Positions 1-64,000 of a stretch of DNA of 64,000 nt are shown one piece after another. The stretch is taken from contig CP142456.1 of NCBI GenBank assembly GCA_038049695.1, positions 74,361,422 to 74,425,421 of the forward strand, given 5' to 3'. Below the pieces are notes generated by a model. It was not told the origin of the DNA. It did no database searches and saw only the letters and a list, made by a program, of their open reading frames with translations. The DNA is from Cinnamomum chago. Taxonomy: Eukaryota; Streptophyta; Magnoliopsida; Laurales; Lauraceae. The position numbers were made by a program, and so were the translations under genes. The stretch's first letter is position 1; every line of letters starts with the position of its first letter.

Positions 1-336
1 CTCCAACTCTAATAACGAAGCAGGAGCAAAACTATTCAACTTACTAGAGATAAACTTCAGCTCAGCCAAAATGAAAGACATTATCTACTAAATCTAGATA
101 CAAAATAACAAAAAGTATGTGTGTTTTAGTGGATGTTAATTAGCATGCTGAATAAGAGTTCTACTCTCCATAAGAACTTGGAATTATCAAATCAAAATAC
201 ATGCATTTGTTTCACTGTAGCAATGGTGAAATTACTGGCTGGCTTCTGATTCCATTGTTGAATTCACACACTAACAATCTCTTCTTCCTATTTTCTTTTA
301 AATTCTCACAGTTTTTTTTTTCTCTTGTCATGTTTG

Positions 337-390
<54 letters not shown>

Positions 391-592
391 TTTTTTTTCT
401 GTATCTAAAATTAAGGGAGGTCATAAATTTTTATCCTTTGTTTTTACCTTGTTATCTTTATTTTGAAAGAAGTTAACTTCCTAGAAATGATTACTGAATG
501 GGTAAGCTATGTTAAAATAAGAAGACCTTCAACATACCAAACTCTTCTTATCTCCTATTATTTTTTAGATTTTTCTTCCCCTAGAACTCTTA
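1..592. other. AT-rich intergenic DNA with a CT microsatellite
   Basis: No gene is recognised here. The only clear structure is a (CT)n microsatellite of about 50 bp at 338-388, followed by a short T run. Open frames crossing it are serine/leucine or arginine/glutamate repeats created by the microsatellite and are not believed to be coding. Confidence 0.7.
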
Positions 593-805
593 GGGTCTGT
601 TTGGCATCATTGTATGAATGTTTTATTGTGAGAATAAATGAAGAAAAACTTATTTGGTTGGCATTTTCTTTCCCTTATTGCATATCTATAAAATCTCTTC
701 CTCTCTCCCTCTCTAGATTTTCTCTCACACAAAATGCCTACCAAATAAAATTTTCTTCATCCATTCTTGGATTAAAACATTCCAAGAATAACATCAAACA
801 GAGCC
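593..805. mobile_element. foldback MITE with about 95-bp inverted arms
   Basis: The left end reads GGGTCTGTTTGG and the right end reads CAAACAGAGCC. The arms stay complementary for roughly 90-100 bp inward; for example the left ATGAATGTTTTATT pairs with the right AATAAAACATTC-type sequence. Total length is about 213 bp with no coding capacity. GGGYCTGTTTGG ends are common in plant MITEs of the PIF/Harbinger or hAT type. The flanks are TTA on the left and GAA on the right, so the target duplication, and hence the superfamily, is not settled. Confidence 0.7.
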
Positions 806-1019
806 GAACTTCTAATTTTTAGAGATTTTCTTCTCCTAAAACTTTTTGCATAAGTTTCATTTTTCTAAGTGATCAGGGTTGGATTGGGTGAGTGGCCTCC
901 TCTTGCCCCCATGTAGTTCCACCCCTACCTCCACTCCTTGATTATCACAGCCAATCAAGTCATCCATCATCCCCACCCAATTTGCTTTGTCATTGATACT
1001 TATCCCAACAGCCCCTTCA

Positions 1020-4000
1020 TCATGTATAAAAAATTTGGACATGATGAGAAGGATTGTTGGCACAAAAACAAGAATCAAGCAAATTTTCATGAAGAAAAGG
1101 AAATTGATGAAACTAGTGAAAATGTGTTTCTCTCATGCTTATCTAGTTCTATTGAAAATGTCTGGTACCTAGATAGTGGTTGCAGCAATCATATGACTGG
1201 TGAAAAAAATATGTTCGTGGAAATGAATGAATCAGTGAGATCTCAAGTTAAGATGGGAGATAATAATCAAGTTCAAGTGAAAGGCAGAGGAGTTGTTTCA
1301 GTAAGCACCAAGTCAGGTAACAAACTCATCCACAATGTCATGTATGTTCCTGGCTTAGCCCAGAATTTAATTAGCTTGGGACAACTGATGGAGATGGGTT
1401 ATTATGCCATTTTTGATGAAGACCAGTGCATGATTTTTAACAAGAAGAATATGGAGATGTTAATGACTGTGAAAATGACATCAAACAAAATGTTTCTAAT
1501 CAAATTTTCTGAGCATAGCATCAATGCATTTAATGTTGAAACATGTGATGTTGCATGGTTGTGGCATAAGAGATATGGGCATCTTAACTTTGGTGGCCTA
1601 GATTCGCTGCATAAACAAAATTTGGTTGTTGGTTTACCTATGGTACAGAAAATTGAGGACATATGTGAATCATGTGTCTATGGAAAACAACATAGAGTAC
1701 CTTTTCAAGTGGGTAAATCCTGGAGGGCAAATGAGCCATTAATGCTTGTGCATGCCGACATTTGTGGACCCATACAAACACCCTCACTTGGTGAAAGTAG
1801 ATATTTTCTACTATTTGTGGATGATCTTACTAGGATGAGCTGGGTTTACTTTCTTAAACAAAAATCTGAAGCCTTCTCATTCTTTGTTCAATTTCGGGCT
1901 TATGTTGAAAAACAAAGTGGATATGCAATAAAAATATTGCGCACTGATAGGGGTGGTGAATTCACTTCCAAAGAATTTTTCAAGTATTGTAAGGATGCAG
2001 GTATTCGTAGGGAAGTAACAGCAAGTTTTACGCCACAGCAAAATGGTGTAGCAGAGAGGAAAAATCGGAGTATTGTTGAAACTGCAAGAAGTATGCTGAA
2101 AGAAAAGAGCCTTCCAAAGATTTTTTGGGCTGAAGCAGTGTCTACTTCAATTTACTTGCTTAATCGTTCCCCCACAAAAGCAGTAAATGAAAAAACTCCT
2201 TATGAAGCTTGGTTTGGCAGAAAACCCAATGTAAGTCATTTGAAGGTATTTGGGTCTATAGCCTATGCTCATATTCCGTTTGAAAAAAGACAAAAGCTAG
2301 ACGAAAAAAGCATCAAATGCATTTTTGTTGGCTATAGTGATGAAACGAAAGGCTATAGGCTTTATAATCCTGAAAATAAGGAGTTAATTATCAGCCGTGA
2401 TGTCATATTTAATGAAAATGATTCTTGGAAGTGGGAAGCTGATGTGGAAAAGTCGCCTCTTATTATTGAAGAAGAAGAGACATCCTCCTTTGAATTGCCA
2501 CCTGACACTCCACCAAGCCCGATGGGATCTCCAGGGTCAGAAACACTTCCTAGAAAGGTAAGAAGCCTCCATGACATTTATCAACATTGTGATTTTGCAT
2601 TATTTGCTTCAGAACCTACTTGTTTTGAAGATGCAGTTCAAAAGAAAGAGTGGAATGATGCAATGAAAGCAGAAATTAATGCAATTGAGAAAAACAAAAC
2701 ATGGAGATTGGTGGACTTGCCTCCAGGAAAGGAAGCCATTGGACTTAAATGGGTTTATAAGTCCAAGTTCAACTCAGATGGGTCTTTACAAAAACATAAA
2801 GCCCGTTTGGTTGCGAAAGGGTATGCTCAAGTGCCAGGTATTGATTTCTTTGAAACATTTTCCCCTGTTGCTAGAATTGACACCATTAGAACTGTCATAG
2901 CTATTGCTGCACAAAGAGGATGGAAAGTCTCTCAGTTTGATGTCAAGTCGGCTTTTCTAAATGGGGAATTACAAGAGGAAGTGTATGTGGAGCAACCACA
3001 TGGTTTTGAAATTAAAGGGTTGGAAAACAAAGTGTATAAATTGGAGAAAGCATTGTATGGATTGAAACAAGCTCCAAGAGCTTGGTATGGAAAAATTGAC
3101 AAATACTTTCTTGACAATGGGTTCCAAAGAAGTGAAAGTGAACCAACCCTTTATGTGAAATCCAAAGATACAGATGAAATTCTGATTGTATGTCTTTATG
3201 TGGATGACATGATTTTTACTGGCAATTCTCTTCCATTGATAAATGATTTCAAAGAAAAAATGATGTCAAAGTTTGAAATGACTGATTTGGGCCCCCTGCA
3301 CTATTTTTTGGGAATGGAAATCATTCAAGACCCATATGGTATTTTTCTGTGCCACGAAAAGTATGCAAAAGATTTGTTAAAGCGGTTTCACATGTCAAAT
3401 TGCAATCCTGCAAGTACACCAATGAATACAAATGAAAGGCTTGTGTTAGATGATGGTGTTGAGAAAGCAGATGAAAAAGAATTTCGAAGCATTGTAGGTG
3501 GGCTGATTTATCTCACTCATTCAAGGCCTGACATAATGTTTGCAGTAAGCTTGATTTCTAGATTCATGCAAAAACCAAGTCGACGGCATATAGGGGCAGC
3601 AAAAAGAGTTTTGCACTACATCCGTGGAACCTTGAGTTTTGGACTAAGGTATCAAAAAGTAAGCAATTGTAAACTTATTTCCTATACTGACAGTGATTGG
3701 GCCGGTTGTGCAGACGACAGGAAAAGTACATCAGGCTATGCACATAGCCTTGGATCCGGAGTTATTTCATGGACATCGAAAAAGCAACAAACTATTGCAC
3801 TTTCTTCGTCGGAAGCAGAATACATGGCTGCTGCAAGTGCTGCGTGCCAAACGGTATGGCTTCGAAGAATCTTGGCTGATTTGAAGGAAAAGCAAGATGA
3901 AGCTACCATCATGTTCTGCGACAACAAGTCTGCAATTGCGATGACAAAGAATCCAGTTTTTCACGGAAGGACCAAGCATATAGAGATTCGTCATCATTTC

Positions 4001-4512
4001 ATTTGTGAGCTCGTGGCTAGAAAAGAAATCAAGGTAGAATTTTGCAACACTGAAAGTCAGCTTGCAGACATTTTCACAAAAGCTCTTCCAGTGGCAAGAT
4101 TTTACGAGTTGCGGTACTTGCTCGGTGTTAAATGCATTTGAATTAAGGGGGAGTGTTAAAAATAATAATAATTAATTCAAATAGAATCCAACGGTCATGT
4201 GACTGGGTCTCATTTTGTTTAGTGAGTTGTTGCATCAGTTAAATGATTGAAAAAGTCTTGTACAGGTGGATGTACACGTTATGGTCTGTTGAGTAGTGGT
4301 TCTTCTTTAGCTCCTTGAATCAAGTGTACATGGGACACATGTAAGTCTTTCATGAGTTTAGCAATTCTTTAAATAGGGTCATGTACTTGTGTTCAATGTA
4401 ATGAATGTGATTGAAGAAATATTAAAAAAAAAACAAATTCACTTTGTGTGTGAGACTCTCTGTGTTGTGTTCTTGTGTTCATAGCCTTGAAATCTCAGCC
4501 CCGCTCCCAACA
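1020..4512 (+). mobile_element. Ty1/Copia LTR retrotransposon, broken
   Basis: A long open pol region runs to 4141. Parts in order: a zinc-knuckle-like stretch near 1030, the protease region with a DSG-type active site (YLDSGCSNHMTG, about 1167), the GAG-pre-integrase HxxxGH segment (about 1563), the integrase core (HADICGP, DRGGEF, about 1750-2100), reverse transcriptase with YVDDM (about 3195), and RNase H (TDSDWAGC; SSSEAEY; ADIFTKALP). A purine-rich tract precedes the 3' LTR at 4154-4512. The order integrase before reverse transcriptase places it in Copia. The copy is broken, with at least one break: no matching 5' LTR was seen in the window. The lineage within Copia was not resolved. Its largely open pol suggests modest age, which cannot be dated without an LTR pair. 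Confidence 0.9.
4154..4512 (+). repeat. 3' LTR of the Copia element
   Basis: It starts TGTTAAAAATAA right after the polypurine tract AAGGGGGAG and ends CCCAACA. It is about 359 bp long. A TATA-like TTTAAATAGGG lies near 4369, and A-rich sequence near 4425 could serve polyadenylation. The ends are TG...CA, as expected for an LTR. Confidence 0.75.
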
Positions 4513-5587
4513 GTTCCCACCACCTTTTCATGCCGAAACAACTGGGGTTCTTCCCCTTCTCCTCCCATGCTAACAGTTGGGGATTTTTCATTATCATCAG
4601 CACGCCAGGCCGAATGCATGCAAGCTTCTAAAAGTCTCCAAAATCTTTCTAATCAAACCCCGGTGGGACCGTAGGGTCCAGCTCCTTTTAACCCATCATG
4701 AGAAACCCAGCCATACAGGGCGCTTTAACCCAAGATAGGATCCCTGGACAGTTGGATGAGTGAGAGACACGGTCTCCAACCAACTATGCAACCCTGGTTC
4801 TCAAGATACTTGGAAATTAAAACCCTTCCAGAGACTGATAACTATGCAATCACTTACTCTTCTAAACCATGGACAGCACATCCAGTTCCCAAATGAATGA
4901 TGAAAGGTTAGATTTCTCAATCCAGAGACTGGTAATTCCGCCCATTCATATGATGCAGTTCCCAATCTATAAAAGGGATGCAATAACAATCTAAGCAAAA
5001 TATCAACTCCTTTCCAATCCAAATAAAAAAGATGGAATAAAAGAAAGGAAACAACTCAAACACAAACACAAACATGTGATGAATCAAAGAAACTGTTCAG
5101 CTCTTCGAAATCTCCACGGCAAAATACTCAAGTAGTCTGAATATATAATTGATTGAATGAATAAAACTTCAACCACGGCCAGACATCCCTTCTGATTGTG
5201 TTTATACTACATTTTCTTTTCAAAGAAAGACCTTCATCCTACTTTACATAAAACCTGCCAGCTTCAAAAGTTACAAGAAAATAAAATTTGAAACTAGTGC
5301 AAATTGGCCTTGATAGATGGTCAGAGTCAGCATTCCCTATGGCTGTTGGACCCCATAGGTAGGACTTAAAACGGCTTTGGGTCTGCATCAGTATACAATT
5401 CCAAAACCAATGAAAGAGACGAGAAATCTTTAAGAAAGAGTGGGCATCTATGTCCCACATGGATGGTTCCATCCATCACCACTTAAGGCAGCCAAAGAAT
5501 ACATCACAGGTCACTACCATGGTGTCCGCTGAGAAGAACTTCAGTTTTGTCAGTCACACCAATCTCATCCTCTTCCATATCCAAGTC
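4513..5587. other. intergenic DNA and 3' region of the PPR gene
   Basis: No gene was found on either strand. The part nearest 5588 is probably the 3' untranslated region of the minus-strand PPR gene. The rest is unremarkable, apart from two loosely similar stretches at about 4800-4860 and 4915-4950 that share an AGAGACTG(G/A)TAA motif. Confidence 0.6.
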
Positions 5588-7796
5588 CTAGGCATCAACA
5601 GCCCTACCAGTTTTCACATTTGTTCCAATCAATGTCTTGTATTCCTCCATCTCAAGGCAACCGGCCCTTCTCAAGACCTTCATCAACACCTCTAAACTCG
5701 CGGTGTCAGCTTGCTCCTTGCAGAGAGAGAGCAATGTAGCAACGATTGTGGGTTTCGGTCGCCAGATCAGTTCCCTCTCAACCAATGCAGCTTCCTTTAC
5801 ACAGGACACCGCCTTGGAGACCTGCTTCCCCTTGATATGTCCTTCTGCTAAGAGCTCCCATGTGTTGGGGTTTGGTTTCAATCCTGCTTCACGCATTTGA
5901 TCAAGAAAGTTCTCTGCCTTCGTTATCAAACCTTCTTTAATGTACCAACCCATGAGAATATTACTGATTCTCGGATCCCAGTGTGACTTACAGGACATCC
6001 ATTCTCTGTATATTTCTTCTGCTCGCATGATATCTCCTAGCCTGACCAAAGAAGATAATATCGATTTATATCCTATGTTTTGGATGCTAGGGAAGCTTGA
6101 TTTGTAGTAGTTCCATATCCGAAAAACATCTTCCTTCTTACCTATGTTACTATAAAGACTGATCAGGAAATTGAAAGGTTCTCGATCCCGCCCTGTGATT
6201 CTAAGCTCGACATCCTTCAAGCAATTTTCAGCCTTCTCAAAGTGGCCAAGTTTGATGTACATGCTTGCAAGTGTACTATATGTGGTCCAGTTGGCATTGA
6301 CGCCACTGTCCCGTCTCATCTCATCAACCACGAGTTCCATCTCCTCTGTATCTTCCATTGCTGCACAAGTTGTAATCCAGATATTGTAGGAATATATATC
6401 CAAGGGCACATTACTTTCCCTCATTGCATTGATCATCAGAATTACCCTTTCATATTCGCTGAGGTTCATATAGAGAGTCATCATCACATTGTAAGGAAGT
6501 GTTTCTTTGGCAAAACCACCCTTTATCATCCTGTCCAGAAGATCCTCTGCCTTCTCCTTCATTGTTGCTTGCGCATACGCATTTAAAAGAGCACCATGGG
6601 TGCGCTTGTCCTTCGAGGCATCAGGAATAATTGAAAAGTATTCTTCAGCACTTGAAACACCATGAACTTTAGAGATCAGATCTAACTGGATTGCAGTGTC
6701 ACTGGTGTTCAGTCTGAATCTCTCTCCTTGACTGCTCATCCATTCATATATCTGAGACAACAGACAAAAAATTAATAAGCATAGACTATTCATCAAGTGG
6801 ACCACACCATAGTTTGAAATTCTGATGAAACTTGAGTCAGGTAAGTTGAGTAGTTGACACAATTAAATTTCAAAGAAAAACTTGAATTTCACTTCAAAAT
6901 AACATCAAGGACGGATCCTATTAAGGGCTGTTTGGAAACTTTAATTTAATTTAAAAGAGCTAATTAGATAAAGGTCTAAGACTAAAGCTTTAATTTTTAA
7001 GCTCTAATTTACAATCAGTATGTTTGCTACTAACAGTTACAATGAAAAAAAGCTCTTATTTCATGAGGTGATTGGGGCCCACCTTTAGGAATTGTGGTAA
7101 TAATGGAGCCCAGCTTTTAAAAATTATAGTGTAGAACCCAACATTTACATCATTGTCATAATTTTATGAGGTTTCTTATTTTTTATTTATAACCCAGGGT
7201 ATCAACCGCCCAGCCCAGCGCAGGAGCCTTTGGCCAAGTGGCGGACCAAGGATTTTTGTTTGAGGGGGGCTGACAATTATCAATTGAAAATTTCAATCAT
7301 TATTTTTATATACTTTCTTTATATTAATAATTTGGAATGAGAGTCTTTTCTGGACTCTAGAATAGTTGAGAAGATTATGCAATGCAATAGTGTCCTACTA
7401 AACTCTGATATTTCTAGAAAGAGACCCTCCAATATACACTGAAATATACAATAAAGGAGAACAAGAGAAGATTGATGATTGATCGTACTAATTAATACAA
7501 GTAACAGTCTATAATGGAAAAAAAGTAGAAAGATTTAGTGAGCCTGAAATATAAAGTGAAGTTAGGCTTGTCTAAAATGAGAAATTTCCAATGAATTGAA
7601 ATAATCAACCTTGGAATGGAAATTTTTATACGATGCACTTTTTCCACGTAATTTTTTAAATAAATGAAGAGATTTTACACACTCTGTTTAACACAGACAC
7701 TATTTCATATAATGTAAAGATTAAAAAAAAAAAAGATTCCACCTATGATTTAGTTAACAATTTTGAAAAATTACACACAAACTTAGAGCTTCACAC

Positions 7797-7842
<46 letters not shown>

Positions 7843-9224
7843 AAATAGGAATGCTAGCAGAAGAGGTAGACTGTAATGTGCCCTATGCGGATGCCAATGC
7901 CAATGCCAGAGCCGGATATTGATTAGAGGATTTTCGACTTGGGGACTTTGAGAGAGAGAGAGAGAGAAGGGGATTGATTGCCAAGGATATTTTGGAGTTG
8001 GAGAGGGAGGGGGCTTCGATGGGTTATTAAATGGGGGCTGGGCCAAATGGGCTATATAGCCCTTATGGGCTTTTCTCAGGTATGGTGGGGGCTGAAGACC
8101 CCAAGTCAATGCATGTAGGTCCGCCATTGCTTTGGCCCTGAGCTCGAAGTACACTCAAGTCTAGACAGCCGAGAACTAATTCCTAGGGGCACATACAAAC
8201 CCTCTTATCCACATGCACTAAGTAAAACTATGGAATGTGGCCAATGAAAGTAGGTGTCGAACACAAGATCTCTCCGCTTCTTCATGAGTAGAGTCCTTGG
8301 CCAACTGAGATGCCAACAGAGATTTTATGAGATTGTTCTCATTCAAAACACTAGTAACCCGCCCCACCCAAATTTTACTCAAATTGGATTTGGTCCGATT
8401 AATAATGTGATCACATTATCATTCATGTGCTCTATCTTACCATATAACCAACTAGGGGAGCCCATGAATTGGATTTTCATCCTCAATCTTACCTTATAAC
8501 CAACTAGGGGAGCCCATGCATTGGATTTTCATCCCAAGGGGCTACTGTAGAGTTCCACACCCTGGAAATGTGCGCGAATATCTACTCAAGAACATGCATT
8601 TCATTTCTCCTTTAACAACTTCAAAGCTTACATCTGAATCATCTTGACCTTATTGAGAATCAAAAGACCCATTTATGAAGGAAACTTAACCCCACCATAA
8701 CATCAATGAGGGATTATCTTTGAATCTAATCAAATCACACTAATCACAATGTAAATGATAATGCTCTACCACAACTAACAATACAACTTTCCAAATCAAA
8801 ACCCCACATAATCACGGATTCAGAGACGCAAAAAGAAGAGTTCTAGCGAATTTCAATCTACCTCAAGAGCTGGCTTGAAACGACGGTATTTGCGCAATTC
8901 CTTGACGACGCGGCAAAGGTCCCATTTTATGAGCTTTCTACCCTCCTCTTCCCACTGCTCCAGAATAGTAGCAGAGCCGAGGCTAGGGTCTTCCATCATC
9001 GAGATCCTGCGGTAGAGATGGCTCCATTTCAGGATCGGACGCTTCTCGTAGTCGATGGTCCCGTAGCTGTGAACTTGTGAGATGGAGCAGGAGGTTGGGA
9101 TTCTAGGGTTTCGTTGGGGATAACGAAGAATGTGGGACTGGGGACGAAACCCTAGGGTTAGGGTTTTGGAGGAGAGAGAGGGGTTTTGGAGAAGAGAAGG
9201 GGAGAAGATGGTGAGGGAATACAT
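5588..9224 (-). CDS. P-class pentatricopeptide repeat protein (At1g02150-like)
   Basis: Two exons on the minus strand: 9224-8862 (121 codons) and 6751-5588 (387 codons plus stop), giving about 508 residues. The donor GAG|GTAGAT and acceptor TCTCAG|ATATAT are canonical and in phase 0, giving ...KPALEIYEWM... across the junction. The first ~50 residues are Ser/Leu/Arg-rich and poor in acids, typical of an organelle transit peptide. From about residue 120 there are tandem ~35-residue helical repeats, such as TLPYNVMMTLYMNLSEYERV and DIYSYNIWITTCAAMEDTEE. No E or DYW domain follows, so it is P-class, a group of RNA-binding proteins acting on chloroplast or mitochondrial transcripts. Resemblance to Arabidopsis At1g02150 is from memory. 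The RNA target is unknown. I chose the Met at 9224 because the targeting-like sequence starts there; an in-frame Met at 9362 would add 46 residues. The intron carries a SINE with a nested hAT element. Confidence 0.9.
7171..8321 (-). mobile_element. tRNA-derived SINE, split by a hAT insertion
   Basis: Read on the minus strand from 8321, it begins CTCTGTTGGCATCTCAGTTGG, with a box A-like TCTCAGTTGG and then a box B-like TGTTCGACACC about 40 bp on. It ends at an AT-rich tail near 7171-7190. A 10-bp direct repeat ATTTTATGAG flanks it at 7161-7170 and 8322-8331, the expected target-site duplication. Without the nested hAT element (7236-8129) and one copy of its duplication, the SINE is about 250 bp. 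It lies in the PPR intron in the same orientation as the gene. Confidence 0.75.
7236..8129. mobile_element. non-autonomous hAT element nested in the SINE
   Basis: The left end is AAGTGGCGGACC and the right end GGTCCGCCATTG, so the termini are inverted (core TGGCGGACC). A perfect 8-bp duplication CTTTGGCC lies at 7228-7235 and 8130-8137; 8 bp is diagnostic of hAT. Subterminal G-runs (GAGGGGGGCTGAC; GTGGGGGCTGA) match other plant hAT MITEs. It is 894 bp with no transposase. It contains a (GA)n microsatellite of about 40 bp at 7800-7840 and a shorter one near 7951. The frames across these are low-complexity and not coding. Confidence 0.85.
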
Positions 9225-10010
9225 GGCTAGGGTTTTGGAGAAGAGAACTTTACTAGGGTTTATCCGACTGCGGGGGAGGGTTTTAACTTTTAAGCGTCTA
9301 CGATTCAATTCAGTGGTGGCAGGGAGAAACGAAATGTGCGTGGGGTATGTGGGCCGGCCCATGGGCCACAGAACGGCCTATGAAATTCAGGGGTCAGCAC
9401 GGCACGTCCCGGTTTTCATGCCGAGACATATATTGCCAGTTTGATCAATTATAAAAGGGAAATATTCAAGTGAGAATATGAGAACTTTTTTTGCAAAACC
9501 CAACTAGCAACTCATCCAAATTAAGCAACCAATAGGGGAACTCCTTGATAGTCAATAATCTCTAGAAACATCCAAATGGACTGAACCGTTGGATCGAGGG
9601 TTGAATATTTTTTTGAATATGAAGCCATTAAACTTGTGGGCAACGGATGAAGGGTTTAGAGGCTTGGGTTCGGAGTCAAACTTGTTATTTGGAGTGGTCT
9701 CACATAGATTTTTGCAACCCCCTTGATCCCATCCCCAAATAGGACCCACAATTGGACCCCACAAAAAAGTTCTCACATAATATGTGAGAACAGTTCCCAC
9801 CTTAATATTACCCATTATAAAATACATGAATTGATACTATGAAATATTAAGGCCTTCTTATTAATGAATATGACAGTTGAGCGGTTGAGCCTATCTTCTA
9901 TGGGAAAGAAAATTTTCATGGCCGGCGAGGGGCTTCCAAATTTTTCATCAAGAGAAGCTTAAGTGGAACTAAACTCATGTTGGTTTGCATAAGGGGTGAA
10001 ACGAAATAAA
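9225..10010. other. PPR gene upstream region with a probable MITE
   Basis: The minus-strand PPR promoter should lie here; no TATA box is obvious. At 9471-9791 a segment is bounded by roughly inverted ends. The left end, TGAGAATATGAGAACTTTTT, resembles the complement of the right end, AAAAAGTTCTCACATAATAT. It is about 320 bp, has no coding potential, and could be a Mutator-like MITE; a clear 9-bp duplication was not seen. Confidence 0.45.
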
Positions 10011-10015
10011 ATTAA

Positions 10016-12525
10016 TGTTACACCCCGACCCAAACTAATCATGATTAAGGCTAATTATTTGAGATTAATGCTAATTAAGCATGGATAAATGGGTTAATCA
10101 AGGTTAAAGACCAAAGGGAGACAAATTAGTCTCAAATGATGCATTAAGCATAATGAAATGAAATTGAATTGGTCAGAACGAGTTTAGACTCAAACAAGGT
10201 AGACTAAGGACTTCCTCGTAAATTCGGATTTTCACGTATTTCGTCGAATACGAAAATTCTTGATACCAACGCGTGTATCTCGAATAGTACGTTAATTTCC
10301 ATAATGGACACGATTTCATTTGACCTCAAATGGATCAAGTGAAGCTTCATTTGACTCAATATGTAATAAAGCTTATTAGGAGGAGGTTTTGGTGAAATTG
10401 AACCTTATAATAGAATGAAATGAATCATTCATTTATTTCTCACTTCATGCAAACCCTAGACACCTTTCTTCCTTCTCCTTCCATTTTCTCTTCCTCTAAA
10501 GTGAAGATTAGAAGACTTGTCAAGTGATTGGAGTAGAGTAGAACTACTTCATCTTCTTCCCCAAGTCATTTGTCCATTATTGAAGAGTAAAGCTTGAAAG
10601 AGAACTCAAGGAATCTTTGCTTGCAACCTCAAGTAAGTAGTTAGTCCCATTTTAGGATTTCCAAGTTCTATTAGTTAGTTTGAGTTGATTTCTAGCACAA
10701 ATGGCTCATAGGAGTTCATTTGCATGTTTCTTTTGGATTAGGGTTTGAGTTTTGGGGAAATACTTGTGTCAAGCCAAGCTAGGGAAGAGGGCTTTTGCTA
10801 TTGAGCTTCATAAGAGGCAAGTATAAGCATCCCTTGTGATTAGCATTAATTGTGGTAGAAATGCATTTAATTTTATGGGTTGTGCACTTTCCATTAATTG
10901 TGGAGTTATTGTGGTTGTGTGAATGGTTAATAAATGATTAGAAGTGTGGTTGGTGAATGGATGATGTGTGAGGAAGGGACAGGAGGTCCCATTGCTATTA
11001 TATGTTGTGGATGAATAGTGGAGAAGGGAGTGTAGAAGAAGAGAGAGTGTATTAGATTTTCGAGTTGGAACTCTGGAAAGTTCGCTCGAGCGACCATGAC
11101 AGTTCACTCGAGCGACCAAGGTTCTGTTTCAGAGTAAAATCATCCTGGACAGGTGAGTTTTGGATTTTTGCATGGACTAAGATCGCTTATGCGATCATGG
11201 AAACTCCCCACGTCGTGAAGACGAGTCGTGTGGTAAATGGTGATTGGTTTACATTGAAAGCCTATTCGTTAAGGCTAATATAGGTGATATCTAAACCATC
11301 ATAGGTGTTGGCTAAGGAGATCTAATGCACAACTAAATTAAGTAATGTCGTCCATAATAACACATGCATTGATAACTAACGTTTCACTTATTGTTTGGTT
11401 TAGATGATGGTCTTAGAGGGCATTACATAGCAATCCCTCAAGCTCACTATTGAGCCACATTGAATTGGCATTGAACTCACACTGAATTGATGATTGATCT
11501 CTAAACATAACCACTGTACTAAAACTCTAAATGAGTTCAATGAATTAATAAATGAAATGAATGAACAATCCTGCTGCAACAGATGGACTTGGGGGCGTTC
11601 CGGAGCTCCGTGGTGATGCTAGTTGTCCCTGGTCAGGACATTACTAAGTCCCACATATTCCAATCATATCTATGGGTATTGATTGATGCCTTCCTTTTGA
11701 AAGATGAATCCTTCCTTAAGGGAAGATGGTAAATTGAATGAATCATTCCTTGAGGGAAGATGGTAAATTGAATGAATCCTTCCTTTGAGGGAAGATGGTA
11801 AATGGAATGAATCCTTCCCTTGAGGGAAGATGGTAAATGAAACGAACGAAATGAAATGAATGAAAGCTATGATAGTGAATGTCTATTGGTTAACTCTTAG
11901 GTTTACTTATTGTTATTGCATAAATTATCTAGAATTGTCAAGAATGGTAGTTATTACCAAATGAATTTAATGGGTTTAGTATATGTATTAACATGTGCTA
12001 TTACAAGATTTGTTATACATTGTTGAACCGTCGTGTTCATTAGTGTTATTGATGGCATTACAGGCCCAATTGCCCCTACCGGTGCAGAGCGCCCCCGGCG
12101 CCAGCGGAGGAGACCGCTCCGGTTCCTCCAGGAGGACTAATCGAATGGAATGGACGAAATGCCATTTGATATGGGCATCCGAGTGCGAGAAAGAACTCTA
12201 ATATTTTGAGAAACGTTTGGAACCATTATTTTGTACATTCATTTTATGGAATGTAATTAATACTTATGGTATGGTGTTGAATATGCACCGATTGATAAAC
12301 TTTGATGGAAGTGATACATATATAAGGACTTTATTTTGTATACATGTAAATTGTAAATTGATATTGGTCAAGTTTAAATATTTCCGCAAAATTGTGTAAT
12401 TGACAGGCTTATTGTGATTGATATCCCTTGTGGATTCCGTTTTAACTTCGGTTAATTCGGGGTTTACGGGAGTAAGTATGGGCTCACGGCTCGGGGTTAC
12501 CGTAATTCGGGTCCGGGTCGTGACA
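10016..12525 (+). mobile_element. solo LTR, probably Gypsy (LTR-A)
   Basis: It begins TGTTACACCCCGACCC and ends GGGTCGTGACA (TG...CA ends). A perfect 5-bp duplication ATTAA lies at 10011-10015 and 12526-12530. It is 2510 bp and carries no internal gag or pol, so it is a solo LTR fossil. Plant LTRs beginning TGTAACACC-type sequence and about 2-3 kb long are frequent in the Tekay/Del chromovirus branch of Gypsy; that assignment is inference. The intact duplication and clean ends suggest moderate age. About four tandem copies of a 35-bp unit (GAATCCTTCCTT...GGTAAAT) lie at 11705-11840. Confidence 0.85.
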
Positions 12526-12530
12526 ATTAA

Positions 12531-13338
12531 ATAGTCAAATCAAGAGAAAAAATAGAGAGGTCAAGAGAAAAAAAAAAGAGTGGAAGGTGATGGTGATTGA
12601 ATTCAAATTTTACGATAAAAATGAAGTTGCTGGAAGCATTTGATGGTAAGTGCCTCTTCAGTGTTATCACTCATGATCGCTCTAAGTTGGGCCTGGGAAA
12701 TTAATGAACCATATTATTACCTTTCATCAAACCATCCCAGCCATCCATTTTGTAAAAGACTTTTTCTTGTTTTTGCTCTGCTACAAATCACATTCATATT
12801 GAAAAATATTTTTGCTGCCTCTACTAGCGCCTTGAGGTTTTGGTAGAAATGGATTGCTAAATAAATTTAAGAACTCTACCAAAACTACTCGAGTCCATTA
12901 CCTGCAAGTGCAAGCTATGTTGTATGTCAGCCAAGCAACATACACTAAATTAGGTTTGCAAATGGGCTGGGTACAAGCTTGTATGGCACACTCGACAGTG
13001 GATAAATTCTTGGGGGAGTACTCTCATAAATATATATCTAGTGATTGGAGTATTATAAATGTAGTAGACCCATATATGATTGGATGGACTGAAACATTTA
13101 AATAAGTCAATTAAGATCTTCAACTGTAATAGGCATGGACAAAGAATCTAGAAGACCCAGCACTAGTCTTGAACCATGCAGGGATATTGGGTTTGTGCAG
13201 TTGTAGAATTATACAGGATTTTCCAAAATAGAGCATAGAAGATGGTCAGCCAATATGTTGGCCCACTTAGAAGAAAATCTATAATTGGGGTAGATGGAAA
13301 GGTCACATTTGGACAAGAGGAGCAAAAAAAAACATCCC
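12531..13338. other. short island between two solo LTRs, unassigned
   Basis: About 800 bp of host or older repeat DNA separates LTR-A from LTR-B. Open frames exist (for example 12854-13105 on the plus strand, 83 codons) but have no recognised domain, flanking exons or homologous relation I could identify. No function is assigned. Confidence 0.5.
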
Positions 13339-14430
13339 ACTAGTGTCACGTCCCCCAAATCCGATTAGAAAATAAACCGGATTCGGGGAGTGAAATTTTA
13401 GGCCAATTAAATTTTTTTGCCCTTTTTGGCCCAATGATCGTAACTCCGCTGTGAGGATAATGTATTTCAACCTCAAAACATAAAACAATAACGGAATTCA
13501 TACATTGATATCAACAATGGATAATAAATCTCAATTAAATTTAAAGTTGCAAGCAATAATTAAAGCTAAAGTGGAAGTTAATTTAATTACTATGACCATC
13601 CCATAAACTAAGGCCATAAAACAACAGAGTCAATGAAAGAAGGTTCAACGAAGAAATAACAATGAATTAATTAAAATCTAATATTTGTCCCAAAGTGAGT
13701 CTCTCATGTGCCTGGTATTGATGACGCTACTCTACGTTATTGGCACTCCACTCCCGTGCCTCCTCTGCTGGTTGGAGATCCTCTGGGATCTCCTCACCGG
13801 CCTGCTCCTCGTAGTAGTACTCACCTGAGGAGTCTGCACACCAAGGAACCGAGTCAACGACATGTTGAGCAATAGATAAGCAAGATATAATTAAAACATA
13901 ACATGCATCAAATATAAGAATAATGGCAAACACAAGATCGTAGGAATACAAGGAATAATACTAGGCATGTAGCATGAGTAAATATCATCAGAATCATAAA
14001 CAGGAATCCTAGCAATATTAACAATCACCACTACCAATGTAATGCAATGCACAAGAGGGAGACTCCATGGATGTCCAAGCCACCTCACGGGGTACCAGTA
14101 ACAATCCTATCCGGACTACTGATACCAAAGTCCGGCTCCAGGGGGATCCAAGCTCCCGGTCCTGGGAATAGTAGCACGGTTCAAGCCCGCTCCCAACTAT
14201 TCAACGCCATGGACGCCGTCCAAAGCCGACTGCCCACCCCGATGTCCGAGTAACCGGCCCATCAATAAACCCCCAAACTGCAGCTGGCCATGATATGCAA
14301 ATAATAATAAAGTGGTGTTGACACGAAAATAGACCAAGACAAGCAAATCTGGCTAGCTCAATATACAAGACATGTTCATAGGGATTATCTCTTTCAAATC
14401 AATACAAAACAAACTCAATCACGTGATAAT

Positions 14431-16011
14431 TGTCGCGACCCCGGACCGGGAATCCGGGATCGGGACGTTATCTGGATGAAGATTGAAGGGTCTACATCCA
14501 CAATATTTAACTTATTTAATTTCCCACAGGTGTCCGCGGTGAGGATATCACAACCTTGCATGAATATTTCTTTGGTGTGCGGAAGCGTGTAGCAAATCAA
14601 ATAGTAGACTATCTCTAGTCATGCAAGCATTAACATCAAATATCAAAACTGTATCAGAATGAGCAATGATCTATAGCATATTTACCCAAAGTAAGTTAAA
14701 GTTTATACAATTATCATTTAATTACATTTCCAAAAAAATAGAGGCCCACAAGGCCAAAATAACCCAAAGGACCAATCAAAAGAATGGTTAAACAGTCCCC
14801 CAAAATGTAAAGTCTCTCAGAACCATCAAACGTCTACATGACGTCGTCGGCACGCCACTCAACCAACTGCTGCGGTTCTACGACCGCCTCCTCAAGCTCC
14901 TCCTCGGGATAACCGACAACGGGACCTGAGTACCAAAGAGTGGGTCAAACACGATGGTTTGGCAAATGGAGGAAAATACAATGACAATATCAAAATAAAT
15001 GAATTTACCTTCAAAACATGTAAACCTGTTTAAATAACAATTTATATGAACGAGATAAAACATTTATTCAAATACAAGGATGCAATGTAAAACATGTAAG
15101 GTAACTAAGGAAACGAGAAACAATCAAGATGGCAACCACACAAAGCTAAGTCCTCTATCACTAAGGTGATAGAGCAATAACTAGACCCTGATCTCAGTCA
15201 CTCGACGTGAGGAGAAACAGGGGATCTCATATAAATACATATACATATACAATACTATACATGACCACGGTAGCGAGCCGGGCATCGGGGACCACAGTAG
15301 CAATCTGCGGCATCGAGACAAGACCACGGTAATGACCGGGTAGCGGGATCCAAACTGCAGCTGGCGGGACAAGAGGGGGATCTCCAAGTAGGTGTATCAG
15401 ACCAACAAGGTTATCCAAGCTTAGTGGTGCCGACTAATAGGTCAAATACAATCGATACATAAGCAAGCAAATCAAGTACAATTAAATAAGTGGGCAAGAC
15501 GGGGGTGCTCAAGGGCACACTATCATATCATGTGGTGCAATGCACTTCAAGACAAGTAACTGTTTCAAGTGAGATTCCATACTTTCAAGAAAACGAGACT
15601 TGTAATATAAATCTCGAGATCGATAAAGTACAATAAACAATTGACATTTCGGGTAAAAATATCGGGTTCAAGATTTATTTGAAGTGAATAGGGATCCCGT
15701 ATGTCGATCTAATAATAATTTGGTACTCTTTGTGTTTGGGGACATTTCGGGTTCCTTATATATTTTAAATTTTTAAAACTTCGAATGACATCCTTGTGAT
15801 ATGGTTTCTTTCTCGGATGGCCTCATACAATGTTTAGTGAATCTCCTTTGATCGACAAAGCTCAACGCTCGAACGAACCGGAAATCAAAACACCCCAAAA
15901 CTATATCAAAAGCTATTCCAAACTCAACTTAGCCAAAAACACTAATCAAGCTTAACACTAACACGCAACTTAATTAGTACTAATCGGGTTCACTCGGGTC
16001 GGGGTCTTACA
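14431..16011 (-). mobile_element. solo LTR (LTR-C) nested in LTR-B
   Basis: On the minus strand it begins TGTAAGACCCCGACCC (from 16011) and ends CCGGGGTCGCGACA (at 14431). A perfect 5-bp duplication ATAAT lies at 14426-14430 and 16012-16016. It is 1581 bp with no coding part. It inserted into LTR-B in the same orientation and is shorter than its three neighbours, so it is probably a different family with similar CCCCGACC/GGGTCG-type termini. Confidence 0.85.
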
Positions 16012-16692
16012 ATAATCCCTTCAGTCTAGCCAGTCATGTTTATAAATTACATAACACGAGGTCCTAAGGTACACTCTAAGTCAGGTCCAAGTTCTAATTC
16101 TACAAGGGATTATGTTTCATAATTAATTAGGTGTTTTATGCCAAGGGAGTGTACAAGGATACAAAATCAACGGATACAATTAACAAATCAAGGAGAGATT
16201 ACAATCCAATCCTAGGCAAGTGTTGTCATCCATGTACCATATGTGTTTTAACGGAGTGCGTGGGGAATTCGAATAATCAATGCTTATAAAGAATTTCCTT
16301 GGTGTACAATCATGTTGAGCATCGATTGATTCAATTCCGTACGCATTCGGTTAAACCATACACAATACACGAATACCTAGACAACCCATCGAAGCACACC
16401 AAGCCACGTGCTACGATTTCAAAACCCCATTAATGGTCACGTGAGAGTGGTTTCATGGTTTCCAATGTCTAAGACCCAAACCTAGGCTAACAATCTCGTT
16501 ACTAACAAGAAAGTGGTCTAATAATTAATCTCCTTAACTACCTCCCTACCAGATTCTCAATCATCGCGAGACATATATCATTGGATTCTACGCTCAAAGA
16601 GCTTTCCAACGGTATATGACTCGCGAAATTCCGATATATGGTTCAGAAGTTATGGCCCATAGAAATTTAACCATTTATATATATATATATAT

Positions 16693-17472
16693 GAGAAAGG
16701 CTCTCCTCCACTGCAGTGGAGGAGAGCCTCAGCTGGAGTCACGTGGGAACGGGCCAGCTCGTGTGGAATGGCAAATGGGATGAAAGTGAATTGAAACAGT
16801 GTTGCCGCCCAAACGATTGCAGGGAAATGAAAAAAACCAGAAGCCCAAAATCGCAGCAGCATCCTCTCCAGCCGATCTCTCTCTCTGCGCCTTTCCTCTC
16901 CAGCCGATCTCTCTCTCTGCAATCGCTCTCTCTCTAGCTCCCACGCGTTCTGCTCACGATCTCTCTCCCTACCGATCTGCTGCGTCTGCTTCTCTCCTTC
17001 TCTCCCTGCAATCGGTGTCTCTCTCGATCGCTCCCATCGACACTGCTGCACACGTTGAGAGCTTCTCTGCTACTGCGATCGGTCTGCTGCGTCTGCTTCT
17101 CTCCTTCTCTCCCTGCAATCGCTGTCTCTCTCGATCGCTCCCATCGACACTGCTGCACACGTCGAGAGCTTCTCTGCTGCTGCGATCGGTCTGCTGACTC
17201 CCTCGTCTCTGCTGCTGCACGATCAGACATCCTCACTCACCTACTGCTGCGATCGCTGCTTCCTCCCTCGTCTCCCTGCGTCTCTGCTGCTATGATCTCT
17301 CGCTCCCTCTCTCGTCGAGATCTCTCTCTCTCTCTCGCCAGAAGCTCTAACTCTCTCGCCAGAAGCTCTCCCTTTCATCACTGCACTCCCTCCCGATCTC
17401 TGTTGCTGCATTTCCTCTCAAAAGTTGTCTCTCCCGCTGGTCCTCTGCCTGGCATCGTCTCCCCCACCTCCC
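16693..17472 (+). repeat. left terminal inverted repeat
   Basis: It is the counterpart of 22524-23338, read inverted. It starts with a 32-bp perfect palindrome at 16698-16729 centred on CTGCAG. It is pyrimidine-rich (many CTCTCT stretches) and contains an internal duplication of about 107 bp: CTGCTGCGTCTGC recurs at 16977 and 17084. Homology with the right copy ends at CCCCCACCTCCC (17461-17472). Arginine/serine-rich open frames here are low-complexity shadows. It could act as a CT-rich promoter for the internal GRF gene. Confidence 0.85.
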
Positions 17473-18844
17473 TGAAGTCATCTCTCTATTTGGATTTCTC
17501 TACAACGGACCAAGCCCCTCCCTCAGCAACTCTTCTACACAAAACAAAGTAAGAAAACACTTATATGGCTAAGGACTGTTTCTTTAATTTGTTTTGGATC
17601 CGGGAATGTGAGATGGAAATTGCATTCTCTGCCCCCAGTAGATTTTTTTTAGTAGAGCAACAAAAGTGCTCTCTCCCAGTGAAGGGCAACAAAAGTGCTC
17701 TCTCCCAGTAGATTTTCTTTTTCATGTTTTTCCAACTTTGAGATCTGCTCCTTTACTTTTACTATTGCATTTCCAACCTTGGATGAGCCACTCCCTTTTT
17801 GATGTAAGACACCTCTCTGTCATCTTCCTCATGCATTTTGAATTGTTTTGTGATCCTGGCCAGTACCCCATTATGGACTGATGTTAATTATTTCATGACC
17901 CTGCCCATTGCACTAAAAATTCCAAGTTCAGAAGGCTCAAATTCCAAGTTCAGAAGGCTAAAATTATTTTCAAAATCATGGAACCATTTTCAAATCTTAA
18001 GAAAATATTCAACTATCCCCTTCCAGATCAGTTTTCATGTAATCCCAATTGAATTCGGCCTTCTCCATGGTTGCCACTTTAATGCATATATTTTGAGCTA
18101 ATGGTCTGGATTGAGAGCTGAAAGTCAGATTGCCCCATTGCACTAATAATTAAAACAGAGCTAACTCATGCCTATTGCAATATAATTCCCACAGAAAACA
18201 GGGTAATTTATTTGGGGTTTTTGTCTTTTGTACATGTTATTTGGGGTTTTTGTCTTTTATTTAGTCATGGTTTTATAACTTATGAATTTTGGTTTGTTAT
18301 TCATGAATATGCTTTAATCACCATTTCTCCACCTGTTGGACTTGTCAATAGTTGTAGCTTTTTCTCTGACTTCTACTCCATAAAAGTCATCTAACTACCA
18401 AATCCTATATGGATTCATGGCATTTTTCTTTCCTTTCTATTACCATGTACTCTCTCTCTATCTGAAAATGTGGTTTACAACACAAAGCAAGAATACAGAA
18501 ATTGGGTCATCAACTTTCCTTCAGGACCAGTAGTTTTTCTTTATGAGTGTTATATGTCAAACACATGGATGCTCTGATTTTTTTACCCTTTCATTGATTG
18601 ATCTCATGTTGGATACAACCTGACAATTTCTTTTCTTTTCCACATTATCATGTTTGCTTATGTTGTTGGAAATGAAAAAAAAAATGTCGTACGAATACGG
18701 TTGGTCTAATTTTTTCTTTATATCTCCTTTGATTCAATGAAATTATCATATTTTTGCTTGTTAAGTCAATATATTTATGATTATATGTGTTCTAAAGTCT
18801 CCATCTGCCAATCCTTTCTTTTGTTTGTGAAGATCTTGAAGTAA

Positions 18845-19323
18845 ATGGCATCGTATGCCTCTTCTGGAAATTCGAACTGGCCTGAACGTTTATGTCGATG
18901 TGGTGTTGGCAACTGTATAGTCAAGATTTCGCGATCATCAAATAATTATGATAGACATTATTATTCATGTCCACGACCATTGGTAAGTACGAAATAAACT
19001 TTGGCCATTTCCTTATTTTCAATTCTTATTTATTTTCGCATATAGACAAATATATACCAACTAACGACATATATTTGCCATTCTTTGCGAGAAAATAATA
19101 GGCTTGCAATAACTTCATTGGTTGGTGTGATGAATATGTGAGATCGGCGGTCAATCACCCATACCCTTGCCAGAGTACTCCGCACTATGCCCCCCCTGAA
19201 GCTGAGAGACGTGTGGCAAATGTTGTTACAAGATTGGAGAAGCTTGAACAAATTTGTCGAGTCTTCACGGTTGTTATGATTGTTTATGCTGTCCTGCTTG
19301 TGATATTATTGTGTCGAATGTAG
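18845..19323 (+). CDS. GRF-type zinc finger protein with C-terminal membrane helix
   Basis: Two exons, 18845-18982 and 19102-19323, joined in phase 0 by a GT...AG intron (CATTG|GTAAGT, ATAATAG|GCTTGC), give 119 residues. Residues 17-57 form a GRF zinc finger: CRCG, then YYSCPRP, then CNNFIGWCDE, with the Cys/His spacing and final WxDE-like motif of that family. GRF fingers bind single-stranded nucleic acid in APE2, TOP3A and NEIL3. Plants have many small proteins with a lone GRF finger and a tail helix, of unknown function. Residues ~80-97 could form a coiled coil (RRVANVVTRLEKLEQI), and about 99-117 are a hydrophobic helix (VFTVVMIVYAVLLVILLC). The frame is intact, which suggests recent capture or selection. 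The gene lies between the inverted repeats, so it is either element-encoded or captured. An upstream exon cannot be excluded. Confidence 0.75.
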
Positions 19324-19529
19324 CATCCAAGCTTTACTCTTCTAGGTTGGAAGCTACTATTATGTAAGGGGTTGGTTGATAAGTGAAATGATAGACTCCA
19401 AATGTTTTTTGTTTTTTTGTCTTTGTTGGATAGCTGAATCTGAATGCTTGTGTTGATATGAATGATAATGTTGATATTCCTTGATATTCAATGGAAATAG
19501 TTTGTGTTGATGTTGAATGTTATAGATGA

Positions 19530-19740
19530 TGGACAAAAACAGGTTGAGTTTGAATGTGGAAGTTATAGGTGAATGAATGGTTGGTTTGATGTTGAGTAAG
19601 AATGGAAAATGTTGATGTTTTAAGTGATGGGCAAAAACAGGTTGAGTTTGAATGTGAAAGTTATAGGTGAATGGTTGGTTTGATGTTGAATAAGAATGGT
19701 GAATACTGATGTTTTAAGTGATTGGCAAGAACAGGTTTTT
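19530..19740 (+). repeat. three direct repeats of about 95 bp after the GRF gene
   Basis: The phrase CAAAAACAGGTTGAGTTTGAATG with nearby GGTTGGTTTGATGTTGA recurs at about 19535 and 19630, and a third partial copy (GGCAAGAACAGG) begins near 19723. The unit is non-coding and leads into the 188-bp array. Confidence 0.7.
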
Positions 19741-19752
19741 TTGTTTTAGTGA

Positions 19753-20500
19753 TGCTGAGTACCCCTGTTTGGGGCACTGGTTAGCCCACTTCCCGAAGGA
19801 ATTTTTGGACGATATTTGGGGGTTTCAAAGTCTATATACTGAACTTGAAATCTGCAATTTTTCATTAAAAAAATCGTGTTTGCCTAGCGTTCCAATCGCG
19901 CACTTTTGGAACCCAGTCAGTCAAATCTACCAAAAAACAATCTGAGTAGCCCTGTTTAGGTCACTGTTTGACCCACTTCCGGAGGAAATTTTTTCATGAA
20001 AATTGGGGAACTCGAAGTCAATATAATGAAGTTAAAATCTGCATTTTTTCGTTAAAAAAATATCGCGTTTGCCTAGCGTTCCAATCGCGCACTTTTGGAA
20101 CCCAGTCAGTCAAATCTGCCAAAAACCAATCTGAGTAGCCCTGTTTAGGACACTGTTTGACCCACTTCCGGAGGAAATTTTTTCATGAAAATTGGGGAAC
20201 TCGAAGTCAATATAATGAAGTTAAAATCTACATTTTTCGTTAAAAAAATATCGCGTTTGCCGAGCGTTCCAATCGCGCACTTTTGGAACCCAGTCAGTCA
20301 AATCTGCCAAAAACCAATCTGAGTAGCCCTGTTTAGGTCACTGTTTGACCCACTTCCGGAGGAAATTTTTTCATGAAAATTGGGGAACTCGAAGTCAATA
20401 TAATGAAGTTAAAATCTGAATTTTTTTCGTTAGCGTTTGCCTAGCGTTCTAGTCGCGCACTTTTGGAACCCAGTCAGTCAAATCTTCCAAAAACCAGGCA
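19753..20500 (+). repeat. 188-bp tandem array A (four units)
   Basis: Units start with GAGTAGCCCTGTTTAGG at 19944, 20133 and 20321, with a more diverged first unit from about 19753, so the period is 188-189 bp. Conserved blocks are TTTGACCCACTTCCGGAGG, GGGGAACTCGAAGTCAATAT and GCGTTTGCCTAGCGTTC. The last unit has lost part of the TAAAAAAATATC block. No coding capacity is apparent. The unit length is close to a nucleosome repeat. Confidence 0.85.
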
Positions 20501-20699
20501 CTTTTGAAACGCGAATTTTTTTTAGCCAAAAATTGCAGATTTTAACTTCATTATATGGACTTCGAGTTCCCCAATTTTCATTAATTTATCATTTGATATG
20601 AATCTGGGTAGGGAGAAAGAGGCAAACGCGAATTTTTTTTAACAAAAAATTGCAGATTTTAACTTCATTATATGGACTACGAGTTCCCCAATTTTGAAA
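20501..20699 (-). repeat. two inverted fragments of the array A unit
   Basis: Two stretches, about 20501-20580 and 20621-20697, are close reverse complements of the middle of the array A unit; both carry ATTTTAACTTCATTATATGG, the complement of the array A sequence. They lie between arrays A and B and could pair with array A at high identity. Confidence 0.8.
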
Positions 20700-20826
20700 T
20701 GAGCTTCACTGTGTTTACAAATGTGGAAACGAGTAGTAGTAGTTAATGGAGTCAGCTACTTGACTGTGTTTACAACTCTAGATCTGATCTTGACAAAAGA
20801 AGTTTTCATCAGTTTTTTTTTTACCG

Positions 20827-21780
20827 AGTTTCATCAGTTTTTCTGACTGAGTTGAAAAAGTGCGCGAGTTAAAAACCGATCAAACGCAATCGTTCCTTGC
20901 CCAAATATAGCAGATTTTAAGTCCGGAATATGGTCTTCGCATACCCCAAGTTTCAACCAAAAATTCCATCCGGAAGTGGGTCAACCAGTGGCCCGAACAA
21001 CGGTACTCAGCAAGGTTTCATCAGTTTTCTGCGACTGAGTTGAAAAAGTGCGCGAGTTGAAAACCGATCAAACGCATTCGTCCGTTGCCCAAATATAGCA
21101 GATTTTATTTCCGGAATATGGTCTTCGAATACCCCAAATTTCATCAAAAAATTACATCCGAAAGTGGGTCAACCAGTTGCCCGAACAGGGGTACTCAGCA
21201 AGGTTTCATCAGTTTTCTGCGACTGAGTTGAAAAAGTGCGCGAGTTGAAAACCGATCAAACGCGATCGTTCCTTCCCCAAATATATAAGATTTTAAGTCC
21301 GGAATATGGTCTTCGCATACCCCAAATTTCATCGAAAAACTCCATCCGGAAGTGGGTCAACCAGTTGCCCAAACAGGGGTACTCAGCAAGGTTTCATCAG
21401 TTTTCTGCGACTGAGTTGAAAAAGTGCGCGAGTTGAAAACCGATCAAACGAGATCGTTCCTTCCCCAAATATATAAGATTTTAAGTTCGGAATATGGTCT
21501 TCGCATACCCCAAATTTCATCCAAAAATTACATCCGGAAGTAGGTCAACCAGTTGCCCGAACAGGGGTACTCAGCAAGGTTTCATCAGTTTTCTGCGACT
21601 GAGTTGAAAAAGTGCGCGAGTTGAAAACCGATCAAACGCATTCGTCCGTGGCCCAAATATAGTAGATTTTAAGTCCGGAATATGGTCTTCGCATACCCCC
21701 CAAATTTCATCCAAAAATTACATCCGGAAGTGGGTCAACCAATTGCTCGAACAGGGGTACTCATCAAGGTTTCATCAGTT
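20827..21780 (-). repeat. 188-bp tandem array B, opposite to array A
   Basis: GTTTCATCAGTTTTCTGCGA marks unit boundaries at about 20827, 21015, 21203, 21391, 21579 and 21769, giving five units of 188-190 bp. Read on the minus strand the unit begins GAGTACCCCTGTTCGGGC and continues GACCCACTTCCGGATG, so it is the same repeat family as array A in inverted orientation but clearly diverged from it. Units within B are much more alike than A and B are to each other. Confidence 0.85.
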
Positions 21781-22200
21781 TACACTGCACACATAAACCC
21801 ATCACACTGCACAATATTACACTGCACACATAAAAACATCTCTAGACAATGTGAAAGAAATAAATCCATTCATTCATTTAACCCATCTCTGCACAATGTG
21901 AAAGAAATAAATCCATTCATTCATTAAACAGTAATGTTCATCAAAATATTGATCAATTTATCAATGTGTCAATCTCACATATTATAAACTACATAAACAA
22001 AATTCTTGCTTTTCCATGTTTTTCTTCATCAAAAGTACAGGAACAAAAGGTTGGCATAACAAAGAAGATGAATGGAGTCTTCATGTCTCATTCTCTGCAT
22101 AAAGTCTTCATAAGCTTACAAAGAAGATGAATGGAGTCTTCATGTCTTCATTCTCTGCAACAAGTCTGCATATCTGCATTATAGTAATTGAGCTGCAATA
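21780..22200 (+). repeat. short direct repeats inside the element
   Basis: ACACTGCACACATAAA occurs twice near 21782 and 21820. AATGTGAAAGAAATAAATCC occurs twice (about 21848 and 21896). ACAAAGAAGATGAATGGAG occurs twice (about 22060 and 22118). No coding potential was found. The remainder, to the right inverted repeat at 22524, shows nothing recognisable. Confidence 0.65.
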
Positions 22201-22523
22201 GACATGCAACTTGTGATAAGTTATGGAGGGAAATAAAAACATTAATGTGGATCATGGTTCATTTCACAAACTATTCATACATATGGCAGTCTGCAATAGA
22301 TGGTTATGAAAGAATTCCATCCATGTTGAGGGGTTTCAAATTAAATAGCATATCATACAACAGGATTATGGGTTTGCTGCCTGTTTTCAAAACTGACTCT
22401 TTAATTATGGGTTTGCTGCCTGTAAAACATGATATGATAAAATGGCAAGGAGTTTACCAAAGGTCTATTTAAAGCATTTCTTGGAGGATGAATACATTTG
22501 TGGGTGAGAAAGGAAAAGATACT

Positions 22524-23334
22524 GGGAGGTGGGGGAGACGATGCCAGGCAGAGGACCAGCGGGAGAGACGACTTTTGAGAGGAAATGCAGCAGCAGAGAT
22601 CGGGAGGGAGTGCAGTGATGAGAGGGAGAGCTTCTGGCGAGAGAGTTAGAGCTTCTGGCGAGAGAGAGAGAGAGAGATCTCGACGAGAGAGGGAGCGAGA
22701 GATCGCAGCAGCAGAGACGCAGGGAGACGAGGGAGGAAGCAGCGATCGCAGCAGCAAGTGAGTGAGGATGTCTGATCGCGCAGCAGCAGAGACGAGGGAG
22801 GAAGCAGTGATCGCAGCAGCAGAGACGAGGGAGTCAGCAGACCGATCTCAGCAGCAGAGAAGCTCTCGACGTGTGCAGCAGTGTCGATGGGAGCGATCGA
22901 GAGAGACAACGATTGCAAGGAGAGAAGGAGAGAAGCAAACGCAGCAGACCGATCGCAGCAGCAGAGAAGCTCTCGACGTGTGCAGCAGTGTCGATGGGAG
23001 CGATCGAGAGAGACACCGATTGCAGGGAGAGAAGGAGAGAAGCAGACGCAGCAGATCGGGAGGGAGAGAGATCGTGAGCAGAACGCGTGGGAGCTAGAGA
23101 GAGAGCGATTGCAGAGAGAGAGATCGGCTGGAGAGGAAGTGCGCAGAGAGAGAGATCGGCTGGAGAGGATGCTGCTGCGATTTTGGGCTTCTGCTTTTTT
23201 TCATTTCCCTGCAATCATTTGGGCGGCAACATTGTTTCAATTCACTTTCATCCCATTTGCCATTCCACACGAGCTGGCCCGTTCCCACGTGACTCCAGCT
23301 GAGGCTCTCCTCCACTGCAGTGGAGGAGAGCCTT

Positions 23335-23338
<4 letters not shown>
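22524..23338 (-). repeat. right terminal inverted repeat
   Basis: This is the inverted copy of 16693-17472, about 35 bp longer because of small repeat-number differences. The outer tip carries the same 32-bp palindrome at 23302-23333. It is followed outward by a (TC)n run and then the TA microsatellite. The repeat of about 107 bp is also duplicated here, so the two arms have evolved together or the element is young. Confidence 0.85.
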
Positions 23339-23368
<30 letters not shown>

Positions 23369-24101
23369 AAGTGCGACGGACCAACACGTGTCCGATTCAT
23401 CGGATGGGAGACACAACAGTAGCCATCATCATGTCAGGCGGCCATTCAACGTTCTGTTTCTTTCTTCTTCTTTTTTTTTTCACTAATATACTTGGCTGAC
23501 GTCCTGAACATTCAAGCCATCAGTGAACGTTTATTTTTTTTTTCCTTCTGAGTGACTGACGTTCAGAACGTTCACGTTCTGAGGTCCACTTCAGGGAAAG
23601 AGTTCTGGAGCCTTGGAAAAATGAGGAAGAAGAAAGGTTACTTGTAACTTCATTCGTTGCAAAGAATGATTAAGAGATTAGGGTTAATCTCTTGTTAAGA
23701 AGAAGGGATGAAGAAAAGACTAAGTTACCCTTTAAGTGGGTCCGGAGAAAGAATTAATTATTAGAAATGTTTCTGGTCGTCGGATCGCAACGAGCCAGAA
23801 GACAAAATTGATCAACGCGACGAGATCTTTCCAACAAACCCAAAATCACGGCGATAGGAATTTTTCGGAAAAACACTCAATTTTTTCCTAATTTGCAAAC
23901 TACCCCCTACTAGGGTCAAACGAACTCAGAATCGCACGAAACTCCGCATGCACTATTCTAACACTAAAAGAAATTCGCTGACCATCTAAACCCACTTAAA
24001 TATCTAATAAAACAATAATTATAATAATAACAAAATAAATGGGTCAACGGGCCGGTAATTGGGCCCAACTGACCCAGTAAGGTCGCAGACCTTACAACTA
24101 G

Positions 24102-24802
24102 ATTATCCTAGCTCTTGGTGGGAATAAACTAAGAGGAAGTACAAAGGCTACATCAAACGTAAAAAATTGGCGGGATCTTAACCGTTGATTCTTTTTTAGA
24201 TTCAATCCAACGTGAATGAGAGTTCAATGAGTGTAACATTAACCCTCAAGTCAAATCACGAGATGACAAGATTATTGAAGGGTTGCATTGATAAAAAGTG
24301 AGCCCAAGTGGACCTCATAGAATTGGAGTGCATATGGAGTCCACTTGAAGAATCTCACTGTTCTCACTAGGCTTAATAAGTATACCCCTGGCTACTAATA
24401 TATTCGCAATGGTAATCATGTTTCAAGCCTACATTTCAATTGGAATGATAATCTGCCCACAACTCATGGCATCCCACACCACTCATCCACATTACCATAG
24501 TGGAGGTATAGACAATTATGATGAGTTATGTGTGGGTGTATCTTCATGTTCGGGCTAGATGAATCATGATGAAGCTTCAAATAAGAAACTTATATAGAAA
24601 ATTATACGAATTATATAAAAACAAGGCCAAACTTTTTTAAAACCTGCCAAACTTCAATTTTCAGAAGCATTGGATGAAACATTATCTCTCTGTTTCTACA
24701 AATATGGAATTAGATTCTATTACAAATAGCTGAAAAGATTACTCATAAGAAAATATATATATATATATATATCAAATGAAAGAGACCACATCACTCCCAT
24801 TC
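24102..24802. other. unassigned intergenic DNA
   Basis: No gene or clear element was seen between the right edge of LTR-B and the SINE. A (TA)n microsatellite of about 24 bp lies near 24750. Confidence 0.5.
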
Positions 24803-24818
24803 AAAAGCTACCAAAAAA

Positions 24819-24996
24819 ACCCCAAGGGGTAGCTCAGTTGGCCTAGGACTACGGTTTGCACCCGGAGGTTGTGGGTTCGAAACTGCTCTACCACACTGGG
24901 GCCACAGGGGAATTTTACCCGGCTTTCTCTCCTGGGCCCGTAGGGATTATTCTGGCCCAAAGGGCTAAGAACCCTACGTTATAAAAAAAAAAAAAA
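24819..24996 (+). mobile_element. tRNA-derived SINE with poly(A) tail
   Basis: It starts near CCCCAAGGGGTAGCTCAG. Box A is TAGCTCAGTTGG and box B is GGTTCGAAAC, spaced as in a tRNA promoter. A body of about 150 bp ends in CCCTACGTTAT and about 18 A residues. The direct repeat AAAAGCTACCAAAAAA flanks it at 24803-24818 and 24997-25012. The perfect duplication and intact promoter boxes suggest a young copy. Confidence 0.88.
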
Positions 24997-25012
24997 AAAA
25001 GCTACCAAAAAA

Positions 25013-26182
25013 GATAGTAAAAAAAAAAAAAAAAAAAAAGGCTGGTAAAAAAGGAGTACATATCTTTCCTTGACGTTTTCCGTGCCCAGAGAAAGGTGCC
25101 TCTGCCCATCTTCATCTTTTTTCAATAAAAGAGAACCCAACTATACCAACCTTATCTCTATCCTCAACATCAAGAACCCACGTGATTGCACTACTATCTA
25201 ACATGGATTTGTAGGGTCCTTAGCTCCTTGAAGAGAGTGTGAGTCTCACATTTTACATCTAAGCTTGCTTGCCCTCCAACTATAGGAATGTCTAATCCAT
25301 TGGTCTATTGTTGATAGAGCTTCCTAAAAGCTTGTTTTGTGGACATCAGAATGGGTGTTTGATGAAAAAATGACAACGGTTTAGACCATGAAGGACTAAG
25401 AAATTTTCCATTTGAGGGGGCCATTTTATAAAAACGAAATCTGAGGGGGTCATGTGTAAGAAAATTAAAAAAATAATAAATAATAATAAATTAAATGCAC
25501 GCAAGAGACGAGATTTACGTCAAAAAATAGATTAGATTGTAAACATAAAACAAATGAAATGTCTAACTCAAGAATCTTTTTAAAAAGCCCTAATCTCTAA
25601 CACAGAATCTTCTCATGAGAAAGCAGTAGTATTAACTTATTCTTATTTAAGCAGAGCATGAACTATGAATTGGATCTCATGACATAATCCATCTCACACT
25701 ATAGGAAGATTTTCTCCTACTAGCAGCCTGATCATGTGTAGTCCAACTCCATTGGGCCCGCTTGCGCTCACTTTTGATCCATGCAATCACTTTCACGCTC
25801 TTGCCATTCTATGATATGGTACCATGCCTAATTTTACACTCATTCAGCCTTCACTTACTATTACATTGAGTTGAATCTCGAAAAGAAAATCATGATTAAA
25901 ATGCTATCAAAGTTTAAGGCTATTTGATAGGGCTAATATTTTGGCCGACCCTAATCTATTTTTATATGCATCTCTATATTGACCCCATGAGCTGGACTGC
26001 ATATGAACAAAATACAACCCGAAGTAAGAGATAGTTTTCGCTCAATATATTCTTTGACCAATATAATCCATATAAGAGAGGCCAATCATTTTTTAACATA
26101 GCTAGCTATTCGTGATATAATATAAGAATCCAAATAAGTTTTAAAAAATATGAAGCATCAAATAAAATATGATAAGTTGTCC
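25013..26182. other. unassigned intergenic DNA
   Basis: No gene was found. A poly(A) stretch lies at 25020-25039. The segment near 25410-25450 (GAGGGGGCCATTTTATAAAA, then GAGGGGGTCATG) resembles the G-rich ends of hAT-type repeats, but no boundaries could be fixed. Confidence 0.45.
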
Positions 26183-26187
26183 ATTTT

Positions 26188-28853
26188 TGTAACACCCCGA
26201 CCCCTAATGGCCTATTAATTATAATTAATTGTTTGATTAGTTAGTAAGTTAGTTTAGAGTCTAAGTAGTCAGGGTTGACAACGAATCGTGGGTGCGAAGT
26301 TTCGCACGATTCGGAGCGTGTTTGGGTAGGATAGAGAGTCGTTTTACGAATTGGGTAGGGTTTTCAGGGAATTTATGAGATTATGAGTTTTTGTGAGTTT
26401 GGGTGCATTGGGTAGGTTTCGTCGTTTCATGAACTTTAGCCTACGGTCGCGTTTCAATCTGACGCGTCGAAGAGGCCCAAAACCCATTAATTATATACGT
26501 GGACCGACCCGAACCTCGACCCATCAACCCAAGCCCAAGCCCATGACCCATGTACACAAGTATCCTACCAACCCACTTTAACTTATACTTATCTTCATTC
26601 ATTTCATCCATTCACTTGACTCAACACAGAACACAACCACCGACTCATTCTTCTCTCCATTTCCCATCGTTTCTTCTCCTCCGTTGACGAGCCCGGAGCT
26701 CCGGCGACGGAAACAAAGCCACCAATCATCTTCTCCAAGCTTCCAAGAGTCTATCCATACACTTTTCTAAGTGTTTCACCCACAACCCATTTAGAGGTAA
26801 GCTCTCTAAGCTTGGAAACCAATTTATCTTCTTCCTTCTTGGTTAGAAATGGAGTAGATAGGCTTACCTTGGCCTTGGCATGCATGTGTAGGAGCTATTT
26901 GGGATTTGGAAAGTGTTTCACCCCTTTGGAGCTTTCAAAGTGTTTCTTTCATTCACTTTCTTCTTAGAATTGAGTTCATCACATCACTAAGGCAAGTCAA
27001 TAGTTATATTAATGCTTGATATGCTTGTCTACCTTGATTTGTTTGATAAAATCATGTTTTAGATTACCTTGGCTCAATTGATACATTATTAGTTGAAAAA
27101 CATGATAATATGACTCATTAGTTGAATGAAATGGATATAGAGTTTGATGTCTTGATTAGTAGTTTTATAGGTTGTTATTAAGTTAGTTTTTATCCATACA
27201 TATTGTATTAATCAGGTCTCATAAGATGAAGTTGGGAAAAAGTCCCATTTCAACCAAAACAGGGCTGCTGCCCAGAATCCCGCAGGCTTCTCGGTCGACC
27301 GAGACCTGTGTGTCGGTCGACCGAGACAACAGGGACCACTCGACTGAGCCCTGTGCAGATTTTGGCCAATTTTCCTTTTTGAAGGGATTTTTACCCTGTT
27401 TTGTAGTGGACCTTGGTGGACCTTTGGATAACCATTTGTGGACTCATTTGGACTATTATGAGGACGTCTTGAGCCGGCGTTCGTCATTGTTGATTCGGTT
27501 GTATCGAGAGTTAACTTAATTCAATCTTGAATGGTGCGGGACAACGGGATACTCTTCTTTAAATCTATGCACGAAGACTATTCGTACGAGTATCGCGAAC
27601 CCTAACCCCTTCGTTGACTGAATAGGTTGTACGATGCTTCAGGGTTTACACTTTACTTAGGATTGGATTGTTTATTCGCTTTGATTTCAAATGGTACCTT
27701 TGAGTACTATCTTCTACATGTGATGAGCATGTTCTTTAGTTCTACTTGTTTTGCTTTATTAGAGGATTGCTTTGAGAACTTAGAGGTTGGACTTAGGGTC
27801 CCCTTGTATTGTTTCGTTCGTTTCGTTATTCGTGTGAAGTGTTGAGGCTAGGGAGCTTTGATTGTCAAGCTTTGAGAGGACTACTATTGGTATTGGTTTG
27901 GGATTTGATTTGTTTTGGAATAAGTAGTTCTCTATTGGTATTGAATCTTGTTCGCGCAAGAAACCTAGCCCTTCACCTTTGTTTTAGGATTCTTTGTGTC
28001 AGGCACCACTCAGCTGTTAACGTTCAACACAGTTGGGGCACCGACTGTGGGAGAACACGATACCACCTCGAAGCAAGATAGAGCCAGAGCTCACGGAGCC
28101 CGAGCTACTTGAGCTGAGAGTTATTTATATATTCCTCGAGATGTTCTGTTCTGTTCTGTTCTGTTTTGTTTAGTTCGTCCTCGAAGCAAGATAGTGCTAG
28201 AGCTCTCGGAGCCGGAGCACTTGAGCTACGAGTTGTCTGGATATTGGATATTGGGATTTATCCCAATTGATGATATAGTTTAGCATATGTGGATCGCCTA
28301 CTTTGATAGTTTGTTTATGATTCGAATGCAATGCATCTCATACGATCAGAGAACTATGCATACCTTATGATCATGTTTATCGTTTACTCTCTTTAGTACT
28401 GCATATCTATGTGATTTCTATATCTATTGCTTTGCCATCCGTTGTGTTGATGATGCTACTCTTGGTGCATAGGTATCGAGTACTTCTACCCCGTACGCGA
28501 GAGCTTCACGATAATCCTTCTAGCTTCATCTTTTGGTTTCTTTATGCTTTTGTTAAGGCCTAGTTTTAGTTTGGCCTTTTTACTTGTATATAATAATTTG
28601 TTTAGTCTTAAACTTCAACCTTAACTTTGATACTATGTATATTGCTCTTAAACTATACATCTATAAGATACCTCTTGTTTTATGAAGCTTCCGCTATTGT
28701 TTGATTTATTCGAGGAAAATGTTTGTACCTCATAGCGGTCTTCGATCCAGATGGGACACGATTAGGGCAGGTGATATGTTATTATCGTTGGAAAAGTTTT
28801 AAATTGGCCCTAATCTCACGCATAACCCCGGTTTCGCTTTTGGGGGCGTGACA
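26188..28853 (+). mobile_element. solo LTR, probably Gypsy (LTR-D)
   Basis: It begins TGTAACACCCCGACCCC and ends TTTGGGGGCGTGACA. A perfect 5-bp duplication ATTTT lies at 26183-26187 and 28854-28858. It is 2666 bp and carries no gag or pol. Its start is almost the same as that of LTR-A (TGTTACACCCCGACCC), but the bodies differ, so they are related families. Internal features include a GGTCGACCGAGAC motif twice near 27291-27326 and a (GTTCT)n-like run near 28145. The Tekay/Del assignment is inference. Confidence 0.85.
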
Positions 28854-28858
28854 ATTTT

Positions 28859-30750
28859 AAAGTATCCGGATCTCATTGATAGTGATCATACCAAGGAGCC
28901 AGCTCTTATTGTAATTGTGCACTGTGTCGTTTATTCATATGCTTTCTCCCTTGTGAATTTTTAGCCTGTTTGGCACACGACTTAAAATAATAAAATCACG
29001 GGCTTACGTTGTACATTGTTCCACATTGGTTGATAGTTGCATCTGAAAATACTAGTCTAATGAAATCCTTATCATGATCAATTTCCAAGGCCAAAAGACT
29101 TGTGCCGCTTTGGATTCCACCTTTGGATCTTTAAATCTGTATTCCTTTACTTTTTTTAATCAGGTCATTGACGATAAGATTTATGTTAATATGAGCAGGA
29201 TTGTATATAATATAAGCTGTAACTGTATCATGATTGAGATTCCATGTGTATTGCTTTCATAATTCATGCCCCTTAATTTTTAATGAGTTTTAGTTGGTAG
29301 GGTTGATTTGGGTTCATGTTGGATTAAGGACTGCAGCTAATTATATAACTAATCTGTTGACATCTTTAATCCTCCCATTAAGATAAGTCACAGGTCTTAG
29401 AAGGGAGGGAAGAGATTTCTTGAGGATTCCCCAATGAGAAAAAATGTTCAGTCTTTTTTTTTTTTTTACCATTGAGACCCAAGGCCGGATTAAAAAGGGG
29501 GGGATTATGTTAGATATTTAATGATGATGATGATGATGATCTTAATTTAATTGGGACAAGGCTTCCATGATGAAAATAGATAAATAATAATTATAATAAA
29601 TAAAAATATTAATAGGGACATGTGAAAAAGCAATTTGAAAAGAAAAAAATTGTGTGAAAGGGTTTCTTTTTCCACCCATTGAAGAGGCCAGGCTTAAGGA
29701 GTCTCCTGTTGCCATACCTTTGGTCTCCCAAAAATCCAAATTAAGAAGATGTAAACCAGTGAAAGCTATATAATAAATTTAGAATTAGATATTGTTTTCT
29801 ATCCATCACAAACTTTATGTGTAAACATAAAGGTCTAAAATCTGATACATAACGGCTTGTTTGGTTCAAGGCATTCATGAAGTGAGGGTCCCATTCGACC
29901 CTAAGCATACATAACATTTTCATCTTCTTCTTTCTTCCTCGAGTGTTTGGGTTTTCGATTAAAGAAACAGAGGATCGAAAGATTTGCCACTTAAGTTATT
30001 TTTTTTTGTAAATTTCTCATAGAGGATCCTTCCGGAAAAAAAAAAAAAAAACTCTTGCAATTTCAAACTCAAATTTCTAGCATGCTAAGTTTTGTGCAAC
30101 ATCACATGAAACAATTTTTGGTAAAATGAAGAATAGATTGGAGGAGCAATTCAAAAGCTAAGATCAATGCACTCATTTGTGCTTTAGGCCAGAAAAATCA
30201 TGCCCCTACAAGAAGATACCAATGGGCTAAAATAAAAGATGCTACCAATAAGAAAATCAGAGATAAGCAAGAGAATAGGGCACTAGCAGTTCACATGATG
30301 CACAACCAATCGACAACATTTATTAGGGACCGAACCTTTTTTAAATTGACCAACCCACCAACAATATTTTTAGGTTTGATTGGCAATTTACTAGGTTAGA
30401 TCTTCCGGTCATCTTTTCATTTAATTGAAAACTCGAGCACTCTAAGAAGAAGGAAAAGGATGAAGATGTTATTTTTGCTCAGTGTCAAATGCAACCCTCA
30501 CTTATTATAGCGAGGGTCACAGACTACCGTCAACAAAGAAAATGAAGGTCGAATGCGACTACAAAAAAATTTTGGTAAAAAAAATTACTTTTTCTGTACA
30601 GATTCCTTATTTGGTGCATTACTGACTAAATTTCCATGTTGAGTGCCGTGACCACTTAAAGTTATTTTTTTTGTAAAATTTTCTAAGATTTATATAAAAA
30701 AAAACTATAGTTTTAAATAGCTTTTATAAATAAAATAAAATATGTGGTTT
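28859..30750. other. unassigned intergenic DNA
   Basis: No gene was recognised. It is AT-rich, with a (GAT)n microsatellite near 29521-29540 and several A or T runs. Open frames are short and without recognisable domains. Confidence 0.55.
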
Positions 30751-30954
30751 CTTTATGTTAATTATAAATAAAATTTGACTCGAAGACGACAACACCATTG
30801 CCAAAAGATGCAGTTGTCAGTGGACCCCACTTACCACGTTCATGATCACCAAAGACCATACGTGGATCAGATGGCAGGGTCACGCCAAAGAAACTTTGGA
30901 AGCTGACACTTGTCATGTGGTCCACGTAAGAAATGCATCCCATGTGAAGTTCCA

Positions 30955-31020
30955 TCACGTGGACTCGCTTCGCTTCCACACGCGATGAATACACTTTTTT
31001 TGAGTCTATAAAAGGAGACA
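30955..31020 (+). promoter_or_regulatory. orphan promoter-like segment with G-box and TATA box
   Basis: A G-box core CACGTGG lies at 30957-30963. A TATA box in TCTATAAAAGGAGACA lies at about 31003-31018. The block 30778-31020 is less AT-rich than its surroundings and contains further ACGT cores (CCACGTTC, CCACGTAAG, ATACGTGG). No convincing gene follows within 1 kb; the first ATG, near 31118, opens a frame of only about 20 codons. It could be the promoter of a non-coding RNA, of a decayed gene, or of a captured fragment. Confidence 0.45.
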
Positions 31021-31059
31021 CAACACAGCACTGCCAATCAGTCCTTTCCCTATCTTACC

Positions 31060-32340
31060 TTTGCTTTGCCTTTTTGATTAAGAATTTCAAGTTTGTCGGT
31101 TGGCATGTAGAGACCACTATGGATGTGGCTTTGAAAATGTTGTATGTTGCATTGATTGATTGTCAACAATTTTTAATTTCATAAAAATCATTCAAACAAA
31201 AGAGTTGAGAGTGTGATTTATAATTTATTGATATAAATTAAATATGGATTAACTCCATTCCCATTTAAAATATAAGGTTTTATGATGATGTTTTGTTTTT
31301 AGTTGTTTGGTATATAATCTTTTTAATTTTTTGTATAGAAAAGTGGAGATTTTTTGTCTTTTAGTGGAAAAATAAGGTTGTTTTTTTTACTTTTCTTTTT
31401 TTAAAAGATGGAGAAAATGTTGAAATTGTATGCTTTTGATATGACTCTTGTCAATTCTTGTCTTGATTCACTTCACTTCACTTTACTTTAACATAGTTAA
31501 GTGCCAAACACGTCTATATAATTAATTTCATAAGAGTTCTGCTCCAGCTTATCAGAATTTGTTTTATTGGAAGCAGTGAATTCAAAAATTCTAAAGCCTT
31601 TATATTAATATTAGAAATTTTAGATTATAATAATTTCTATCAGAGTTGCTTGCAATCAAATATAAAGAATAAAGTTTGGCCGCAAATGATAGGTTCATTC
31701 ATACAAATGAGAACTTGGCATTCAAACCACACCTTCAATTCGGACCATATTCATGGCATGCCAGCCGATGATAATCTTCAAACAAGGGTAGACCCAAGTA
31801 TAGTGATATGGGGTGAAGCCCCCACCAAACTTGAAAAAGTTGGAATTTTTTAAAAGTCCTTCCTCTAGATTTTGAGAATGATTATACATTTTCCTTTTAC
31901 ATTTGCCATTTTCCACCAATATCTTTTTTACATAGAGCGCCCCCACCCCCTCGCTTCCAAGTTGAATTTTCTTGGTCTGCCTTTATCTTCAAACAACCTA
32001 TTTTGATCCTACTCTCATGTCTAATTTATTACTATCATCTATTGGGTTTTTATAGGAAGATATAGTCCATTCCTTTTGTTTTTAGGAGTTGTTCTAGTTG
32101 TTCCATGGGTTTAGGTTAGTTTGTTCTTAATCATTGATTATCTCATTGGGCTTGATCTTTCGTATCTATTTTGGTTTTAATGAATACCATCTTTAAACCA
32201 AAAAAAAAAAAAAAAGAACATAAAGAAAGATGGAGTGGAACAATAGTGGGGATATCCACTGTTGATTTGGGAAGTTAAAGTTTGATAGGACAGATAAAAA
32301 GATGCTTATGCTTTCAATGGAAGCACTCTAATGATAAGTG
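31060..32340. other. unassigned DNA with a possible LINE 3' end
   Basis: No gene was found. The last part, about 31990-32215, ends TTTTAATGAATACCATC followed by TTTAAACC and about 15 A residues. This looks like the 3' untranslated tail of a 5'-truncated L1-like LINE, but no coding remnant or target duplication was found. Confidence 0.35.
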
Positions 32341-32349
32341 CACTGTTTA

Positions 32350-32955
32350 TAGGGTTGTAAACGGGACGGTTCCGGTTCGGGTCCAGGGTGGACCCGGAAC
32401 CGGAACCGCTTTCTAAGAGGAGGACCCAGAACCGGAACCGGAACCGCTTCGGAACCAGAAAACTGGATCCGGAACCGGAACCGATAAATATTAATAGGAA
32501 CCAGAACCGGAACCGGAACCATTTGTGAGGCGGGTCTGGTTCCGGTTCCGGATATGGTTTCGAGTTTGGACTAATACATGTGTTTTTCTTTTTAAAAAAA
32601 ATTATGCTTTTTCCATATTTCAATTGGATTTGAATAACCTGCAAACACTAATGTGATTTTTGTCTATCAATAACATGCACTTTTAACGAAAAAACTCAAA
32701 AAGTAGAAAAGTAAAAAAGGTTCTGTTTTCATATACGAAAGTTACCTTATGTTAGTGTATATTAGGTCGGGTCTCGGGTCCACGGGTCTGAGCTACTGTG
32801 GATCCGGAACCGGACCCGTTTAGGTATCGGTTCCAAAAAAAGGACCCGGAACCGGAACCATTTGCTTATCGGGACCAAAATAAGGACCCAGACCCGGAAC
32901 CTAACGGGTCGGAACCTTCGGGTAATCGGATAATCGGGACCCATTTACAACCCTA
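32350..32955. mobile_element. 606-bp non-autonomous hAT element
   Basis: The left end is TAGGGTTGTAAACGGG and the right end CCCATTTACAACCCTA, inverted copies with one mismatch. A perfect 8-bp duplication ACTGTTTA lies at 32342-32349 and 32956-32963, as in hAT. The subterminal regions are packed with GGAACCGGAACC-type repeats in both halves, in contrast to the AT-rich middle. There is no transposase. Proline/phenylalanine-rich frames here come from the repeats. Confidence 0.9.
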
Positions 32956-32963
32956 ACTGTTTA

Positions 32964-34690
32964 CAAAATCATCTGCCATCCCACTTACATCTGCCTCTGC
33001 AATGGGTTATACAGGTGGCCCACTTTGCTTTTAGCCATGGACCACTACCAGACAAGGTAGACAAAAAAGGATAGTGCCCATGAAATTCATGCATGCTACA
33101 TTATATATGTATGCAGATACTTGGCTGTTAAGTTTCAAAAAGGGAGAGCCAAAACTAGAATGAAGTACCGGTATTATCATTTATGTACTGTGGGCATGTG
33201 ATACATGGTCATTTGATAGTATAAAGCATGTTTAAAATTGGAGGACCATGAGGACCACGATTTCTCATTTTTCTTGAGCTTGAAGTTTTGATATTAACTC
33301 CGATTTCCTTTTCTTTAAAAATTAAAGATTGAATCTACGTGTACTACCACCTAAGAGCTATACGGATTCTGTCCAGCTTTTTTATGGGTCCAGAGGGAAT
33401 AGTCCAGCCGAAAGAGTCGGAAACCATCCGTTAGCAAAAATAAAATAAAATGGAGGACCACTGTATAATAGACTTTATACATGTTTATGGCAACCTACAA
33501 AGTTACAGGGGTCTTTACGATTTAAAGAATAATGGTAGAAAGACATGAGAAAACTCAACCAGATCAAATTACAAGAGCCTGAAATTTGAATTATGGCACT
33601 TTTTCTCTTACTTTCCTCCTCATAGGAAGGAATATTAGGGCAGGGTTGTGTTATGTATGTGGAAATAGCAATCCACAATCTTTTAGTTTTTTTATTTATT
33701 TTTAATCTACCTTTTCTACCTATCATTGGAAAGCATTTTTTTTTTTTTTTATAGATTCACAAAACATGGAACTGATTTAGACGCTTTTCATCACTAATTG
33801 ATGAACCTTCTTCTAGCAGGTTTGCCTCACCTACAAGTCATGTGTTTGTTTTTAAATGATTACTCTGCTTTGATCCTAAAATGTCCCCTTATTTTTATAA
33901 GCTTTAATACTCACAAAGTACATGATATTTTAACAAAATATAGTATACGATCATTCAAGATAATAGTAATTTTGATAAATTACTCCATCATGGGGCCACA
34001 TAGAGATAATCTTACCATTCAAGATAAATCTTATCCCTTCCGAGGATAAATCCTCAAGATTTAGCTTAACAGGATTGGGTGACACCATACAATTGAGCAA
34101 ATATTGAGTATGTGATTGAGCATTAACGTGGTATCTCCATTTAAATTTAAGGATGTTTTCTTGAAGGAGATCCAAAGTATCTCTATGTGGGCCCCCACGG
34201 CCAAGACCCTAATATGTGTTACCACAGTGTAATAGATGTGATAGGGAACCCGAATCCCAACCTCCTCAAGTCTGAAACTTCTGTTCCGTAGAAATAAGGG
34301 GATACCGTTTCATCCAATCTTGAATCGGCGCCAGCTGCTCCAAATTTCTTTCAGATATTCCTCCAAACAAACACGGCCTAACAAAATTCACCCAATTAAA
34401 TCATTAATTTTTTTTTTTTACTAAAATCAATGTTTTAATGATCCAAAACACCAAAACCCAATCCACATCCAATTGATGGCATGCTTCAAGTGGGCCCCAC
34501 ACAACCTAGGCAAATGTACTTTTTTTTAAATTTTTTTTATCAAACCCTAGTATTTTATTTTTTTAACCCTATCAAGTAATTAATGTAATTCCCATCCTAT
34601 CTGCTCACTCTCTGGTGTCACATGAATATCTGGTATTCGGACAAAGCCTTCTGTCCACAAGGTCTTACATCAACAGCTACTGTAATAAAG
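32964..34690. other. intergenic DNA upstream of the ELMO gene
   Basis: No gene was found. Short open frames on both strands lack recognisable domains. T runs occur near 33736 and 34411. Confidence 0.55.
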
Positions 34691-34698
34691 TCCTCTAC

Positions 34699-34708
34699 AT
34701 ATATAAAC
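34699..34708 (+). promoter_or_regulatory. putative TATA box of the ELMO gene
   Basis: ATATATAAAC lies about 500 bp upstream of the chosen start codon at 35209, so transcription would begin near 34735 with a leader of about 470 nt. No other TATA box is nearer in a plausible position. The assignment rests on position only. Confidence 0.4.
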
Positions 34709-35208
34709 TTCGCAGTTCGTACAACTCTGTGTAAAAATCTCCTTTCTGATTCAAAAGGACACTTTCCAACGAAACGCCAAGAAACCATAAAAAAAACCCA
34801 AGTAAGTGAAATAAACAGAGCTCCAACTGAAAAACTGCTTCAATCTTCCTTCTCTCATACAGACTTCATTATAATCTCTCTTCATCAATGGAAGAATACG
34901 AGCTGAGCTCCACAGAGATCTAGTACAGATTTCTCGGACTTTGATCAATCGGATTCTCAAGTTCAAATATTTTTCCGCTGTTTGAAGAAGGCGATGATTT
35001 TAGCTGTTTAAAAACCCTAGATTCGTGTCTTTGTACTTTGTAGATCTCTCTGTGACCTTTAAAGGCGGATCTTTTTGGTGTGTGGTGGTGCTTTGGGTCG
35101 GATGCGGTTGGATTTGGAAGTGATTGTTTAGAGGAACGCCAGTTTTTGGTGAATTTTGAGCAGAGGAATGTTGGATTGGATTGGTATGGAGGTGGTTTAG
35201 AGGTGGAT

Positions 35209-38200
35209 ATGGATGAACATCGTGGATCGTTCGTGGCGGTGAGGAGGATTTCTCAAGGGCTGGATCGGAGCAGCGAGTGCCACTCAACTTCTGGTATGTA
35301 GTACATCTCACTGTTTTTTTTTTTGGTCTCCCTCTTGAAAATGCGGTTGTCTACTAGCTCAGCTTGAAATGAAGCAAGATTTGGATTTGGAAAGTTGGAT
35401 GTTGCTGATGTGTTTCTCTGTGGTTTTTGGCAGTTCTTTCTTGAGTTCTTGTTTCTGGTTTTAGTTTGAAAACTGGTGCAGGTAGTGTTTGTTTTGATTT
35501 CTTTAAGAAATTCATAATGCGGAATTATGGGTATGTAAAAACTGGTAGCTGATAGCAGCATTGCATATCTGGGGCTGTTGGATATGTTTATTTAGGTATC
35601 TGGATTGAGGATTGCAATAATATCTTGGAGAGTTGGTTGGTGACTGTTTCTGTCACTTGTTCTGGGTGCTGTTTAATGCGTCGAATGCCCGACATCATTA
35701 TCATCAATTAGATGATGATTTTTTTTTGGGGTGAAGAATGGTAAACATTGAATTCTAGCTAGTTTGATTTCCTGGTCAGATGCTGCTCCGTGCACAGTGA
35801 AGAGAAGATAAATGTTCATTCTACTGGAATTTTTGAACTGACGTGCTTAGGCATTGTATTTGAGCTAGCTTGATTTCATAGTTACATGCTGCCCCATCAT
35901 TCTACTGAAATGTTTGTTCTGATTGGGCTTTGGGCCTTTTGGTGCATCGAATTTGATGTTGATTTGGGGTTGAAATTTTGGACAAGTGGGATGCTTTTGG
36001 GGGCTCATTCGGATGGATAGAACCCTGTCATAGAATCCATGGTTTTCCTAATTGTGTTTAAGTTATGGAAGTGAAATTCTTGAAAGTATTCCATGGAATT
36101 GTGTTCTGGAACCTTTTTGAAGATTACTCCTGCCCTCATAAATTGGTGTTATTATTTTAGAGTTCCACGGTGCTGAGGTTCCGCCGTGACAAGTTTCTAT
36201 TGACACCAGGGTTCGGTGCATCCAAATAGGCACTGATACTGTTATTGATGGTTTCTATTCTGGCAAAAATGATAAAATGAACAGATAAGAATCTATGCAC
36301 CAAAGTATTCAAAAAAAATTATGATAAAGGATGCATTGGAAAACAAAAGCAGGTGAAGAAATTGGCTTTCAGAGCTTTGAACATGTATACCTGTGAGAAT
36401 GCTAATTTTTTTATTACTATTGTAATCATAGCTGCACTAACCCACATGACAATGGACTGTTTATACACCACACACGGTTGTGATATATCTAGAATTGATA
36501 TTCTATTTCCTATTTTGGCCATCTAAATCAGCTGTATTTTGTGTTAATGTAGCATCGTTTTCTCTCGTCAATGTAGCATCTATAGCATACATTATTAGTT
36601 TCTAGCAGCACAAAACCTTTTGTTTTCAAGCTACAAACTAGTGTGCAGGTTCTTCTGTTTTTATTTTATTTTATTTTAATTTCTACTTATGACCTTTGCA
36701 CTATGCCGCATCTAGGTCTTTGCCATTGATTAAATACTGTCTAGAGCAACTTTTTGTTAAATTGTTTTCAGGGCATTATGCTACCAAAACTTAAGGCTCT
36801 ATCTAAAATGTTGTTATTCTGGGGCCTTTACTTGATAATAGACTTTCAACTCAGGTAGTCATGCTACCAAAACTTATTATAATTAAGGCTACCTCAAATG
36901 TTGTCGTTATGGGGCCTTTACAGGATATTAGACTTTCGACTCAGGTAGATAACGGTAGTTTGAAATTCTGAACACTCAAGTTCAATATTTGCCAATTGTA
37001 TTGCTATTTGCTACAGCTGAGGTTGTGGCAGGGTCATCGGCATGGATCGGAAGAGGCCTTTCTTGTGTTTGTGCTCAGAGGAGAGAGAGCGATGCTCGTT
37101 TATCATTTGATTTAACTCCTTCCCAGGTAATTATGTCTGGTTATTCTTTGAAGCTTTTTAAATCTTTTGTTTCCTCATATCTGTTTGCATGTCGCAAGTC
37201 TATGATCTATGGCTGTGTGGCATTTGTCAAGATGCATTTTCAGACCTAGTTATCAAGAATTTTCCTGATTTATTGTTGTTATATTGATCGATGTCTCTTG
37301 CCAATTTATTTATTTATCCTGTTTCTTGGATCTATAGTAGTTAGAATTCGGAAGAAAAGGTGTAATATGATTTTCTTTTATTTTACAATCTGTGTGCTAG
37401 CTTAAACCTTTAAATATTGTTAAGAGTTTCTTCTCGGAGTGATGATTGTTTATCTGATTTAACACCCACAGGAAAATTAAGATTTTGAATTACTTTGCTT
37501 CTCTCTAGACATCAGTAGAGAATGGGTACTATACCTTTCGTATTTGAATTTAAAAATGTTGAGAAATGAGGGTTTATTTGTAATTTTGGGTTAATGGGTT
37601 TATTTCTAAGTATGATAATAAGTTTGTCTTAGATTAGAAATAAGAGTTTGTGTTATATTGGGGTGAGTATTATTATGTGATTAGCATTTCTTTCTATACT
37701 TTTTTTTATAATAATAGAGATCAAAGAATTGTATCAAGATGTACCGCTAAAACTTCTATTGGAGAGGCATGAAATGCATTCACATTTGGAGAACTTGATT
37801 GGTGTGATCGAACCGATCTCTGATGACACTTGATGACAGTTTGTCCATAGTAATTACACAGTAGTCATCTGGGTTTGTCGGGAATTGATTTTGGGACCCT
37901 GAGTGGGTGGATGACTGGATGGGCTAAAGAATGAGGTTAAGTGTGGCCAAGGCCATGGCCACATTCATGGTTGTTTGGCTAATGCTGCTGTGCTTGGTTG
38001 TAGAACTAATCAAATTCAGTTTGATGGCAACATTAGCTGATGGCATTTTGCATCTGGCATGGACAATTGATCAGTTAGTCTAATTTCATGATTGAGGAGG
38101 AGTCCTTGAAGCTCCTGAATGTGACAATATCAGTACGGGTTGTCAGAGAAGTTACCATAGATTTATAATCTGGACTCAACCCACAAAATATCTGTAAAAA

Positions 38201-39152
38201 AACTCATTTTCAGCTAATGGTTTTTTGAATGACAGAAAGTCAATCAGTGATATATATGCCTCATTGAAGATACTCTAATGGTGGAGCTGCCCTTCACTTC
38301 TGTAACTGAAGTCGAAGTTGCATCATCTTGGCACAAGATTGAGCAGAGAATGATTCCCTCAAGCGCTGTAAACTCTGGCCGTGCACTCCTGAGAGCAAAG
38401 AAAGAATCCAGGTTGATAAAATTGATTTAGCTTCAAGTCACCAGTTGAATCGGTGATGGCTTTTGGATAACCGGGCAGCAAGCTGTTGATGTAGCCCAAA
38501 AGATTATAGCTATGGAAGATTGGGAAGAACTGTGATCGCCATAATAATTAGTTGGCTGAGTTCAGGTTAAGTTGTGTGATGATGGTGAATATTTAGTTCT
38601 GTTGGATTTAGCGCACATGAGAGGGGACATTGTGTGTTTTGGAAGCCGTTGCAGGTGGGTATGGATCACCAGGCTCCTTTACATATGAGTTCAAGGTTCT
38701 CGGCTGTCCTCCTGAGATCTATTGCATTGAATTTATAATGGTTCAGTTGGTGTCCCTTGTATCATGAAACTGGTATAATGAAAATACGAGTTTGGATGTT
38801 TGAATAACAATTTGAAAGGTCGAATGAAGGGATAGTAGCTGAACAGTTTGGATGGATTTCATTCTGTCAAAGATACAAATGCATCTCAGACCTAGTTATT
38901 AAGAGTTTGATTTTTGTTGTCATGTTGATATTTCTCTTCCTGATCTATCGTTGTTTTTTTCTTCTGTTTCTTTGATTGACAGTAATCAGAATCCAAAACA
39001 TGTGTAGTAGTTTATTTAAACAACCTAACTTAAACTGAGTTCCTTCCAAGTGGACATTTACTCTCAGTTAATCATTAAATACAAACTTGCTGCCTTAGAG
39101 TCAATATATTCACAATGTTGTTGTTCTATTTCGATGTCTCTTTATTCTTCTC

Positions 39153-39185
<33 letters not shown>

Positions 39186-40979
39186 ACACATGAAAAGTCT
39201 ACTCATGTTGGAAATTTTCTTCTGTCTTTTTTCCTTTTTCTTTTATTTTGGGAGGTGTTTCAGGAGGAATGCCTGCATAGGCTACAAAGCCGTATAGAAG
39301 TTGCATATGATAGTTCATATCCGGACCACCAGGTAGGATAAACTGATAATTATGTTCAATGCTTAATTAATTGAACTTGTTACTTCTGTATTAATCTATT
39401 TTTGTAAGGTTTCTATGTTATTAATGATACCAGGAAGCTTATCACTGTCATAAATTTGCTTTAACAATTTAGGTGCACATGCACTGTATCATGATCTTAT
39501 TACTGGTGGAACCTCACTGTTTTAGTTATTCAAAAATCTAAGTGTAGGAATATCAGTTGATGCTCTCTCTCTCTCATTCATATATGAAAGGTGCAACTGC
39601 TCCATTTAATCACAGAGGTATTCCATTTAATAAAAAAGGTCCAATGTTTTATAAAGTGAAAGAACAGTAAATCTGCAATCCCATGTCCTAACCCTAATAA
39701 TAGACGATTATGTTGACTTTATCTAACTTCTTTAAGGTAAAACTAAGTTATAACTTATCCAAATTGTGTAATGTTGGGCTTGTTGTTGGAAAGGTAACCC
39801 AACATGCCATAACCCATCAATTGTGAACAATTTCATGTCATTTGGGTTTCATGGACTTGGCAGAGGCTATGAAGTTGTCAAACTTCTTGTGAAGGAAAGT
39901 GCTCAGAAACTTTCTAAATTTAGTTTTTCCATGAAGCTGGTAAACTTGGTCCAATGCTCTACTTCCTCATTTATTAGGTTCTAATGGGCTTTCGTTACTT
40001 TAGTTATCAGATGTCTCCAAAGAGTCTTTTCCTTACTATTGGTGAACCTTGAGTCCGTTATATATGAAAGTACGATTATATTACCACATTTATAGCTGAT
40101 GTGGTGTAGGAAGCATTGAGATCCCTTTGGTATGCTGCTTTTCCTGGAGAGGAACTTCGAGGTTTAATATCTGAGCAGTGGAAGGAAATGGGCTGGCAAG
40201 GGAAGGATCCAAGTACAGATTTCAGGTAAATCAACTTATCCTTGTCCTTCCTACAAAGACATTTGATAAGATTTATATTATTTCTAAAAAAAAAAAAAAG
40301 AAGAGAGGCTTAAATTATGTTGTTAATATCTCTTCTAGGGTGGTTTGTGTATTCTAAATTTGTCTTTATTAATATTTTTCATAGGGGTGGTGGATTCATA
40401 TCATTGGAGAACTTATTATTCTTTGCCAAAAATTATCCGGTACATCATTTTCTTTCCTCATTTGTCGTTTTTTCTCTTGGATGTTTGAAAAAAGATGTTC
40501 AATGTGTATTTTTCCATCTTCATTGAATGACAAATTCTATGCATTTTGATTTAAAATAGTTCTTAGATTCTTAATTTATCTTAGACTTAGTGTTCATTTT
40601 TCTGTCATCTAGATTCTTGAATATTTTCTTTTTCAGTATTAAAGTTTCTACATGATTAGAAGTTTCTGTGATATGTTAGTAAGGAGATATATTTTCAGGG
40701 TAATTTTTTTAAGACACATGATTTTGTTAAGAGGATAAAATGCTACTGACCCATAATAGAGAAAAATACTATGATATAACAGAATTAAAGGGACTAATTT
40801 GACTCCTATAGCAAGGTGCCTTGATTCAATGTGGGCTTATCGAGTAAGTACACAAGGAAGATCAACAGTATTACATTAGTAATTTGCAAGCTGCCATAGA
40901 AACGCCCACATGATTAAATGTCATGAAAGTTCCACTCGCAGTCTCCAGTCTCCATAATGCATGTTCAAAAATGCCCCAA

Positions 40980-41026
<47 letters not shown>

Positions 41027-42855
41027 AACTTTATGAGTGCTGGCTGTGTTCGAATGAATGTTCCAGCATGCACAGCGACAAATATGGATCTATTGTTTAA
41101 TTAAAGAAAGAGACAAAAAGCAATACATGCGATCTCTAGTCATTCAGTCCACCGACATACTGGATCCAGGTTTACCCAAAAAGTTCCTCCAAAACTTAAG
41201 TTGAGATATTGCATAGGAAGAACCCTTGAGGCTGGCCTCAGTGGCAATGAGCCATCCTTTATTAGGGCGATACAACAATATTTGGATGAATATAAGGAAA
41301 TGTTTGTGTCCTTGCAAGTTGCAATTCTATTTCATACTTCCTGGTAACTCTAAAAATGTGCAATCCGAGGTTGCTGTGTTTAGTACACCATCTTTTCACG
41401 TTTCTGGGTTGCTTTACTCATTTTTCATGTAACCCAGATACTTGCGAATGAAAAAATAATAATAATAATAACAACCGTCACCTTTTCTACTTCTCCACTT
41501 CAGAGTTGCACATAACTCTCCTTTCTGCTACTGGGGCAATCATCAGTGACAATTGACTAGGGAATTCCAGAGATTGAAACCTTGGGTAAACATAGATTAG
41601 GTTTTCAGACAAGTTATGGGTTCTTCAGGGTACACATGGATTGTGAAACTGGTGAAACCACAAAAACTGGAAAACTGTAATAGGAGTGAATCAGCAGTAC
41701 TCAAAATCAGTAATTTTCGAAACAGGTAATTCTGTTACAGGGTAATCTGAACTGCATTGATCCGGTAAATGAGGATGGGCAAACTATAAGCTACTGATGT
41801 GACTGTTGCCTACCAAGAATCTAGATAATTTCCATAATGTATTGTTACTAGCTCAGGATATTAATAAGATAATTGCCAATAATTTAGAGATGGTGCTTTT
41901 TTCAGATTGAATAATGAATAGAGAAGGAAAAGTTAAAAGCACCAGTGATTTGAGCACTTATGTTGTACTTTTTCTTTGATCACTTTGCATTACCTCCTGA
42001 TTTGTTGGCTTTGTCACTCCTCTTGAATTGTTTATTTTAAAGGATGCTTTCCTCCTCTCCTGATTGTATTTCCGTCCAAGGAAACCAACCTCTTTTTTTC
42101 CCCTTAATGCAGAAATCCTTTCAGAATCTTCTTTGGAAGCAGGAAGGTGACAGATCCATGTGGGAGTACCCATTTGCGGTAGCTGGTGTAAACATTACAT
42201 TCATGCTCATTCAGATGCTAGATCTCCAATCTGGTTAGTGTTTATTGGAAAATATAACAATGGGGTTTGGGGAAAATGCAGGAGACCTTTATATTTGTGA
42301 ACAAATTGATAGAAGCACTTTTCTGAGAAAATTAACCTTTATATGTACCAAGAGTGCATTAATAGTTGTGTGCCATAAAGGGGGTTCTATGAGGACACTT
42401 CTGTCTTCTACTGCAGTTTTTCGTGAGCTCATGCTCTTGAACTTTAAAGTTCAGAGTTTTGTTTTGTCAAATTGGAATATTGTGGGGATTTCTTTTGTGT
42501 TTTTCATAAACTCAAATACCTTTGAACTTTGAAGTTTAGACTTTCATTTTTCAAATTGGAAGTTTGTGGGAATTTCTTTGAGTTCAGAGTTTTGGTTTTC
42601 AAATTGGAAGATTATGGAATTTCTTTTGTTTTGATAAATGAAGTATTGCTAATGCTACCTCGGGAACCACAGCCAAACCACGGACAATGACGGGGGCAGT
42701 TTTTTTTAGGCTACTTTCAGGTATGTCTGAAGTTATGATTTGTGGTACTCTTACTCTGACATTTAAGTTTATCTAACCAAAACTTAGAATGAGCAATTAA
42801 TTGTTTAATGCATGCTTGTGTGTGTGTCCTGTGTGCGCGCGCATGTGCATGTGTG

Positions 42856-42890
<35 letters not shown>

Positions 42891-45365
42891 GAGCAGTATA
42901 ATTTTTCTCTCATACTTTACCAGGGTGGAAAAGCGGAACTCAGAAAGCCAGCCCAAATAGATGAGATAATTCTTTGTTGATGTTAATGTTGATTAAAAAC
43001 ACCTCTCATTTGTGGCCTTGATACCCAAAACACTCAAATGCATCAATTTGTGTATGATGGTTGTTTTGTCTTTATATATATATATTTTGAAATTTCTGTG
43101 TTTCATGCATTTGTTAACTGAATGTGTGACTCAAATTGATGGTTTTTGACAACATGAGCTTTAAGTCGTGGATTTGGTACTAATTTCCAATAGAAAAGGA
43201 AGGAAAAGTGAGAAAAATCTATATTAGGCTGCCAATTTGACGACAAAAGAGAAGTGATTGTGTGGGTGTTGTATCATAATCTTGACGCCATAGTTTCCAG
43301 CCTATCTACCAAGAAAAGGAAACAAGGAGGGTAAGGGGAGGGGACTCCTTTTGTGCAATTTAGTGGGCCCAGGGGCGGAACCAGGCAAATTTCCTTAGGG
43401 GGCTGCTATGTACAAAAGGAAGTTTTTTTGGGGTGGGGGGGCATATGTGAAAAAAAATATAAAATCTTTATCACGAGGTTTTACAAAAAATTACAAAAAT
43501 TTAAAGGGGCTTTCCACAATTTCTCATGGCCACCCCTCCGGTGTGAAAATATATATAAAGTTCCTATCACATGGGGTTTTACAAAAATTTAATTATTTAA
43601 AGGGGCTTTCAACAATTTCTCAACCCCCCCCCCCCCCCCCCCCCCCCATGCCAATGTTGATAATGTAAAGGCCCACATCACCTAAGTAATGCCTTTGACG
43701 AGGCTTCATATACATGTTTGGGCCTTCCACCTATCAGCTTAAGTTTTTGGGTTGGTACATGGTTTCTTACGGCCAATACCTAGTTCACCCCTGAGTGGGC
43801 TTCGGGTGCTGCTAAAGCCCCTTGGAAGGTGGCTGGTGTGGTTGTGGAGATTTTGGATCTTGCTAGAAGTCTGCAAGTCTCCTTTTCCCACATTGACTGG
43901 AGTGCCAATTCTGAAGCCCTCGCCTTGCCAAGGACGGTGGTTCTCCTCCTAATTTGTTGGTTATAGTGTTCCCTAAGTAGTTTTGTAAATTTTGTTTATT
44001 CTTTCCTGTGAGTTGGTGCTTGGGTTCATTTTTTGATGGGTCTTGGCTTCATTCCTTCTTTAGTTACGGTATACCTCTCCCATACCGTATAGCTTTCTTT
44101 TTTTAGTTAATACAGTCACTTTTTGAAGAAAGAAAAGGAAAACAAGGAACGGATTATACTGCAAACATTTTTTAACTCCTCATTTTGGGATAAGTTCTTG
44201 CCATTATACCATGGTACCGGCCATGTTGTCTGTTTCATGTAGACCAGAAGAAAAGGAAAAATCCATTTCCTCTTTTATTTTGGATTCCTATCATTCATGG
44301 AGTTCAAAATCGAGTGCTTTGTATTATCATTTCACTAAACATAGAAAAAGAGCTCGATTTATCAAGACAAGCACAGTCAATCACACACAGGTATCCATTT
44401 TTTCTGTAGTTTTTAAGATGTTCCCATAGCACAGTTGGAACTTGGAAGGTGCTTATGTGAGGTTGTGGGTTAGAGCCATGCTACCAATAAAAAAAATCTA
44501 AAATAAATTTGGAATATGTTGAACTAGGGTAACCGATTTGTCGGTTTGCTTGTTTTGAGTTTTGGTTCACTGTTATTTGCCTTTTGTAGGACCAAAACTT
44601 TGCAATTAACCCAAATCCCTAAATACTATTTTTGTGTTTGGTTTCTAATTCTATTGTAAGAAAATGGATGGGCAGTTTTGTGACTCTTTTGCCATTTGTA
44701 ATAATGGTGGAATAGTTGTTTACCATCATTAGTGAGGACATGGATGGTTAGTAAGGATAGATTTGAAGAAGTGCACCTTGTCTAAGGATTTGGCCCAGAT
44801 AGATTGGAATGGAGAAACAAAATTAATATAGCTGACCCCAACACGGTCGAGACAAGGCTTTGATAAAGATGATGATGAATAGTTTACTAATACTGTAGCA
44901 ACTAGCAGTATGCTGTGTGGTCAAATGCATTAGGTGACTATCGTATTGACTATAGAACATATTCGCTATTATCTTCATCAACAGCTCCTGGCTGATGGAT
45001 TCCATGCACTGGCACTTGTGTGTGTGTGAATGTGTGCGTGTGTGTTTTTTTTATTTTTTTAACTTTGGCTGAAACTCATGTAACAGAAAATGAGCGGGCT
45101 TTTGATCTTTTATACTGCATAGCATTCAAGTTGATGGATCAGCAATGGCTTGATATGCATGCCTCCTACATGGACTTCAATGTATGAATCCGATAGCTCT
45201 ATTTTATTTGTCCAACCAAGTTTTCAGACTGGTAACTCATCTACTCCTGCTCCTTCGTTTTTCCAGACAGTGATGAAATCCACACGACGTCAACTGGAAA
45301 GAGAGCTGCTGCTTGAAGACATTACACATCTAGAGGACATGCCTTCCTATAGCCTTCTTCAGTAG
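35209..45365 (+). CDS. ELMO/CED-12 domain protein, plant ELMOD family
   Basis: Exons seen: 35209-35293, 37017-37126, 39264-39332, 40110-40225, 40385-40439, 42113-42233, 45087-45181 and 45267-45365. All have GT...AG introns and compatible phases; together they give 249 residues. The N-terminus (MDEHRGSFVAVRRISQG) matches plant ELMO proteins. The ELMO domain spans about residues 70-235 and includes WKEMGWQGKDPSTDFRGGGF, with the arginine (about residue 127) that is the proposed GAP arginine in animal ELMODs, then WEYPFAVAGVN and DLLYCIAFKLMDQQW. Animal ELMODs act as GAPs for Arf/Arl GTPases. Arabidopsis relatives (MACARON/ELMOD_A) act in pollen aperture patterning. Plant relatives usually have about 17 more residues between LDLQ and NERAFDL; an exon for these was not found in the 2.8-kb intron 42234-45086. 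Exons 6 and 7 still join in frame. An in-frame Met at 35080 would add 43 residues. Confidence 0.9.
36777..36950 (+). repeat. tandem duplication in ELMO intron 1
   Basis: Two copies of a segment of about 85-92 bp containing ATGCTACCAAAACTTA, GGGGCCTTTAC and AGACTTTC lie side by side, with differences of a few bases. It is a local duplication without a coding role. Confidence 0.75.
40983..41024 (+). repeat. (GA)n microsatellite in ELMO intron 5
   Basis: About 21 GA dinucleotides in a row. The same gene carries a compound GT/GA microsatellite near 42818-42893 and a CT run near 39155-39185. Confidence 0.95.
43370..43793. mobile_element. 424-bp non-autonomous hAT element in an ELMO intron
   Basis: The left end is CAGGGGCGGAACCAGG and the right end CCTAGTTCACCCCTG, inverted with a few mismatches. 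Flanks AGTGGGCC (43362-43369) and AGTGGGCT (43794-43801) match at 7 of 8 bases, the hAT duplication length. An internal stretch is duplicated (GGGGCTTTC(C/A)ACAATTTCTCA near 43505 and 43601), and a run of about 24 C lies at 43625-43648. No coding part was found. Confidence 0.75.
43802..44139 (+). mobile_element. LINE 3' fragment (RNase H end)
   Basis: Translation of the first part gives VVEILDLARSLQVSFSHIDW, then SANSEALA and, after a frame change, AKDG. This is the C-terminal RNase H pattern of plant L1-like LINEs. It is followed by a T-rich 3' untranslated region ending near GAAGAAAG. It is strongly 5'-truncated and has at least one frameshift. It abuts the hAT element, which probably landed at its edge. 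Confidence 0.6.
44408..44490 (+). mobile_element. degenerate tRNA-derived SINE
   Basis: A box A-like TAGCACAGTTGG and a box B-like GGTTAGAGCC are spaced as in a tRNA promoter. It ends GCTACCAATAAAAAAAA. It is about 80 bp, short and decayed. No clear target duplication was seen. Confidence 0.5.
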
Positions 45366-48300
45366 TGTAGCAGCAAATCTGAGTGAACTCACCTTGAAGG
45401 CCATCAAGTTCACCTGAATCCGACCAAGCACAAAATTGATTAGACTCACCTGGGTTACTTGACTCGATGCCCTTTTGGCTCACGTGGGTAAGTCAAGTGA
45501 TAGAACTACGATTGGGCATTGGGGTCTTTCCACTTTATGATTTAAGAAATGGGCTTTTTTCAGGGTTGCATTTACAATGATTCAAATGTAATGCAGTAAT
45601 AATGTCTTTCAATCTTAAAATGTACAATTACTTCTTGAGCCTGAGACAGTACAATGATTTAGTGGCCAAATGTCCATGTTGAAGCTTTATTAGTACATGT
45701 CATGTGTTAATGGAAAGTGTGCAATTATTTTCTGCCTTTAGACTGAACTTCATAGTAAAAAGAATTGGTTTCCAGTTGATACCATGCAGATTGGAGAAGA
45801 TAATTTATACTCCTGTGTTCCCAGTACTTTTACTACATGGATAAGTGTTTCACAAAAGACACTGCGAAACAAGAAATAACTTTTTTCTTCAGTTTGATCA
45901 CTGTGAAACGATGGGCCTTTTGACTAAGATCACGTGTAGTATCTGTTCTTATCAGTTTAATAGAGACATCATGATGAAGAAAAAAAATGATGTCTCTTTT
46001 ATTTCATTAATCCTGCTGTTTCATGTTACCTTTACTTCCTTGTGGCAGCCAACCAGGGCAACCTAACAATCCTTCCCTTTTCCAGAGGACTTTGTTGTCC
46101 CTTATAAGCTGAGCTAGCAGCACAAGATAACATAGATTGACACGACAGGCCCATGGAAGATGGATCAAGAGCACAATGATTAACAAGGATGTAAATGCAA
46201 GCAAGCCTAACCTACCAAGATAGAATCATCAGTTGATTACTACACAAATTTAGGCCGCTGCACTGGTAGGGTTTTACCCTATTGTTCTCCCTATGAAAGA
46301 CTTACCACTCCAGGCCTGCTGGGACAAAAAACCTGGTCTGAGGGGACATGTTGAGATTGGCCACAGAATGATCTTGGAGGTCCAATCAGCCATTGGTTGG
46401 TGGATTTTTTCCTTTTTTGCTAAGGTAAACACACACACTCACCTTCCTCCACCGTCCGTGCTACAGACTAGGGGCAGAGATTGATTTCTGGTTATTTCTG
46501 TAAAAGAGGTGCCTCACGGCCGTAGATAGTTGAGCTACAAGTGGATTGGCATTGGTTGATGGATATTACTGAAATGGAGTAGATGCCCCAATGACATGAT
46601 TCTTGATAACCCTACCAAGCGACTTATACGTTTGGCAACTAAATCTTTAGGGAAAATATTTTTCTTTTCTCTAAAATTGTGGTAAATCCATGTTTGGTAA
46701 TTGTAAATTATTGTAGATTTGGATGAATGAAAATCATCATTTGTTAGAATTTTCAGAGCCGACCACCCTCCATAAGATTTGAAAATCCTCACTTAAGTGG
46801 ATTTGCACACTTAACTCTATTTTTCTCAGTTATATGTATCGATATACACCAATATCAATGTGAAATCCTCAACTATATAAATTCCCAACGAGAAATCCTT
46901 GTTCAAGTGGTAATGAAGAATCATAAGATTTATGAATTCCTTGCATGTTACCAAACATGCCCATAGTTACATTGATTAAGGCAAATACTAGCTTAGGTTG
47001 TCGAGCCTCAGCATAAAAACCTCATTCTTGGCATATAATTCCACACCTTAGATTTCACAACTGAGTCGAATTCAGTCAGCAGCCCATTTGTGCAAACACT
47101 AGGAAATGGGCTATGGAAAAATTACTGGTATCAAACTTCACTTCAGGTGTCTAATCCTTGTGAACTTTCACCTGTTTACTCTTTCCCAAGGATGTGGTTA
47201 TTATCATTCCCCACTTGCAAATGGGTATTTACAGTGAGCTGTTTTGAACTCCATATACCAAAAGCAGGTGACTCATAACTCTAGCTCTTTTGGGCAGTAG
47301 CAGTGTTCTCTTTGAAGACATAACCAGCCAAAACCCATGTGAGAAGACTCACCAGGTGCATGCACATAAAAATTCTATTTTTATCAATCATTAGTAGGCA
47401 GTAGCTGGATAGAGAGCTCACATTACACTGGCAAATTAATAAAAAAAAAAAAAAGAAGGAACAAAGAAAAGAAAAGAAAAGAGCATCTGAACTAGAATAC
47501 TCAAATGTAGAAAAGACTATAACCAAAGTCAAAATTTAAGATCCACATAGTAGATAGGAGTGAAAAAAACAATATCAAACAAGCATATACAAAAGCAACC
47601 AAGTTTTACTAACTCTCCCAGGCCACAGTTGATAGTACCATCAGGGAACTACAGTGCAACCTCTTTACTCACACTCTCTACTGAATTGCTCCCATGGATG
47701 ACATTCCTGTACAATCAACAAACCCTCAATTTTAATATTCAATCCCCTCGCACTTATAATATTCAAGACAATAATTAGCATATGAGGACTAGTAATTATC
47801 AATGAAACATGGGTTGCTTCCATCTAGACAGCCCGGTGCAAAAGGATACTAAACATAGCTCAATAATTGATTTGATTCTCTCTCTGTAATTCCATAGTGA
47901 ATTCATCTAAACATAAGGAAATACTATCAATATAGACAGATGATCAAAGATATATACATCAGACCAATAGAAACAAAGAATTGAAAAGAGCCTCATGGCA
48001 AAGTCAGGGAGGGAGAATATTTTAAACATAGAGAAAAGAGGTGAGATGCTACAATTGTCCAAAGAGTAGGGTGCAAACCTCAATGTGTGGGGGTGTAAGC
48101 CTCATAACCAGGCCTTTTAAATAATAAATAATTACAATAAAAAAATATATTATCAAAACAAAAAGTACTACGTCATCATTTTCAAAATATCACCAATGTA
48201 TATGATTGTACACCATCAAAAGAGTTAAAACTCTAGCAGGCCTTGTAAGGAATATGAGTGTGGGAGTTTGAGTTTCCAATAGAGGGGAAAAGTGAGCTAA

Positions 48301-49149
48301 TAAACCAACAAAGAATGAGAGATAGTAGGATAAAAGAGAAGAAATTTTAATGGCAACATATTGCTGAGGTGCTTGGCACTGGCTGCTTAGCACTATTGTT
48401 GATGCTATAAGGGTCTGGGGATCTTCCAAGGGCCTGCTTGTTTGAAGGTATTGGGGGTTGGGGATCTTTGGGCTTCTCTTTGCACCATGTCAGATGATTC
48501 ATTCTTATTCTTGCTTAGAAGAAATGGACGAATTTAATCTCATTAACAAATCATAGAAGAGTCATGGCTTCGAATGTGTGGCCATGTATTGATTTCTAAA
48601 AGGGGGATACCATATTGTAATTTTAAAGGTGGGTCTTATGTCCGCAATCACAGAATAATAATGCACATCTGTTTAGAGATAATGCAAGTGTCTTGCTCGA
48701 GTTCAACCAGAACAAAATACTGTTGAGCAATTGTACCCACATTTATATGATTTCTAATGTGGCCACACCTTTTGTGATTGTGATCATGTGCCCTACATTT
48801 TGAAAATACAAAGTGGGGCCACTTTTGAGATTGTAAACATGGGTGATGGAATTTATGATGAGTGATGGAATTTAGAGACATCTCAAAACTAAATGGACTT
48901 CTTTAGATGGCATCAAACAAGTAGGAAACAACTTTTTGCCGGCAATTTGCCTCTTAAAAATAGAAAAAATAAAATTTTCTAACTTTTCAGTACTAGCGGA
49001 TTAGGATTGTGAGATCAAAATTAAAAAAAATTTATACCATCAAAACATGTTTTTCGTGATCTCTATTTTTAGCAACATGAAAACATTCAAATGACACCTG
49101 CCAAACACACCCGGTTTCCCTCTTAGGCCAAACTAGAACATTAGATTTT
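45366..49149. other. intergenic DNA between the ELMO gene and ALG12
   Basis: No gene was recognised. The first few hundred bases are the likely 3' region of the ELMO gene. Two MITE-like segments are suggested by GTTTGG-type ends: about 46625-46972 (TACGTTTGGCAAC to CAAACATGCCC), and about 48433-48924 (CCTGCTTGTTTGA to TCAAACAAGTAGG). Their target duplications could not be fixed. A poly(A) run lies near 47441. Confidence 0.45.
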
Positions 49150-49151
49150 TA

Positions 49152-49658
49152 GGGTATGTTTGTGTAACACTTTTCTACGGAAAAGTTGACGATTTTTCAC
49201 GTAAAATATATTTTTTCAAGCATTTTGTGCAGAACAATTCAATAGAAACGCTTTCCTGCCTCGTTAGCATTTTCCTTGATAATGGTGAAACTAGGTTTCC
49301 TATGGGGGCATGGTAAATGGATTTCTTCAAAAATCTTCTCCCTCTTGCCCATTTCAACCCAAAACCTTAGAATTCTTTCATTTTTTATTTTTTAAAATAA
49401 ATTATCAAATGATGCTGAATAAATAATATATATGTTATGTTATTTTTTTAAAAAAAATTATTTCACTAGATAAGAAATTTTAATTTTCTATAAGGAATCC
49501 ACAGCCACACCAAACAATATTAGCATCAATTCAATAAGATTTTTTTTTCATCAAACATAAATTTCTAAATTATAAAGAAATCTTTTTCCGAGGTTTCCGA
49601 TTCTATGGAATTTGCGGACGCGGTAATTTCCCCTTCCAGCTTGTACACAAACATGCCC
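49152..49658. mobile_element. 507-bp MITE just upstream of ALG12
   Basis: The left end is GGGTATGTTTGTGTAACAC and the right end GTACACAAACATGCCC, inverted with two differences. Both ends are flanked by TA, compatible with a Tc1/mariner-type MITE, though the end sequence also resembles other MITE groups. It stops about 150 bp before the ALG12 start codon, so it may lie in the promoter. Confidence 0.55.
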
Positions 49659-49804
49659 TAGGTTTGGAGAATTGCATGCAAAAGTCCCACCGAGTCACGC
49701 TGGACGCTTGACTCGTCAAGTCTGACTACTCCTAGGTTTTCTTTTCGTTTTCCTCCCTCCCAAATCCAACACCCAAACTACTCTCTCTCTCTCTCTGTGC
49801 ATCA

Positions 49805-52800
49805 ATGGCTACTACGACTACGAAATCCGAACCTTCCAGAGCCAAATCCTCGAAATTCCTGCAACTTTACGGTAAAAGATTCAATCTTTTTGCTTCTATC
49901 CAATGCCACAAACTCTCAATTTTCATTCAACGGACTCTGTAACGGAAAAGGTCCGATTTGTATCCAGGTTGGGATTTGCTGCTTGGATCAATCGCTGCCT
50001 TTTACGTTTTCATGGTTCCTTACACGAAAGTCGAAGAAAGTTTCAACGTTCAGGTAATCTAGAGAATGCCACATTCAGAAAATTTCAATTTGTTTTGTAG
50101 GAGATGGGGGAATTAGGAAGTTTCAAAAAATGTGATTTTTTTGGTTAGATGAAACCCTAGATCAAACTTCAATACTACTTAGAAGTGTGGGGTGCTTTTC
50201 TATCATCTGCTTTGATCGTCTATGCCTCTTGATTTGCTGTGATTCTTCTTCTTTCTCTTTCCTTTTGAATTCATTCCGCACCAGCTGAAAACCCCTCAAT
50301 GTAAATGTCGGATTTAGATTTCTTAGATTTTGGTCATGTCTTGTCCAGTCACTAACTTGTGCCTTGTTTTCTGTTGTTGTTATGTCTCTGTTCATTAAGG
50401 CAATGCACGATATTCTTCATCATCGTCATCACCTAGACAAGGCAAGTTCACCTTTACTATTGGATCCATTGATTGATCTTATCATGATGAATGGTCTATC
50501 TCAATATTGCTGAGACTAAGCGTAATGACTGGCTAACATACATTTGCCTATTCCAGTATGACCATTTTGATTTTCCAGGAGTCGTTCCTCGCACTTTCAT
50601 TGGTAAGGCGCCTGTGCTTTTACAGATACATATTTGCATAAATGTGTGTAGTCTGCCTAGTGTCTATTAGGGATTTATATTTCTCTTCCATTTATTCCAA
50701 ACTATTGTCATTCTCTGGTGAAGCTGAGTCTTATCAGTTTGGCTATTGTAGAATTTCAGTTTCCAATTGAAATCTGAAGTTGTTATCAAGTGGGTCACTG
50801 TTGTTGGAAGCCAGGCTTACATAAGTTGATGAACTTAGCAATGACTCGCCTTTCAGGTGCCATTCTTGTATCATTCTTAGCATCACCTCTCGTGCTAGTG
50901 TTGCATATGATGCAATTGCCAAAGAGTTATGGTCTTATTGCAGGTTAGTTGCTTAAACTCTTCAACAATCTTGGTCTTGACTTGTAGTTCTGATTTGATG
51001 TTAGTAGACTGAAAATTTTGTTTGAGCCCCTTTTGTGAATCCAAACTTTCTAAGCAAGCCCTTCCATTCAAATTGGGTTGACATTCACTATTGTGCCGAC
51101 GATGTGATTTGGGGGTTAATAACGTGTTCTTTTCATGAGTGTTCAGTTTGATGGTCTGTCACTGATGATAATCTGGAGTCTGGATTATACCATGCATGGA
51201 AGCAGGGCTCAATGCACTATCTGGATTTATGAAACGTGGGTCCCATGCTATAGTCTAAAGGGAGCTACTTAACTAATGAGCTTGTTTTGCATGCATGCTC
51301 ATGCATTTTAGGATAGTATATTTGCTAATCTTCATGTCAGCTCTTCATAATTTCCACATTTTCAATTCTGAGATCTTACTCTTTCATATGCTTGGATCTT
51401 TTCCTTTTTATCTAAGCTTCCATGATGGAACTCTTTACTATGTTATCAACTCTCGGTTTCTTTTGCATAGAATTGATTTCCAAAAAAAATTTCAATTCCA
51501 CATCTTCAATTCTGAGATCATAATCTTTCATATGCTTGGATCTTTTCCTTTTTATCCAAGCTTCCATGGTGGGAATCTTCACTATGTTATTAACTCTTGG
51601 TATCTTTTCATAGAATTGATTTCCAAAAAAGCTTTCACTCCAATTCTCGAGAAAGTTCTCATGCTTCAGTAACATTTCTTGGGTTTCATCTTCTTCTTTG
51701 GCTCCTTGGGCTTTTCATCTCTTATTCAGTGAGACCAAGGCCTTAGTTGCTATGCTTAATGTGGTGTTCAGACATATGGGAAGATCGGCTAATTCCCTAG
51801 AGGACTCTTTGGCTAAACTAGGGCTGGACAGATCTTTGCCTTTTGTTGGTTTTCCCATGTAATTTTTGTTTTCGTTGCTTCTATGGTATAAGGCTTTTAT
51901 ACCTTTGTCAACCAATTTTCAATTAAGGCATCCATTGTAATAGCTTCTTTCAATGATTTTTTTTGTTACAATGTTACCAATAAAAAAAAAGGGGATTTTA
52001 CCGAAAAAGTCCCATAAGACTTGCTGTAGAGCAAAATAGCTTTCGAAGATATAAAATGACCATACTAGTCCCAGTGGCCCTTTTCGATTCATTTTTTTTG
52101 TTGTTTCGCAGAGCGGCGATATCCCCGCTCACCTGCATATACGAGCGGGGATATCCCCGCACGTTTTTTCTTTTTCTTCACACTTAAGCGGCGATATCCC
52201 CGCTCACTTGTTTATTCTTCTTCTTCCTCTTCCTCCTCCTCCCCCTTCCTCCAATTCCTTCCAACTCTACCAACTAATCGAATACCCCTTATATCCAACT
52301 TTCATAGGAAGCCAGGCACTGCCCATCTCTGATCATTTATTTCAAAGGCGAGAACAATGCAAACCCAAAAATTCGTCCCAAACAATGGAGAACTAGAAAA
52401 TCCTTCCTAATTGTCACTCTGTAACTTCAAGTTTCTTTTAGCTCCATTCAGGAACCTTGGAGATCCAAGCAAAAATCCTTCCCAGTATGCCACAATGTAA
52501 CTTATTGGTCAGGTTTCTTTTTCCTCCAATCAAGATCTTTGGATACCCAAGAATCAATGGCCACAACACTAGTAAAAGATGCAGCTAAGCAATGAAAAAA
52601 TGAAGGTCACCGGACACAATTGTTAGGGTGTTTACCTTGAGAGCTCCTACTAAGTGCTGACATATCTGTATCCCTTCAGTGCATGAGAAGCAGTCCACTC
52701 ACCTTAGGCCATTAGAGTTTTTGCTTGCAGACAATGCCAGTCACTACCTTGGTATGCTTCATCTTCACTTTCACCTATAAAACTGCAGTGGAAGCAGGTT

Positions 52801-55800
52801 CTCACATATGCATCAAAGTTGAATACATATATAAGGGGTAATTGATTAGTTGGCTGAGGTGGAAGGAGTTGGAGGAAGGAGGAGGAGGAAGAAGAAGAAG
52901 AAGAATGAATGAGTGGGTGGGGATATCGCCGCTTAATTGTGAAGAAGAAGAAAAAACGAGCAGGGATATCCCCGCTCATATATGCAGGTGAGTGGGGATA
53001 TCGCCGCTCGGAGAAACAACAAAAAAAATGAATTGAAAAAGGCCACTGGGATTAGTACGGTCATTTCATATATTCCAAAACCATTTTGCTCTACAGTGAG
53101 TCTTATGGGACTTTTTCGGTAAAATCCCCAAAAAAAAATCTCCAACACCACCTGTGGCATGTTTGTTAGTCCTCCCCTCCTATGATAACTACTCCCTCAA
53201 ACAAGGAAAAAAAAATCATTTTTATTTGGGGTTAACAATTAATGTTGTAACAAGAGGTAGCAAAGAAATAAACATGAAATTTGAGATGTTATATTTTAGA
53301 TTGTTGTCGGTATAAATAAGGCACAAAGAATTATGAAGTGTTCCTACAGAAGGGAAACAACTTGGACCATTTTACAAAGATTTATTAATGTATAAAAGCA
53401 TCAAGAGTGAAAGAGAAACAATGAGGTTGTTTCCATGAGAAGAAGCCGCTACTCTCTTTGATGTTGCTTTAGAACTGAGGCATACCGAGCTTCCCCTTAG
53501 AATCTCAAGGCTTGCATGGAACAGTCAAGTTGAAAGTTTGAAAAAGTACCAAGAATCTCTCTCACACGAGCTTAGTGTAGGTCTTATAGAATTTCTAGCA
53601 GTGACCATCTCATAAATCATCTACTAGACGTATTTGTGGGGGCAAGAGTTACAAATCAAGGTCGTTGATCCTTATTTTTTGGCTGTTTGCTTCCCAAGGG
53701 GATATCCTTAATTTTTAGGGGCCTTTGTTCACGGGAGACAAGTCCTAGATGTAGTCTTGGCAGCTAATGAACATGTTGATACTGGAGACAAGCTATGATA
53801 CCCTGATACTTAAAAAGAGGCAATCTACCCATGTCATATCATATTTAATACTCCATTTTTATGTGTAAAATAGGTGTCCTTGCAGTATCCAAGGTGTGTC
53901 TTTATTGTTTCCTTACCGACTACCTATCTCGACATCTTAAGATACAAAGAGAAGAAGCATATGATTGTGTGGACTGGGGGTCTCACAAGTGCCTTCCTCA
54001 GAGGATGGGCTTCAGAGTAAAATGGAGGACCTGGGTGAAAGATTGTGTGGGCTCAACCATGTTTTGTATCCTCCTAGAGCTACCATTCAAATAAATAAAT
54101 AAATAAAATGTGGTCTATTTGAGGTCCATTAAAAGGTGCATGCTATTACTCGGTTGGCATTTCAAAGGAGAATTTTGATGACGGATAACTTGTGGAAAAG
54201 GCAAACTGTCATAGTCAATGCTTGTCCTTTGCGCTTTAGGATGGAGGAAACAATGACTCATTATTCCTCCGTTGTCCTTGTGCTCAATCAGTGTGCATTA
54301 TGGTCCTATCATGGTTTGATAGCTTGTGGTCGTTCCCAAACTCTTGGCATGTTCCTTGATTTTTTATTTTTTTTTAATTTTTGTTTTGCTTTGTGGGGTA
54401 TGGGGACAATTAAATCTCTGCGGGGAAGTCCCTTTGGAAATTAACTTTCTTGGGGCCTATGGATTATTTGGAATGAGAGAAGATGTTTCGATGGTCTGAG
54501 GGCAAAGTCCCTTTGGAAATTAGCTTTCTGGGGGCCTATGGATTATTTGGAATGAGAGAAATAGAATATGTTTTGATGGTCTGTGAGGGGAAAGTCCCTT
54601 TGGAAATTAGCTTTTTGGGGGACTATGGATTATTTGGAATAAGAGAAATAGAAGATGTTTTGATGCTAAAATCTTGGGCCAGGTTTTCTAGCAGCTAAGC
54701 TTTGCCATTCTAATGTCTCCTTGCTTTAGTGCTAAAAGGTTTCGGAGTGTCTATGAGCTTTCTCAATCACTGCTGGAATGTTGACTAATGATATGTGGTG
54801 AAAGCAGGCTGCTCCTCTTGTGGAGTTACCCCCCTGGAAGGGACGCTTAAGCTGAACTTTGATAGCATTGTTTTGGCAATTTCGTGAAGAGCTGGGCAGG
54901 GGCTTGTGGAGGGCCTCGGTGAGGGGTATCCCTCTACTTAGGCCCTGTTGGTTTTGCCCTTGTTAATGATGAAACCAGTAGAGCATAAGAAGCAGTGATG
55001 ATGTGGTTCTGTAGCTCAGTTCATTAGAGCATTAACAATAAAAAAAGTAAAAATAAAAAGCTAAGATGAAGGCTGATCAGGTAGATCTGTAAGTCGCTAG
55101 AGGCTATCAAGAAGAGCCTGGGACATCTAATTACAGGAGATTCCTCTTGTGCTATTATGGCCCCATGGTGTCTTGTAGAAGAAATCTCTGACGTGATAAA
55201 GGGGCTTCCTGATTTCCTTTATCCATAACTCAAAAGTGCCAACTTGACCCTAGATTCCCTTGCCAAAGGAGTTTCTGGAGACCAGATTATCTTCATTTCG
55301 GTGTTCTCTGAAGGAGGTTTCTGGCTTAGGAGGCCCATTTACGGCTGGATGGTTTTCTTTGGTGTCATTTTTTTGCAGTCATTTTACGTATGCAAATGAT
55401 TCCCATATGTAATGGTTGCACATCATCATATTTGTTTTTTCTCACATGCATAAATGATGTGTGAAAATTGTGTAAATAAGGCCGTTTATGCACCAAAATT
55501 TTCATACCAAAATAGGTGTGAAACACTTTCACACCTCTCTTGCAAAAGGTGCCAGTACACTTCTTACATGTGATTGCATTTCTGTGGGGCCCATCAAACA
55601 CCCTTATGTTTTTCATTCTTGTGGGGCTCATATTTGTAATCCAAACCGTTTAGTTTGTTTATTAGACTAAAAAACCCCAAGATCTTGAAGCTAATTATCT
55701 TATTTCTTCATGGATTTTGAGTAATTTGTGAAAAAAGTCCCAACCCATAAATCTAATTTTCTACACTTCCATTGGCCCCAATTCATGATCTGAACTGTTT

Positions 55801-58800
55801 AATATTCTTGTATTAATGGTTAATATTAGGACATTTAGTTTCATATCTTAATTATTCATGGATTTTTGGAAAAAGCCCAAAAGGTCCAAATACATTTAAA
55901 GCTGTTGGATATACTCATTTAGTCATGTGAAAGTGGTGATTTTGACAAACATGGAGTGTTTTGCATGTGTAACATTTGCATATGTAACATTTACATGTGT
56001 AAAACCCATTTTCTTATCACGTGTATAAGGCAAACGACCCCTTACCTTGTTTTTGGCTTCAAGCTGCTTGTCTTGTTAGGCTTTTGTTTATATCTATATT
56101 CTTGTATGCTTACAGTTCTTACTTTTACTACATTTTCTTGTCTGAATACATGCATATAACATTCATCAATTTTTTTAAAAATGGCAGTGAATCCAATAAA
56201 TATTTTCTATTAAGTAATTGCCCAGCTCCTTCTTTTCTCATTTTGTATTAAGCCATACTAAGGGAGAAAATTATTTGCTTTGATTTAAAAAGGATTGTGT
56301 ATAATTTGTTATTCGCTTTGACTTGATTTTTTCTTCTTTTAATAGCTTATTTGTATTGCATGTATCTGTTACTTTAGGACTATGCGATTAATTTATTATT
56401 ATTATTTTTTTGTTGGTGCCTAGTTCGCTTGGTGTTAGGTTGCATCATATTGTCAACATTACGGTTTTTCCGCATTCAGGTATGCTTTTGAATATTTATT
56501 TCTTGATTTACCTATGATATCATTCATAGGTAGAAGGGCCCTGCTTGCCAAATCATCCATTTGATTTTATATATCCAATCATTGTTTCTGTCCAACTTTC
56601 TATATATATTTGGAGAACTTGTATGTGCAGTTGCTATAGCCATGTTTATTTTACAACACTAAGAATCATTCTTCTCTTCTTTTTTCCTTATTTATTTATT
56701 TATTTTACAATGACTTGAATTTGCACACTCACAAACACAATACACTGATCCTTACCAGCTGAGTAACATCTAGATTTTGACATCAGCATATTTCATATTC
56801 CTTCTCAAGGATCCAGATTTTGAAGCTATTTTTTGATGCAAGGAACTCTTCCAGTATATGACATGGATACGTAAGGGACATGCCATGGACATGCAGGGGC
56901 ACAGATTTTACACATAAAAAGTGAAGAATCGGATATGATATGACACGATACATTGCACATTTTGAAGTATCCGTACATCATAGTTTGAAAGTCATCTTAC
57001 AACTGACATTTGCAAATCAAAGTAATTGATGTTTTAGATAAAAGCCCTTAGCACAGTTTGAAGGTGCCCTTTTTTTGTAACCTCATGGCTACTGGTTTGA
57101 CTTATCACTTATGTTACTTAACAAAAGAAAAGCAATTGATTATCTTTTGAAAAAAAAAAGAAAGAAAGAAAGAAAAGAAAAGTAATTGGTGTTTGACTTT
57201 CATCTTCAAGTATTCTTTTAACTTGGTATGTTTGAAATTTGCAATTATTTCCTAAAAGAATCTGGTTTAAATGTTTTGAATCATGGTCTCTTTCCTGGGC
57301 ATATGAAAAATAACCAAGCTATGAACTGATACATCTTGAAGTAGTACTGATGCAGATGATGTGTCTGGCATTATTCCACTTATTCTTATACTAATACTCA
57401 CCAGAGTTGTACTTTTTTCTGGTACAGGTTAGAAAGAAATTTGGTTATCAGGTTGAAGCTTTCTTTGTAATACTAACAGCTTGTCAGTTTCATTTGACGT
57501 TCTACTGCACACGCCCTCTTCCTAACATACTGTCATTTGGTTTAGGTAATATTTCAGTGCAACTGTACTCTTCGTTCTCTATGTTGAAGTTTTCTTTGCA
57601 AAATTAGGCCTGCTTGGCTTACGTTTAGTGGTGCATCATGCATGGGCTAGTGGAATAGCGTCTTAATCTTTAGAAGTTTAACCTACTTACACGGCGAAGA
57701 TTGTCTGTTATGTCTGTGCTTTCAAAATGATGTATTGCTGCTCTAATACTACACCAAACAACAAATAAGCCAATACATAGGGTTGTTGCTTCATGGGTCA
57801 ATGTTGTCCTCGTGTAGATTTGGCCCTTACATGTATATATGCATCGTGTCTGACAGTACACTTACCATTGAGCATGCTCATGAAGTTTGCAAGTCAAAAT
57901 AAGAACAGTTTTTAAAATAAAATGTCCTATTTTAGATATTGACTTCTGAAAAGGTTACTTAGACTAGGTCAATGCAAACATAGAAAATTATGATTTTTTA
58001 TTTCATTAACCCAATCTTCTTTTTTCTTTCTGCAGTCAACTTAGCCTATGCCTTTTGGTTGAAAGGGAATTCTTTGGCAGCTTTAAGATGTCTGGTATGC
58101 TTGTGGGGAATGAGAAATTTCAGTTTTGAATTTGAAACTTTAATCTCTAAATGTTTATAGAATAAAGTTATTGTTTTAGGTAGCAATTGAATGTTTGTCA
58201 AAACCCCTATTTATGGTGGCTTCCTTTTCTTTTTATTTCTCTCCTTTTTTGTTTTTTTATTTTTTGCTTGACAAGGGATTTGGATTCATGTACCCGCGCA
58301 CACTAGTCATCTCCCTAACCAGATCATTAACAGCCTGGGACCTGTGGTGGTTTCTTTTTTGTTGCTTTAGCAAAATATTCATTTCTTTTTATGAAGAAAG
58401 AACTGTGGAAACACCAAATGGAACCTTACTTCACTGGAACTGTGATAGGCCGTTGCTTGTATAAAGGCTAAGATGATGATGACAACAATGAACCCATTTG
58501 CTTGAGTGACTTTCTCGAAAGACTTTAATGTCCTCCCCTTAATCAATTCGTGTACCTTGTAACTCTTGAGGTCTTTATTCAGGATCTGTTTTCCGTCTTC
58601 TAAGCACATGCACAAACCATCTCAAACAGTACTCCTTTGAAGCTCAAGTAGTGTACATCTTGACAAATAACTTATAAATCATTCTATTCCTTGTACTTTC
58701 TTGATGCTGAGTTCAGTGTCTGCATGCTTGGAACTGCATTGCTATCAACGGCACATGGATATTTTGAAGTGAGGAGTGTATTCTTTCTAAACTTTCATGT

Positions 58801-61800
58801 GTATCACTTCTTTTTTTTGAAAGGTAACGGATAGTATTGGAAACAAGTACGAAGGAGACCGAGAAACGATGGGTATAAGAGACTTACACCCTACAAACCG
58901 ATTACATCAAAAACACCTCCCATGGGGGAAGATCTTTTAACTCCTTGTTTAGCTAAAGAATCCGCCAACCCGTTGGCTGATCTAACCACATGATGGAACT
59001 CCACGAGCACACGTTAAGCCAAATGCTTTAAATTTGTTAAAACTGAACTAGAGTTTCCATGGCCTAGCTTGGTTGCTAATCACCCAAGAAATCACATTGC
59101 GTGAATCACTCACCACAATCAATCTGTCGCGAAACAATCTAGAAAAGATCCTCAACACCCGAAAATGGCTAACACTTCTGCTTCATTGGAATCCATGACA
59201 CCTATGCCTTTAGGTGTATCACATATCAACGGAGGGCCTTAGTTTGCTGGTTTTAGGGTTCTTTCTTTTGTTGTGTTTTGTTACTCTACTGTCTTTTTCT
59301 CTCAGTACTCATCTCTTGTACTATTCGCTTTTTTAATGAAAGTAGCCATTCAAAAAAAAAAAAACATATCAATGTGAAATCTCATGTTAGATTCTTCACA
59401 ATGCCAGTCAGATTCATATGCAAGAACTAGATTCTTCTGGTACTATTTTAAACATTGTTTCATAGTTTTCAAAGTATTTTTATGTTTCCTTTTGAAATTT
59501 AAATAATATTTTGAAATGTTTTTCTAATTAAAGCTTGGTTTTTTCAAGTAAGATTTGTACATTATGTTATATCATATTTTTTCTTCATAAATTTTATTTG
59601 AAAATAGATGTTTATTTAAATGAATTGAATATTCTGTCAAATGCTTAGATCTGATTTTCTGTAATTTGCCAAATCAGACATGTCATACAGGTGTTGAATT
59701 CCAATACATGTACCCAAGCTCATGCTAGCTTCCTGGAACTCCATTCAATCAATTAAAATGAAAAGAACAATGAAAAGAGAACTCTTGCAAATATTCAGAT
59801 CATTCATAATTCTTGCACATATGCTGCTTTTAATCTCTGATTTACTCTGCATAAACTCTAACAATACTCTGTTTTGTGGATGGCAGACTTTCACTACGAT
59901 TGTATTTAGATGTGATACAGTGTTGCTTCTGGGCCCTGTTGGCTTATGCCTTTTATTGGTATGTGCCCCCTCCTCCCCCCCTCCCTTCCCTCCCTCCTCT
60001 CTACACACTCACACAATGAAATAATATCAGTGCACATTGTGGATGACGACTCAGAATTGTGGTGTAATTGATCCTTCTTTTATACTGCTGTTATAAATAT
60101 TATATGCTGCATGGTTGAAGTGGGCTTCCACAAATCTACAAAAATCTGCATGGGTAGAAATTTACCTGATTGTCCAAGCACGGCATAAGATGGAACCCAC
60201 AGGTTAAATGCATGTTTTGTGACTGCCCTTGTTTCTAATAAATGTCACATTCCATGTATTGTTGTTATTCCTCATCAACTTCTCTATTGTTCAGGTCATA
60301 TATCCTGTAATAGCTTCCATCCAGATGCTCATTTTTGTTTTTTAAGTTATTGAACTTATTCGTGGCAGACAAAATCAGTTTCACTATGGGAAGCGTTTAA
60401 GTGTTGCATCAGCACTGCTCTTATAGGTGCAGGTTGGTCTCTCTCTCTCTCTCTCATATTATGGGCTTAATTCTGAATGATAAGTTTGTTTTTATTTCCC
60501 ATTTTCTCAATTTGTTTTTACTAATAATCCATGGCTTCATACAGGTTTATCTCTATTGGTAGATACAGTTATGTGGCAGAGGATAGTGTGGCCCGAATTG
60601 GAGGTTTTATGGTTTAATTCTGTCCTAAATCGGAGTTCTGAGTGGGGTGTATCCTTTGCAGGAAGTGCAATTTCTCATTGCAGGGCTATACTAAACTTTC
60701 ATATAGTACTATATGTAGTGTCTTATTATTTGGATAGCTTATTTTCCTTCTGCATAATGTTTTACCATAATATATTGTGTGATCATGCACCTATTTTAAA
60801 ATAATTGTTTGTTTAGATGTGCGTGCATGTCTGCGATATACTTGTATGTGTGGCTGTGCATGTGTTTGTTTGGTTGAGTGGCTCTAAGCAGGGTGATACA
60901 TGTGTGTGTGTGTGTGGGCGTGCGATCGGGTGTGTGCTAAGAGGAGTGCGAACATGTGACAGTAATGGAATATAATTTGCTTAAGTTGCTTGGAGTTGCA
61001 TGAATACAGGCACATGTTTTGGGATCCAATTCCTGCATCAGGTGTTATAGATTCTGCAATTGAAATCTTAATTTTGAAGTTGATAATATAAAAAAACAAC
61101 ATAAAAAGAAGTAACGCACAAATTTTCCTTCACAAATAATTTAGTAGTAAATATTTCAATATTTTCGTTTGTTTCAAAGAGGTGTACTAAATGTAAAGCA
61201 CTAATAGACGGATCTTTGAAGAATCTTACATCGTGTTGTGTTAGATATGAGTCTAAATTATTGCCATTGCTCAGTTAAAAGAATCCATGCAACATACAAC
61301 ATAGCATATCCTCTTCCCTTTCTTTTCTCAATACTCAAAAAAAAAAAAATTCCTCTTCCCTTTTCTTTTATTGGTTAGCATATGTCCTTCCTTTTGAGAA
61401 CTTTCCTCATTTCTTCTGAGAGAAAAGTGAAAATCCTAGTGTTCTAAAATTTGGATTAGTACTCAACCTATTCTGGTGGGCAGGTTTTTCCCTATCAGAG
61501 TGTCACCCTGCATGATATTCCCATAATTATTAGTACTGTTACTAGTATTAGTTAATTATATTTATCTTTAATACCAAAATGTGAACAGTGGTGAACCAAG
61601 ATTTGAGTCTCTCTTCCTTTTTTTTTGTTAAATAAAATAGAGCATGTGGGATTAATGAGCAGGTAAAGGTTGAATAAGCCTGTATTCAACCCTAAACCCT
61701 GCATGATATTCCCATAATTATTGGTACTGTTACTAGTATTAATTAATTATGTTTATCTTTAATACCAAAACGTGAACAGTGGTGGCTGTGCTCAAATACA

Positions 61801-63730
61801 ACCAAGATTTGAGTCTCTCTTCCTTTTTTTTGTTAAATAAAATAGAGCATGTGGGATTTATGAGCAGATAAAGGTTGAATAAGCCTGTATTGGTCGGCTG
61901 GTTCCAGTTCAAACTTGTCCAACTGGCTGGGCTACTCCATGTCTTGAAACACTGAATATGATTTTATTATTTCCTGTTATGAGAACCCTATATTCTGCTC
62001 TAACTGGTTGCTAAATTTCTATATTTCTCTTTTCTAGTTGATCTGGATCATTGGCCCTATTAAATTGATGATGGATCTGCAAGAAAAACTTATCATTTTA
62101 ACACCCATGGTTATTTTCTCACTGAATTCTTTCTTTACATCTCCAACTTCTTGTTTGGGAGAAAGCTAATATCATCATCATCAACACTGATGCTTTGTCA
62201 CAACACATTTTCAACATCCCTTTTTTTAAAGTTGGTAACAGCAGTATTTCAATTGTTCCATTTGGGAGGTTTTCCACGTTATGCTATTACCCATTGGTGC
62301 CCATCATTCTCAACCTTCGTTTCAGCAGAAGTTTTAGAAATACCAACATGTATGACTGCCGAGGGGTAGTACCTCTACTGCTATATGATGGTGACAGCTG
62401 TTATAATGATTGAAGATAAATTGAATGAAAGTGGCCTGATTTTGTGCATGCACGTGTGTTTCCTACACCATCGCACATTTGCTGTTGTGTTTGATTGTGT
62501 GCATAGAATTGGTCAGTATGTTTCTATATATTTTTCTACACCATTGCTCATTTGCTGTCATATTTGATTGTGTGAATAGAATTGGTGATGTTCTTCTTTA
62601 ATATTGTGTTTTGCTCAGACACATCCATTTCACTGGTACTTCACTTCTGCTCTTCCTCGCTCTTTGCTTGCAGCATATCCTCTTTGTTTGGTAAGATTAG
62701 AAATTGAGGCACCCAAAATGATATTTAACTCCCATTTTATATCTTGGTTCACATTTTCATATGCTTGCTTGCTAGAAGAAGTTGCACTTTTCAATCTTTA
62801 GAAAGGACAATCTTGTTCAAGTAATTTTGTGCATTGAGCAAGATAGTTTATTAAAGAAAGCTTCAGTTAGCATGAAGATACATCTTCTGCAAAAAAGCTT
62901 TTCTGTTATATCAGTTTGCATAATCTTGGAATCATTTTTTTCACTTCTTTTGTCTTTTTTGAGAATTAAGGAACTTCCATTAAGAATTAAGGAACTTCAA
63001 TTATTTTCTGTTGTACAGAGCCCCTCTGTCGAGGAAATGAAGGGCTGAAAGAAAAAGACCATGACAATTTGAACCGAAGAAACTAAGAAATGAAATCATT
63101 TTACAATCAGAATATCTCCTTGTCCACCCCAACTTGGGCTAAGCTTATCTGTGTCTTCATTGAGCTGTTTAGGAATATGTCAGCATGCGGCATTTGTGTC
63201 CTTCTCTAGCTCCTTATGTCCCTAGGAATGTGGAAGAGCGGCTATGGCAGTGGAGCTTCTCCACCAGCCCAGGCAATTGCATTTCTGGAGTCCCCCTTTC
63301 TTCTAGTATGGGGTCATGGATCTGAGACTGCAGTATCTTTCATTCATACAGTTTTTAACTTTTTTTATTACAAATTAACACACACACACACACACACTTT
63401 GCTTTTTGTAAGAATATGTAGGAAGTAGTAAGGCAGCATATTTGTTTGACATTGTGCTTCTTGTTTTGCAGCTTGGGGTGTTAGTTGACAGGAGGATCCA
63501 ACGGTTCATTCTGCCAGTTTTTTCTTTCATTTTACTTTACTCAAAACTTCAACATAAGGTCTTGCATTAGTAGTTTAAGCTTCAATTCAGTTAATTTATT
63601 GGTTTTGGCTTTATTTATGAATATATATAAAAAATGTTCTCTCTTTTTTTTTTTTTCCACAGGAGCTCCGCTTTATATTTGGTTCGATCCCTATCTTCAA
63701 TTTATCAGCAGCTATTGCGGCTAGCAGAAT
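49805..63730 (+). CDS. ALG12: ALG12, dolichyl-P-Man alpha-1,6-mannosyltransferase (3' end outside window)
   Basis: ALG12 (GT22 family, GT-C fold; EBS4 in Arabidopsis) adds the eighth mannose, alpha-1,6-linked, to lipid-linked Man7GlcNAc2 in the ER lumen, using dolichyl-phosphate mannose. Exons: 49805-49871, 49968-50053, 50400-50441, 50557-50602, 50857-50943, 56424-56479, 57428-57545, 58036-58094, 59887-59958, 60369-60432, 60545-60648, 62619-62690, 63472-63558 and 63663-63730. All junctions are in frame, giving 342 codons of about 500. Family marks: the first luminal loop with VEESFNVQAMHD (44-55), DFPGVVPRTF (about 69-78), RPLPNILSFGL, VFRCDTVLLLGP, FNSVLNRSSEWGTHPFHWYF, and HKELRF (319-324), the GT22 HKE signature. 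Many hydrophobic helices fit a polytopic ER protein. Intron 3 has a GC donor. Intron 5 (5.5 kb) is full of repeats. A CT-rich leader (49781-49796) precedes the start, which is the first ATG in that context. Confidence 0.95.
51352..51639 (+). repeat. 144-bp tandem duplication in ALG12 intron 5
   Basis: Two adjacent copies, 51352-51495 and 51496-51639, share TTTCATATGCTTGGATCTTT, AAGCTTCCATG(A/G)TGG and ATAGAATTGATTTCCAAAAA, with roughly one change in ten bases. Non-coding. Confidence 0.8.
51680..51990 (+). mobile_element. LINE 3' end with poly(A) tail
   Basis: Translation gives VVFRHMGRSANSLEDSLAKLG then LDRSLPFVGFP and a stop, the RNase H end of plant L1-like LINEs. A T-rich 3' untranslated region follows, ending ACCAATAAAAAAAAA. 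It is severely 5'-truncated. The adjoining Mutator-like element begins right after the nine A residues. Confidence 0.65.
51991..53129. mobile_element. Mutator-like foldback element with about 300-bp inverted repeats
   Basis: The ends are inverted copies: GGGGATTTTACCGAAAAAGT at the left and its complement at the right. Similarity continues about 300 bp inward (51991-52295 against 52830-53129), including CT-rich/GA-rich arms. It is flanked by nine A on each side (51982-51990; 53130-53138), compatible with a 9-bp Mutator duplication though ambiguous in an A run. It is 1139 bp with no transposase. Each arm has three near-palindromes built on CGGNGATATCNCCG. Confidence 0.8.
53870..55290 (+). mobile_element. 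decayed L1-like LINE (RT to RNase H) in ALG12 intron 5
   Basis: Three blocks in LINE order can be read. First, reverse transcriptase EEAYDCVDWG with QRMGFRVKWRTWVKDCVGS (about 53950-54060). Second, the zf-RVT-like region DNLWKRQTVIVNACPLRF (about 54184-54240) and GLWIIWNERNRRCFD-type sequence (54440-54670). Third, RNase H KLNFDSIVLAIS (about 54850) and LDSLAKGVSGDQII (about 55250). Many frame changes and stops separate them. Part of the zf-RVT region is triplicated at 54426-54668 with a period of 79-87 bp. A short tRNA-like TAGCTCAGTTCATTAGAGC at 55013, followed by A-rich sequence, may be a SINE scrap inserted into it. Confidence 0.7.
58811..59220 (-). mobile_element. LINE 3' fragment, minus strand, in ALG12 intron 8
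   Basis: Minus-strand translation gives KGIGVMDSNEAEVLAIFG, then RLIVVSDSRNVISWV, then RSANGLADSLAKQGVKRSS, all RNase H parts in order but in different frames. The poly(A) tail appears as T residues at 58811-58818. It is 5'-truncated with several frame changes. Confidence 0.7.
59231..59364 (+). mobile_element. short LINE 3' tail inserted beside the previous one
   Basis: A T-rich 3' untranslated segment ends TTAATGAAAGTAGCCATTC plus about 13 A residues. ACATATCAA lies on both sides (59221-59229 and 59365-59373), a 9-bp target duplication. It is extremely 5'-truncated, about 130 bp, and in the opposite direction to its LINE neighbour. Confidence 0.6.
61505..61891 (+). repeat. tandem duplication of about 185 bp in ALG12 intron 11
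   Basis: Copies at 61505-61686 and 61696-61891 share GATATTCCCATAATTATT, TTTATCTTTAATACCAAAA and AGAGCATGTGGGATT. The second copy carries an insertion of about 16 bp near 61786-61801. High identity points to a recent event. Confidence 0.85.
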
Positions 63731-64000
63731 GTATGTGTGGATATTTTATTTTTATTCCTGTCAAAACTTTTCCTGTCATATAGTTTTTAAAGGTGGGTTG
63801 TGATTTTAATGCTGCTGCTGTAGAACATATAACTTCCTTTTAACTTCTAAGGGACCACAGGACTGAGCTTATTGGGGAACATTGTTGTGTCAACTCTTTT
63901 CATTGGTTTGTAACAGTAGAGATGTTCTGGTAAAAATTGAAAAACTGCATGGTGCCACAGTAAGATGGTTTCAGATATCTAGGAGCAACTATTAAAAAAA
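63731..64000 (+). other. ALG12 intron running off the window
   Basis: It follows the donor AGAAT|GTATGT at 63730/63731. No further ALG12 exon is recognisable before the window ends, so the C-terminal third of the protein lies beyond it. Confidence 0.8.

Follow-up and report, generated by a model that had tools for sequence, protein, structure and literature searches.

What do two satellite-like arrays that face each other inside a DNA transposon contribute to the element that carries them? The question is raised by a 64,000-nt stretch of the Cinnamomum chago genome (GCA_038049695.1, CP142456.1:74,361,422-74,425,421, forward strand), referred to here as the window, for which it had been predicted from the letters alone that an array A of four units and an array B of five units, both with a 188-bp period, lie in opposite orientation with two inverted fragments of the A unit between them. 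That arrangement was confirmed, and the features on which the following analysis depends are collected in Table 1. The arrays are first described in the window, then compared with their relatives in the same genome, so that their origin and their possible role can be considered in turn.

Table 1. Positions in the window of the element, its GRF gene, its arrays and the adjoining segments
Feature	Position	Strand	Description
Left terminal inverted repeat	16693-17472	+	Left flank (TA)n
Proposed exchanged cassette (GRF gene and A array)	18318-20584	+	90-98% piecewise to L020, L025
GRF gene, exon 1	18845-18982	+	46 codons
GRF gene, exon 2	19102-19323	+	Ends in hydrophobic stretch and stop
Array A	19753-20496 (TRF start 19755)	+	Four 188-bp units, 3' of GRF gene, in gene sense
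Inverted A fragment 1	20507-20584	-	91-92% complementary to A; proposed remnant of opposing A arm
Inverted A fragment 2	20620-20695	-	91-92% complementary to A; proposed remnant of opposing A arm
Spacer "mid"	20696-20827		97-100% conserved in 6 of 7 fetched A/B relatives and in L011
Array B	20828-21781	-	Five 188-bp units
Sequence between array B and transposase gene in relatives	21782-22527		Joins right inverted repeat at 22524-22527
Right terminal inverted repeat	22524-23338	-	Right flank (CT)n then (TA)n

Arrays and GRF gene in the window

Tandem Repeats Finder resolved array A as 4.0 copies of period 188 with 90% matches and array B as 5.1 copies of the same period with 92% matches. The period is near the nucleosome repeat, as had been pointed out. 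A protein-coding array was set aside, 188 not being a multiple of 3. The A-like sense of array B is on the minus strand, which is also the direction in which the transposase gene reads in those relatives that keep one. When A was compared with the reverse complement of B, 72-78% identity was observed over 107-177 bp, and the local alignment score of an A unit against a reverse-complemented B unit reached 123, while none of 1000 shuffles scored above 31. Mean identity over the A-B unit pairs examined was 70%, in support of the view that the two arrays have diverged from one another, while the two consensuses were identical at 0.71-0.72 of positions, for which a corrected distance of approximately 0.36 was calculated by hand. 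The inverted A fragments positioned between the arrays are 76-78 bp in length. The spacer that follows them is absent from the L019 stretch and displaced in L018.

The gene beside array A has two exons and encodes a product of 119 aa. The joined exons match the GRF zinc-finger profile PF06839 with E 1.6e-7 and 31.8 bits, above the cut-off of 25.9, and the score of exon 1 alone is slightly below this cut-off. The protein is presumably "At4g04775-like", and its hydrophobic C-terminus, judged by eye, is likely a membrane anchor. In eight of the nine copies compared the reading frame is intact (L017 has a stop), and the splice sites are conserved across the copies compared. The pN/pS ratio is 0.61 (28 pairs, eight copies), a sign of weak constraint on the gene.

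Layout and polarity among relatives

Searches with the A and B units gave 137 and 101 matches, respectively, in the 40 candidates scored out of 659 for A and the 40 scored out of 532 for B. For the clustering of A loci, 124 of the 137 rows were used, the 13 short rows excluded being inverted A fragments. The 40 loci obtained with the A query comprise 20 with opposed A/A arrays, eight with opposed A/B arrays and 12 with an array in one orientation only. An assembly artefact is unlikely, since opposed arrays are carried by 28 of these 40 loci; the 12 remaining loci count as evidence against an opposed module. The inverted A fragments are present at seven of the eight A/B-type loci, and this recurrence rules out their origin as local debris.

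Twenty stretches were fetched for closer comparison: seven of A/B type (L013-L019), eight of A/A type (L020, L022, L025, L028-L032) and five with an array in one orientation only (L021, L023, L024, L026, L027). Individual copies depart from the simple layout, L019 having a second A array in a single orientation and L018 being rearranged, with two B blocks and the "mid" spacer between them. In L024 (1337-8093) and L027 (1511-8650), inverted repeats of 2.3-2.6 kb, 98-99% identical, surround a single-orientation A array; both look like recent relatives and are without GRF or transposase matches.

The polarity of the arrays relative to the genes was uniform. According to our own reading of the match tables, the GRF-adjacent array is in the GRF sense at all 10 GRF-bearing loci (window and 20 fetched stretches), the transposase-adjacent array is in the transposase sense at all 11 transposase-bearing loci, and the two genes are convergent at all eight loci that have both. 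Moreover, arrays in opposition were found in three combinations of units, A/A, A/B and C/C. In the C/C element (L038+L036+L039), 15 units of type C face 13 others; together with the spacer they occupy about 5.8 kb, and they form the longest opposed pair fetched. Neither a GRF gene nor a transposase was found in the C/C element at E 1e-3. A long ORF at L038 1225-2673 (minus), copia gag-like by eye, is apparently nested in this element. A fourth type of unit was seen in L037, where the 4 kb fetched contain 16 units, all oriented alike.

Element ends, insertion site and transposase

As had been proposed, the arrays lie within a DNA transposon. The element spans 6.6 kb (16693-23338), is situated in (TA)n and is bounded by long inverted ends, of which 526 bp (16693-17218 and 22813-23338) are 98% identical and which continue inward to 17472 and 22524. 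Both 188-bp arrays occupy the interior of the element, at distances of 2.3 kb and 0.7 kb from these inverted repeats. The only tandem repetition found in the repeats themselves is a 107-bp duplication on the left (16973-17186), so that they are not inverted repeats built from tandem arrays, by which foldback elements are defined. TA repeats flank the element on both sides, in which a target-site duplication of 8-11 bp is indistinguishable from the microsatellite. Beyond the right end, at 24823-25060, a tRNA-like stretch followed by A-rich tails resembles, by eye, a tRNA-derived SINE; ARAGORN reported no tRNA in the window, this stretch included.

Both ends of the window element carry a perfect palindrome of 32 bp (16698-16729 and 23302-23333). 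Fourteen ends were read in eight elements, namely the window copy, L013, L014, L016, L017, L018, L019 and the C/C element. Thirteen of them have the palindrome, in some cases with a mismatch, together with a TA-rich flank, which is imperfect on the right of L018; both features are missing from the right end of L014. The two ends of the C/C element have 42 bp in common with the inverted repeat of the window. In the core of its palindrome, which is palindromic at the left and has one mismatch at the right, matching changes are observed on both sides, hinting that the palindrome is perhaps needed by the element.

No transposase match was obtained in the window copy. Among the relatives, PF10551 (MULE) was found in L013, L017 and L018, FAR1 in L017 and L018, and SWIM in L013 and L018. 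In L018, the transposase is present as two ORFs separated by one in-frame stop. Because related copies carry this FAR1-MULE-SWIM transposase, the window element is classified, by the domains of its relatives, as a non-autonomous Mutator-like element of FAR1/Jittery type. At 22524-22527, the sequence that follows array B and the right inverted repeat overlap by 4 bp, and the stretch of L016 that holds the transposase end is missing from the window. This position probably represents a deletion junction, the transposase having been lost from the window copy by internal deletion. In one copy, approximately 1.9 kb of extra sequence (L013:8851 to L034:818) interrupts the transposase gene.

Comparison of L018 with the A/A-type copies L025, L030 and L032 gave dN/dS of 0.16-0.18 at dS 0.42-0.45 for the transposase, and comparison with A/A-type L020 and L028 gave 0.23-0.26 at dS 0.41-0.44. 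Within the A/B family (L013, L015, L017), dN/dS was 0.45-0.79 at dS 0.03-0.07. This difference in dN/dS points to selection on the transposase between lineages, with few indications of selection in recent copies.

Origin of the arrays

The original prediction attributed each array to its own expansion following an old inversion, on the ground that units within an array are alike. The likeness stands for inner units and fails for edge units. In the window, the first A unit is only 81.5% identical (0.815) to the best match in its own array, compared with 97-98% to the first A units of other elements (0.98 to L013). In the same manner, the first and last B units are closer to units at the same position elsewhere (0.963 and 0.952) than to units of their own array (0.937 and 0.904), while the inner units do not discriminate between their own array and other elements. 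Identity within an element hardly exceeds that between elements, being 0.893 within an arm versus 0.882 between elements for A and 0.925 versus 0.920 for B. Within the A/B family, 28 of 52 A units and 31 of 51 B units find their nearest unit in another element, and 14 and 19, respectively, find it in the same element, the remainder being tied. Independent expansion in the window copy was rejected on account of these near-equal identities and the edge-unit matches, which argue that the arrays were mostly copied along with the element rather than re-expanded locally. Some local duplication of units may have occurred.

For the A/A family, the nearest unit is in another element for 37 of 72 units and in the same element for 35, ties being counted here. 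Of the latter, 23 have it in the opposite arm, a raw count of 23 to 12. Such a proportion is expected if the arms convert one another, although the mean identity in A/A elements, 0.893 both within and across arms, speaks against it.

The genes on either side of the arrays differ in their divergence. The synonymous difference of the GRF gene between the window and the A/A-type loci L020 and L025 is only 0.06-0.07, smaller than the pS of 0.098 between the window and L018 of its own family, while the transposase dS between the same two lineages is 0.41-0.45. The A-B distance given above is of the same order as this transposase dS. From this discrepancy between the two genes, it is strongly suggested that the window family is chimeric, the GRF gene and array A being derived from one lineage and array B from the other; the larger GRF distance to L018, a member of its own family, counts against this reading. 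The region 18318-20584 is 77-98% identical to pieces of six other A/A-type loci. Similarity to L025 has a sharp start at 18318 and extends, in pieces that are 90-97% identical, as far as 20584. Beyond these limits nothing aligned to the fetched L025 stretch with the low-complexity filter on, and short CT-rich pieces did match. A statement that the inverted ends of the two types differ is to be read only as a lack of alignment outside 18318-20584 in the fetched stretches, in which no end of an A/A element was identified. The comparison also strongly suggests that the inverted A fragments are leftovers of the opposing A arm of the donor. The simplest account would be the entry of a cassette consisting of the GRF gene and the A array into a B-type element, together with two scraps of the opposing A arm. 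A B/B element, which is predicted by such a chimera, was not seen among the loci read.

Possible role of the arrays

Taking these results together, we think it probable, though well short of certain, that the window copy belongs to a TA-microsatellite-targeting MULE variant with an inherited module of opposed arrays between convergent genes, in a family of chimeric origin, where the arrays would act in cis. In the fetched relatives that have both genes, the GRF gene and the transposase gene converge, and between their 3' ends lie the opposed 188-bp arrays, each in the sense of the neighbouring gene and transmitted along with the element. The GRF gene and array A would have been exchanged from a lineage with an old-diverged transposase, array B coming from the other lineage, and the window copy would subsequently have lost its transposase through internal deletion. 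The arrays may serve as exchange points for gene modules, and those of A/A elements may be kept alike by gene conversion between the arms. Their likeliest role in cis would be the separation of two convergent transcription units, either via 3'-end formation or via a chromatin boundary with regular nucleosome spacing. Near-identical arms, as in the A/A elements, could additionally make a hairpin RNA. A bolder generalization is offered tentatively and with considerable doubt: a two-gene kind of MULE in which the GRF gene and its array form a mobile cassette exchanged among transposon lineages, and the opposed arrays are recombination joints as well as a nucleosome-spaced boundary or a regulatory target separating the convergent genes.

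A less elaborate explanation, somewhat doubtful in our view, is that the arrays are neutral passengers, originating in one ancestral inverted duplication and kept without any role by arm conversion and whole-element copying. Unit copy number varies (2-9 A per arm, 1-10 B, 15 and 13 C), single-orientation and gene-less copies exist, and divergence at the edges with homogeneity inside is usual for tandem arrays. The A and B consensuses also carry indels, with 6 indel events and 40-41 substitutions counted in one alignment and one gap column in another. However, the layout, the polarity and the unit length, which is 188-189 bp in the consensuses of all five groups, persist despite a unit divergence of approximately 28% and the transposase dS stated above. 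Furthermore, the indel/substitution ratio of the units (0.042 for A and 0.020 for B) is low for non-coding DNA. The corresponding values are 0.078 for the preA segment, 0.19 for postB and 0.21 for the left internal part (one comparison); the spacer, with 2 indels and 8 substitutions, has 0.25, and the GRF segment 0.023. These ratios give only a weak hint of a length constraint on the units, since the pairs are non-independent, the aligners differ, few events were counted in the flanks and homogenisation might reduce the number of indels.

It had also been suggested that a transcript across the region could fold into a multi-kilobase double-stranded RNA. In its full form, readthrough of the opposed arrays would yield long double-stranded RNA and then small RNAs that silence the family, for which the position of the arrays between convergent genes is suitable. 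The relatives are favourable to this suggestion: in eight A/A elements, whose arms are separated by spacers of 5-12 bp, 439-1242 bases lie in perfect complementary stretches of at least 21 nt, the longest being 74-167 nt, and in the C/C element 1898 of 2798 bases do so, with a longest stretch of 54 nt. A precedent is provided by Mu killer of maize, for which a hairpin RNA of about 4 kb is proposed in the available part of the report (PMC3440606). The window itself fits poorly. Its arrays A and B have one perfect complementary stretch of 21 nt, and L013 and L017 have none of at least 21 nt; a near-perfect duplex could form only from the pair of inverted A fragments, each about 75 bp in length. 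Of the 744 bases of array A, 116 fall in stretches of at least 21 nt that are perfectly complementary to the region bearing these fragments. In the predicted folds, calculated without a shuffled control, 421 of 692 pairs in the fold of the window region still link A with B, imperfectly, and the energy is -0.37 kcal/mol per nt, compared with -0.85 for L022. Long double-stranded RNA is thus predicted to be plausible for the A/A and C/C relatives and poor for the window copy. Moreover, an element that retains a silencing hairpin would be expected to suffer from it, and as an explanation of the arrays we regard self-silencing as unlikely.

By analogy, the arrays might instead be the targets of a regulator encoded by the element, bound by the GRF protein or by the FAR1 transposase. 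GRF domains are not known as sequence-specific binders, and the hydrophobic C-terminus better suits a membrane protein. A conserved core motif was sought and rejected: the two invariant blocks of 11 and 12 bp over the five consensuses do not go beyond shuffles, the observed clustering of invariant positions being reached in 2009 of 5000. The apparent travelling of the arrays with the GRF gene as a cassette is in favour of such a target, as is the behaviour of the VANC proteins of Arabidopsis VANDAL elements, which bind non-coding tandem repeats and undo silencing according to the accessible parts of two reports (PMC5735166, PMC10398659), a likeness by description alone. Overall, this explanation is improbable.

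The 188-bp unit resembles plant satellites, whose units are of similar length. Nevertheless, the suggestion that the element seeds satellites, releasing units that grow into centromeric or dispersed arrays, is most improbable even with a Drosophila precedent in Tetris (PMC4079207, in the part available), as the scored loci (40 of 659 candidates for A; 40 of 532 for B, the latter by reading) included no array of satellite scale. All of the scored A loci were short, their A-type hits extending over no more than 2.9 kb, and the C/C pair was the longest fetched.

Comparison with known elements

Several features of the element, in the reading of an inherited array module between convergent genes, have counterparts elsewhere. 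MuTAnT and AutoMuTAnT of Medicago truncatula (PMC4486113) are likewise Mutator-like, with a Jittery-like transposase, (TA)n insertion and modular foldback inverted ends. AutoMuTAnT, likened here by description, differs in being 4873 bp long with a single ORF, and the available portions of that paper describe neither a second gene nor long internal arrays. The Ac-mMITEs of pineapple have in common the preference for insertion in (TA)n and a likely derivation from Mutator; in the parts of the source at hand (PMC8449440), they differ as MITEs without coding capacity, for which the authors found no autonomous partner. A MULE with a second ORF opposite to the transposase is exemplified by MuDR in maize and by Abermu in barley and other plants (PMC9168764, PMC6446971, both available in part), and their MURB and ORFR proteins are said to have no similarity (PMC9168764). 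The term GRF is absent from the main text of these two papers, and the opposed arrays between the genes belong to the present element.

VANDAL elements with VANC target repeats share non-coding tandem repeats, accessory genes and membership in the plant DNA transposons. The difference is that short motifs are repeated there, and opposed 188-bp arrays or a GRF gene are not described in the portions available (PMC5735166, PMC10398659). Inverted tandem arrays inside a DNA transposon are also found in the foldback-like Tm1 (PMC3169594), whose repeat copy number is said to vary, and in Tetris (PMC4079207). In both, as far as the partial texts extend, the terminal inverted repeats themselves contain the tandem repeats, whereas the present 188-bp arrays are internal.

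On the accessible parts of these sources, TA-targeting Jittery-like MULEs, second opposite ORFs, protein-target repeats and repeats in inverted ends are already known. Among the papers listed or read from the open-licence literature, no MULE was found that combines a GRF gene with opposed arrays placed between its convergent genes, and none of the papers listed tied a GRF zinc finger, GRF-type or At4g04775 to transposons. On that literature, the GRF gene and the opposed internal arrays between convergent MULE genes would be new.

Internal transposon arrays are often taken as satellite seeds or debris. The present comparison contains a warning in this regard, in that within-array similarity in one copy is no basis for inferring local expansion. 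Among the relatives in the same genome, the opposed array pair was kept between convergent genes over deep divergence and has apparently moved with one gene. The contribution of internal arrays to a transposon can therefore be put to the test in this family.
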